From a virus: a stretch of DNA of 38,742 nucleotides. The stretch lies in IMG/VR virus record IMGVR_UViG_3300019142_000036, positions 1-38,742 of that record. One strand, given 5' to 3'. The position numbers and the translations under genes are program-made. Positions 1 to 38,742 of the stretch are shown one piece after another. Numbering within the stretch: position 1 is the first letter of the stretch; each line of letters opens with the position of its first letter. The notes beneath the pieces were generated by a model that ran no database searches, had not been told where the DNA came from, and was given only the letters and a program-made list of their open reading frames with translations.

Positions 1-960
1 ATGACCGGCAACATCCTACCGGCCCTCCCCGGCATCCCCTCCCCGACTCCCTACGACCAGACCTTCATCGACGGGTTCGAGCTGCACCTGCGCGGCCGCC
101 GCCTGTCCGACAAGACCCTGGACTGCTACCTCAACGCCGCCACCCTCCTCGCTCGGTGGGCGACGTACACCAACCGTGCTGGCCTGGACGGGCTGAGCCG
201 CGCCGACCTCGACGGTTGGCTGGTCTGGCTACGCGACGACGTGCGGACCCGACGGGGCACGCCCTACTCCCCCGGCTACATCAACAACCTGTACCGGTCG
301 GTTCAGCAGTTCTTCGCCTGGATGTGTGAGACCGAGAACATCACCAACCCGATGGCCAAGATGAAGCCGCCGTCCACCGACCTGAAGATGGTGCCGGTCC
401 TCACCGACGAGGAGATGACGGCGATCCTCAAGAGCGTGGAGAAGGGCAGGTACTTCGACGAACGGCGCGACCACGCCATTCTCCGACTGTTCCTGTGCAG
501 CGGCATGCGGCTGGCCGAGCTGACCTCCATGGAGGTGGAGCACCTCGACCTGAAGAATGCCCGCGCAGCGGTGTTCGGAAAGGGACGCAAGCAGCGGACG
601 GTGAAGTTCGACTACAAGACCGCCTCGGCGCTCAACCAGTACCTGCGGATCCGGACCGCGCACAAGCTGACGACCCTTCCGAACCTGTGGCTCGCCACCA
701 ACCACCGGGGGCCTCTCACACCGAACGGCGTGCGGCAGATCATCACCCGGCGAGCCAGCATGGTCGGTTTGAAGATCAATCCGCACATGTTCCGGCACAA
801 CTTCTCCCACCGGTTCCTCGATGCCGGCGGCGCCGAGGGTGACCTGATGGAACTCAACGGCTGGACGTCGCCGCAGATGCTTCGGCGCTACGGCGCATCC
901 GCCAGGTCTGCTCGAGCGCAGCGAGCCTACGACCGGCTCGACGTGATGGGCGGCATCTGA
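1..960 (+). CDS. int: Tyrosine recombinase (phage integrase)
   Basis: This 319-aa protein has the layout of a tyrosine integrase: an N-terminal SAM-like core-binding domain (about residues 20-120) and a C-terminal catalytic domain. The catalytic residues are visible: Arg170 in SGMRLAEL, a beta-hairpin lysine at 194 or 197 (GKGRKQR), His262-x-x-Arg265 (HMFRHNF), Trp288 where many relatives have a second His, and the nucleophile Tyr297 (RRYG). Trp at this position also occurs in active enzymes such as Cre. It would join attP and attB to integrate or excise the phage. The ATG is the first base of the window, so its RBS and any upstream attP cannot be seen. It faces the late operon, and the intergenic gap is 50 bp. 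Confidence 0.93.
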   Translation: MTGNILPALPGIPSPTPYDQTFIDGFELHLRGRRLSDKTLDCYLNAATLLARWATYTNRAGLDGLSRADLDGWLVWLRDDVRTRRGTPYSPGYINNLYRSVQQFFAWMCETENITNPMAKMKPPSTDLKMVPVLTDEEMTAILKSVEKGRYFDERRDHAILRLFLCSGMRLAELTSMEVEHLDLKNARAAVFGKGRKQRTVKFDYKTASALNQYLRIRTAHKLTTLPNLWLATNHRGPLTPNGVRQIITRRASMVGLKINPHMFRHNFSHRFLDAGGAEGDLMELNGWTSPQMLRRYGASARSARAQRAYDRLDVMGGI

Positions 961-1010
961 CCTGGGCCGCACCACCCATAGCCTCGGTCAGCCGGCGAGG
1001 CACTCCTTGG

Positions 1011-1685
1011 CTACACAGACAGGCTGGGCTCCGGTTCCGGCGGTGGGTCGCTCGGTGGCGGCACCATCGGCGTGACAGTGCAGGTGTAGGTCGGCGCGTC
1101 CGGTGGTGAGCCGGGGTCGCGGGTGCAGTCGTAGCGGGTGCCGTCGGGTGTGGTGAAGGTCCACCCGGCCGGTGGTGCTCCTGGCGCGCCTGGTGCTCCG
1201 GCTGCGCCGGCCTGGCCGGTTGCCCCGTCGACGCCGGGAGCTCCTGGCGTTCCGGGTGCCCCGTCGGCGCCTGCTGCGCCGTCCGCGCCGGCCGGTCCCG
1301 CGGAGCCGACGGGTCCGGGTGGCCCCACAGGCCCGGCAGGTCCTGGCGCACCAGCTGCCCCGGCAGGTCCTGGCATCCCAGGTGGCCCGTCTGGTCCCTG
1401 CCCGCCGGGTGGGCCCTGCTCCCCCGCGGCCCCGGCCTCGCCGCGCGGTAGGGCCGCGGGGTCGGCGATGCAGCGGGAGCCGAGCTGCTCGACCTGCTTG
1501 CAGAGTTGCTCGGCGGTGGTGACGGCCTGGTCGGCGCGGGTCTCCTGCCGTTCGGCGCGGCCGGTGACCCGGGCGAGGGTCCACCCGCCGACCAGGAACG
1601 CGAGTGCGGTGACGATGACGACGGTGAGGAGCCGGTGATGGGTGCGGCGCCGCATGGTGGTCGCGATGCTCTCGTCTACCCTCAT
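1011..1685 (-). CDS. Membrane-anchored collagen-like protein
   Basis: This 224-aa protein has a basic N-terminus (MRRRTHHR), one transmembrane segment (about residues 19-37), a short coiled-coil stretch, and then a Gly-X-Y collagen-like region (about residues 82-168). The C-terminus is Pro/Ser-rich with a few Cys. The ATG overlaps the stop of the upstream gene (ATGA), so the two are translationally coupled. It is the last gene of the late operon before the convergent integrase. The layout resembles either a type II membrane protein that displays a collagen stalk or a structural protein with an anchor. Its function is unknown. Its place next to the lysis module in the circular map allows a role in lysis or in changing the lysogen's surface. 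Confidence 0.75.
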
Positions 1686-2041
1686 GGCCGCACCTCCCGC
1701 TCCGCAGCGGCCGCCGTCGTGGTGGTGCCGGCGCCGAGTTGGTGTTGGATCCCGTCGAGACGGCGGCCTTGATACCCGAGGTCGATTTTCATGCCGGCGA
1801 GCTCGCGGGTGGCGGCGTCGAGGCGGTCCTCGACGTTGCGGCGGGCGGTGCGTTCAGCGTCGAGGGCGGCTTCGGCGGCGGTGAGGCGGCGGCCCATGTC
1901 GTCGGCGCGGAGTTGGGCCTTGTCGACGGCCTCCTGGTAGTCCTTGCGGTCGGTGGCGTTGGCGCGCAGCAGGTAGAGGATGACGAGGACGAGGGTGCCG
2001 CCAACGCCGGTTGCCGGGAGCACAGTTTCGAGGGAACCCAC
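1682..2041 (-). CDS. Small membrane protein with coiled coil (possible holin-like)
   Basis: This 119-aa protein has one N-terminal hydrophobic segment (about residues 10-26, ending LYLLRAN) and then a long charged heptad-rich helix (about residues 30-105). It starts with GTG, and an AGGA-like sequence lies about 11 nt upstream. Single-span proteins with a cytoplasmic coiled coil at this spot after the tail genes are common in actinobacterial phages and are often suspected lysis or membrane accessory proteins. A separate, better holin candidate lies at 37246-37572, so the holin role here is weak. Its stop overlaps the next start. Confidence 0.7.
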
Positions 2042-2126
2042 ACCATCAGATCCTCGGGTCGCAGCGGGCGGGCGTCACAGGCGGGCTCCTTCGCTGGGCT
2101 GGGATTTGTCATTGACCCTGGTCAGC

Positions 2127-2330
2127 TCACGGCGGCGGGTACAGCGTGACCCACGTCGTGCCGTTCCAGCGCAGCATCGGCGGTAGTTGCATGACGACGC
2201 CCGATGCCGGCAACGTCACAGCCACAACCGTCGGCGCGCCGATCGGCATAGCCGGACGCGGCGGGGTCAGTACGTTGGTCAGCGTCGCGTATGTGGGGAC
2301 ATGAAGCGCGGTGACGTCGACAGTTGCCAT
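2127..2330 (-). CDS. Small tail-associated protein
   Basis: This 67-aa protein ends in LRWNGTTWVTLYPPP. Many phage tail-fibre-region proteins carry a similar W-N-G-x-x-W motif. The ATG overlaps the stop of the beta-propeller gene (ATGA), so the two are probably co-translated. A longer reading frame extends upstream inside the propeller gene, but that part has the composition of an antisense/out-of-frame shadow, so the internal ATG was chosen. The function is unknown. A small tail-tip component or fibre accessory is the simplest reading. Confidence 0.65.
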   Translation of the reverse strand: MATVDVTALHVPTYATLTNVLTPPRPAMPIGAPTVVAVTLPASGVVMQLPPMLRWNGTTWVTLYPPP

Positions 2331-4183
2331 CAGGTGCCTGCCGCCGCGTTGATCGCGTACGTAACGGGGTTGCTGCCGAAGTTGGACGTGGCGACCGACG
2401 CGAACACGGTGTAGGTGGCCGCGCCGACCACGAGCTGATCTCCGACCTTCAAGCCGCTGCCGCTGGCGACCAGCGCGTCGTGCATGGTGCCCTTGTAGCC
2501 GCCGCTGCTCGGCGCGAACCCGGTCCACGGCGCGTCACCACCGAGCGCGACCCGCGACGCGCGGATGCTGGCGCTGGCCGGCTCCTTGACGCCGCCGCCG
2601 GACACCTGCCCGAGCAGGATCGATTCCGGCCCCGCGCCAACCGCCCACGGGGTTGTGGACCCGGCGTGGCGGACGGCGCGGCTCGTGCCGCTGTGCGCTG
2701 TGCCGACGACCGTGCTGTTGAGCCGGAGCACCATCAGCGGCGGCGTCGTGGCCTGATCGTCGGTGTACACCGGCGCGAACAGGCCGGCCACGATGGAGAA
2801 GACCCACGTCGACGTGCTGTTGAGGCAGCACCCGATGGCCAGGTACGACTTCGACGCAAGAACGGCCACGTCGTAGCTCTGGCTGGCCACCAGCGCCGTG
2901 GTCGGCACCGTGTCGACCAGCAGCGGATTTTCGGCCGCGGCCAGGGTCCAGTTCTGCGTGGCACTGCCGGCGTAGGAGTTGGGCGGGGCCGGCGTGCGCA
3001 GGGTCCAGGTGATCCCGTCGGTTGACGTGGCGATCGACGCCATGCCCTTGCCGAGCGCGACGAACAGCCCGTCGCCGAAGCCCACCGAGAACCACCCGCC
3101 GCCGGCGGGCATGGCCCGCTGGGTCCAGGTGATGCCGTCAGTCGAGGTCGCGGCGATGGTGGAGTTCTCGGCCACCGCGACGAACACGCCGTTGCCGTAC
3201 GCCAGGCCGGACCAGTTCACGGACGCCGGCAGGGTTCGCGCGGTCCAGGTGATCGCATCGGCAGACGTGGCCACGGTGCTGGTCGCCGCGAATGCGGTAC
3301 CGGACTGGTTGCCGAGGATTACCCAGGTTCCGCCGCCGTAGAGCACGCGGCGGCGGTAGTCGGTGCCCGCGGGCGGGGTCCGGTTGGTCCAGGTGCCGGT
3401 GAGCCCGGTCGGTGACGTTTCGATGTAACCGCTGCCTGTGGTGGCGACGAACGTGGAGTTGCCGTAGCCGATGCCGTAGTGCTGGATGTAGTCACCCGGG
3501 GTGTCGGTGCTGCCCCAGGTGATCGCGTCGGTCGACATCCACAGGTATCCGTCGCCGGGCGTAGCGATCCATCGGCCGTTGCCGTACGCCACGGGCCCGC
3601 CGAAGTAACTCGGCCCCGTCCGTTGGGTCCAGGTGATCCCGTCGGCGGACGTGGCGTAGATGTTGTTGCTGCTGTTCGATGCGAAGAACATCCCGTTGGC
3701 GTAGGTGAGCCACGCCCACGCCTGGCTTGACGGCATGGCCCGTTGGGTCCAGGTGATCCCGTCGGTGGACGTGGCCGAGATCGCGGTGCCGTTCTGCAAC
3801 GCGACCCAGGTGCCGCCGCCCTGCGCCACCGCAGACCACGGCGACACGGCCGGGGTGTACCCGGTGACGTTGCCCTGGATGCACGGGCGCTGCATCGTCT
3901 TGGCGACCGCGTCCCAGCCTTCGAACGCGCGTACCGCGAAGTAGGCACCGGCGGCGGTGTTGCGGACCAGCCCGACGTAGAAGTCGGCCACGGCGACGTT
4001 GAGCGAGGCTGGGCACTTCCACACCCGCATGAGCCGCGCCACGGCGGCCTGCGTGAACGGCGCCGTCTCCTCCACGAACGTCCAGCCGGCCGCGAGCAGG
4101 TCGACCTCGATGAGCGCGATGATCCCGGCCGCGGGGTCCGCGGAGCCGGTCATGGAGGTCAGGTGGTACGAAGGTGCGGGCAT
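2330..4183 (-). CDS. Tail protein with seven-repeat beta-propeller (receptor-binding candidate)
   Basis: This 617-aa protein has three parts. Residues 1-115 look like a phage tail attachment domain (PSYHLTSMTGSADPAAG, then GAYFAVRAFEGWDAVAKTM). Residues about 117-400 hold seven consecutive repeats of the form (L/V)xYGNGxFVA...ATSTDGITWTxRxxP. Residues about 405-617 form a beta-rich C-terminal domain. The repeat core S-T-D-G-I-T-W resembles the Asp-box of BNR/sialidase propellers but is one residue shorter. Seven repeats fit a seven-bladed propeller, which would make this a candidate for binding cell-surface glycan. The frame stays open far upstream. The ATG at 4183 was chosen because homologous-looking sequence starts there and the upstream part is a shadow of the collagen gene. 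Confidence 0.82.
   Translation of the reverse strand: MPAPSYHLTSMTGSADPAAGIIALIEVDLLAAGWTFVEETAPFTQAAVARLMRVWKCPASLNVAVADFYVGLVRNTAAGAYFAVRAFEGWDAVAKTMQRPCIQGNVTGYTPAVSPWSAVAQGGGTWVALQNGTAISATSTDGITWTQRAMPSSQAWAWLTYANGMFFASNSSNNIYATSADGITWTQRTGPSYFGGPVAYGNGRWIATPGDGYLWMSTDAITWGSTDTPGDYIQHYGIGYGNSTFVATTGSGYIETSPTGLTGTWTNRTPPAGTDYRRRVLYGGGTWVILGNQSGTAFAATSTVATSADAITWTARTLPASVNWSGLAYGNGVFVAVAENSTIAATSTDGITWTQRAMPAGGGWFSVGFGDGLFVALGKGMASIATSTDGITWTLRTPAPPNSYAGSATQNWTLAAAENPLLVDTVPTTALVASQSYDVAVLASKSYLAIGCCLNSTSTWVFSIVAGLFAPVYTDDQATTPPLMVLRLNSTVVGTAHSGTSRAVRHAGSTTPWAVGAGPESILLGQVSGGGVKEPASASIRASRVALGGDAPWTGFAPSSGGYKGTMHDALVASGSGLKVGDQLVVGAATYTVFASVATSNFGSNPVTYAINAAAGT
3000..3775 (-). repeat. Degenerate tandem repeats coding the propeller blades
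   Basis: On the plus strand, near-identical copies of GGTCCAGGTGATCCCGTCGG begin close to 3002, 3123 (variant), 3244 (variant), 3626 and 3746. Shorter versions lie near 3384 and 3514. They code the TDGITWT core of each blade. The usual spacing is about 110-125 bp. Such DNA repeats can recombine to change the number of blades. Confidence 0.8.
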
Positions 4184-4200
4184 CGTCGGTGTGTCCTCAC

Positions 4201-4785
4201 TTAGACGTGAATCCAGATGTCGCCAACGGCGAGCGCCAGCGGCTGCGTTGTTGAGTAGAAGACGGTGGGCGCGGCGGCCGCCGCTCCGGCCGGGCCGGTC
4301 GCGCCTATTGCGCCCGTTGCGCCGGCCGGCCCGGTTGCCCCCGTCGCGCCTGTCGGTCCGGGTACCGTGCTGTCCGCGCCCGCCGGTCCGGGCGGTCCGG
4401 GCGGTCCGGGCGGTCCGGGCGGTCCGGTTGGACCTATCGGGCCGGCTGGTCCCGGTACGGTGCTGTCTGCACCGGCGGGACCAGTCGCGCCGGCTGGTCC
4501 GGTTGGGCCGGGGGGACCGACCGGGCCGTTGTTGCCGGTAGCGCCGGTGGCTCCGGGTGGGCCGGGTGCACCGGACTCGCCGCCGAGATTGACCCATACC
4601 CCAGCCATCCTGACCTGTAAGCCAATACCGGTCACGTACGAGAGCTGCCCGTTGACGGGTACGCCCATCTGCGCCGACCGATCGGCAGCGCTGGCGAACC
4701 GGGGCACTGCCTGGCCCATGAGGTAGCCGTTGAGGTCGGCGGCGGTCAGCGTTTCGGCGTCGGTCCAGGTTTTGTAGCCGGCCAC
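4201..4785 (-). CDS. Collagen-like tail fibre protein
   Basis: This 194-aa protein starts with [16 protein letters not shown], a motif common at the N-terminus of actinobacterial phage tail proteins (W-x-D-x-E-x-L-T-A-x-D-L-N). Residues about 72-168 are Gly-X-Y repeats, twice interrupted by GADSTVPG. The end is a short hydrophobic cap (about 173-194). It probably forms a trimeric collagen-like rod in the tail tip or fibre. The GTG start is chosen because it overlaps the upstream TAG (TAGTG) and has GGAGG seven bases before it. No ATG is available nearby. Confidence 0.85.
4385..4427 (-). repeat. Tandem 9-bp repeat in the collagen region
   Basis: The plus-strand unit GGTCCGGGC occurs four times in a row (4385, 4394, 4403, 4412) with a partial fifth. 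It codes Gly-Pro-Pro triplets. The unit is a multiple of three, so slippage would lengthen or shorten the rod without breaking the frame. Confidence 0.85.
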
Positions 4786-6887
4786 TATGTCCTCCGTACG
4801 ACGAGCGGGACGGCGGGGAAGTGGAACTCCACCGAGGCGACAAACTTGGTCGGCGTGAACGTGTACGTGACGCGCTGCACCGGGGCGGGCCGCAGCCCGA
4901 ACACGGGGAGCTGGTCTGGTAGCCGCCACGTCGACGCGGGCAGGCGAACGTCGTCGGCCGCGAGGTCGGCGTCGGCGGTCAACGCAAGGTCGCCGGCTGA
5001 CACGCTGAGCACCGGAGCGCCGGCCAGCGCGGTACGGGTGGTGGAGTGGTACAGGTCGTCGGCGTCGCCCTGCGCCCAGCCGGCGGGCAGCGGCGCGTTG
5101 ATGTCGACGATCTCGATCGAGGTGGTGCCGGTCAGCCGGACGGGCCGCCGGATCTGCGCGCTGAATGCCCGGATCAGGTCGAGCACGGTCGCCGACCGTG
5201 TGTCGCCGCCCGGGTCCGCGGGTACGGCCGGGACGATGGTGTCCGGGTCGCCGGGTTCGGGCCAGTCGCCGTCGCCGCCGGGCGTGTCCACCCACGGCGG
5301 GTCAGGGTCGACCCATGGCGGCGGGTCGGGGTCGGGGTTGTCCGGGTCGCCAGTGCCGGGCGTCGCGCCGGCCACGTTGACGTTGTCGAAGTGCGTCACG
5401 CCGTAGCTGCCGAGCGCCAACGTCACATCGCCGAACGCGGCGACGTCTTCGAAGGTCTGGAAGTCCGACCAGTCGTAGCCGTTCGGTCCGGCGCTGAATG
5501 ACAGGTGCCCGTCGTACCACACGATCATCAGCCAGGCGTGCGCCTCGGGGTCGTAATCCTCGACATGTGAGCCGCTGGTCGTTCCGTCGTACCACGTAGC
5601 GGTGATGGTGGCGGCGTTGCGGTCGATCTGGAATACGGCGGTCGGTGGCGCGTCGCCGAGCACGCCGTCAACGCGCAGCGTCGCGGTCGCACCGGCGGCC
5701 GGGCTGACCTTGGCGCGGACCTCATCGAAGCGGTAGATGCCCTGCGTGCGGAGTTCGCCGTCCTGGCCGGCCGCGCCGACGACGGCCTGACCGCCGGACA
5801 CCGTGGCGTTGTACGGCAGCGACGCCGGCAGGAACGTGACCCATCTGCCGGCAACGAACGAGTCGAACGTGTCGGTCAGCGTGGACAGGTACGGATGCAC
5901 AGAGCCGGCGGGCAGCGCGTTTGTGGACGGTCCGGTCAGGCTGAACCACATCGCGTACGTCTGCGGGATGTACCAGTCGTCGGGGTGCTGGCGATCGATA
6001 CTCCACCCGGACATGGCCATCTGGAACCAGTACGTCGTGCCGCCCGTGACACCGATCGTCAGCCCTTGATCGACCAGGAAGTACGTCGCGGTCAGGCTCA
6101 TGAAGGTGCCGTCGTACGGCGGGGCAACGGCCGGCGGGTAGCCGGGGTGGGTGTGCGGTCCATCGCTGACGTACATCATGCCGAAGAAGTACGGGTTGTC
6201 GGAGTCGACACCGTACGGTCGCGACGGGAAGGCGAACGTACATGTACCGGACGTTGCCGGGGTGTACCGGAACCAGGCCGTCCCGTGGTCCATTCGTTGG
6301 CCGCGCGTCAGGCCGTTCGGGTTGTAGTCGCCCACCGGCACGTAGGTCAGCGGCTCGTGGCCGGGCGACTGGCTGGCGTCGGACGGGTGCTGCTCATCCG
6401 GCTCCCAGGTGTAATTGCCGCGCGTCAAGTCGACGGGCGGTGATAGGTACGCACTCCCGTTGTACGGGAGGTATATGTCGACGACGTCGTCACGGTTGTC
6501 TGCGGGTGCGGCGGCAGGTGCGGTTGCCAGAGCTTCCGGTCCGACAACGACAAGCTTGACGTTGCCGCTGGCGTTATCCAACGCGCCTTGAATCTTGTAG
6601 ACGGTGCCGGCCGTCACCGGGAACGACGACGACAGTCCGAACGCGCCGCTGCTGGTCAGCGCGTCGATGGTGTCGCCCGTGTAGGCCCGGCATCCGACGT
6701 TGGTCCCGGTGTTGGTCGACGCGGTGATCGTCGCCGTGCCGTTGGCCACGGGCCGGTACCACCACCACCAGGTGTACGTGTACGCGCCGGTGTGCGGCTC
6801 GTTGAGGCTGATCGGGGTCGGGTCGGCGTACCCGGACTCGTACCCGTCGCCCGACACCTGGACGTAGCTCACGTCGCTGTACGCCAC
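4785..6887 (-). CDS. Large minor tail protein
   Basis: This 700-aa protein lies between the tape-measure/distal-tail genes and the fibre genes. The N-terminal half is rich in Tyr/Trp and beta-strand patterns ([10 protein letters not shown], several GTTYWF and GTVYKI segments) like prepeptidase C-terminal or carbohydrate-binding modules. The middle (about residues 345-510) resembles a concanavalin/laminin-G-like sandwich (DTFDSF..RW ... FDNVNVAG). A Pro/Asp-rich linker (about 515-565) leads to a C-terminal domain that seems to be a baseplate- or fibre-attachment module. The GTG start has an AAGGG-type RBS. Adsorption or tail-tip structure is likely. No catalytic motif is evident. Confidence 0.8.
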
Positions 6888-6891
6888 GGCG

Positions 6892-7401
6892 TCACCCTTC
6901 CCAGTTGTCGACGGTGACCCATCGACTGATGCGCGTGATCGGTGTTTCCTCGGGCAGCTCCACGAACTCCACGGTCTTGCTCATCGCGGCGGCGTACGTG
7001 CCGACGACGGTCGCGGAGAAGTCGACCCGGCGGGTCGCGCCGTGCGCTTTGGCGTCGGGGTCGGTGGCGTAGGTGATGCTGGTCGAATCGACGGTGCCGA
7101 GGAAGAGGACCTTGCCGGCGTACACGACGCGGACGCGGTCCGAGGGGTAGAGCACGTCGCCGGCGTTCTCCCAGAACGAGAGGCTGACTCTGGCTGTTTC
7201 GGCGTCGATGATGAGCGTGTTGTCGGCGTTGGGCTGGTATCCGTTGGTGTAGGTGAAGCTGGCCAGCGGGACGGTGACCCATGCGCTGAGTGCCGCGCCG
7301 AGTTGGGACCCGCCGATGATGAACCCGTCGAGCCCGCCGGAGAGCGACTCGGCGCGCTGCACGGCGAACAGCGCCGGGTCGAACGCAACACGCACACTCA
7401 C
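6892..7401 (-). CDS. Minor tail protein (distal-tail-like)
   Basis: This 169-aa protein is encoded directly after the tape measure gene. Its GTG overlaps the tape measure stop by 4 nt (GTGA). It is beta-rich with features of a distal tail or tail-hub-associated protein (NTLIIDAETARVSLSFWE, DRVRVVYAGKVLFLGTVDST). The second motif resembles the OB/barrel region in which phage hub proteins describe a path (xVxVxxxGxxxFxGxV). The specific role is inferred from position. It is shorter than classical Dit proteins. Confidence 0.7.
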   Translation of the reverse strand: MSVRVAFDPALFAVQRAESLSGGLDGFIIGGSQLGAALSAWVTVPLASFTYTNGYQPNADNTLIIDAETARVSLSFWENAGDVLYPSDRVRVVYAGKVLFLGTVDSTSITYATDPDAKAHGATRRVDFSATVVGTYAAAMSKTVEFVELPEETPITRISRWVTVDNWEG

Positions 7402-9158
7402 GTCGGTGTCGCGGCGAGGAAGTGCCGGCCGGTGAGTCGCTCGTGGGCGTGGATGGCCTTGACGACCTGGCGGCCGGCCTCGGCCAGGTCGGTGCCCACC
7501 GGGTACGTCAGCGCGATGTTGTAGGTGTTCCCCGCCGACGTCGAGGCCGGGTCAAATTGAACCGGCACGCGATGGGCGGCAGCAGAGACGTTGACGCTCG
7601 GGTTGCCGAGCCCGCCCTGGATGGCGTCGTTGACGGCGCCGAGGGTCTTCCGCAGCGTGGGTACGGCGCTGGTGATGCCGTCGGCGAGCCCGGCGACGAT
7701 GTTGCCGCCGAGGCCCGCCATGACCTTCGACGGCGACCTGATCCCGAGCACGGATTTGAGCCAGCCGGGGATGAGCGCGCCGAGTCCCTGCACCTTGTCC
7801 TTGACCCATTGGATGCCGGCCTGGATGCCGTCGCCCAGGCCGGCCATGAGGTTGCGGCCGATCTCTAGCAGCTTGCCGGGCAGGCCGGTGAAGAATCCGA
7901 CGATGGCGATGACGCCCCGGTTGAACGTTTCCTTGATCTTGTCCCAGTGCTTGACGACGAGCAGCACGGCCAGGCCGATAGGCCCGGCGAGGATCGCCAG
8001 GATGAGCGGCCAGTTCGTCTTCACCCAGTTGAAGGCCGTGGCGGCGGCATCTTTGATCCAGCCGACGGCGGCGGACATGCCTTTCATCGCCCCATGCCAG
8101 AGGTCCTGGAACCAGGTCGTCTTCGTGGCGATGAGCACGATGATCGCGATGAGCGCGACGATGCCGATGATGACCCAGGTGATCGGGTTGGCGAGGAACG
8201 ACGCGTTGAGCGCCCAGTTCGCGCCGGTCAGCAGCTTGATTCCCTTCACCACGGCCTCGACGGCGGCGAACACCTTGATGCCCGCGTTGACCACCACGAC
8301 CGCGGCGGCGAGCGCGCCGACGCTGATGACCATCGCCTTGAACGCGGTGTCGTTCTCCTTCACCCACGTCAGCACGTCGGACAGGATCGTCGCGGCCTTG
8401 CTCATGGCCGGCAGCAGCTGCTTGCCGAGCTCGGCTGAGGTGTTGGCGAGTTCGGCTTTCAACGCCTCCTGCTGGTTCTTCGCCGAGCCGGCGGTGTCGG
8501 CGAAGTTCCCTGCGGCTTTGGCGGTCTGCTCCAGGATCGCGGCCTGGGCGGCGAGGGCCTTCTGCTGCGGGGTCAGGGCCTGCTTGGTGGTGGCGATGAG
8601 GCCGAGCTTCATCGCGGACGCCTTGAGGCTGGCGTCGTCGAGGAGGACGCCGTATCGGCGGATGGGCTCGAACTCCCCGCGCAGCGCCGACCCGAACGCC
8701 TCGACCGCCTCGGTCGAGGTCCCGCCGAACATCGACGCGGCGTCGCCGGCCCGGCCGAGCATGTCGGTGGTGAACTTCTCCAGGTCCTTGCCGGCCAGGC
8801 CCGCTTTGCTGCCAATGTTGCCGAACGAGTTGGCGGCGTCGATCGCGGACTGCTTGCTGATGCCGAAGTTCTTCCCTGCCGAGCCGGCGAACTTTTCGAC
8901 GGCCTGCTGCGCGTCGCCCAGGATGATTTTACTCGCGTCGATCGAGTCGCCCAGCTCGGAGGCGGCCTGCCCGGCGGTGAACAGGCCCGCGCCCAGGCCG
9001 CCCAGCACGCCCACGGCCGGGGCGAACGCCCGCTGCGCCGCGCCGCTGACCTTCTCGAGCTTGCTCGACATGCTGGCGCCGGCCGCGCCGGTGTCTTTGA
9101 ACGCCTGCACAGCGTTGGACGCGTTGGCCAGAATGGCGATCTTGACAGCTGCGGGCAC
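7398..9158 (-). CDS. Tape measure protein
   Basis: This 586-aa protein sits right after the tail chaperone pair, the usual place for the tape measure. The N-terminal third is Ala/Gly-rich helix (FKDTGAAGASMSSKLEKVSGAAQ). The central part contains three strongly hydrophobic stretches (about residues 274-300, 326-346, 383-402). The C-terminal third has the typical LMAGLGDGIQAG...RSPSKVMAGLGGNIVAGLADGI signature. It sets tail length during assembly, and the hydrophobic stretches may help DNA cross the membrane. At 586 aa it predicts a rather short tail. The GTG start at 9158 has GGAGG 10 nt upstream, inside the end of the frameshifted chaperone frame. Confidence 0.93.
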   Translation of the reverse strand: MPAAVKIAILANASNAVQAFKDTGAAGASMSSKLEKVSGAAQRAFAPAVGVLGGLGAGLFTAGQAASELGDSIDASKIILGDAQQAVEKFAGSAGKNFGISKQSAIDAANSFGNIGSKAGLAGKDLEKFTTDMLGRAGDAASMFGGTSTEAVEAFGSALRGEFEPIRRYGVLLDDASLKASAMKLGLIATTKQALTPQQKALAAQAAILEQTAKAAGNFADTAGSAKNQQEALKAELANTSAELGKQLLPAMSKAATILSDVLTWVKENDTAFKAMVISVGALAAAVVVVNAGIKVFAAVEAVVKGIKLLTGANWALNASFLANPITWVIIGIVALIAIIVLIATKTTWFQDLWHGAMKGMSAAVGWIKDAAATAFNWVKTNWPLILAILAGPIGLAVLLVVKHWDKIKETFNRGVIAIVGFFTGLPGKLLEIGRNLMAGLGDGIQAGIQWVKDKVQGLGALIPGWLKSVLGIRSPSKVMAGLGGNIVAGLADGITSAVPTLRKTLGAVNDAIQGGLGNPSVNVSAAAHRVPVQFDPASTSAGNTYNIALTYPVGTDLAEAGRQVVKAIHAHERLTGRHFLAATPT

Positions 9159-9165
9159 GGGACAC

Positions 9166-9560
9166 CTACCTCCGGTTGCGTCGGTTCACTGCCTGCACGA
9201 AGGCGTTGCGTTCCCGCATGGTCAGGGCGTAGTACACGGCGGGTGGGTGACGGGTCGCGATGCACCATTCGGCTAGCTCGCGGGCGGCTCGTCTTTTCCC
9301 TCAACCACATCCGGATCGTCCGCCTTGGCGAAGTAGCCGTTGAGCTCGCGCAGGGTCTTGCGTTCCACCGTGCCCCAGTCGACCTTGGCGCGGCGGTTCT
9401 CGAACGCCCACACCAGGGCGATCATGGTGATGACCCCGCCGAGCTTCTCGATCTCGTTCCCGAAGCGCTTCTGGATGGCGATCGTCTCGAAGCCGGTCAG
9501 CTCCTCCATCGCCTCCTGGATCGTGAAGTCGACGGTGGGGGTGATGTCGGGTCGGTCCAC
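9166..9560 (-). CDS. Tail assembly chaperone, long -1 frameshift product (gpGT-like)
   Basis: This is a predicted fusion of 131 aa. Ribosomes read the 95-aa frame from GTG 9560, slip back one base at GGGAAAA (9300-9294), and continue in the -1 frame to TAG at 9168-9166. The extension begins RRAARELAEWCIATR and ends LTMRERNAFVQAVNRRNRR. Its final part closely resembles the T-part of chaperones in actinobacterial siphophages. The heptamer is in the correct X-XXY-YYZ register (GAG GGA AAA). The coordinates span both frames, with base 9294 read twice. The product would guide the tail tube and tape measure during assembly. Confidence 0.85.
9273..9560 (-). CDS. Tail assembly chaperone, short product (gpG-like)
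   Basis: This 95-aa protein has the typical compact helical sequence of the short tail chaperone (FTIQEAMEELTGFETIAIQKRFGNEIEKLGG). It lies between the gp10-family protein and the tape measure gene, as in most siphophages. The GTG start at 9560 overlaps the upstream TAG (TAGTG). Without slippage it ends at 9273. It is made in excess over the frameshift product in known systems, and the ratio matters for tail assembly. Confidence 0.85.
   Translation of the reverse strand: MDRPDITPTVDFTIQEAMEELTGFETIAIQKRFGNEIEKLGGVITMIALVWAFENRRAKVDWGTVERKTLRELNGYFAKADDPDVVEGKDEPPAS
9294..9300 (-). other. Programmed -1 frameshift slippery site GGGAAAA
   Basis: The minus-strand heptamer G-GGA-AAA is in frame with the chaperone gene, and the -1 frame is open for 42 codons with conserved-looking sequence. 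This is a canonical X-XXY-YYZ signal. I did not find a clear stimulatory hairpin by eye. Confidence 0.88.
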
Positions 9561-9952
9561 TATTTCAGTCCTCGTTCCGCGATCAGTTTGGACAGCGCCG
9601 CGTCCAGCATTGGCACCACGCGGGGTTTCACAGCGTCGGACGCCCGTTGCATGTAGTTGCTCGCCTCGATGCCGCGTTTGCGCCACCCGTAGTTGATCGG
9701 GGCGGCGTAGCGGACCCGGCCGTTACCGGCCGTGACGGTGGCCTTGTTCTTGGCCCGGTTCCCGCGGATGCTGGCGACGAGCGCGCCGGACCTGCGCGGG
9801 GCGAACCGCCGCGCCTCGCGGGCGGCGGCGTCGGCGATGTCGGCGAACGCGCCTTTGAGGTCGTTGACGTCGACGCCGAGGCGCAGCAGGTCAGCGGTGA
9901 GCTTCGACAGCCCTTCAACCCGGATGGTGGTGGAGCTGTCCCGCCTGGTCAC
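9560..9952 (-). CDS. HK97 gp10-family tail completion/neck protein
   Basis: This 130-aa protein has the hallmark pattern of HK97 gp10-like proteins: an N-terminal helix (LSKLTADLLRLGVDVNDLKGAFADIADAAAREARRFAPRRSGALVASI) with the conserved R-x-A-P-x-R-S-G-x-L-x-x-S-I segment, then a small beta domain (RVRYAAPINYG). It helps to join or close the tail at the neck. GTG is the only reasonable start. The next gene upstream ends 6 bp away. Confidence 0.8.
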   Translation of the reverse strand: MTRRDSSTTIRVEGLSKLTADLLRLGVDVNDLKGAFADIADAAAREARRFAPRRSGALVASIRGNRAKNKATVTAGNGRVRYAAPINYGWRKRGIEASNYMQRASDAVKPRVVPMLDAALSKLIAERGLK

Positions 9953-9958
9953 CGTGGG

Positions 9959-10378
9959 TCAGGCGACGACGCGGGTGGGCTTCGCGGTGAACGTCCACTC
10001 CACCTCGGTGGTGAACCGCGCCGACGTGGACGGGTCGGCGTCGCCGCCGAGCAGCGCGCCGTCGGGTTCGGTGATGGTGACGGTGCCCGTGAAGTGCGGC
10101 TGCGTCGCTGTCGGTAGGGCGTTGCCGTAAGGGCGAACCACCACGGGGATGTCGGTGCCGGCGGCGGACCAGATCTTGTCCCACAGCGACGCCGCGACCG
10201 GGTCCTGCACCATCGTCATGGCCAGCTTGTAGGTGCGCCCACCCCCGGACGCGGCCGCTTCGAAGGAGATGAAGTCGCTGTCGGACTCTTCGGAGTTGAT
10301 CGTGAGGCTGGACACTTCAGGGGCGACCTCGTCGCCGTCGATGGTGGCGGTCAGTTTGCGGGTGCCAAGAGCAGCCAT
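9959..10378 (-). CDS. Major tail (tube) protein
   Basis: This 139-aa beta-rich protein starts MAALGTRKLTATIDGDEVAPEVSSLTINSEESDSDFISF. It has the hydrophilic loop and FTGTVTITEPDG strand pattern seen in small tail tube proteins of actinobacterial siphophages. Its place before the gp10-like and chaperone genes supports tube identity. The ATG has no strong RBS at ideal spacing. The intergenic gap of 32 bp may hold a minor RNA signal, since tube protein is needed in high amounts. Confidence 0.75.
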   Translation of the reverse strand: MAALGTRKLTATIDGDEVAPEVSSLTINSEESDSDFISFEAAASGGGRTYKLAMTMVQDPVAASLWDKIWSAAGTDIPVVVRPYGNALPTATQPHFTGTVTITEPDGALLGGDADPSTSARFTTEVEWTFTAKPTRVVA

Positions 10379-10410
10379 GGCCGGTGTCCTCTATTCGCGC
10401 TCGGGTCGGG

Positions 10411-10791
10411 TCAGGTGAGTTGGACGAACTTGCGGAGGTGCATCACGGACGCCAGGTACTCCGCGCCGCTCTCGGTGACCGACGTCGGCGCAGGCGAGTC
10501 GACACCGTCGAGGACCCAGTCGGCGCTGTTGACCAGCGCCACCTCGACGAGGGCCTCCAGGGCGACGAGCGCGTCCTCGACCGCCCCGTGCTCGACCATG
10601 AGGACGACGTCGACCGCCACCGTGTACTCGCCGAAGTTCTTCCCGGCCACGACGTAGCTGGACCCGGCCGAGGGGGTGAGGAACGCGCACGGCGGGTTGA
10701 TCTGCACCGGCCACGCCGGGTCCACCGGCACGCCAAGCGCGTCGGCCAGCTCGCCGGCGAGCGTTTCACGGAGCACCTTGATCGCAGCCAC
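10411..10791 (-). CDS. Tail terminator / neck protein
   Basis: This 126-aa alpha/beta protein has an N-terminal helix (VLRETLAGELADALGVPV), a strand cluster (PPCAFLTPSAGSSYVVAGKNFGEYTVAVDVVLMV) and a helix (ALVALEALVEVAL). This is the fold order of small tail terminator or head-tail joining proteins. It starts with GTG at 10791. It lies between another connector-like gene and the tube gene. Which of this and the 135-aa neighbour is the terminator cannot be told from sequence alone. Confidence 0.6.
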   Translation of the reverse strand: MAAIKVLRETLAGELADALGVPVDPAWPVQINPPCAFLTPSAGSSYVVAGKNFGEYTVAVDVVLMVEHGAVEDALVALEALVEVALVNSADWVLDGVDSPAPTSVTESGAEYLASVMHLRKFVQLT

Positions 10792-10805
10792 AAGCGTGCC
10801 CCGTT

Positions 10806-11213
10806 TCAGTTGGCCGGTCGGGTGACCAGAGACAAGGTGAACTGGTAGCGCGGCACGTCGGGTTGTGCCTCATCCGGCGCCCAGGTCAGGCCGGTGGTGT
10901 CGGTGATGTCGTACAGCTGCAGCCCGCGACCGGAGTAGCCGCGGGCGGCGAACACCGCGCCGCGGGCGGCGTCGGCCAGGTCCAGCGCCACGCCCTTGTC
11001 GTCGGCGTGCACGTCGAAGGCGATGAGCGGGTTGTCGACGTGCATCCACAGGGTGGGGATGCCGCCGGTGCGGCGGACCTGCACCCACTTGTCGCCGGCG
11101 GTGTAGCCGATCAGGTCGGTGGAGATCACGGGGTTGAACGCGTCGACCTGGGTGCTGTCGCGGAGGATGTCGACGACGGCGGCTTCAGCGTCACCGAACA
11201 CGACGTACGCCAT
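10806..11213 (-). CDS. Tail terminator-like connector protein
   Basis: This 135-aa protein has the typical arrangement of DUF3168-like or terminator proteins: helix AEAAVVDILRD, strands KWVQVRRTGG and NPLIAFDVHA, helix DLADAARGAVF, and C-terminal strand YQFTLSLVTRP. It probably caps the tail tube or joins it to the head. It starts with a clear ATG. The stopper gene ends 6 bp upstream. Confidence 0.65.
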   Translation of the reverse strand: MAYVVFGDAEAAVVDILRDSTQVDAFNPVISTDLIGYTAGDKWVQVRRTGGIPTLWMHVDNPLIAFDVHADDKGVALDLADAARGAVFAARGYSGRGLQLYDITDTTGLTWAPDEAQPDVPRYQFTLSLVTRPAN

Positions 11214-11219
11214 CCCGGC

Positions 11220-11567
11220 TCACCCCGACATTCGTTTGAGGACCGCTTCGACGTGCTCGGCGGCCCCGGTGTCGGTGTCGAACCAGCGGGCCGGTTCCCC
11301 GTCGACCTCGAACGTGGTGCCGCGCCACACGACGCGGTCGGTGGCGGCGAGGTCGAGTGTGGGTGGGGCGAACAGCCGCAGCCGGGTCGCGGCGTGCTCG
11401 CGGTCGGCGGTCTGCTCCACGGCGGTGAAGGGCTGTACGGACACGCCGCTGACGGTGGTGCTGGTGGCGGTCGACCAGTCGCGGTGCCGCTTGCTGCCGT
11501 ACCGCTCGGTGACGGTGAGTTCGGCGCGGAGCACGGTGATCGTGTCGGCGCCGATGCTGGCGGTCAT
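11220..11567 (-). CDS. Head-tail stopper (joining) protein
   Basis: This 115-aa, mostly beta protein carries a conserved ending V-V-W-R-G-T-T-F-E-V-D-G-E-P-A-R-W, like Phage_H_T_join/SPP1 gp16-type stoppers, which plug the connector after packaging. The ATG overlaps the adaptor gene stop (ATGA). Identity rests on motif pattern and gene order. Confidence 0.72.
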   Translation of the reverse strand: MTASIGADTITVLRAELTVTERYGSKRHRDWSTATSTTVSGVSVQPFTAVEQTADREHAATRLRLFAPPTLDLAATDRVVWRGTTFEVDGEPARWFDTDTGAAEHVEAVLKRMSG

Positions 11568-12079
11568 GGCAGGCGCAGCCCGGCGAGCATGGCCAGTTCG
11601 AGTTCGGACATGTCGCCGGAGCCGGTGGCGTAGGTGCGGCTGATCCCGCCGACGGTCTTGGACACGAGGCGGTCGGGGTTGGTGTGCAGCCGCCCGGCGA
11701 GGGCGAGGACCACGGCACGGACAACGTCAGGGACCTGGCCGTATCCGTGCGCGCAGTCCACGGCGACGCAGCGGAACCGGCGTGGCCAACCGGCGCGGCG
11801 CTGGAGCAGCCCGTTCTCTGACCAGGCGTAGCCGGCCGGTTCTAGGGCGAGGCCGTCGATGCGGACCTCGGTGACCGCGGTCAGGTGCAGGGTGGGCAGG
11901 CCGATGAGGGTGGTGCCGGACCCGTCGACGACGAACGTGGCCGCCTCCGCGGAGATGGTCCAGCCGCAGTACTCGCGCACGATGCCGGACGCGCCGGCCA
12001 ACGCGAGCTCGGCGGCCGGCTGGTCGAGAGGGCGTTGCAGGTATGCGGTGAGGTCTGCGACCGCAACGAGGCTGTCCAT
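11564..12079 (-). CDS. Head-tail connector adaptor protein (gp6-like)
   Basis: This 171-aa helical protein starts VADLTAYLQRPLDQPAAELALAGASGIVREYCGW, the characteristic start of HK97 gp6/SPP1 gp15-like adaptors. A beta hairpin follows (LPTLHLTAVTEVRIDG), then a C-terminal helix (VPDVVRAVVLALAGRLHTNPDRLVSKTVGG). It binds under the portal and makes the head-tail platform. The gene order portal-capsid-adaptor-stopper matches known phages. Confidence 0.82.
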   Translation of the reverse strand: MDSLVAVADLTAYLQRPLDQPAAELALAGASGIVREYCGWTISAEAATFVVDGSGTTLIGLPTLHLTAVTEVRIDGLALEPAGYAWSENGLLQRRAGWPRRFRCVAVDCAHGYGQVPDVVRAVVLALAGRLHTNPDRLVSKTVGGISRTYATGSGDMSELELAMLAGLRLP

Positions 12080-12139
12080 CCGTGTCCCTCCCCATTGGGT
12101 CGATCGACCGGGCTACGCGGCGGGCCTGCGCAGTTCGAA

Positions 12140-12454
12140 CTACTGGCGAGGACGTCTGGCCTTGTCGCTGGGCGCGCGGGTGGTGGTCGCCACGGCTGCC
12201 TGCGTCGCGGTCGCCACCGGTGGCACCTCCACCGGCATCGGCTTGGCTCGCACGACGCGGACCCCACCAACCTTCGCCGCGTCGGACTCCGACAGCATCA
12301 CCGTGGTCCGGGCGCCGTTGAGGATCACGGTGTACTCGTGCAGCTGCTCGGCCACGGCCGGCCCCTTTCGCTTGGTTGGAATGTCGACCGGGGTGGGTGT
12401 GGTGCGCGGCCCGCAGGCGTGGCCAGCGACCCCGCAGAGCGGACAGCGCACCAC
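12140..12454 (-). CDS. Small capsid-adjacent protein with Cys motif
   Basis: This protein of up to 104 aa follows the capsid gene. From GTG 12454 (or 12451) it opens with VRCPLCGVAGHACGP, a short C-x2-C...H-x-C cluster that may bind zinc. It continues with LHEYTVILNGARTTVMLSESDAAKVGG, a segment common in small proteins beside actinobacterial phage capsid genes. An alternative GTG at 12355 with AAGGGG before it would give 71 aa without the Cys motif. The longer start is preferred because the Cys motif is ordered and the frame opens right after the capsid stop. The function is unknown, perhaps a head decoration or capsid assembly accessory. Confidence 0.62.
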   Translation of the reverse strand: MVRCPLCGVAGHACGPRTTPTPVDIPTKRKGPAVAEQLHEYTVILNGARTTVMLSESDAAKVGGVRVVRAKPMPVEVPPVATATQAAVATTTRAPSDKARRPRQ

Positions 12455-12465
12455 AACCCCCAGCC

Positions 12466-13758
12466 CTACAGCGTGATCTTGACGAAGGCCGGCGGGCGGA
12501 GCACCACGAACGCGGCGCGCAGCTCGGCCAGGATGACGACCAGGTTGCGGATGAAGAAGTCCGCATGTGAGTCGGTCACCTGGATGGTGGCCTGCTCCCG
12601 GTCGTAGAGGACCGCGTGCCGCCACGCCGCACACCACGCGGTGCCGGCCGGCACAGCCTCGGACTTGACCACCGGCAGGCCCCACAGCCCGGTCGGGGTC
12701 ATCGCGAACGGCCCGGCCCCGTAGAACCGGCCGTCGTTGTCGCGCATCAACTCGATGTCCTGCCAGTCCAGCGGGTTCATCACGTACGCGGTGGGGACCG
12801 CGCGGCCGCCAATCTCCACCTTCGTCCGCGCCCGGCGCGTCACCTGGAACACGTCGACGTCGCCGACCTCCGGCGTGGCGGTCTGAATGCCCGAGGTGGC
12901 GTTGAGGCCGAGGAAGTTCTCCCCCACCCCGTTGCCCGTGAGCATCTGGTCCTCGAGTGCCTCCTCGAGGCCAGTCACGAGGAACGTGTCGATCAGCGTG
13001 CGGATCTGCGCCGCGTCGCTCAACGCCCGCTTCGTCGCCGGGATCCACGTCGCGATCGTCTTCACCGTGGTCGAGTCGCGCTCCAGGGTCAGCCCCGACT
13101 CGGGCTTGAGACCGCCAGCGGCCGCGGTGACGACCGGGTCGCCGGCGCCGATGGTGCCGGCCGAGGTGGCTTCCGGGACCGGGGCGGCGTTGTTCGTGGT
13201 GTCCAGCACCCGCACGTACTCAATGACGTCGCTGGTGGTCTGGCCCGGCGCTACCAGGTCACGCAGGGTCAGCGGCCGCGCGTAGAACGGATCGAGCAGC
13301 CCCCGCTGATCGGGGACGACCAGCGTGCCTGCCGACGCGCCGCTGTCCGCGCCGGTGATCAGGGACTTCACGCCGAACGGCGCCGACTGCACGCGGGTCT
13401 TCTCCCCGAAGCGCCCACTCGGCGCCGACGCGATCAGCGCCTTGAACTCGGCGGACCCGGTGAACTGGGCGCCGATGCCGCCGCGCTGCTTCGCCGGCGG
13501 CGCGTACTGCGCCGGGGCCTGCTTCGCGGCGGCCTCGTCGGCCACCAGGCCGATGCCGTCGGACAGGTCGGTCAGCTGCTTGCGCAGGGCGTCCTGGTCG
13601 TCGGCGGTCTTCTTGAGGTCGGCGGCCTTGCTCAGGTGTTCGGTGACCTTGCCGCGTTCGTCGGTGTTGAGGTCGCGGTTGGCCGTCTCCGCACCTTCCG
13701 CGATGTCACGGGCCGCCTTGAGCTCGGCGAGGATGGCTTCTTTGATTGATGCACGCAT
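12466..13758 (-). CDS. Major capsid protein (HK97 fold)
   Basis: This 430-aa protein has an N-terminal helical delta domain (residues about 1-75, AILAELKAARDIAEGAETANRDLNTDERGKVTEHL), a linker, and a capsid core with typical HK97 gp5 features: TGADSGASAGTLVVPDQ, the TWIPATKRALSDAAQIRTLIDTFLVTGLEEALEDQMLTGNG stretch and the GLWGLPVVKSEAVPAGTAW region. It forms the icosahedral shell, and the delta domain is probably removed by the adjacent protease. The conserved gene order protease-capsid supports this. Confidence 0.93.
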   Translation of the reverse strand: MRASIKEAILAELKAARDIAEGAETANRDLNTDERGKVTEHLSKAADLKKTADDQDALRKQLTDLSDGIGLVADEAAAKQAPAQYAPPAKQRGGIGAQFTGSAEFKALIASAPSGRFGEKTRVQSAPFGVKSLITGADSGASAGTLVVPDQRGLLDPFYARPLTLRDLVAPGQTTSDVIEYVRVLDTTNNAAPVPEATSAGTIGAGDPVVTAAAGGLKPESGLTLERDSTTVKTIATWIPATKRALSDAAQIRTLIDTFLVTGLEEALEDQMLTGNGVGENFLGLNATSGIQTATPEVGDVDVFQVTRRARTKVEIGGRAVPTAYVMNPLDWQDIELMRDNDGRFYGAGPFAMTPTGLWGLPVVKSEAVPAGTAWCAAWRHAVLYDREQATIQVTDSHADFFIRNLVVILAELRAAFVVLRPPAFVKITL

Positions 13759-13777
13759 GATGTGAGTCCTTTGCCGT

Positions 13778-14542
13778 CTAGTCGGTGACCGACAGCTCGA
13801 GCGCTGTCCGGTCGTGGAGCAGACGGAGCGACGTCGCGCTTGGCATTGCCGGCTCGTCGCCGCGCTTGGCCCCGGTGGGCTCGTCGCGCTGCTTGGCCGG
13901 CGCGCTGCCGGATGTGCCCCTGTCGAGAGATGCGAGGTACGTGGTCAGAAGGTCAACCACCCCGCGGATGTTGCTGTCGCCGTTCACCCCGGCCGCCTTG
14001 GCGGCGAGGAGTTCGGTGAGTTCGTTGGCCCCGACCTGGGTCGGGGACACCTCGTAGAGCTTCAGCTTGCGAAGCTCGTACGCGTCGACGCCGTCCACGG
14101 TCGCCGGGCCCGCGTCGACGATGTCGTAGGCGTAGGAGAACTGGGTGACCCGGCGGGCCTTGAGGAGGCGCTGCGCCTGGACCGCGATGGGGCTGGCGTC
14201 GGGGCCGGTGTCGATGACGCCGTGGACCCACAGGCCGCCGTTGGCCGCGACGTGCGGGTCGGCAGCACCGGCGAGGCGCGGGTCGCCCGGTTCGAGTTCG
14301 GCGATGTCGAGGACGGCGCCGATGTTGAAGTTCGGGTCGTCCATGCGGTGCGACCACAGCACCGGCAAGCGGTCGCCGGAGGCTTTCCATTCGGCGATGG
14401 TGTCGGTGAACGCGCCGTGCACGACGACGTCGCCGTAGCTGTCGACGTTGCCGAAGACGCTCACCAGGGCGGTGAACTCGCCGGCGTTGCCGTCGGCGGC
14501 GGGTGCCGCCTTGATCTGCGCGGGACACGACTTGATCCTCAT
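13778..14542 (-). CDS. Prohead protease (HK97 family)
   Basis: This 254-aa protein starts at the ATG that overlaps the portal stop (TGATG). It has the family pattern FTALVSVFGNVDSYGDVVVHGAFTDTIAEW, the LPVLWSHRMDDPNFNIGAV segment with the likely catalytic His, and the FSYAYDIVDAG region with the nucleophile Ser. The C-terminal tail is charged and variable. It matures the prohead by cutting capsid and itself. Longer readings upstream are shadows of the portal gene. Confidence 0.9.
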   Translation of the reverse strand: MRIKSCPAQIKAAPAADGNAGEFTALVSVFGNVDSYGDVVVHGAFTDTIAEWKASGDRLPVLWSHRMDDPNFNIGAVLDIAELEPGDPRLAGAADPHVAANGGLWVHGVIDTGPDASPIAVQAQRLLKARRVTQFSYAYDIVDAGPATVDGVDAYELRKLKLYEVSPTQVGANELTELLAAKAAGVNGDSNIRGVVDLLTTYLASLDRGTSGSAPAKQRDEPTGAKRGDEPAMPSATSLRLLHDRTALELSVTD

Positions 14543-16113
14543 CAGCTCTCCAGACCTTGGGTCAGGGTCGCGAAGATCTCGCGCACCGCCAGTTTCGGGT
14601 TGTCGGCCTGCAATGCCCGGTGCAGCGCCGCCAGGATGTCGGTGTTGACCCGGGCGGCCATGGCGGCGAGGTCGGCCGGTTCGGTGCTGAACGGGCCGAG
14701 GTTTTTGACCATGTCGCAGGCCCACCGGTCCACGTCGAACACGTCGGCCGCCGGGGGGTGGTTGCTGCCGCCGAGGCGGGACAGGATCGAGTTCTGCTGC
14801 CGCTCGTACAGGGCGCGGAGCACGTCGCGGGCCTTCGGCGGCTGGCCGTTGGATGCCTCGTTGCTGGGGTTGTCCGGGGCGGTGTCGTTGGGTGAGGCGA
14901 GCGCGCCGGTGAGCACGTTGAGCGGCACGATCAGCTCGTCCGACCCGTCGACGTGGGGCAGGTTGTACATGGCGCGGGCCTCGGCGCGGCTCATCCACGG
15001 CCCACCGACCGCGGACTGCATCGCGCTGCTCTGCTCGGCGAACGAGCCGCGGAGCTTCTCGGCCAGGTTGAACTCGACGTACACGCTGCCGCTCTTGGCG
15101 GCGACCGGGTCGAGGTCGGCCAGCAGCTGGCACTCCAGGTCCTGGGCGAGCTGCACCAGGTACGGGGCGAGGGTGTCCTGGTAGAGCATCTTGTGCAGCT
15201 CGGTGACGTTGGAGAACGTGGCCCCGTCCATCAGCCCGATCATCACCGGGGAGACGTGGTAGGCGACGGCGACCTCTTCGCGGGTGAGCTTGCGGGCCTC
15301 CACGTACTGCGCGTCGCGGGGGGTGACGCCGGCGTTGAGGAATTCCATGCCCTCTTCGAGGACGGGTGTGCCGCCGGTTTCCGGGCCGCTGCCGGCGTAC
15401 TGCGCCTGCCAGTCGTTGCGGAAGCGGTCCCTGGTGGCGTCAGACCATTTCGGCGCATCCAAGGGGCGTTTGATGTACCCGGCGACGCGGGCGCCGTTGC
15501 GCCACATCTGCTCGCGGTACACCGACGCGGCGTACTCCTCGGCGAGGATCTGCCGCAGCGTCTCGATCGGCGAGGTGCCGCGGCGCGGGTCGTCGGGGTT
15601 GTACCCGTGGATGTGGACGACCTGGTCCGGGCTGACCTCGCGGGTGCCTCGGTTGCCGACGATGCGGTAGCCGTCGGGGGCGAACGGGTTGTCCCCGATC
15701 GGGGTGATGAAACGGTTGGGCATCGGCTGGATCGCGCGTACACCGCCCTCGAGGCGCATCTTCAGCAGATACGCGTCGTCGAAGATGCACAGGTCCTGCA
15801 TCAGCGTGTTGAGCAGCCGGTACTTCGTCCACTTCGTGCCGGGCACCGGCCGCTCGAGCAGCTGGGCGAGGGGGTGGTCGGTGAGTTTGGACCGGTCGTT
15901 GTTCGCGCCGCGGCGGTAGGGGTCCAGGCCGAGCGAGGCGACGTTGCGGGCCAGGAACGACACCACAGTGCGCAGCGCCGGCTGTGCCCGCCACAGCGCC
16001 TGGTACGTCATGGTCAGGGCCGGTGACAGTTGCACGTGCGGGGTGGACGCACCCCACCAGTTCGGGGTGCGCTGCACCTGCTGCAGCTGCCCGGCGGTCA
16101 CGACGAACGCCAC
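14542..16113 (-). CDS. Portal protein
   Basis: This 523-aa HK97-type portal has the core WRAQPALRTVVSFLARNVASLGLDPYRR, the RPVPGTKWTKYRLLNTLMQDLCIFDDAYLLKM helix, VVHIHGYNPDDPRRGTSPIE and the stem/crown region (VSPVMIGLMDGATFSNVTELHKMLYQDTLAPYL). It forms the dodecameric ring for DNA entry and is the docking site for terminase. The start is not certain. GTG at 16113 follows the upstream stop within 5 bp and lacks a strong RBS. Confidence 0.92.
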   Translation of the reverse strand: MAFVVTAGQLQQVQRTPNWWGASTPHVQLSPALTMTYQALWRAQPALRTVVSFLARNVASLGLDPYRRGANNDRSKLTDHPLAQLLERPVPGTKWTKYRLLNTLMQDLCIFDDAYLLKMRLEGGVRAIQPMPNRFITPIGDNPFAPDGYRIVGNRGTREVSPDQVVHIHGYNPDDPRRGTSPIETLRQILAEEYAASVYREQMWRNGARVAGYIKRPLDAPKWSDATRDRFRNDWQAQYAGSGPETGGTPVLEEGMEFLNAGVTPRDAQYVEARKLTREEVAVAYHVSPVMIGLMDGATFSNVTELHKMLYQDTLAPYLVQLAQDLECQLLADLDPVAAKSGSVYVEFNLAEKLRGSFAEQSSAMQSAVGGPWMSRAEARAMYNLPHVDGSDELIVPLNVLTGALASPNDTAPDNPSNEASNGQPPKARDVLRALYERQQNSILSRLGGSNHPPAADVFDVDRWACDMVKNLGPFSTEPADLAAMAARVNTDILAALHRALQADNPKLAVREIFATLTQGLES

Positions 16114-16117
16114 GCCA

Positions 16118-16333
16118 TCACCCGCCCGCCCGCACCTGGATGAACGCGACCCTGGACCGTTCCACAATCACTTCGCCGTCCACCGCCGTCGGATCGGCGC
16201 CCGGCTCGAGCAGCCGCGCGTCGGCCAGGACGAGCAGCGGGCCGCGCTTGGCGAGCAGGACCGCGTCGAACGCGCGCCCGTCGACGAGGTTGACCAGGAC
16301 ACGGGCACGTACCGGCCAGCGGGACAGCCCCAC
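16118..16333 (-). CDS. Small conserved protein between terminase and portal
   Basis: This 71-aa beta-rich protein (RVLVNLVDGRAFDAVLLAKRGPLLVLADARLL) ends in VIVERSRVAFIQV. The strand spacing recalls a small SH3/Sm-like barrel, but this is only a visual guess. Proteins of this size and pattern often sit between the large terminase and portal of actinobacterial phages. GTG starts 7 nt after a good GGAGG. The function is unknown. Confidence 0.72.
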   Translation of the reverse strand: MGLSRWPVRARVLVNLVDGRAFDAVLLAKRGPLLVLADARLLEPGADPTAVDGEVIVERSRVAFIQVRAGG

Positions 16334-16345
16334 GGTCAGCCTCCT

Positions 16346-18049
16346 TCACACGACCATCAGGCCGTCGTCCTCATACACGGAGCGCCGCGGCGTGGTGGTG
16401 GCATTGGTGCGCCACGAGTTCGCGGCCATCGCCGCGGTCGGCACGGCGTCAATGCGGGCCCGGTCGACGCCGCGCTCAGGCTTGGACGGGCGGATCAGGT
16501 TCGGGTCGTACGCGGCGCGGCGCACCGTGCAGGCGTCAAAGCAGAACCGGGCGACCGGGTTGCCGTGGTGCTCGAGGCGCTCGTCGTTGACCAGGCCCAT
16601 CACGTCGTCGAGGCCGGCCGACATGCGGTCGAACGTGTTGCGGTACGCGGTGACCTCACCGGACTCGGCGTCCAGGCCGCACGCGTCGGCGACGCGGTTG
16701 ATGATCGGCCACATCGACCACTCGTCGCAGTCGACCCCGCGGATGGTGAAGTGGGCGGCGTCGGCGGCGATGTCGGCGACGACCCGGTCGTAGTCGATGA
16801 CGGAACCCTCGGTGACCGTGAGCCAGCCGGCCTTCGCCCACCGGGTGAACTTCCCGTCGTTGAGCTTGTCGAGGCGATCCACTCCGGCCTCGGGGAGCCA
16901 GAACCGCCACAGCACATCCACCGGCCCGTCGTCGGCGCCCGGTAGGAACAGGCACCACGCGGTCAGGTCGAACTTCGCCGCCAGGTCCAGGCCGCCGTAC
17001 CCGACCCGCCCGCCCAGCTGGTCGCGGCCCCACCCGGGGGTGAGCCACAGGTCGCCGCTGCTCGCGTCCCACAGGTGCATCGGCATCCACCGGCTGGTCT
17101 GGGACACCCACTGGTTGAGGCGGAACTGCCGGAACGCGTTCTCCTTCGCCGGGTCGTTGCGGGCCTCGAGGGCCTCGTCGCGCAGCGCCTGCAGCGACAG
17201 GAACGACCCGAGCGCCGGGCTGGCGTGCTTCCAGTTCCGCTCGTCCCATGGGTCGGCGTCCGCCGGGGTGTTGCGCATGTACACGAACACGTGCGGCGCA
17301 CGGGCAGGGTCCTCGCTGATCTTCTGCATCTCCACGTGCTCGGCGTAGGCGAAGGACTGCTCATCGTCGCCGGCCGTCGTCGCCGCCACCATCAGCGCCT
17401 GGTCACGGGTGCCCATCGCGGTCCGCATCGCCGTCCACAACGACGAGTCCCGCTGGGTGATGATCTCGTCCATGCTCACGCCGTGCGGGTTATGCCCGAG
17501 GTTGCCCGCCGCGTCGGCCGGCACGATCTCGTAGAACGACCCGGTCCGCTCGTCGACGATCCGCTTGGCCTGCGCGTAGATCTTCAACCGCCGCGACAGC
17601 ACCGGCGACAACTTCACCATCCGCTCGGCGACGTCGAACACCTTCCGCGCCTGGTCCCGGTCGCGGGCGCAGCCATAGATCTCGGCGCCCTCCTCGTCGT
17701 CAGCGACGAGAAGGTACAGCACGATCCCGGCCAGGAGCTCCGACTTGCCGTTCTTGCGGGCCAGCTCCAGCCACGCGATCCGGTACCGGCGCACGTAGCG
17801 ACCCGACTCGGCCGAGAACACCACCGTCCCGAACAGCGGGGCCATGATGCCGGTGACCTGCCACACGGCAAGAACAAACGCCTGCCGCGCCCACCGACCC
17901 TTCGTGTGCACGAGCACTTCGGAGAAGAACCCGACCACCTTCACCACGCGGGGTGCGCACCGGTGCTCCCCGCGCCTGCGGCACGCCTTGCCGTCGAAGG
18001 AGAAGCCGCAGACTGGGTCAGCCGGTGAGGTAGCGTTCCGCCGAACCAC
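16346..18049 (-). CDS. Terminase large subunit
   Basis: This 567-aa protein has an ATPase domain with a Walker A-type loop LARKNGKSE (about residues 96-104) and Walker B GVSMDEI (about 190-196). The C-terminal RNase H-like nuclease domain has its first acidic residue in GGLDLAAKFDLTAW. The N-terminus carries Cys (CGFSFDGKACRRRGEHRC). It drives DNA packaging and cuts the genome. It belongs to the Terminase_1/HK97-like family that pairs with P27 small subunits. The GTG start lies 32 bp inside the small subunit gene. Confidence 0.93.
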   Translation of the reverse strand: MVRRNATSPADPVCGFSFDGKACRRRGEHRCAPRVVKVVGFFSEVLVHTKGRWARQAFVLAVWQVTGIMAPLFGTVVFSAESGRYVRRYRIAWLELARKNGKSELLAGIVLYLLVADDEEGAEIYGCARDRDQARKVFDVAERMVKLSPVLSRRLKIYAQAKRIVDERTGSFYEIVPADAAGNLGHNPHGVSMDEIITQRDSSLWTAMRTAMGTRDQALMVAATTAGDDEQSFAYAEHVEMQKISEDPARAPHVFVYMRNTPADADPWDERNWKHASPALGSFLSLQALRDEALEARNDPAKENAFRQFRLNQWVSQTSRWMPMHLWDASSGDLWLTPGWGRDQLGGRVGYGGLDLAAKFDLTAWCLFLPGADDGPVDVLWRFWLPEAGVDRLDKLNDGKFTRWAKAGWLTVTEGSVIDYDRVVADIAADAAHFTIRGVDCDEWSMWPIINRVADACGLDAESGEVTAYRNTFDRMSAGLDDVMGLVNDERLEHHGNPVARFCFDACTVRRAAYDPNLIRPSKPERGVDRARIDAVPTAAMAANSWRTNATTTPRRSVYEDDGLMVV

Positions 18050-18476
18050 GGTCGGGCCCCGTTCCCGTTCGGATCTCCGACCGCGCAGACGGGGTCAACC
18101 CGAACTCACGGGCGAACGCGCGGATCACGGCGGCCGCGTCGCGCTGGATCTGCACCGCCGGGTTGCGGATCTGCCCGCCGTGCACGCCTTCAACGAGCAC
18201 TGAGGATCCGGCCAGTAGAGCCGAAGCAGCCCGATGCCCAGCGACCGCCTCGCAGTAGCACAGCAGCGCGTCACGGTCGGCGCCTGTCGCGACGCCCATC
18301 GCGATCAGGTGCCCGAGGGTGTAATCCCAAATCTCCCGGACCTCGGGCGTCACGTGCGGCGGGCAGACCGGGTCGCCAGGCTCGGGCTTCGGCTCGTCGA
18401 GGTTCGTTCGGTCCTTGCGGTCACCGTGCAGCAGCCGCAGCGTCGTCGGCTTCGGGGCAGGCCCACGCTTACCCAT
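18018..18476 (-). CDS. Terminase small subunit (P27 family)
   Basis: This 152-aa protein starts MGKRGPAPKPTTLRLLHGDRKDR, the hallmark N-terminus of P27-type small terminases. A helical domain follows (VREIWDYTLGHLIAMGVATGADRDALLCYCEAV) and the C-terminus has QIQRDAAAVIRAFAREFGLTPSARSEI. It recognises the packaging site. The start was moved to the internal ATG because the family motif begins there and a G-rich RBS precedes it. It lies directly next to the HicAB promoter region, which points the other way. Confidence 0.9.
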   Translation of the reverse strand: MGKRGPAPKPTTLRLLHGDRKDRTNLDEPKPEPGDPVCPPHVTPEVREIWDYTLGHLIAMGVATGADRDALLCYCEAVAGHRAASALLAGSSVLVEGVHGGQIRNPAVQIQRDAAAVIRAFAREFGLTPSARSEIRTGTGPDRGSAERYLTG

Positions 18477-18654
18477 GGCCACCACCCCCAAGACATCGAT
18501 CACTGACGAACGGTTGGCATCCGGGACAGGATCCGTGAAACCTGTCCGCGGATAATTCGGGCCACCGGCGGTCACCTGGAGGGGGCCGCGGCCAGCGATC
18601 CGGACACCCCCCGCGCCCCCGCCGCGTCATCCGATCAGGCAAGGCCGATGCCCA

Positions 18655-18691
18655 TCTAGTGCCTAGACGACGCTGTGTCTATTGACTAGAC
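18655..18691 (+). promoter_or_regulatory. HicAB promoter and paired operators
   Basis: Two perfect inverted repeats lie just upstream of hicA: TCTAG-TGC-CTAGA (18655-18667) and GTCTA-TTGAC-TAGAC (18677-18691). Their centres are 23 bp apart, about two helical turns. The second overlaps a -10-like TAGACT (18687-18692), and a weak -35-like TAGACG lies 17 bp upstream of it (18664-18669). The start site would fall on or next to the hicA ATG, so a leaderless transcript is likely. HicB antitoxins usually bind such palindromes to repress their own operon. Confidence 0.6.
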
Positions 18692-18698
18692 TTAGGGT

Positions 18699-18914
18699 AT
18701 GCGAGCGCGTGAGGTCAACCGGCGAATCGAACGCCTCGGCGGCGTGGAGATCCGTCAGCGTGGGTCGCACCGCAGGTACATCGCGACCTCGCCGGAAGGC
18801 GTGACCGCACGCACGACCGTCGCGCAGCATGGCGGCGACATCGCGATCGGCACGTTGCGCTCGATCCAGCGGGACATGGAACCGGTCTTCGGGAAAGGAT
18901 GGTTGATCAAGTGA
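18699..18914 (+). CDS. hicA: HicA mRNA interferase toxin
   Basis: This 71-aa protein is a typical small HicA: REVNRRIERLGGVEIRQRGSHRRY with the catalytic His in GSH, and the C-terminal pattern TVAQHGGDIAIGTLRSIQRDM. The family has a dsRBD-like fold and cuts mRNA without the ribosome. The gene order toxin then antitoxin is usual for hicAB. It lies on the plus strand inside the minus-strand packaging operon. No good RBS is seen, which fits leaderless translation. Confidence 0.9.
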   Translation: MRAREVNRRIERLGGVEIRQRGSHRRYIATSPEGVTARTTVAQHGGDIAIGTLRSIQRDMEPVFGKGWLIK

Positions 18915-19315
18915 AGCAGCAGCGCACGTACCGCGTGATCGTCACACGCGAAGGTGACCAGTGGCTCGCCGACGCTCCCGATGTGGAGGGCACCCACACG
19001 TTCGCCAAGAGCCTGCCTAAGCTGGACGACTACATCAGGGAGGCGATCGCCCTCGGCGAGGACCTCCCCGACGGTGCGGAGGCCGGCCTCGACCTGGCGT
19101 ACGAGTACCACATCGGCGACGCGGAGATGGACGTCGTGACTGCCGAGCTGCGCGCCGAGCGGGCCAGACTGAACGCGGCCGAGCGGGACCTGACCGAACG
19201 CACCGCGGCCGCTGCAAAGAAGCTCGTCGAGAGGCTGTCGGTGCGCGACGCGGCGACGCTGCTCGCCGTGTCGCCGCAGCGGATCTCCCAGGTCGCACCG
19301 AGGAAGGCCGGCTGA
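18911..19315 (+). CDS. hicB: HicB antitoxin with DNA-binding C-terminus
   Basis: This 134-aa protein (GTG start overlapping the toxin stop as GTGA) has a partial RNase H-like HicB domain (YRVIVTREGDQWLADAPDVEGTHTFAKSLPKLDDYIREAIAL), then a charged helix and a C-terminal HTH-like segment (LSVRDAATLLAVSPQRISQV). It would neutralise HicA and bind the palindromes upstream. An in-frame ATG at 18899 would add four residues, but an AAAGGA RBS at 18894-18899 suits the GTG better. Its stop is 9 bp from the convergent stop of the next late gene. Confidence 0.88.
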   Translation: MKQQRTYRVIVTREGDQWLADAPDVEGTHTFAKSLPKLDDYIREAIALGEDLPDGAEAGLDLAYEYHIGDAEMDVVTAELRAERARLNAAERDLTERTAAAAKKLVERLSVRDAATLLAVSPQRISQVAPRKAG

Positions 19316-19324
19316 CCCCGGCGC

Positions 19325-19438
19325 TCAGTGCGGCGAGCTGGCGACGCGGTCAAGGCAGCGGTACACCCGCACCACCACCCAGACGGAGGCCACGATCAAC
19401 GGCAGCGCCAGGGCGGCGAGGGTGCGGCCGGTACTCAT
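19325..19438 (-). CDS. Small membrane protein
   Basis: This is a 37-aa single-span protein: a hydrophobic segment (LAALALPLIVASVWVVV) then basic residues (RVYRCLDR). The ATG overlaps the stop of the neighbour upstream (ATGA). It is one of two tiny membrane proteins in the late operon between HNH and terminase. The function is unknown. Confidence 0.6.
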   Translation of the reverse strand: MSTGRTLAALALPLIVASVWVVVRVYRCLDRVASSPH

Positions 19439-19584
19439 GTGGTGAGGTGCCAGATCAGTGCCCAGCCGCCGAGGGCGACGGCAGTGCCGAGGATGGCTCC
19501 GGCCGTGGCCCATGCGGCGGTGGCGGCGGCGTGAGCGACGGCCCGCAGCGCGGATCGGGTAGGGGTCTTGGTGGCGTGGATCAT
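19435..19584 (-). CDS. Small membrane protein
   Basis: This 49-aa protein has a basic N-terminal arm (MIHATKTPTRSALRAVAH) and one Ala/Gly-rich membrane segment (WATAGAILGTAVALGGWALIW). It overlaps the genes on both sides by 4 nt (ATGA), so it is part of a tightly coupled run. The function is unknown. Confidence 0.6.
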   Translation of the reverse strand: MIHATKTPTRSALRAVAHAAATAAWATAGAILGTAVALGGWALIWHLTT

Positions 19585-20000
19585 GGTGGCTCCTCGGGGA
19601 GGTTTCGCCGGCGCAGGTCGGCGGCGAGACACTGGGCGCAGGCCGCTGCGGTGGTGGGCATGGTGCCGCCGGGTGAGTGCGTGGCGCACCAGTGCAGGCC
19701 GAACACGCGGACGCCGCCGCAGTGGTGGGCGAGGGCGGCCAGGCCTCGGGCGAGGTGGTTGAACGCGTCGGCTGATCGGAACTCGCGTGGCTTGCTGCGG
19801 TAGAGGATGACGTCGCCGTGTTGGCAGAGGATCGGTTCGGCGTCGGCGGCCCACCGGCTGAGGAGCTGGTCGCGGGCGTCGCCGGGCGGGCCGGCCTGCT
19901 GGACCCACAGCGGCACGGCGACTTGCAGCGTCATGGTGAGCGGCTCACCGCGCATCCGGTCGTCGTCGGCTGCCTGCAGGTCTTCGATCGGTGCGCTCAT
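19581..20000 (-). CDS. Hypothetical protein with Cys/His-rich C-terminus
   Basis: This 139-aa protein starts MSAPIEDLQAADDDRMRG after a strong GGAGG (9 nt spacing). The C-terminal half contains LHWCATHSPGGTMPTTAAACAQCLA, which could form a C-H-C-C zinc site. The middle has GDVILYRSKPREFRSADAFNHLARGL. I do not recognise a family. It is co-transcribed with HNH and terminase genes, so a role in packaging or late gene expression is possible. Confidence 0.65.
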   Translation of the reverse strand: MSAPIEDLQAADDDRMRGEPLTMTLQVAVPLWVQQAGPPGDARDQLLSRWAADAEPILCQHGDVILYRSKPREFRSADAFNHLARGLAALAHHCGGVRVFGLHWCATHSPGGTMPTTAAACAQCLAADLRRRNLPEEPP

Positions 20001-20005
20001 TTGGG

Positions 20006-20386
20006 TCACCTCCCGGGGTTGAACCCGCCCGGTTGGCGCAGGGCGGTCTGGGTGCGGTGGCACGGGTCGCACAGCGCCCGGAGGTGCTCGTCAGCGTCGG
20101 GGTCGGCCACGCCGCGCGCCTCGAGCTGGCGGCGGCTGGCGGGGTGGTGGTCCGGGACGGTGGCGGGCCGGCCGCACAGCACGCACCACGGGTGGGCGAC
20201 GAGGTACGGGATGCGTCGGGCCCGCCAGGTGCGTCCGTAGCCGCGGGCGGCGCTTGAGCCGCGGGCCTGCCGGGTGAGGCACCGGTCGCACCGGCCCCCG
20301 GGGGCGGTGCCGGTGCAGCCGGGGGTGGTGCATGGGACGCGCGGCCGGTTGGGCACTGGGACCCGCCCCCGGATCCGCTTCCACAT
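20006..20386 (-). CDS. HNH endonuclease (packaging-associated)
   Basis: This 126-aa protein has two zinc-binding parts. The N-terminal one (C19, C24, C33, C36) is a ribbon. The C-terminal HNH core has WCVLCG (C68, C71), the catalytic DHH (79-81) and LRALCDPCH (C106, C109, H110). HNH proteins next to terminase are known to help cut cos sites in HK97-like phages. It is the first gene of the late operon. The start is the ATG at 20386. Confidence 0.88.
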   Translation of the reverse strand: MWKRIRGRVPVPNRPRVPCTTPGCTGTAPGGRCDRCLTRQARGSSAARGYGRTWRARRIPYLVAHPWCVLCGRPATVPDHHPASRRQLEARGVADPDADEHLRALCDPCHRTQTALRQPGGFNPGR

Positions 20387-20431
20387 AGGCGGGCCCGGGG
20401 GCGGGGTTGACGCTCCACCTGCGTGAGGGTG

Positions 20432-20449
20432 CCGTGGGTTGAGCCACGG
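20432..20449 (-). terminator. Short hairpin downstream of the tRNA-like gene
   Basis: A perfect 6-bp inverted repeat (CCGTGG / CCACGG, loop of 6) lies 12 bp after the 3' end of the tRNA-like gene and before the HNH gene. It may end or process that transcript. There is no T-run, so it may instead be a structural element near the packaging site. Confidence 0.4.
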
Positions 20450-20460
20450 TGGGGCGTCTG

Positions 20461-20536
20461 TGGCGCGGGTCGGATTCGAACCGACGTGCTCCAGGTCACT
20501 GAACCTGGCGAGGTGACCGGGCTCCTCTACCGCGCT
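20461..20536 (-). tRNA. tRNA-like gene with 8-nt anticodon loop
   Basis: The minus strand folds as a cloverleaf. Six acceptor pairs form (GCGCGG/CCGCGC), with an A1-C72 mismatch. U8 and A9 are in place. The D-arm is GAGG...CCTC with a loop containing A14 and GG. The anticodon stem is CCAGG/CCTGG, the variable loop has 5 nt, and a perfect 5-bp T-stem carries loop TTCGAAT. CCA is not encoded. The anticodon loop is 8 nt (TTCAGTGA), not 7, so the identity is not certain. CAG follows U33, but no long variable arm typical of tRNA-Leu exists. It could be a frameshift-type suppressor, a regulator or a decayed tRNA. Confidence 0.72.
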
Positions 20537-20978
20537 TCGACCGGTGACCCGCCGGTCAGCGTGCTGGTGCCCTCCCCGACACGCAGCAGCAACGACAGGC
20601 GGGTCACCGGAGGTTGGTGATCACCGTGCCGGAAGGCGGGGCCGGACGCCCGCGTCTGGTGCGGTGATCACCGGGGTTGTCCCAACGTCACCGGGTGCGG
20701 CAAGGCGCCATGCGTTGCCACGACCGGAGGGTTGGGATCGCGGGAGAGCGGCTGGTGTAGCGCTGGGCACAGTGCCCCCCACGGCAAGCAGCGTAAACGC
20801 AACGCCACCAGCAGGCGCCGCAATGGGTGCATGTTCGGCGTGGCGAGGTGCTTTCAAAACCCGCGACTTGCGCACTGCCGCTCCGTTGGACCCGCCGTAA
20901 ACTGGATGTCGGCGGGTGGCGTCGAGTAGAGACGGCGCCCACCCGCCGACCCAGCTCTCTACCTGGGACAGGTGTCTT
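20537..20978. other. Long noncoding region with palindromes; cos candidate
   Basis: No convincing gene is seen in these 442 bases. The left part contains six CGGTGA/TCACCG hexamers (20542, 20604, 20616-20626, 20662, 20668, 20688). These include the palindromes GGTGATCACC (20616-20625) and CGGTGATCACCG (20662-20673). The right part has a -10-like TAAACT (20898-20903) and the leader hairpin of the plus-strand regulator. Its place just upstream of the HNH/terminase genes fits a packaging (cos) or late-control region. Confidence 0.45.
20908..20950 (+). promoter_or_regulatory. Leader hairpin before the XRE regulator
   Basis: A perfect 12-bp inverted repeat (GTCGGCGGGTGG, 20908-20919, and its complement 20939-20950) lies 28 bp before the regulator ATG. 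A small inner stem (CGTC/GACG) sits within it. A -10-like TAAACT ends 4 bp before the hairpin, so the RNA would start at its base. It may stabilise the mRNA or act as an attenuator or operator. Confidence 0.5.
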
Positions 20979-22190
20979 ATGCATGCATTACCCGATCTGA
21001 CCGTGGGCGAGCGCATCAAGTTCTACCGGCAGCGCGCTGGAAAGTCCCGCCCGGTCGTAGCCGGCTTGATCGGTCGATCCACCGAGTGGGTGAAGGCCGT
21101 CGAGACCGGCCGGCTCCTCCCGCCCCGCCTGCCGATGTTGAACCTGCTCGCCGCAGCGGTCAACGTGACCGTGGGTGATCTGATCGATGAGCACGACGCA
21201 CCCGGCGAGGCCCTCGCCGGCCCTGGCCACGCCAGTCTCGCCGCCGTCCGGGACGCCTTGGACCGCTTTCCCCAGGCCGACGGCCCACCGGAGCCGGTCG
21301 GACACCTCCGGTCGCGGCTGCGTGCCGCATGGCGGGCACGTCACGGCTCCCCCAATCACCGCACCGTGCTCGCCGGGCTCCTCCCTGACCTGATCCGCGA
21401 CGCGCAGGTCCTGGTACGCCAACACCAGGGCGACGAGCGGCGGCAAGGCCTCGCGCTGTTGACCGAGGTGCACGTGCTGGCTCAGATGTACCTCGCCTAC
21501 CAGCTGCCCGCAGCGAACCTGCTGTGGCGCTCCGCGGACCGCGCGATGCTCGCGGCGCAGGAATCCGAAGATCCCCGGGCCATCGCAGGCGCGACCTGGG
21601 CCCACGCCCAGGCACACCGCGACTCCGGGGCATGGGACGCGGCAATGGCGATCAACCTCGATGGCCTCGCGTTCGTCGAGGCGCGACTGGATGGCGCCGA
21701 CGACGAGCTGCTGTCGTTGTACGGCGCGCTGCTGTTCGAGGCTGGGTTCACGGCTGCGCGGACCGGGCACAGCGGCGAAGCGTGGCGGTACTGGGACGAC
21801 GCCAACCGCGTCGCCGCGCGTCTTTCCACCGGGCACTACCAACCCTGGACGTCGTTCTCGCAGGCAATCATGGGGGCTCACGCGGTCACCATCGCCGTCG
21901 AGCTACGCCAACCAACGGAGGCGCTGCGGCAGGCTCGGCGCACCGATCCCGCTGCGATCCCGTCGCGGCCGCGGCGCGCCCGTCACCTCATCGAGGTAGC
22001 TCGGGCACACCACGGCCGCCGCCAAGCCGCCGCAGCGCTGGGCGTCCTCAACGAAGCGCACACAGCGGCGCCGGAGACGATCCGGTACAACGCCTACGCT
22101 CGCGCGATCACGACGGAACTCCTCGCCAACGCGCCCGACGTTCGTCCGCAGGCCCGCGAGATGGCTGGGCTGCTCGGCATCCCGGCCTGA
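20979..22190 (+). CDS. XRE-family regulator with helical-repeat C-terminus
   Basis: This 403-aa protein has an N-terminal helix-turn-helix domain (residues about 6-62: TVGERIKFYRQRAGKSRPVVAGLIGRSTEWVKAVETGR) and a large C-terminal all-helical, TPR-like region (about 110-400, e.g. RAMLAAQESEDPRAIAGATWAHAQAHRDSG). Such proteins are very common in Streptomyces and Micromonosporaceae, often before small genes like those here. The ATG at 20979 gives the natural N-terminus. It is the first gene of a plus-strand operon that runs against both flanking phage operons, so it looks like a cargo (moron) module. Its regulatory target is unknown. Confidence 0.85.
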   Translation: MHALPDLTVGERIKFYRQRAGKSRPVVAGLIGRSTEWVKAVETGRLLPPRLPMLNLLAAAVNVTVGDLIDEHDAPGEALAGPGHASLAAVRDALDRFPQADGPPEPVGHLRSRLRAAWRARHGSPNHRTVLAGLLPDLIRDAQVLVRQHQGDERRQGLALLTEVHVLAQMYLAYQLPAANLLWRSADRAMLAAQESEDPRAIAGATWAHAQAHRDSGAWDAAMAINLDGLAFVEARLDGADDELLSLYGALLFEAGFTAARTGHSGEAWRYWDDANRVAARLSTGHYQPWTSFSQAIMGAHAVTIAVELRQPTEALRQARRTDPAAIPSRPRRARHLIEVARAHHGRRQAAAALGVLNEAHTAAPETIRYNAYARAITTELLANAPDVRPQAREMAGLLGIPA

Positions 22191-22307
22191 CAGGGGGTAC
22201 AAACCGTACCCCTCATCACCCATCGGCCTCCTTACGGTCGTGCAAGGCGCGGCGGTCGGTGACGTCCAACCCGGCCGCCGCGCCTCCCCATCGCACGGAG
22301 GAGGTCG

Positions 22308-22400
22308 ATGCTGTGTATCGCAATCGTGGTCGGCACGGTGATCCTTGTGTATCTGGCAATCTGGGCCGACAACTACCGCCGGCACGGCCGGCGACGGTGA
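22308..22400 (+). CDS. 30-aa single-span membrane peptide
   Basis: This short ORF has a strong GGAGGAGG RBS just upstream. It codes a hydrophobic segment MLCIAIVVGTVILVYLAIW followed by a basic tail (NYRRHGRRR). Its TGA overlaps the next start (GTGA). The RBS, the clear membrane topology and the coupling support a real gene. Small membrane proteins like this often occur between such XRE regulators and the Cys-motif protein. Confidence 0.65.
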   Translation: MLCIAIVVGTVILVYLAIWADNYRRHGRRR

Positions 22401-22624
22401 GCCGGCACCTGCCGGATCCACCCAGGTGGACGTGCCGGGAGTGCGCCGCCGACTGGCCGTGCCAGACCCGCCGTGAGCAGCTGCGCGAGCTGTACGGGGG
22501 AGATCGGGTCCTGTTGCACATCGCGATGGCGCCCGAGTTCGTGCAGGCCGTCGACGACCTCCAGGACCTGCGGCCAGGTGCGGTGTGGGATCGGTTCCTC
22601 GGGTGGATCCGCCGCGGCCCATAG
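22397..22624 (+). CDS. Small Cys-motif protein of the XRE operon
   Basis: This 75-aa protein starts with GTG overlapping the membrane peptide stop. It contains PRWTCRECAADWPCQTRREQL, a C-x2-C-x5-C pattern, and a conserved-looking helical end (FVQAVDDLQDLRPGAVWDRFLGWIR). Proteins of this layout commonly follow XRE/TPR regulators in actinomycetes, where they are sometimes mislabelled as flavin reductases. The function is unknown. Its stop is 9 bp from the convergent stop of the early operon. Confidence 0.72.
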   Translation: MSRHLPDPPRWTCRECAADWPCQTRREQLRELYGGDRVLLHIAMAPEFVQAVDDLQDLRPGAVWDRFLGWIRRGP

Positions 22625-22633
22625 CAACCCAGG

Positions 22634-23008
22634 TCATTCGTTCCGGGGTTGGCGGTGACGGGGCTCCGCGGCGAGGGCGACCACGTCGCGGGCCTGGTAA
22701 AACCACACCCGCCCCTGTTGGCGCCCGATGATGCGGCCGCGGTGGCGCCATACCCTCAGCATCGCCGGGCTGACCGCCCCGACCTCGGCGGCCTGGGCGA
22801 CGCTGAGCCAGTCGTCGAGGTCGTACGTGACCACGGTGGGCACCGCCCAGGTTTGGCCCCATCCGCGCATCGTGGCGTCGAGGTCGGCGCACTGCTGCGG
22901 GTCGGCGAGGTGCAGCCTGGCCCGGTAGGCGTGGGCGACGCGGCGGGCCCGGGCGACGGGGCTGTCCCCCGGGTACGGCCAGCCAGCCCCGGGCGCCGCT
23001 ATCAACAC
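22634..23008 (-). CDS. HTH protein (excisionase/MerR-like)
   Basis: This 124-aa protein is the last gene of the early operon. The C-terminal part (about residues 70-115) reads DDWLSVAQAAEVGAVSPAMLRVWRHRGRIIGRQQGRVWFYQARDVVALA, a winged-helix pattern typical of excisionase/MerR-type HTH domains (helix, turn, R-R-G..., wing with WFYQARDV). The N-terminal part is helical. It could be the recombination directionality factor, but it lies far from int. The GTG start slightly overlaps the upstream gene's end region. Confidence 0.7.
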   Translation of the reverse strand: MLIAAPGAGWPYPGDSPVARARRVAHAYRARLHLADPQQCADLDATMRGWGQTWAVPTVVTYDLDDWLSVAQAAEVGAVSPAMLRVWRHRGRIIGRQQGRVWFYQARDVVALAAEPRHRQPRNE

Positions 23009-23667
23009 TCGACCAGGATGTAGCCCGGCCCGCGCGGCGGGCTCCCGAGCGCCGCCACGACCAGGCGCAGCACCGCGAACACGCGCAGGCGGTGCAGCCG
23101 CGGGTCGGACGGTACCGCCTTGATCAGGGCGTTGAACGTGGCGGCGTCGTGGGCGCACCTGGCGGCGATCAGCCTGCCGGCCCACGCCACCTGCGGCGCG
23201 ACGTCCGACGCGTCGCACACCCCACCCGTGAGGGCGCTGACGAACCGCAGGCTCGTCGTCACCACCGCGTCCTGCCCGCCGCTGTGGTCGCGGTACGCGT
23301 CGCACCACGCGACCAGGGCGTACGCCATGCCGCCGCGTCCGCCCAGGTCGACGTGAATCCGGCGGACCGTGTCCGCGGCCGCGTCCCAGTTCCCTAGCCG
23401 GGCCCTGGACAGGGCGGCGTGGGCGTAGGTGACGGCCCGGTCGATGGTGTCGTCTTGGTGCATGGGCGCTCTCCTGCGGGTGGTGGTGCGGGGCCGGGGC
23501 GTCGGCGCGGCTGCAGGTGCCGGCTCGGCCCTCGGCTCGGGGTTTGGCTTTGGTCTGGGCTGCGGTGCAGGCCCGAGGGTGAACCCGGGTGCGGGCAGAT
23601 CGTCCAGGCCCGCCCAGCGCCGTTGTGGCGGGCGCACGGGCTCGTCCGGGCCCGTGGTGGCGGTCAC
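23002..23667 (-). CDS. Hypothetical early protein, Pro-rich N-terminus
   Basis: From GTG 23667 (GTGA overlap with the upstream stop) this is 221 aa: a Pro/Arg-rich arm of about 68 residues, then a helical domain (HQDDTIDRAVTYAHAALSRARLGNWDAAADTVRRIHVDLGGRGGMAYALVAWCDAYRDH). An internal ATG at 23463 has a much better AGGAG RBS and would give only the 153-aa helical domain. Both forms may be made. The helical domain is typical of actinobacterial phage early operons, but no function is known to me. Confidence 0.65.
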   Translation of the reverse strand: MTATTGPDEPVRPPQRRWAGLDDLPAPGFTLGPAPQPRPKPNPEPRAEPAPAAAPTPRPRTTTRRRAPMHQDDTIDRAVTYAHAALSRARLGNWDAAADTVRRIHVDLGGRGGMAYALVAWCDAYRDHSGGQDAVVTTSLRFVSALTGGVCDASDVAPQVAWAGRLIAARCAHDAATFNALIKAVPSDPRLHRLRVFAVLRLVVAALGSPPRGPGYILVEC

Positions 23668-24359
23668 CGGACGGCCTGGGTGGACAGGATCATGCCGACG
23701 TAGCGGAGGTAGTCGTCGGTGGTCCAGCGCTGATCGCACTGCTCGCACCGCACCGTGTCCGACCCGTCGTCGCGGCGCAACGCCCACATCCCGCACCTGG
23801 AGCACTCCCCGGGCAGGGCGTGCACCAGGCGGGTCAGGCCCAGCTTCGACCGGGCCCGCCGGCGAAGCACCGACATGGAGACGATCGCGTCGACGCCGGA
23901 GCGCAGCACCGGCCCCTCGGCGAAACCATCGGCGTAGCCCCACGTCAACGGCAACGCGGCGAGCACATCCACCCGGGGCGCGATCACCGCTGCCGCCGCG
24001 GCGACCGCCCACCCTGGGCGCACCGCGCCGACCGGTTCGGGTGGAAGCCGGGCAGCTTCGCGCACCGCCGGTTCCCACACCGTCAGCGTCCACAGGATGT
24101 CGCGCTGCAGCTCGTCGACGTCGAGGGCGAGCATCGAGGACGGGTCGGAGTTGCCGGACACCCTGGTGCCCATCGCTGTGCTGCCGTCGCGGCCCAGTCG
24201 CTGCGCCAGGTCGCGGTAGTCCAGCACCAGGCCGCGCACGTCCCGCTCGGCCACGAGCAGGCAGTCCCGGCACAGCGGGCCGCCGCGGGCCGCGTCGCCG
24301 ACCGTGCGGGTCCGTCGGTCGAACAGCACGCACGCGCCGGCGAGGACGCAGGCGGTCAC
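23664..24359 (-). CDS. Zinc-ribbon early protein
   Basis: This 231-aa protein has an N-terminal Cys group (C4, C10, then PLCRDC) and a C-terminal zinc ribbon: GECSRCGMWALRRDDGSDTVRCEQCDQRWTTDDYLRYV (C-x2-C ... C-x2-C). The middle is helical. Proteins with this pattern are common and uncharacterised in actinobacterial phage early regions. It starts with GTG overlapping the upstream stop (GTGA). Nucleic acid binding is plausible. Confidence 0.72.
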   Translation of the reverse strand: MTACVLAGACVLFDRRTRTVGDAARGGPLCRDCLLVAERDVRGLVLDYRDLAQRLGRDGSTAMGTRVSGNSDPSSMLALDVDELQRDILWTLTVWEPAVREAARLPPEPVGAVRPGWAVAAAAAVIAPRVDVLAALPLTWGYADGFAEGPVLRSGVDAIVSMSVLRRRARSKLGLTRLVHALPGECSRCGMWALRRDDGSDTVRCEQCDQRWTTDDYLRYVGMILSTQAVR

Positions 24360-24553
24360 TGTCGCGGGCCCGGGTCGCGGAGCACGTTGCGGATGTCCAG
24401 CATCGCGTCGACGAGCGGGCCGGGCTGACTGTGCTCGATGAGGCTGACGTCGATCATGTGCGCGGCTGTGGAGATGCGCCGCATCAACGCTCTGGCCACC
24501 GCACGCGCCGCCTTCGCCTCCTCGACGTCGTCGGCGGCGATCTGCTTACACAT
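24356..24553 (-). CDS. Small helical early protein
   Basis: This 65-aa protein (MCKQIAADDVEEAKAARAVARALMRRI...) is helical without clear motifs. The ATG at 24553 follows GGGAG and overlaps the upstream gene by 8 nt. The function is unknown. Confidence 0.6.
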   Translation of the reverse strand: MCKQIAADDVEEAKAARAVARALMRRISTAAHMIDVSLIEHSQPGPLVDAMLDIRNVLRDPGPRQ

Positions 24554-24803
24554 CGGCGAGCTCCCGCCCCCTGCGCTGGTCGCGGCACCACTCCAGCACC
24601 GCGGCCAAGGCCGCACGGTGCGCCTGTGGGTTGTCGCGGCGGCTCTGGTAGGCGTGGTTCAACGCCAGCCGCAACCGGGCGGGCACCTGCGCCCAGCACA
24701 CGCGGCACGTCACGAACCCGTGCGGCACCCCCGGAATTTCGCACAGCGGGCAGTCGTGCCCCGGTAGGCGCCTGCCCCGCGCCGTAGCCTCGCTCGCGGT
24801 CAT
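24546..24803 (-). CDS. Small zinc-ribbon-like protein
   Basis: This 85-aa protein contains HDCPLCEIPGVPHGFVTCRVCW, two C-x2-C pairs that probably bind one zinc, then a helix (RLRLALNHAYQSRRDNPQAHRAALAAVLEWCRDQRRG). The start may be ATG 24803 (TGATG coupling) or GTG 24806 (GTGA coupling). Its function is unknown. Similar proteins are common in phage early operons. Confidence 0.65.
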   Translation of the reverse strand: MTASEATARGRRLPGHDCPLCEIPGVPHGFVTCRVCWAQVPARLRLALNHAYQSRRDNPQAHRAALAAVLEWCRDQRRGRELADV

Positions 24804-25162
24804 CACTGTCCCCCGTTGTCTGGCTGGCCGAGGTAGCCGGCCGCGGTGAGCAGCCGCAGCCCCACCACCGGCGGCATGATCAGGTACCCGTCAGCGGGCG
24901 AGGTCTTCCCTGCCCGCTTCGCCCACACCACGCCGATTGAAGCGGCGTCGTTGGTCATCTCCGCGCGGACCTCGGCGTCCCACGCGGCCATGTGGAACGC
25001 GCCGCTTTTCGCCTCGATCACCACACCGGGGATGCCGGTAATGTCGCCGCGGTCGAACGCGCCGTTGGATGCGCGGCGTTCACAATGCGGCGCACCGTTG
25101 GTTCGCAGAAACGCCACAATCGCTGACTCCCATGCGGTGCCGGCCTTCTTGTTCCGGTTCAT
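24803..25162 (-). CDS. PD-(D/E)XK-type nuclease (resolvase-like)
   Basis: This 119-aa protein has [54 protein letters not shown]. The spacing D-x-G-D-I-x-G ... V-V-I-E-A-K fits a PD-(D/E)XK core, and the N-terminal K-G-x-x-W/E helix is like Holliday junction resolvases or VRR-NUC proteins. A later VVWAKRAGK segment fits the fold. It probably acts in phage recombination or replication. The ATG at 25162 overlaps the HNH stop (ATGA). A GTG 15 nt further up is possible. Confidence 0.75.
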
Positions 25163-25668
25163 GAGTGTTGCCTCCACAGCCCGCGGACCAGCTGGCAGAC
25201 GTACTGCGGCGTGATGCCGAAGGCGGCCGCGAGCTGCTTGGTGTTGTTGCCGTGCCCGCGGACACCGCCGGCGGCTGGCCGGTACTGGTCCCGGATCTGT
25301 GCGACCTCCTCGGCGGTCAGCTTCGCGTTGTGGTTGCGGACGCCTTCGACGCCTCGGCCACGCCCCTTCGCCGCCATGTCGGCGGCGTTGTCAGCCGCGG
25401 TGCCGAGGAACAGGTGACACGGATTGCAGCAGCAGCGGTTGTCGCAGCTGTGACAAACCGATACGCCGAGCGGTATCGGCCCGTGCGTGACTTCCCAAGC
25501 GGCACGGTGGGTGCCGATCAAACCGAGGCCCGGTCCCCGGCCAATTTGCCCATACCCGGTGGTGTTGATGTAACCAGTCCACTCGCGGCACCCGTTTGGC
25601 CGCTCAACCACACGCGACCATAAACGTTCAGACAAAGTCGCCGTGCCTTTCTTTCGCGCTGCGCTCAT
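25159..25668 (-). CDS. HNH endonuclease, homing type
   Basis: This 169-aa protein has HNH_3-like homing endonuclease features: [45 protein letters not shown] (H54, C72-H73, N82-P83-C84-H85, N94). A C-terminal HTH follows ([14 protein letters not shown]...[23 protein letters not shown]), typical of modular homing enzymes that pair a nuclease with a DNA-binding module. An AAGGA RBS supports the ATG at 25668. It lies between small genes in the early operon as a free-standing selfish gene would. It may also be useful to the phage. Confidence 0.88.
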
Positions 25669-25684
25669 TTCATGGTTCCTTTGC

Positions 25685-26023
25685 TCAGAATGGGAAGGGA
25701 CCCGAATGCGCCGGGACAAGTGCAGGCGCCGCCGGGGTTGCGCGGTGATCGGCCGGGATGTGCCGGCCGCATTGGTGTTGCACCAGGACCGGGCCGCGTA
25801 GAAATGTGCCGCGGACGCGCGACGCGTCGCGCTGCACGAGACCTGATTTCGTCAACGTGAACGTGGCGAGGATGCCGAGAATGGCGATCAGTTCGCCGAG
25901 CTGGTTCACCGCGACGGGGTCGACGCGGCAGGGCAGCCCTTCGGCCAGGCCGACGAGGATGGGCGCCTGGCAGCGGCGGCAGCGTTGCACGGTGACCGGG
26001 TCGGTGGCGAGGTGCTCGCTCAT
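25685..26023 (-). CDS. Small Cys-motif protein
   Basis: This 112-aa protein starts at ATG 26023 after GGAGG. Its N-terminus has [25 protein letters not shown], a C-x2-C plus a later Cys. A later stretch ([29 protein letters not shown]) is followed by a basic end ([13 protein letters not shown]). It may be a zinc protein. The function is unknown. Another reading frame from 26471 covers the same DNA but has the composition of a shadow there. Confidence 0.68.
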
Positions 26024-26103
26024 CAGGTGACCTCCACGGGAGTGCCGTCCGGCGTGATCTTGACGAGGCGGATGCTGTTGCGAATTCCGTCGCGGTCTCC
26101 GGG
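26023..26103 (-). pseudogene. Possible remnant of a small gene without start codon
   Basis: In one frame the sequence ...RNSIRLVKITPDGTPVEVT ends at TGA 26025-26023, overlapping the next ATG (TGATG). The ending resembles short phage proteins of the form IRLVxxTPDG. No ATG, GTG or TTG lies in frame between it and the stop further upstream. A strong hairpin (26104-26149) lies where the 5' end should be. This suggests the gene lost its start, perhaps by an insertion. Confidence 0.3.
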
Positions 26104-26149
26104 CCCCCACCAGCCCTCCCCTCCCCTACGGGGAGGGCTGAAGTGGGGG
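26104..26149. repeat. Strong hairpin, possible terminator or IS-end remnant
   Basis: An 11-bp perfect stem (CAGCCCTCCCC, 26111-26121, with 26130-26140) is extended by a further 7-bp stem (CCCCCAC, 26104-26110, with 26143-26149) after an AA bulge. It may be a transcription terminator. The C/G-rich hairpin with AAGTGGGGG next to it also recalls the end hairpins of IS200/IS605-type elements, but no transposase is present. Confidence 0.5.
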
Positions 26150-26230
26150 TCCTCCCGGCTAGGCCCTGGTTCGACGCAACACGAAGCAGATGATCTTCAT
26201 CGCCGCAGGTCAGAGGCACTTTCGAGCGCC

Positions 26231-26245
26231 ATCCACTGTGGATAG
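26231..26245 (-). other. DnaA-box-like site in a palindrome
   Basis: The perfect palindrome ATCCAC-T-GTGGAT (26231-26243) contains, on the minus strand, CTATCCACA (26245-26237). This matches the DnaA box TTATCCACA at 8 of 9 positions. It lies 29 bp from the heptamer array. Confidence 0.45.
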
Positions 26246-26273
26246 CCGTCAGCGATGCACGCCGATGGCGTGT

Positions 26274-26452
26274 TGTCGCGTGGATTCGGGTCCTGTCGCG
26301 CGACACGAAACGCGACACGACGCGACACCCGATGGTGTTTGTGCAGGTCAGCGCTGTCGCGTCGCTCTCGTGGCACGCGACAGCGCGGTATCGGGCAGGC
26401 GCCGTGTCGCGGTTTTGTCGCGTTGTTGTCGCACGCGACACGGAACGCGACA
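26274..26452. repeat. Heptamer array TGTCGCG/CGCGACA (origin or operator candidate)
   Basis: Within 179 bp there are twelve heptamers. Direct orientation: 26274, 26294, 26355, 26405, 26416 and 26427 (the last TGTCGCA). Inverse orientation: 26299, 26311, 26321, 26376, 26434 and 26446. They form three converging groups (++---, +-, +++--). Several are spaced 10-12 bp, i.e. on the same DNA face, and 26294-26305 is a perfect 12-bp palindrome. The array follows the primase-helicase gene directly. Iteron-like sites of this kind mark phage or plasmid origins, but could also be repressor or partition sites. An ORF across this region is unlikely to be a real protein. Confidence 0.75.
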
Positions 26453-26467
26453 AGGCGGTTTTGGCCT

Positions 26468-28549
26468 TCATCGGCTCGCCGATGCCGGTGCGGTGAACGG
26501 CGCGGGATCCTGGTCGCCTTCGGTGGCGGCGAACGATCGTCGATCCCCGGCTGCGTGCTCCCGGACGGTCCCGGCTGACACCAGCCGGTCGAGCGCCCGG
26601 TACAGCGACGATCGGTGCACGTTGCCGAGTTCGGCCTGGAGCTGCGGAACGGACATGAACCGGCCGCCGCAATCTCCCAGGATCCGCACGATCCGCGAGG
26701 TCAGCGGCGCGTCCACGTCGCCGCTGTTCGCTGATTCGATGACGATGGAGTCGAACGCTGCCCTGCGGCCGAGCCAGCGACTTTCCCCGCTGGACCCTTC
26801 CTTTACTTTCTTGCGGGTCATTTCCACAAGTTCGGAGTCCTTATCGCCTTTGAGGACGATCACTTCGTCAACGTTGGCTTCGAGTTGGGATCCGCCCCGG
26901 GTGCGGCCGGCATCGCCCCACCCTGGGTGGTGGATCAGCGCGCCGGTGCCGTCGATGTCGGCGGTGAAGTCGGAGAGTCGGCGGGTGATTGATGCGGCGT
27001 CTTTTGTTTCGTCGGCGTCGGGGGCGAGTGAGGAGAAGGTGTCGAGGATGACGAATCTGATGTGGAGGTCGAGGCATTGTTCGCGCATCTGGGCCCAGGT
27101 GTTCGGGTTGGCGAGGGAGTCGGGTTTGACGGAGAAGATGAGGTCGTCGTCGTCGACGCTGGTGTGCCAGGTCTGCTCCCACGCGGAGACCCGCGCGTCG
27201 AGTCCGGTGGCGCCTTCGCCGACGACGAAGAGTCCTTTGACGCGGTGGACGGGTTGTCCGAGCCAGTGCAGGCCGGTGGTGACGGAGCAGGCCCAGGACA
27301 GGGCGAGGAAGGTCTTGCCGAGGCCGGTGCCGCCGACGAGGACGACGCTGGAGCGCAGCGACATGACGCCGTCGATGAGGGGCGCGACGGGTGGGAGGTC
27401 GCGCAGTTTGGAGCGTCGCAGCAGCGTGGCGGCGAACCCGTTGAAGGTGGTGGCGGCCGGTGCGGCGTTGGGTGGGTGGGTGCCGTTGCCGTTGCTCGCC
27501 GCGGCGGCTGGGGGGCCGGTGGTGAACGGGGCGAGGGCCGGCGTGGGCCGCGGGCGGGTGCCGTAGCCGGCGTCGTGGAGGGCTTTGGCGGCGGCGGCCA
27601 GGTCGCCGTGGTGGTTGAGGACGGCGTACGCGCCGAGTTTGCTGTAGGAGGTGGTGTCGAAGTCGGTGCTGGTGGTGAAGACGCGGAGTCGGTCGGTGCC
27701 GAGCGCGTCGGTGGTGGCGGACACGCCGACCGCTTTGCCGGGGCGGCACCAGGCGCGGAGTTGCCCGCGGGTGTAGACGAGGCGCCACCCGTGGGGGGTG
27801 AGGATGTGGGCCCAGTCGGTGTGCTGGGCGTAGTGGTCGCCGGGTGAGAGGTGCCCGTCGGCGGGCTGCGGCGGGGCGGGTGGGGTGAACGGCCCGGGGT
27901 TGGCGGGCGCGGCCGGCTGGGGGTGGTGGTTGAGGGCGCGGACCACGTCGTGGAGTTGGGCGCGTTCGTCGGCGGTGATGGTGGGCACGCGCCCGGGTCG
28001 GCTGTTGCCGTGCAGGGTCCACGCGCCACCGGTGGGGTGTACCGGGCCGTGCGATGGGGCGACGACGACGTAGCCGCCTTCGCCGCGGGTTTCGGCGAGG
28101 ACGTCGTTGGTGGCGGTGCTGGCGAGTTTGAGGTTGCCGGGCACGGGGGCGCCGTCGACGCGGTAGAGCAGGTGCAGCCCGCCGGAGGGGGTGCGTTCGG
28201 CGTAGCCGGCGGTGAGGCGGTGCCAGACGTGGTCGAGTTCGGCGTCGGCCATGAGCTGCTGCAGGTCGGTGAGGTGCCCGCCGGTGACGGCGCGGCCTTC
28301 GAGCTCGAGCATTTCGAGGTTGCCGGAGACGGCGCCGCAGATGAGGCCGAGGCCGGGGTGGGCGTCCCTGAACCAGGCGGTGACTTCGTCGAGGGTGGGT
28401 GGCGTGCTCTGGTACTGCTTCCACGTGGTGAGGGGCGCTTTGGTGCCGTCGGTGCGGGCGGGGACGACGGCGTATCCGGCGGCGTGCCAGGCGTGGGCTG
28501 CGCTGGTGGTGGTGACCGCCGGTGGTGGGGCGATGGTGGCGCTGCTCAT
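26468..28549 (-). CDS. Bifunctional primase-polymerase / RecA-like helicase
   Basis: This 693-aa protein has three parts. Residues about 17-190 are a prim-pol (AEP) domain: AAHAWHAAGYAVVPARTDGTKAPLTTW, GLGLICGAVSGNLEMLELEG, and GGLHLLYRV. Residues about 375-610 are a RecA/DnaB-type ATPase with Walker A GGTGLGKT (406-413), Walker B FVILDTF (499-505) and a following IHHPGWGD segment. Residues about 615-680 form a winged helix (SVPQLQAELGNVHRSSLYRALDRLVSAGTVRE). It would prime and unwind DNA at the phage origin. The typical hDhD motif of the primase appears as EMLELEG, so catalysis is not sure. The ATG at 28549 was chosen. Confidence 0.9.
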   Translation of the reverse strand: MSSATIAPPPAVTTTSAAHAWHAAGYAVVPARTDGTKAPLTTWKQYQSTPPTLDEVTAWFRDAHPGLGLICGAVSGNLEMLELEGRAVTGGHLTDLQQLMADAELDHVWHRLTAGYAERTPSGGLHLLYRVDGAPVPGNLKLASTATNDVLAETRGEGGYVVVAPSHGPVHPTGGAWTLHGNSRPGRVPTITADERAQLHDVVRALNHHPQPAAPANPGPFTPPAPPQPADGHLSPGDHYAQHTDWAHILTPHGWRLVYTRGQLRAWCRPGKAVGVSATTDALGTDRLRVFTTSTDFDTTSYSKLGAYAVLNHHGDLAAAAKALHDAGYGTRPRPTPALAPFTTGPPAAAASNGNGTHPPNAAPAATTFNGFAATLLRRSKLRDLPPVAPLIDGVMSLRSSVVLVGGTGLGKTFLALSWACSVTTGLHWLGQPVHRVKGLFVVGEGATGLDARVSAWEQTWHTSVDDDDLIFSVKPDSLANPNTWAQMREQCLDLHIRFVILDTFSSLAPDADETKDAASITRRLSDFTADIDGTGALIHHPGWGDAGRTRGGSQLEANVDEVIVLKGDKDSELVEMTRKKVKEGSSGESRWLGRRAAFDSIVIESANSGDVDAPLTSRIVRILGDCGGRFMSVPQLQAELGNVHRSSLYRALDRLVSAGTVREHAAGDRRSFAATEGDQDPAPFTAPASASR

Positions 28550-28578
28550 GTGGGTGGCGTCCTCCGGTCGGTGGCGGC

Positions 28579-28626
28579 CCGGCCCGAACCTCCCGCGTCG
28601 GCTGTGGTGCGGGAGGTTCGGGCCGG
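28579..28626. repeat. Perfect 18-bp hairpin before the primase-helicase gene
   Basis: Left arm CCGGCCCGAACCTCCCGC (28579-28596) and its exact complement (28609-28626) enclose a 12-nt loop. It lies between the OB-fold-like gene and the primase-helicase gene and is the longest perfect hairpin I found. No T-run follows. I-shaped actinobacterial terminators look like this. An RNA-level attenuator or a single-strand initiation site are alternatives. Confidence 0.7.
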
Positions 28627-28630
28627 CTGG

Positions 28631-29359
28631 TCAGGCGGTGCGTTGCGTCTGGGCTTGGATGGCGAGGAACTGTTGGAGCGCTTCGGGGGTGAGCTGGGCG
28701 AGGATGGCCGGGTCGATCGCCGGCGTTGGCGCGGCCGCCACCGGTGCCGGTACCGGCGGGGCCGCGACCGCGATGGGCACGGGTGGCGCTGCGACGGCGA
28801 TGGGCGCTGGTGGTGCGCCGATGGGTGCGGGTGGAATGTTGGGCAGCGCAATGGGTTGTGTGGCGGCTGCGGGGAGCGGTACGGGCTGGGTGGTCGGTGC
28901 GGGCGGCGGCACCGGCTGGGCCGGTGTGGGTGTGCCGGCCGCGGCCGGCGCGGCGGTGGCGGTGTTGACGAATCCGGGGTGCGCGTCGAGCCAGGTTTGG
29001 GCGGCGTTGACGGCGGCCTGGTCCCCGGTGGCGTCGTCGAGTTCGAACGGCGGCTGCTGCCCAGGTTTGCCGGTGCCGACGCTCATGCGGGCGAGGACGA
29101 GGTCGCCGATGCTCTTCTTCAGGGAGCCGACGAGTTTGCCCTGCAGCCAGAGGACGCTCTGGTAGACGCGGCCGGGCTGCTGGGTTGTGGGGTCGAGTTC
29201 GGTGAGGACGCACACGTCGGCGCGGATGCCGTCCTTTTCGCCGAAGGTGGTGCTGATGCCGGTGGCGTGTTCGGTGGGTCTGACGATGAGGAGATGCCCG
29301 ACGATGTCTTTCGGCTGGAGGATGTCGCCGGCGGCTGGCGCGGTGAACGTGGCGGTCAT
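28631..29359 (-). CDS. OB-fold-like ssDNA-binding candidate, Pro/Ala-rich tail
   Basis: This 242-aa protein has an N-terminal beta-rich domain (residues about 10-95: GDILQPKDIVGHLLIVRPTEHATGI...ADVCVLTEL..GRVYQSVLWLQGKLVGSLKK) like the OB-type proteins that precede or follow phage replicative nucleases. A long Ala/Pro/Ile-rich linker (about 125-215) and a short helical tip (PAILAQLTPEALQQFLAIQAQTQ) follow. It may be the phage's SSB, with the tip as a partner-binding site. The acidic tip of bacterial SSB is absent. Position in the replication operon supports this. Confidence 0.65.
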   Translation of the reverse strand: MTATFTAPAAGDILQPKDIVGHLLIVRPTEHATGISTTFGEKDGIRADVCVLTELDPTTQQPGRVYQSVLWLQGKLVGSLKKSIGDLVLARMSVGTGKPGQQPPFELDDATGDQAAVNAAQTWLDAHPGFVNTATAAPAAAGTPTPAQPVPPPAPTTQPVPLPAAATQPIALPNIPPAPIGAPPAPIAVAAPPVPIAVAAPPVPAPVAAAPTPAIDPAILAQLTPEALQQFLAIQAQTQRTA

Positions 29360-29406
29360 TGAGGTTCCTTTTCTGGCTGGTGGGTTACGTGGTCGGTTCG
29401 GGTTGG

Positions 29407-30192
29407 TCAGGTGATGTCGGCGGGGCGGATCATGGTGCGGTACAGCTGGATCGCGGAGATCTGCAGCGTGTCGACGGTGGGTGACAGCAGGTCCCAGGCG
29501 GCGGCCCGGATGCTGTGTCTAGCGGCGGTCTGAGCGGCGGCCCCAGCCGCGGCCCTAGCGGCGGCCCCAGCGGCTCCAGCGGCTCCAGCGGCGGCCCCAG
29601 CGGCTCCAGCGGCGGCCCCAGCGGCTCCAGCCCGAGCGGCGGCCAAAGCCGCTTCCCAGATTGCTTTTTCAGCTGCGGCCCATGCGCCTGTCCACGCGGT
29701 GGACCAGGCGGCGGCTTGAGCGGCAACCGCGCTTTCCTTCGCGTGGCGGACGGCCCCACCCGCCTGTCGCGCCGCAGGCTCGTCGGTAATGTGGCGCAGG
29801 CCCCGCAGGTGCCGGGCCTCGTCGACGAGGCCGGCCAGGTCGAGCCACGCCGGGGTGTACGTGCGGATCAGCCAATCGAGGGCGAGGTAGGGACGTGCCC
29901 GGTCGTGACCGTCACCCGCGGTGCCGATCAGGACCGGGATGAGCGGCTTGAGCTGTTGACGGCGCTCATCGCCGAGGACGTCGTTGAGGCGCATCCCGAA
30001 GTCGCGGAGCACCGGGGAGACGCAGCGCGGCATGTCCGTGTGGTCGTTGCCGGCGTACCAGGCGACGGCTTCGAGCAGGCACATGCCGTCTCCGCGGCTG
30101 TCGTGGGAGCCTGAGGCGAGGTGCAGCTGGTCGAGGTTGAGCGGTGCCGTCGCCGTCGGGAGCGTGATGGCGGGGGTGGTGGCGCTGGTCAT
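29407..30192 (-). CDS. Conserved phage protein with DGxC motif and Ala-rich region
   Basis: This 261-aa protein has a conserved part (residues about 15-130) with SRGDGMCLLEAVAWYAGNDHTDMPRCVSPVLRDFGMRLND and LIGTAGDGHDRARPYLALDWLIRTYTPAWL. Families with this core are widespread in actinobacterial phages and unexplained. The motif GDGxCLLEA resembles the nucleophile segment of OTU-type cysteine proteases (DGxC), but a matching catalytic His is not evident. Residues about 150-235 are Ala/Gly-rich and low in complexity. The ATG overlaps the nuclease stop (GTGA/ATGA type). Confidence 0.72.
   Translation of the reverse strand: MTSATTPAITLPTATAPLNLDQLHLASGSHDSRGDGMCLLEAVAWYAGNDHTDMPRCVSPVLRDFGMRLNDVLGDERRQQLKPLIPVLIGTAGDGHDRARPYLALDWLIRTYTPAWLDLAGLVDEARHLRGLRHITDEPAARQAGGAVRHAKESAVAAQAAAWSTAWTGAWAAAEKAIWEAALAAARAGAAGAAAGAAGAAAGAAGAAGAAARAAAGAAAQTAARHSIRAAAWDLLSPTVDTLQISAIQLYRTMIRPADIT
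29536..29640 (-). repeat. Low-complexity Ala/Gly-coding repeats
   Basis: Alternating units of GCGGCCCCAGCGGCTCCA type occur here in the minus-strand gene and code AAGAAAGAAG. Copy number could vary by slippage in frame. The repeat begins after the conserved domain. Confidence 0.8.
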
Positions 30193-31163
30193 CGTTCAGG
30201 TCCTTTCAGCGGTCCGGGGCATCCGGTGCCGTCGGCCGGGCGGCCGGGCCGGTACCAGTCGCACCAGGTGCAGCCGACCGGGTCCGGCGCGGCCGGGATC
30301 AGGTGCATCGGCAGCGCCGCGGCGAGCTGCGCGACGCTGGCGAGGCGGGTGAGGGCGTCGACGGCGACTTGCTCGTCGTACGGTTCGGCCCACACGTGCA
30401 GGTCCGACAGCCACGACGATCGCGGGTAGTAGGCGATGCTGACCTCGGCGACGCGGTGCCCGGCCTGGACCAGCCCGTAGGCGTAGAGGTGAACCTGGGT
30501 GCGGTACTGGGCGCTCGGGCCGGTGTCGCGGTACTTCTTCAGGCTGGCCGCGCCGACGATCTTGTGGTCGGTGACGCGGTGCGCGTCGACGTCGTACAGG
30601 TCGCAGTGGCCCAGGACGTCCCCGCCAGGTGAGGGCAAGCTGACGTTCTGCTCGATGAGCCACCGCCGGTTGGTGCCGGTGCGGCCCAACACGACGGTCT
30701 GGTAGGCGTCGAGCGCGCCGGCGAGCCAGTCGTGCACGGCGGTGCCGATGATCGCGAACCACGGGTCCGAACCGGTGTTCACCGCCGGGGTGTTGGCGGT
30801 GCGGTACGCGAGGCGGCGCAGGCACGCCACGCCGATCTCCGACGGTCCGATGGTCGTCTGCAACGACCGTGGGGAGTTGGCGTCGAACCAGCGCACCACC
30901 TCGATCAGTTCGACTTTGAGCGGGTGCGGGGCGGGCGGCCCGACTGGTGAGCGGAACGGCGACGCCGCGGCGCCTGCCGGCGTGGGCGGTGGCAACGGTT
31001 CGGGTTCGATGCAGCCGATGTGCAGCCCGGACCCGTCCGGCTGGTCGACGAGGATCGGGTCGAGGCGCAGTTCGCGGCACCCGACGCCGCGGCACCTCGG
31101 TTTCGGCTTGGTGACGGGCGCCGCGTCGAGGATCGCAGCCGGCCCGGGTGGCGGGGCGGTCAC
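30189..31163 (-). CDS. Cas4/RecB-type exonuclease (PD-(D/E)XK, Fe-S)
   Basis: This 324-aa protein starts with GTG 31163, overlapping the upstream stop (GTGA). Motifs: C114 in ACLRRLAYR; GTAVHDWL; the metal site D188 (GHCDLYD) and D199-H-K201 (TDHKIVG); QYRTQVHLYAYGL with the helix Q/Y; and three more Cys at C298, C301 and C315 (CTWCDWY...GCPG). Four Cys placed like this bind a 4Fe-4S cluster in Cas4/AddB-type nucleases. The N-terminal part (about 20-60) has additional Cys and may be a zinc finger. It is likely a 5'-end-resecting exonuclease used in phage recombination and replication. Confidence 0.87.
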   Translation of the reverse strand: MTAPPPGPAAILDAAPVTKPKPRCRGVGCRELRLDPILVDQPDGSGLHIGCIEPEPLPPPTPAGAAASPFRSPVGPPAPHPLKVELIEVVRWFDANSPRSLQTTIGPSEIGVACLRRLAYRTANTPAVNTGSDPWFAIIGTAVHDWLAGALDAYQTVVLGRTGTNRRWLIEQNVSLPSPGGDVLGHCDLYDVDAHRVTDHKIVGAASLKKYRDTGPSAQYRTQVHLYAYGLVQAGHRVAEVSIAYYPRSSWLSDLHVWAEPYDEQVAVDALTRLASVAQLAAALPMHLIPAAPDPVGCTWCDWYRPGRPADGTGCPGPLKGPER

Positions 31164-31510
31164 GGTGACGGGTGCTTGCGTTCGAAGCGCCGCGCGCGGT
31201 ACACGGCGAACAGGTCCGGCTGCTCGGCCTTGACCGCCTCGAGGTCGAGTTCCTCGCGGGTCACGGTGCGGGTGTACTTCGTGGCGAGGTCCGGCTGTTC
31301 GAGGGTGAACCTGCGAGTCGAGAACTGCCCGGTGTGCCGGTAGGTGGCCACCGTCTGCCCACCGATGGTGGCTTCCTCGTACTGGTCCATCTCGGCTTGG
31401 ATACGCCGCTTCAGCAGGTCCGCGGCCTGTGCCCACTTGTCGGCCTCGGCCTGGGTCGACTCGTACGCCCGCCACAGGTAGACCAGGTGGTCCAGCGCAA
31501 CCGCGTTCAC
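31160..31510 (-). CDS. Conserved small protein preceding the exonuclease
   Basis: This 116-aa protein (ALDHLVYLWRAYESTQAEADKWAQAADLLKRRIQAEMDQYEEATIGGQTVATYR ... LDLEAVKAEQPDLFAVYRARRF) is highly typical of actinobacterial phages, where it precedes the RecB-like nuclease. The first half is helical, the second partly beta. It may be an accessory of the nuclease. It starts with GTG overlapping the upstream stop (GTGA). Confidence 0.78.
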   Translation of the reverse strand: MNAVALDHLVYLWRAYESTQAEADKWAQAADLLKRRIQAEMDQYEEATIGGQTVATYRHTGQFSTRRFTLEQPDLATKYTRTVTREELDLEAVKAEQPDLFAVYRARRFERKHPSP

Positions 31511-31935
31511 CGCTCCTCCTCGTCGGCCTCGCGGATGTAGCCCTCACCTTCGAGGGCGTAGCCGTCGACGAGGTCCTGCCCCCACTCGACGCCGCTCCCG
31601 TACGCCGAGCAGAACGGCGGCGGGAGCACGCCCATCGCGACGGCCACGTCCACGGCCTGGGCGACGGTGCCGACCTGGGCGGTGCACACCAGATCACCGA
31701 GCACGCGGATCTCCCCCGGGTCGGCGTGCGACGGGAGCCGCCACTCCACGGCGAGGTTCTTGTCCGGGCACCAACGCCAACCCGGCGCTCCGGGCCAGCC
31801 AACATCGCGGAGACGCTGGGGTTCCTCTGGGCGCAGCCAGCCGCTTTCGCGTAGGTGCTGGGAGATCTCGGCCAGGAGCAGCCGCTCCTGCAGGGTGAGG
31901 ACCGGTGGCTTGGTGTCGGTCGGCGTGATGGTCAC
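31507..31935 (-). CDS. Hypothetical early protein
   Basis: This 142-aa protein (VLTLQERLLLAEISQHLRESGWLRPEE ... EWRLPSHADPGEIRVLGDLVCTAQVGTVAQAVDVAVAMGVLPPPF) starts with GTG overlapping the helicase stop and ends in an acidic tail (EGYIREADEEER). I do not recognise a family. Its place in the tightly coupled helicase-nuclease group suggests a replication role. Confidence 0.65.
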   Translation of the reverse strand: MTITPTDTKPPVLTLQERLLLAEISQHLRESGWLRPEEPQRLRDVGWPGAPGWRWCPDKNLAVEWRLPSHADPGEIRVLGDLVCTAQVGTVAQAVDVAVAMGVLPPPFCSAYGSGVEWGQDLVDGYALEGEGYIREADEEER

Positions 31936-33548
31936 AGGTACTCCTTCGGGGAGGTGATGAGTGCGGTGTTGGTGGACCAGGCGCCGTCGGCGTCGAAACT
32001 GCCGGTGCGTGGCCAGGACAGGGATCCGACGTCGAGGCGGTGCTGCGCGCGGGTCACGGCGACGTAGCTGAGCATCAGTTCGTCCGGCGCGGCCGGGTCG
32101 CCGTCGTCGGGTGCGGTGAAGTCGTCGCCGATGCGGACGCTGGGAAATTCGGTGCCCTTCGCGCGGTGCGCGGTGGAGATCGTGACCTGGGCCGCTTCGG
32201 CCGGGCTGAGCCGCTTCACCGTGTCGATCAGCGTGCCCGCGCCGTACCGGTCGACCAGGTTCACGAGCATCTTCAGGTCTGCGCCGGAGTGTTCCTCGTT
32301 GACGTACGCGCGCAGCTGCGACCAGGTCCGGAACGCGGCCAAGTCGGGCAGGTCACAGCCCTGTCCGTTCATCAGTGACCTCGCGGCGTACGCGAACCGG
32401 CGCACCTCCACACCGCCACCGACCAGCGCGACGCGGCGGCCGCGGCCGAGCTCAGCCATCACCTGGCTGAACGCGCCGCCGTTGGTGCGGCACAGGATGG
32501 CAGTGGCGGCCGGGTCCGGGCCGAGGGTGGAGGTGATCGGGTCGTGGCCGGTGATCCGCAGGTCGGCGCCGAGCAGTTCCAGCCACCGGTTCGCCTCGGC
32601 GGCGATGGGCGGGCCGAACCGGAACGAGCGCGTGAGCTGGTGCCGTTCGCCGGCGAAGTTCGACATGGCGTCGACCGCGCCGCGCCACCGGTAGATAGCC
32701 TGGGACCGGTCACCGACGTAGGCGAGCTGCGCGTGGCCCTGGGCGGCGATGACCGCTTCAATGACCGGGGAGGCGTCCTGCGCCTCGTCGAGCATGATGT
32801 AGTCCACGCTCAGCCGCGGCCGTTGCAGCTGCCACAGCTTCAGGTAGTGGTCGTCGGTGAAGTACAGGCGCCCGGCAGGGTCGCGCAGGTCGTCCCACAT
32901 TGCTTTGGCGGCGGGCACGACCGTGGCGGCGAACTCCTCGAGGTGCGTCTCGTCAACGGTGATCGGGGCCGCGACGTGCTTGGCGGTGATGGTGTCGTCC
33001 GCTGAGGCGCAGAATGTGGCCACCGTGGTCTCGGCGACCCTGGCCAGCGCGGTGGCGGTGAAGTAGCTCGACCCGATGACGTTGGAGCGCACACCGATGA
33101 GGTCGGCGACGTCGCGGGCCGGCAACCGCGACCCGCCGCCACCCATGCGGGCGATGCGGTGCGCGTACCGCTGCCCCACGGCGCGGTAGGCGAGGCTGTG
33201 CGCGGTGCGGCAGTCCACGCCGGCGGGGAACTTGCGCGCGGCCGCGTCGGCGATGACCTTGTTGTACGCCACGTACAGGCCGCGCCTGCCCGGGTCGACG
33301 TTGGCCAGCAGCAGCATCGTGCTCGATTTGCCGGTGCCGGCCCCGGCCTCCACGACGAGGTTCGCGCCGGTGCGGAACGCGTCGATGATGGTGTGCTGCT
33401 CGCCGGTCGGCTGGAACGTGGGTCCGCTCGCCGTGCTGGTGCTGCGGCTGGGCGCGGTGAGTCGGACCGCGGTGGTCGGTGCGTCCGTGACGGCGGCCGG
33501 TGCGACGAACGACGCGGTGGGCGCCGGGGCGACGAACACGCCACTCAC
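31932..33548 (-). CDS. UvrD/Rep-like superfamily 1 helicase
   Basis: This 538-aa protein has the full SF1A motif set: Q-motif PTGEQHTIIDAF (about 47-58), Walker A AGAGTGKS (68-75), Walker B YIMLDEAQD (250-258), motif III VGDRSQAIYRWRG, motif IV LTRSFRFG, motif V ISTAHRAKGTEFP and motif VI YVAVTRAQHRLD. The N-terminal 45 residues are low-complexity Ala/Pro/Thr. It is shorter than cellular UvrD (about 720 aa), like several phage versions. It probably acts in replication or recombination with the Cas4-like nuclease. GTG overlaps the clamp gene stop (GTGA). Confidence 0.92.
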   Translation of the reverse strand: MSGVFVAPAPTASFVAPAAVTDAPTTAVRLTAPSRSTSTASGPTFQPTGEQHTIIDAFRTGANLVVEAGAGTGKSSTMLLLANVDPGRRGLYVAYNKVIADAAARKFPAGVDCRTAHSLAYRAVGQRYAHRIARMGGGGSRLPARDVADLIGVRSNVIGSSYFTATALARVAETTVATFCASADDTITAKHVAAPITVDETHLEEFAATVVPAAKAMWDDLRDPAGRLYFTDDHYLKLWQLQRPRLSVDYIMLDEAQDASPVIEAVIAAQGHAQLAYVGDRSQAIYRWRGAVDAMSNFAGERHQLTRSFRFGPPIAAEANRWLELLGADLRITGHDPITSTLGPDPAATAILCRTNGGAFSQVMAELGRGRRVALVGGGVEVRRFAYAARSLMNGQGCDLPDLAAFRTWSQLRAYVNEEHSGADLKMLVNLVDRYGAGTLIDTVKRLSPAEAAQVTISTAHRAKGTEFPSVRIGDDFTAPDDGDPAAPDELMLSYVAVTRAQHRLDVGSLSWPRTGSFDADGAWSTNTALITSPKEYL

Positions 33549-34183
33549 CCGAGCTTCGCTGGGACGATCGCGCCGGCGAACCGCTCACCGATCGCGACCA
33601 GCGTCATGGTCGGCGTGAAGGTCATCACCAGCGGCCCCTGCGGGCGGACCTTCCCGAAGTCGGCAAGGGCCTTCGCCGAGTGCCCGACCCGGTCGGTCTT
33701 CAGCACCGCCGCCCCGGCCTCGGTCATCGCGCTCCGCACGTCCGGGAAGATCACCGTCTGGGAGTCCACTGTGGCCCTCAACGCCGAATAGCCGGTGTCG
33801 CGTGACCTGGACACGGTCACCCGGCCACGTGCCTGGTCGACGTCCACGGTGACCGGGGTACGCCCGGCTTTCGCTGGCAGTTTGAACACCTTCACCAGTT
33901 GCGTCGTGTCGGCCAGGTCGAGCACCGCCTGCCACGCGTACTCGGCGCCGCCGAACTCAGAGAGCAGGTCGTCCTGGACGTCGCCGACCAGACCCCACGT
34001 GTCGTCGTCCGGGTGCCACGACGCGATCGCGATCCGCTGCCGGTCCGTGGCCGTCGCGTGCAGTTGCTGGCCGTCCCAGCGCAGGAACACGCAGTTCAGG
34101 TCCGGCAAGTCCTTGTCCGTCGACGCGAACGGCAACACGTCGGCCAGCACGCCGGTCAGATCAGCCGTCGGAATCGTGATCAT
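33545..34183 (-). CDS. DnaN-like sliding clamp, short form
   Basis: This 212-aa protein starts MITIPTADLTGVLADVLPFASTDKDLPDLNCVFLRWDGQQLHATATDRQRIAIASW. That pattern (one helix, then strands ending in T-D-x-x-R) is the repeating unit of beta clamps. Its C-terminus LVAIGERFAGAIVPAKLG recalls the YxxxPMR-like clamp end. It is about half the size of bacterial DnaN (about 370 aa), so two clamp-like domains fit. It may form a larger ring or block host clamp use. GAGAGGGG serves as RBS. Confidence 0.72.
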   Translation of the reverse strand: MITIPTADLTGVLADVLPFASTDKDLPDLNCVFLRWDGQQLHATATDRQRIAIASWHPDDDTWGLVGDVQDDLLSEFGGAEYAWQAVLDLADTTQLVKVFKLPAKAGRTPVTVDVDQARGRVTVSRSRDTGYSALRATVDSQTVIFPDVRSAMTEAGAAVLKTDRVGHSAKALADFGKVRPQGPLVMTFTPTMTLVAIGERFAGAIVPAKLG

Positions 34184-34485
34184 CGGGTGGTCCCCTCTCG
34201 GCCACTCGATGGCGCGGCCGGGCGTACGCGTTTCGGAGTGCGGGCGGCGCGGGCCCGGCTGCTCTGGTACGCGAGAGCAGTGAAGTAGGCGGTACGGGCC
34301 TGCCCGGCGCGGCGTTGACGCTCGGCCTCTGGGAGGACACCGTCGGGGTCGACCTGTTTGGCGAAGCGGTCCATGAACGCGGCCCGTGCTTTCGGGAGAT
34401 GCAGATCCGGGGATTCCTTGGACCAGCGGGTGTGCGCGGCGGCCCGGGCGCGCATGGAGCGTTGCTGTGGGGTCAGCTCGGCCAT
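34180..34485 (-). CDS. Conserved small basic protein
   Basis: This 101-aa protein (MAELTPQQRSMRARAAAHTRWSKESPDLHLPKARAAFMDRFAKQVDPDGVLPEAERQRRAGQARTAYFTALAYQSSRARAARTP) is helical and basic. This pattern is widespread in actinobacteria and their phages with no assigned role. The ATG has only a weak GA-rich upstream sequence. Its stop overlaps the clamp start (ATGA). Confidence 0.78.
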   Translation of the reverse strand: MAELTPQQRSMRARAAAHTRWSKESPDLHLPKARAAFMDRFAKQVDPDGVLPEAERQRRAGQARTAYFTALAYQSSRARAARTPKRVRPAAPSSGREGTTR

Positions 34486-34721
34486 GACGCCTCATCGTGG
34501 TTGTGGGCGATGCTGACCTCGACGGATTCCCTGCCCGCTGGGCGGGTGGCGAGGATCGCGGCGTAGAGGCGGCGGTAGCCGGTGGAGCACTGCGCGCACC
34601 AGCCGTGCTCCGACACGGGCGCCGACGCCGGCGTGGTGGTGCGGCAACGCGGGCAGCGCCTGGACGTCGGGGTGTGGCGCGATCGCCGTGATGAGGCAAC
34701 GGCGAGGCGAGAATGCAGCAT
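34473..34721 (-). CDS. Small zinc-ribbon protein
   Basis: This 82-aa protein has a basic N-terminus and a C-x2-C ... C-x2-C ribbon (CPRCRTTT...HGWCAQC), followed by a helix (RRLYAAILATRPAGRESVEV). It follows a strong GGAGG RBS at the head of the long early operon. DNA or RNA binding is plausible, and a regulatory role is possible. Confidence 0.65.
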   Translation of the reverse strand: MLHSRLAVASSRRSRHTPTSRRCPRCRTTTPASAPVSEHGWCAQCSTGYRRLYAAILATRPAGRESVEVSIAHNHDEASWPS

Positions 34722-34807
34722 GAGCCGCCTCCTGATGGAAGTTGATTGATTGGTGACGGGGACGCCTGTCGGCGCTTCCTGCGAGTGGCGCGCCGGCGGG
34801 CGTCCGG

Positions 34808-35065
34808 TCAGCTGGCAGGCGTCGTGGTGGGACGCACCATGGCGGCGCGCTGCTCGGGGGGAACGCCGAGGGCGTTGCAGATCCGGGCGAATGCTGGCGG
34901 GCTGACGTTCTGGCGTACGCCGCGCTCGAGCTGGCTCACGTACTGGGTGGAGAGTGCGGCCTGCTGGGCGAAGGTGGTGATCGTCGCACCGGCGAGTTTC
35001 CGAAGTTGGCGGACCTTTGCACCGTCAATTTCAACGCCGGACGGGTCGGCAGTGCATGTCTTCAT
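34808..35065 (-). CDS. XRE regulator, minus strand (Cro-like)
   Basis: This 85-aa protein is mostly one helix-turn-helix domain: VRQLRKLAGATITTFAQQAALSTQYVSQLERGVRQNVSPPAFARICNALGVPPEQ. It lies at the head of the early operon and faces away from the plus-strand XRE gene. Size and position fit a Cro or activator role, but a repressor cannot be excluded. It starts with ATG close to the shared intergenic region. Confidence 0.83.
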   Translation of the reverse strand: MKTCTADPSGVEIDGAKVRQLRKLAGATITTFAQQAALSTQYVSQLERGVRQNVSPPAFARICNALGVPPEQRAAMVRPTTTPAS

Positions 35066-35192
35066 GCGTCAGGACCGTAGCCGCTTTCAGCATCTTCCAT
35101 CAGGAAACCGCGCCCGGTACCCGAAAGATGACCGCATTCGGCGGTTGTGTCGCGTGCTGGCCAAGCGTGTCGTAGCTGATACCGTCTGCGTT
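35066..35192. promoter_or_regulatory. Divergent regulatory region of the XRE pair
   Basis: These 127 bp separate two divergent XRE genes. GTGTCG occurs twice, 20 bp apart (35147-35152, 35167-35172). The first is a full TGTCGCG heptamer (35148-35154) as in the 26274-26452 array. A -10-like TACCGT (35180-35185) lies 7 bp before the plus-strand ATG, and no RBS exists there, suggesting a leaderless transcript for the plus-strand regulator. Operators for one or both regulators are expected here. Confidence 0.55.
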
Positions 35193-35627
35193 ATGCAGGA
35201 TGTAGCAGGCGAGCGGATTCGGTTGGGCCTAGCGGTCAGGCGACGACGCACTGAACTGGGCCTCAGCGTGGCCGCGGCCGCCAGGGCGGCCACCATCAAC
35301 CGTGCGACCTGGTCGGCGCTGGAGCAGGCTGCCCGCGACACAGAGACCTACATCCATGGGCGGATCGAGCAGGTGCTCGGCTGGTCCTCGGGCACCATCG
35401 ACAACATCCGTAGCGGGCAACCGAATGTGCTCGAGGTCGAGCACAACGGCGGCGCCTCGCCCGACCTCGACGAACTCATCCGGATGCTTCGCGAGGTGCT
35501 GGGATCCCGGTTCGGTGACGCCACGAAGATCAGCATGATCCGCGACATCGTCGATGACGCCGACGCGGCATACACAACGAGGATGCAGGAAACAGCCAAA
35601 CGCACACGTCAAACAGCTAAGGGGTGA
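35193..35627 (+). CDS. XRE regulator, plus strand (repressor candidate)
   Basis: This 144-aa protein has an N-terminal HTH (RIRLGLAVRRRRTELGLSVAAAARAATINRATWSALEQAARDTETYIHGRIEQVLGWSSGTIDNI) and a helical C-terminus (LDELIRMLREVLGSRFGDATKISMIRDIVDDADAAY) that may dimerise. It is divergent from the minus-strand XRE gene and points away from the early operon, the usual place of a lysogeny repressor. No RBS is seen at the ATG, in line with leaderless translation. Confidence 0.82.
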   Translation: MQDVAGERIRLGLAVRRRRTELGLSVAAAARAATINRATWSALEQAARDTETYIHGRIEQVLGWSSGTIDNIRSGQPNVLEVEHNGGASPDLDELIRMLREVLGSRFGDATKISMIRDIVDDADAAYTTRMQETAKRTRQTAKG

Positions 35628-35748
35628 AAGAAACCACCCGACGCTACGAAACCCACCGCCCATGCGGTCCGATGGTCAGGTACGTGCCAGCGGCGGAAGG
35701 GCCTCGGGAAAAGGCCCCGCCAGCTCGCAGAATCGGAGCACCCGCAAC

Positions 35749-36033
35749 ATGCGCGTGTCACCGCACACCGTCCTGTACGCGGCAGGAACCCTCGGCGTCA
35801 CCCTCATGGTCTTCGACATCGGCAGCGCCATGCACCGCTGGCCGCCGGTCACGCCAGCGCTGCACTCGTGGCTTCTCGCGCTGACCGTCATCGGCGTCGT
35901 CTACGGCTTGGTCGCCGCCTACATCGACCGGCTGTTCAGCTTCGCTCGGCGCATCGAGCGGCTGCGGCGCCCCGCACCTCCCACATCGCCGCCGCCGCCG
36001 ACTCCGTCGCAACGGCTCGACCCCGGCCGCTGA
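35749..36033 (+). CDS. Two-span membrane protein
   Basis: This 94-aa protein has two hydrophobic segments (about residues 8-27 and 42-63, LLALTVIGVVYGLVAAYI), a basic stretch (RRIERLRR) and a Pro-rich tail. It lies downstream of the plus-strand XRE gene, with a GGAG RBS. It is probably expressed from the lysogen and might affect superinfection, but this is only inferred from position. Its stop faces the GntR gene stop 10 bp away. Confidence 0.7.
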   Translation: MRVSPHTVLYAAGTLGVTLMVFDIGSAMHRWPPVTPALHSWLLALTVIGVVYGLVAAYIDRLFSFARRIERLRRPAPPTSPPPPTPSQRLDPGR

Positions 36034-36043
36034 CCTTCGGGCG

Positions 36044-36793
36044 TCACTCGATCGGTAGTCGGTACACCAGCTCGTACCGGTGTCCGGGGACCGCGATGTC
36101 CGCGGTCTCCACCGGGGCGTCGTCGGCGTAGTAGGTCCGTTCGATGATGAGCAGCTGCGTGCTTCGGTTGCCGATGGCCAGGGCTTCCATCTCGTTGGGG
36201 CGGGCGGCGCGGGACGTGACCCGCTCCACGACCGAGTCAATGCGAACGCCGATGCTGTCCATCCGCGCGACCACGCCGACGACCGGCCCGTTCTCCGGCC
36301 ACTCGATCGGTGTACCTCCGGTGATGGCGAGCGGCTCTCGGCTGTGCGAGATCTGGACTGGCTCGTCGTCGGCGCGGAAGACGTAGCGGGTGGCCATGAC
36401 CGGAGCGCCCGGCTCGAGCGCCAGTCGACGCGCGGTCTCCAGATCGGCCGCTTCGTGCTTGCTGTGGTGTTCCCAGCTGCCACGGTGCCCGGCCCGGGAG
36501 GAATCACGGGCGAATGGCGCCGTCACTCCTGATGGGGTGCGCTGGTCCCGGCCTGGACAGTCGCGTACCAAGCGAGTGACGGTGCGGACGTAGGTGCCGG
36601 AACCCCGTCGGCCCTCGATCAGCCCTTCCCCTTTGAGCATTTCCATCGCCCACTTGGCCACGGTGCTGGACACGTCGTAGTCGGCCATGATGCGCGACTC
36701 AGTCGGCAACTTCGCGCCCGGAGGGAACTCTCCTGACGCGATGCGCGCTCTTATATCGCCCGCGATGCGTAGGTACGCGGGAACGTCGGGCAT
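36044..36793 (-). CDS. GntR/UTRA-family regulator
   Basis: This 249-aa protein has an N-terminal winged helix (AYLRIAGDIRARIASGEFPPGAKLPTESRIMADYDVSSTVAKWAMEMLKGEGLIEGRRGSGTYVR) and a C-terminal UTRA ligand domain (about 95-249, e.g. VMATRYVFRADDEPVQISHSREPLAITGGTP...GPVVGVVARMDSIG). Such HutC-type regulators control conjugation or transfer genes in actinomycete plasmids and elements, for example KorSA-like proteins. In a phage it is unusual and may be acquired. A strong GGAGGAGG RBS lies inside a 15-bp repeat. The start is ATG 36793. Confidence 0.88.
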   Translation of the reverse strand: MPDVPAYLRIAGDIRARIASGEFPPGAKLPTESRIMADYDVSSTVAKWAMEMLKGEGLIEGRRGSGTYVRTVTRLVRDCPGRDQRTPSGVTAPFARDSSRAGHRGSWEHHSKHEAADLETARRLALEPGAPVMATRYVFRADDEPVQISHSREPLAITGGTPIEWPENGPVVGVVARMDSIGVRIDSVVERVTSRAARPNEMEALAIGNRSTQLLIIERTYYADDAPVETADIAVPGHRYELVYRLPIE

Positions 36794-36800
36794 GGTGCAC

Positions 36801-36943
36801 CCTCCTCCGGTTAGCCCGCGTAGCACATCACGATCGGGTTTGTTGCACCAAATTGCGACGCACCCTTTAGGGTCTGCCATTGCCAGGGCAAAGTTTGTGT
36901 ACTAACTTCCACGGTGGATAGCGACATACCTCCTCCGGTTAGC
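36801..36943 (-). repeat. 15-bp direct repeat carrying ribosome binding sites
   Basis: CCTCCTCCGGTTAGC (plus strand) occurs at 36801-36815 and exactly again at 36929-36943. On the minus strand each copy reads GCTAACCGGAGGAGG and carries the RBS of the following gene: the 38-aa leader and the GntR gene. The first TAA of the leader lies in the second RBS. This looks like a duplicated translation start region. Confidence 0.8.
36811..36927 (-). CDS. 38-aa leader ORF before the GntR gene
   Basis: ATG 36927 directly follows GGAGGAGGT. The ORF codes MSLSTVEVSTQTLPWQWQ... and ends MCYAG before TAA at 36813-36811. The stop lies in the RBS of the GntR gene, so translation of the leader should affect that gene. 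The peptide has no recognisable domain. It may be a regulatory leader rather than a functional protein. Spacing from the last GG to ATG is short, but the first GGAGG is at 4 nt. Confidence 0.5.
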   Translation of the reverse strand: MSLSTVEVSTQTLPWQWQTLKGASQFGATNPIVMCYAG

Positions 36944-36966
36944 GCTAAAGGAGCACATCGCTATCC
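36916..36966 (-). promoter_or_regulatory. RBS-enclosing inverted repeats before the leader ORF
   Basis: Two perfect 9-bp arms, GGATAGCGA (36916-36924) and TCGCTATCC (36958-36966), enclose the leader RBS and its start codon. Within the loop lies palindrome TTAGCGCTAA (36939-36948). A CTCCT on the minus strand (36953-36949) can pair with AGGAG of the RBS (36934-36930). In the transcript this would hide the RBS. The palindromes could also be GntR operators. Confidence 0.55.
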
Positions 36967-37245
36967 AGGCTCGGCGGCCGGTTCCCCTGTACAGGCACGG
37001 CTTGGGAGTTCCCACGGCCGCCGAGCTCCACATACACGCACGGCGCGACCGTCCTCACTGCACCGCCATGTTCCACGGCGACGGCAGCATCACACGTCGA
37101 TCACGTGACGTTGCTCCCACACCACGGCGCGGGCGGAATACATCGACACAACACCCGCGCCGGTCCGTTCAACGACGGATGGGGGCCGGCCCATCATCCG
37201 ACGAGGATGACGAGCCGGCCCCCGAAAGAGTGCCGCTGGTGGACC
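36928..37245. other. Noncoding region between GntR leader and holin
   Basis: No convincing gene is seen in these 318 bases. They contain the leader hairpin elements (to 36966) and, close to the holin, a strong hairpin (37181-37223). Short plus-strand frames here have the composition of random high-GC DNA. The promoters of both the GntR gene and the holin should lie here. Confidence 0.5.
37181..37223 (+). terminator. Hairpin upstream of the holin gene
   Basis: Perfect 10-bp arms GGGGGCCGGC (37181-37190) and GCCGGCCCCC (37214-37223) enclose a second stem TCATCC/GGATGA around GACGA. It lies 22 bp before the holin ATG. It might end transcripts from upstream or control holin translation or timing. 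No T-run follows. Confidence 0.5.
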
Positions 37246-37572
37246 ATGGATGGTGTGGACAACACCGTCGCGGTTTACGCCCTCATCGGCGCGGCCATGC
37301 CCGCTCTCATCGCCGCGATCAACCAGACCAGGTGGCCGGCGAAGGTCCGCGGCCTTGTCGCCCTGGGGGTGTGCGCCGCGGCCGCGGTGGTGGTGGAGGT
37401 GTTCCGCGGTGACCTGACATGGGCGGACTGGCGCAACGCCGCCGTCGTCATCGCCGGGTCGGCCCTGGCCATGCACAGGCTGTGGTGGGCCCCGACCGGC
37501 ATCGCCCCCACCATTGAGGCGGCCACCACCATCGGCGGGCCGCCTGCACACGGGGCGCATGCCGGATCATGA
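37246..37572 (+). CDS. Holin
   Basis: This 108-aa protein has an N-terminal hydrophobic segment (about residues 6-18, AVYALIGAAMPALIAAI), a basic turn (NQTRWPAKVR), a second membrane segment (GLVALGVCAAAAVVVEVF), a third weaker segment (WRNAAVVIAGSALAMHRLWW) and the end WAPTGIAPTIEAATTIGG. The last motif is typical of a holin family in actinobacterial phages (Y/W-x-P-T-G-I/V-A-P-x-x-E). It would open the membrane for the endolysin. ATG 37246 is preferred. ATG 37207 would fall in the hairpin. Confidence 0.78.
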   Translation: MDGVDNTVAVYALIGAAMPALIAAINQTRWPAKVRGLVALGVCAAAAVVVEVFRGDLTWADWRNAAVVIAGSALAMHRLWWAPTGIAPTIEAATTIGGPPAHGAHAGS

Positions 37573-37745
37573 CCGTCCACATCAGCATCGGCCGCACGAG
37601 ACGAGTCCATGTGTGGCACAACGGCGTCGGTTGGTGCGCTGGATGCCCGTGCTGCAACCAGAGCCTGGCCTTCAACCAGCGGTCCTGGGCGGCCGCGCAC
37701 CACATCGCGCTTCGCCACGCCGCCGTGTACCACCCAGCGCGGTAA
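37569..37745 (+). CDS. 58-aa Cys/His-rich protein
   Basis: This short protein overlaps the holin stop (ATGA). It contains WCAGCPCCNQS (four Cys) and a His-rich end (WAAAHHIALRHAAVYH), which could bind zinc. Coupling to the holin suggests a lysis-module accessory. The length and the ordered Cys/His pattern support a real gene. The function is unknown. Confidence 0.68.
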   Translation: MTVHISIGRTRRVHVWHNGVGWCAGCPCCNQSLAFNQRSWAAAHHIALRHAAVYHPAR

Positions 37746-37786
37746 TCGTTGAACTGTGCCGCACCCAGGACTGATCACGCCCGGTT

Positions 37787-38557
37787 TCAGGTGACCGGCG
37801 TGGACCAGGCCGCCGCCCACGTGTCCGGCCCCACCCGACCATCCACCGTAAGACGCTTCTCGGCCTGGAACTGGCGGCACACCCGATCGCTCTTCTGCCC
37901 GTACCAGCCGTCCACGCCAATCCCCCACCCGCGCCCGAGCATGCGAGCCTGCCACGACCTGACGTCGTCACCGTGCAGCACCGGCGACGCCAGGCGCAGG
38001 ACACGCCCAGGGAACGGCGGCGCCGTCGCAACCGCAACCGGCCCAATCGGCGGGGCGAGGACAGCACTGCCGCGCAGCCGCGCAACGGGGTCGTAGCCCG
38101 TCATCGCGGTGGACCGGGTGCAGTCCGACCGGATGGACAGGTGGATGTGCCCACCGTCGTTGGAGGTGCTCACCCGGTGCTTCGGGTCCCACGCCTCGTG
38201 CCGGATGTTCCCCCCAGCTGGCTGCCAGTTCAGGTACTTGATCGGCGCCGCGCCCGGCACGCCGGTGTTCCGGTCGAGGACGAGCTGCGAGCCGAGCTGA
38301 GCGAGGGTGGGCAGGTTCCGGCCGCCGGGCGGCGGCATGATGTCGAGGGCGTGGACGAACCATCGCGGCGACAGTACCGGCCACCCCGTAGCCGAATACG
38401 GCGTGTGGTCCTCCGGCGTCCGCGCGTCCAGGTGCGCTCCGTTGCCGATGGTGCCCACCGTGTACCCGTAGCGGCGCAGCACCGAGGCCAGGTCCGCGAC
38501 GGGCTGCGCCAGCGTGAACGACTGGCCGGCGGTTACCCACCCCGCGCGCAAACTCAC
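37787..38557 (-). CDS. Endolysin: LAS-type peptidase with peptidoglycan-binding domain
   Basis: This 256-aa protein has an N-terminal catalytic domain with the metal-binding pattern of LAS/M15-type peptidases: H51 (PEDHTPYS), H69-A-L-D72 (VHALDIM) and H137-x-H139 (GHIHLS). The C-terminal part (about residues 193-250: VLHGDDVRSWQARMLGRGWGIGVDGWYGQKSDRVCRQFQAEKRLTVDGRVGPDTW) is a PG_binding_1 repeat. It would cut peptide cross-links in the host wall. No signal peptide is seen, so it depends on a holin. The GTG start overlaps the upstream stop (GTGA). It converges on the holin module with 41 bp between stops. Confidence 0.87.
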   Translation of the reverse strand: MSLRAGWVTAGQSFTLAQPVADLASVLRRYGYTVGTIGNGAHLDARTPEDHTPYSATGWPVLSPRWFVHALDIMPPPGGRNLPTLAQLGSQLVLDRNTGVPGAAPIKYLNWQPAGGNIRHEAWDPKHRVSTSNDGGHIHLSIRSDCTRSTAMTGYDPVARLRGSAVLAPPIGPVAVATAPPFPGRVLRLASPVLHGDDVRSWQARMLGRGWGIGVDGWYGQKSDRVCRQFQAEKRLTVDGRVGPDTWAAAWSTPVT

Positions 38558-38742
38558 AACGCCACCGTTGCGCCGTCGACGCCGGCGAGGTCGGGGCCCG
38601 GGTCCTCGGGCGGGTCGGTTTCCTCGCCGGCCACGTCCTCGCGTAGATCCCCCGGGTCGTCGTAGTTGATGTCCGGTGTCGGCGCGGGTGGCGGTGTGCT
38701 CAGCGAATACATCTGCTCGGCAGTATTCGGATCGATCGTCAT
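38554..38742 (-). CDS. Small acidic protein upstream of the endolysin
   Basis: This 62-aa protein (MTIDPNTAEQMYSLSTPPPAPTPDINYDDPGDLREDVAGEETDPPEDP...) is Pro/Asp/Glu-rich and probably disordered. Its ATG is the last codon of the window, so the upstream RBS is not visible. Its stop overlaps the endolysin GTG, so the two are coupled. The function is unknown, possibly a structural or lysis accessory. Confidence 0.6.
   Translation of the reverse strand: MTIDPNTAEQMYSLSTPPPAPTPDINYDDPGDLREDVAGEETDPPEDPGPDLAGVDGATVAL

Follow-up and report, generated by a model that had tools for sequence, protein, structure and literature searches.

A heptamer array adjoining a primase-polymerase/helicase gene, a candidate iteron origin of replication in a siphovirus-like prophage

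Results

Genes and repeats at the locus

The stretch of DNA analyzed as a whole, hereafter the window, is the complete IMG/VR virus record IMGVR_UViG_3300019142_000036 (38,742 nucleotides). It represents a siphovirus-like prophage of 70% G+C, whose genes include those for integrase, terminase, portal, capsid and tape measure, and which also encodes a HTH_31 regulator. An array of short repeats occupies non-coding DNA between two genes that both run on the minus strand, one for a primase-polymerase (prim-pol) fused to a helicase and one for a small CxxC protein. The features of the region are listed below.

25685-26023, minus strand: small CxxC protein, 112 aa, phrog_10480 by a longer frame; kept beyond the array in relatives
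26104-26149, no strand: GC-rich inverted repeat CCCCCAC...GTGGGGG, non-coding, between the array and the CxxC gene
26205-26213, minus strand: shared motif CTGACCTGC, copy 1; its core TGACCTGC is also present in locus L171 and 12 other loci
26237-26245, minus strand: DnaA-box-like CTATCCACA, 8/9, inside ATCCAC-T-GTGGAT (26231-26243)
26274-26452, no strand: putative iteron array, 11 TGTCGCG and one TGTCGCA, in both orientations, from the repeat count
26274-26327, no strand: repeat subgroup distal to prim-pol (++---), from the repeat count
26343-26351, minus strand: shared motif CTGACCTGC, copy 2, within the array, from a motif search
26355-26382, no strand: central inverted pair, with perfect 12-bp arms GCGCTGTCGCGT / ACGCGACAGCGC (outer ends 26351-26386)
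26405-26452, no strand: repeat subgroup proximal to prim-pol (+++--, with TGTCGCA at 26427), from the repeat count
26468-28549, minus strand: Prim-Pol / AAA_25 (RepA-like) helicase / C-terminal winged helix protein, 693 aa, presumed initiator, from Pfam and an AlphaFold model
26525-26710, minus strand: C-terminal winged helix, codons 614-675, presumed reader of the repeats, from AlphaFold and by analogy with covariation in relatives

Pfam searches assigned to the prim-pol protein a PF09250 Prim-Pol domain (E 6.9e-16) and a PF13481 AAA_25 domain, and its AlphaFold model matches KaiC and RSF1010 RepA in PDB (1olo among the structural matches). Residues 614-675 are modelled as a winged helix with H-H-H-E-E topology, at a pLDDT of about 80-89 over most of its length. 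A fold search against PDB with a single-sequence model of the C-terminus returned weak matches, several of them winged helices, with a best E of 2.6, while a PDB sequence search with the window protein gave no match. The 112-aa CxxC protein gave no match in a Pfam scan; its gene is found 3' of prim-pol in 41 of 64 non-redundant related loci, in the order prim-pol, array, CxxC, and the protein is perhaps part of the replication module.

The array was first reported in an earlier note as twelve heptamers within 179 bp, and recounting gave the same figure and order: eleven exact copies of TGTCGCG (26274+, 26294+, 26299-, 26311-, 26321-, 26355+, 26376-, 26405+, 26416+, 26434- and 26446-) and one TGTCGCA variant (26427+, the twelfth site), arranged as ++---, +-, +++-- between 26274 and 26452. 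The heptamers at 26294 and 26299 overlap within TGTCGCGCGACA, and the octamer TGTCGCGT occurs 8 times in the array. Same-strand neighbors follow each other at steps of 10-12 bp, except for one step of 20 bp. The array starts 15 nt past the stop codon of the prim-pol gene, which it was previously described as directly following.

In order to evaluate the clustering, TGTCGCG was counted over the 38.7-kb window against Markov backgrounds, as had been proposed. Of 25 exact copies, 11 are in the array; the remaining 14 match the 13-14 predicted by order-3/5 Markov models, and are therefore at background level. The densest 180 bp in simulated sequences contained 2-4 copies (60 simulated windows per model) versus the 11 observed, so that the excess, originally argued from base composition, also lies far above chance in Markov simulations. 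No other 7-mer in the window is as strongly clustered as CGCGACA, the complement of TGTCGCG. By the test used for iteron origins, the window holds an excess of short-repeat copies beside the gene of its presumed initiator.

A frame running down from 26471 is open through the array, and coding for a conserved protein in this frame had been named as evidence against an origin. It was discarded as a gene: its GC content is flat across codon positions, and no homologue was found among the ORFs located downstream in relatives. A Rfam scan of the locus gave no match.

DnaA box and other motifs around the array

The site at 26237-26245 reads TGTGGATAG, an 8/9 match to the DnaA box TTATCCACA, and is contained in an inverted repeat. 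The first heptamer is 28 bp away (29 in the earlier description), and the 6-bp arms of ATCCAC-T-GTGGAT flank a single unpaired base. Its reading as a DnaA site gains some support from relatives, since the stretch of L171 matching this site contains two perfect TTATCCACA and a DnaA box is found within 450 bp of prim-pol in 11 of 64 loci, versus about 2.3 expected, a frequency far from universal; iteron origins often, but not always, include such boxes. DnaA probably assists at the flanking box. In two relatives (L036 and L045) the repeats past the prim-pol stop codon are themselves DnaA boxes, TTATCCACA in four copies, as if the DnaA site had taken the place of that of the phage initiator or fused with it.

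Two further motifs were encountered near prim-pol stop codons. The core TGACCTGC is present within 450 bp in 14 of 65 loci (about 2.4 expected), and the alternating purine-pyrimidine sequence ACGCGCGC within 450 bp past the stop in 17 of 64 (about 1.8 expected), for example in L151; the latter is possibly an easily melted or Z-prone tract in these relatives.

The hairpin at 26104-26149 is a possible terminator, not a classical one because it has no T tract. The AT fraction reaches at most 0.43 in 60-bp windows of the region, versus 0.30 genome-wide, and no clear AT-rich melting element, a usual but not constant neighbor of iterons, was found across the region at this window size. GC skew has no turning point at the array and was uninformative.

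Repeat arrays in related loci

About 180 relatives were collected, and an alignment of four N-terminal domains was used to fetch 160 loci, which were reduced to a non-redundant set of 64 clusters at 70% identity. Within this set, the top 7-mer array of the whole locus falls in the 300 bp past the prim-pol stop codon in 37 loci, versus about 2 expected; in the remaining 27 the best array is located elsewhere. Absence of the array from this position in related phages had been named as evidence against an origin; an array is carried there by these 37 loci and by L171. The top repeat is present in both orientations in 49 of 64 loci; the repeats are mostly direct in several relatives. Spacing between same-strand neighbors peaks at 8-12 bp (77 of 137 steps). 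The same primase is joined to two unrelated helicases, AAA_25 and D5/DUF5906, and arrays accompany both.

The heptamer itself is not conserved, a result not foreseen by the earlier note. The repeats of relatives vary, and include TGACGCAT, TGACCGGT, GGTGACAG, AGTGCCGT, GGAACAGT, GGTTCGGT, TGTTTCCC and TGCAGGGA. Within groups of related loci, repeat columns are more conserved than adjacent non-coding columns in 8 of 8 groups, marginally so in one.

The closest relative, L171, encodes a protein that aligns with that of the window at 51% identity over residues 14-685; the two C-termini are homologous. GTTGCG, which corresponds to the core GTCGCG of the window repeat, occurs 8 times in the 300 bp past the L171 stop codon, in both orientations, where 0.4 would be expected; no more than 2 were counted elsewhere in that locus. 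The two perfect DnaA boxes lie in these 300 bp, and the CTGACCTGC motif and the CxxC gene are also present. A Streptomyces plasmid (L010, NZ_CP108372.1), circular and 34 kb long, which has structural genes of a phage and a prim-pol gene, apparently a phage-plasmid or a circularized phage, carries an inverted array of TGCAGGGA in the gap 3' of prim-pol, and contains no other annotated initiator.

Judy and Shambre1, Arthrobacter phages distantly related through the D5 type, showed no array right past the prim-pol stop. In L107 (8107-8577) an AAA_25 prim-pol with a different C-terminus is followed by a separate small HTH-like ORF and then by three direct repeats of 24 bp; this arrangement may be a split form of the prim-pol/array system. 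A search for the exact 19-mer pattern of the array gave seven hits in viral contigs, none of them an iteron array; L001, with a TGTCGC-type repeat, is a direct low-complexity repeat and was likewise rejected. The viral contig L003 contains seven GCGTCAC in 200 bp (about 5839-6039), overlapping long open frames; no prim-pol was detected in it.

Covariation of the repeat with protein domains

Similarity between repeats was compared to identity between the corresponding protein domains, by permutations that ignore phylogeny. For the 32 loci of the D5 type, repeat similarity correlates with C-terminal identity when the other domains are controlled for (partial rho 0.44, reached in 0 of 500 permutations), and with no other domain; a second alignment combined with a different similarity measure gave the same result (0 of 200). 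For the AAA_25 type, the first measure singled out the C-terminus as the sole significant domain (1 of 500). Sliding windows with an octamer-based similarity on the broad AAA_25 set revealed no C-terminal signal, and parts of the N-terminal half correlated instead.

A focused test was performed on 16 loci of one AAA_25 subfamily, the repeats of which are one or two bases apart. When columns are ranked by their information on single-base repeat changes, 19 of the top 20 lie within the C-terminal 87 residues, versus 6.3 such columns with permuted labels (1 of 400 permutations for the first site and 0 of 400 for the second). At position 632, in L018 numbering, Gln is found in all 6 loci with T:A, and Asp or Glu in 9 of 10 loci with C:G; a single lineage, L046, departs from this. 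Contacts of Gln with A and of Glu/Asp with C are familiar in protein-DNA recognition.

These comparisons suggest that, whichever of the two unrelated helicases is present, repeat identity tracks the C-terminal domain and neither the primase nor the helicase; because word and tail change together, the C-terminal tail would be the part that reads the repeat. For the window protein the assignment is made by analogy, since only L171 and L140 carry a comparable array within its own sub-branch.

Discussion

A candidate origin, proposed to be read by its own primase-helicase

We propose, with a probability of about four in five, that the array forms the iteron component of the prophage replication origin, which the primase-helicase encoded beside it would recognize through its C-terminal winged helix. 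The origin function, already suggested in the earlier note, is supported by the positional arrays of relatives, by repeat conservation and by the way the repeat changes with the C-terminus of the adjacent primase-helicase in relatives. From sequences and models it is inferred that the window protein binds the array, that the DNA opens and the helicase is loaded there, that priming follows, and that DnaA takes part. In the proposed sequence of events, the winged helix would bind the TGTCGCG(T) repeats on both strands, gathering several initiator chains, and the opposed groups of repeats would position two helicase rings facing opposite directions. DnaA would help at the flanking box, where a box is present; the RepA-like helicase would then unwind the DNA, and the Prim-Pol domain would prime both strands.

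Under the least improbable of the alternatives, the locus would still be an origin, with the repeats acting as single-stranded template sites where de novo primer synthesis by the N-terminal Prim-Pol begins. NrS-1 PrimPol does need an 8-nt template sequence, found in two copies near the center of its genome, which may be the origin (PMC7102993), and in SCCmec, priming by CCPol-MP takes place at iterons of the putative origin (PMC7581432). We regard this reading as improbable for the window: helical-turn spacing and the presence of both orientations fit binding to duplex DNA, and repeat identity follows the C-terminal domain rather than the PrimPol or its helical domain, an argument limited by the N-terminal correlation that did appear in the broad AAA_25 set.

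Slightly less probable again is a structural origin, in which the inverted repeats fold into a large stem-loop recognized by its shape. The founder of the Prim-Pol family, pRN1, has a stem-loop origin free of iterons: a 100-bp stem-loop directly 3' of the prim-pol gene is required, and its authors proposed such origins for phages, extending the scheme to phage BIP-1 (PMC4234260). The region of the array does fold as single-stranded DNA, at z = -8; this is due to its inverted repeats, and would be expected of any inverted-repeat array. A stem-loop requires neither ten identical 7-mers, nor their mixed order, one-turn steps or covariation with a winged helix, and would not account for the relatives in which repeats are mostly direct. 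The foldability of inverted iterons may, on the other hand, reconcile an iteron origin with the stem-loop of pRN1.

An operator array, for a repressor or for autoregulation by the initiator, could control the co-directional CxxC gene downstream, and the HTH_31 protein would be an available regulator. We hold it to be more doubtful than the stem-loop, as no sigma-70-like promoter was found in the region, twelve sites are many for an operator, and array identity in relatives follows the prim-pol C-terminus; autoregulation alongside an origin function is compatible with these data. A partition site is the least credible reading: some plasmid centromeres are clustered short repeats and the relative L010 is a circular plasmid, but no ParA/ParB-type match was obtained for 20 window proteins scanned against Pfam, a prophage with an integrase needs no partition site, and the position of the array is tied to the prim-pol gene.

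Comparison with known systems

The combination of elements proposed here, an iteron array read by a Prim-Pol/helicase, resembles several replication systems, each differing in some components. In phage P4, a single protein, alpha, joins primase, helicase and origin binding to the short repeats of ori-crr; its Toprim-type primase and SF3 helicase are both missing from the window protein. P4 also serves as a point of contrast in PMC4234260. RSF1010 similarly combines a RepA-type hexameric helicase with iterons, but its RepA, RepB' and RepC are three separate proteins, of which RepC binds the iterons. The NrS-1 polymerase is also a phage Prim-Pol fused to a helicase, and its DNA site is likewise short and specific; unlike the window, the NrS-1 genome has two template sites, read for priming, and no array.

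The window protein shares with pRN1 ORF904 a Prim-Pol N-terminus, a C-terminal winged helix and a candidate origin directly 3' of the gene, but has an AAA_25 domain of KaiC/RepA-like fold in place of a SF3 helicase, and putative iterons where pRN1 has a 100-bp stem-loop; the D5 type is found only in other relatives. In SaPI/PICI elements the origin is also directly 3' of the initiator gene, and contains initiator-specific short repeats bound by the C-terminal domain (PMC7581432, PMC6092414). The window array, 15 nt past the stop codon of the presumed initiator gene, is placed likewise. The two systems differ in that the window primase is a Prim-Pol and its helicase is RecA/RepA-like, whereas the SaPI helicase is of the Rep type; in addition, the window does not contain two iteron sets flanking an AT-rich core, and is a complete prophage with capsid, portal, terminase and tape measure genes rather than a satellite.

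Significance

We consider it rather likely, though with clearly less confidence than the assignment of the window array, that these loci represent a widespread class of Prim-Pol/helicase origins, with a RepA-like or a D5-type helicase, in which each initiator would use an iteron array beside its own gene, and the repeat would shift together with the winged helix, generating many mutually exclusive specificities. Origins of the array type appear to be common in phages with Prim-Pol initiators, and an origin read through iterons would differ from the stem-loop put forward for proteins of this class. No description of prim-pol with iterons as a class was found in the open-access full texts searched, and single-chain Prim-Pol/helicase iteron origins are apparently undescribed for phages; this novelty is provisional, since the literature search was confined to open-access texts.

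The origins of prim-pol phages are mostly unmapped, the pRN1 stem-loop being the sole published proposal found for the protein class. A simple rule, to search the first 300 bp past the prim-pol stop codon, would allow the annotation of origins in many actinobacterial and freshwater phages, and the arrays could yield orthogonal replicons for actinobacteria. Because the repeat changes with one protein domain across lineages, both the exclusivity of origins and a winged-helix/DNA code are directly testable; if the proposed reading is true, the lineage-specific repeats would offer a ready set of natural variants from which such a code could be worked out.
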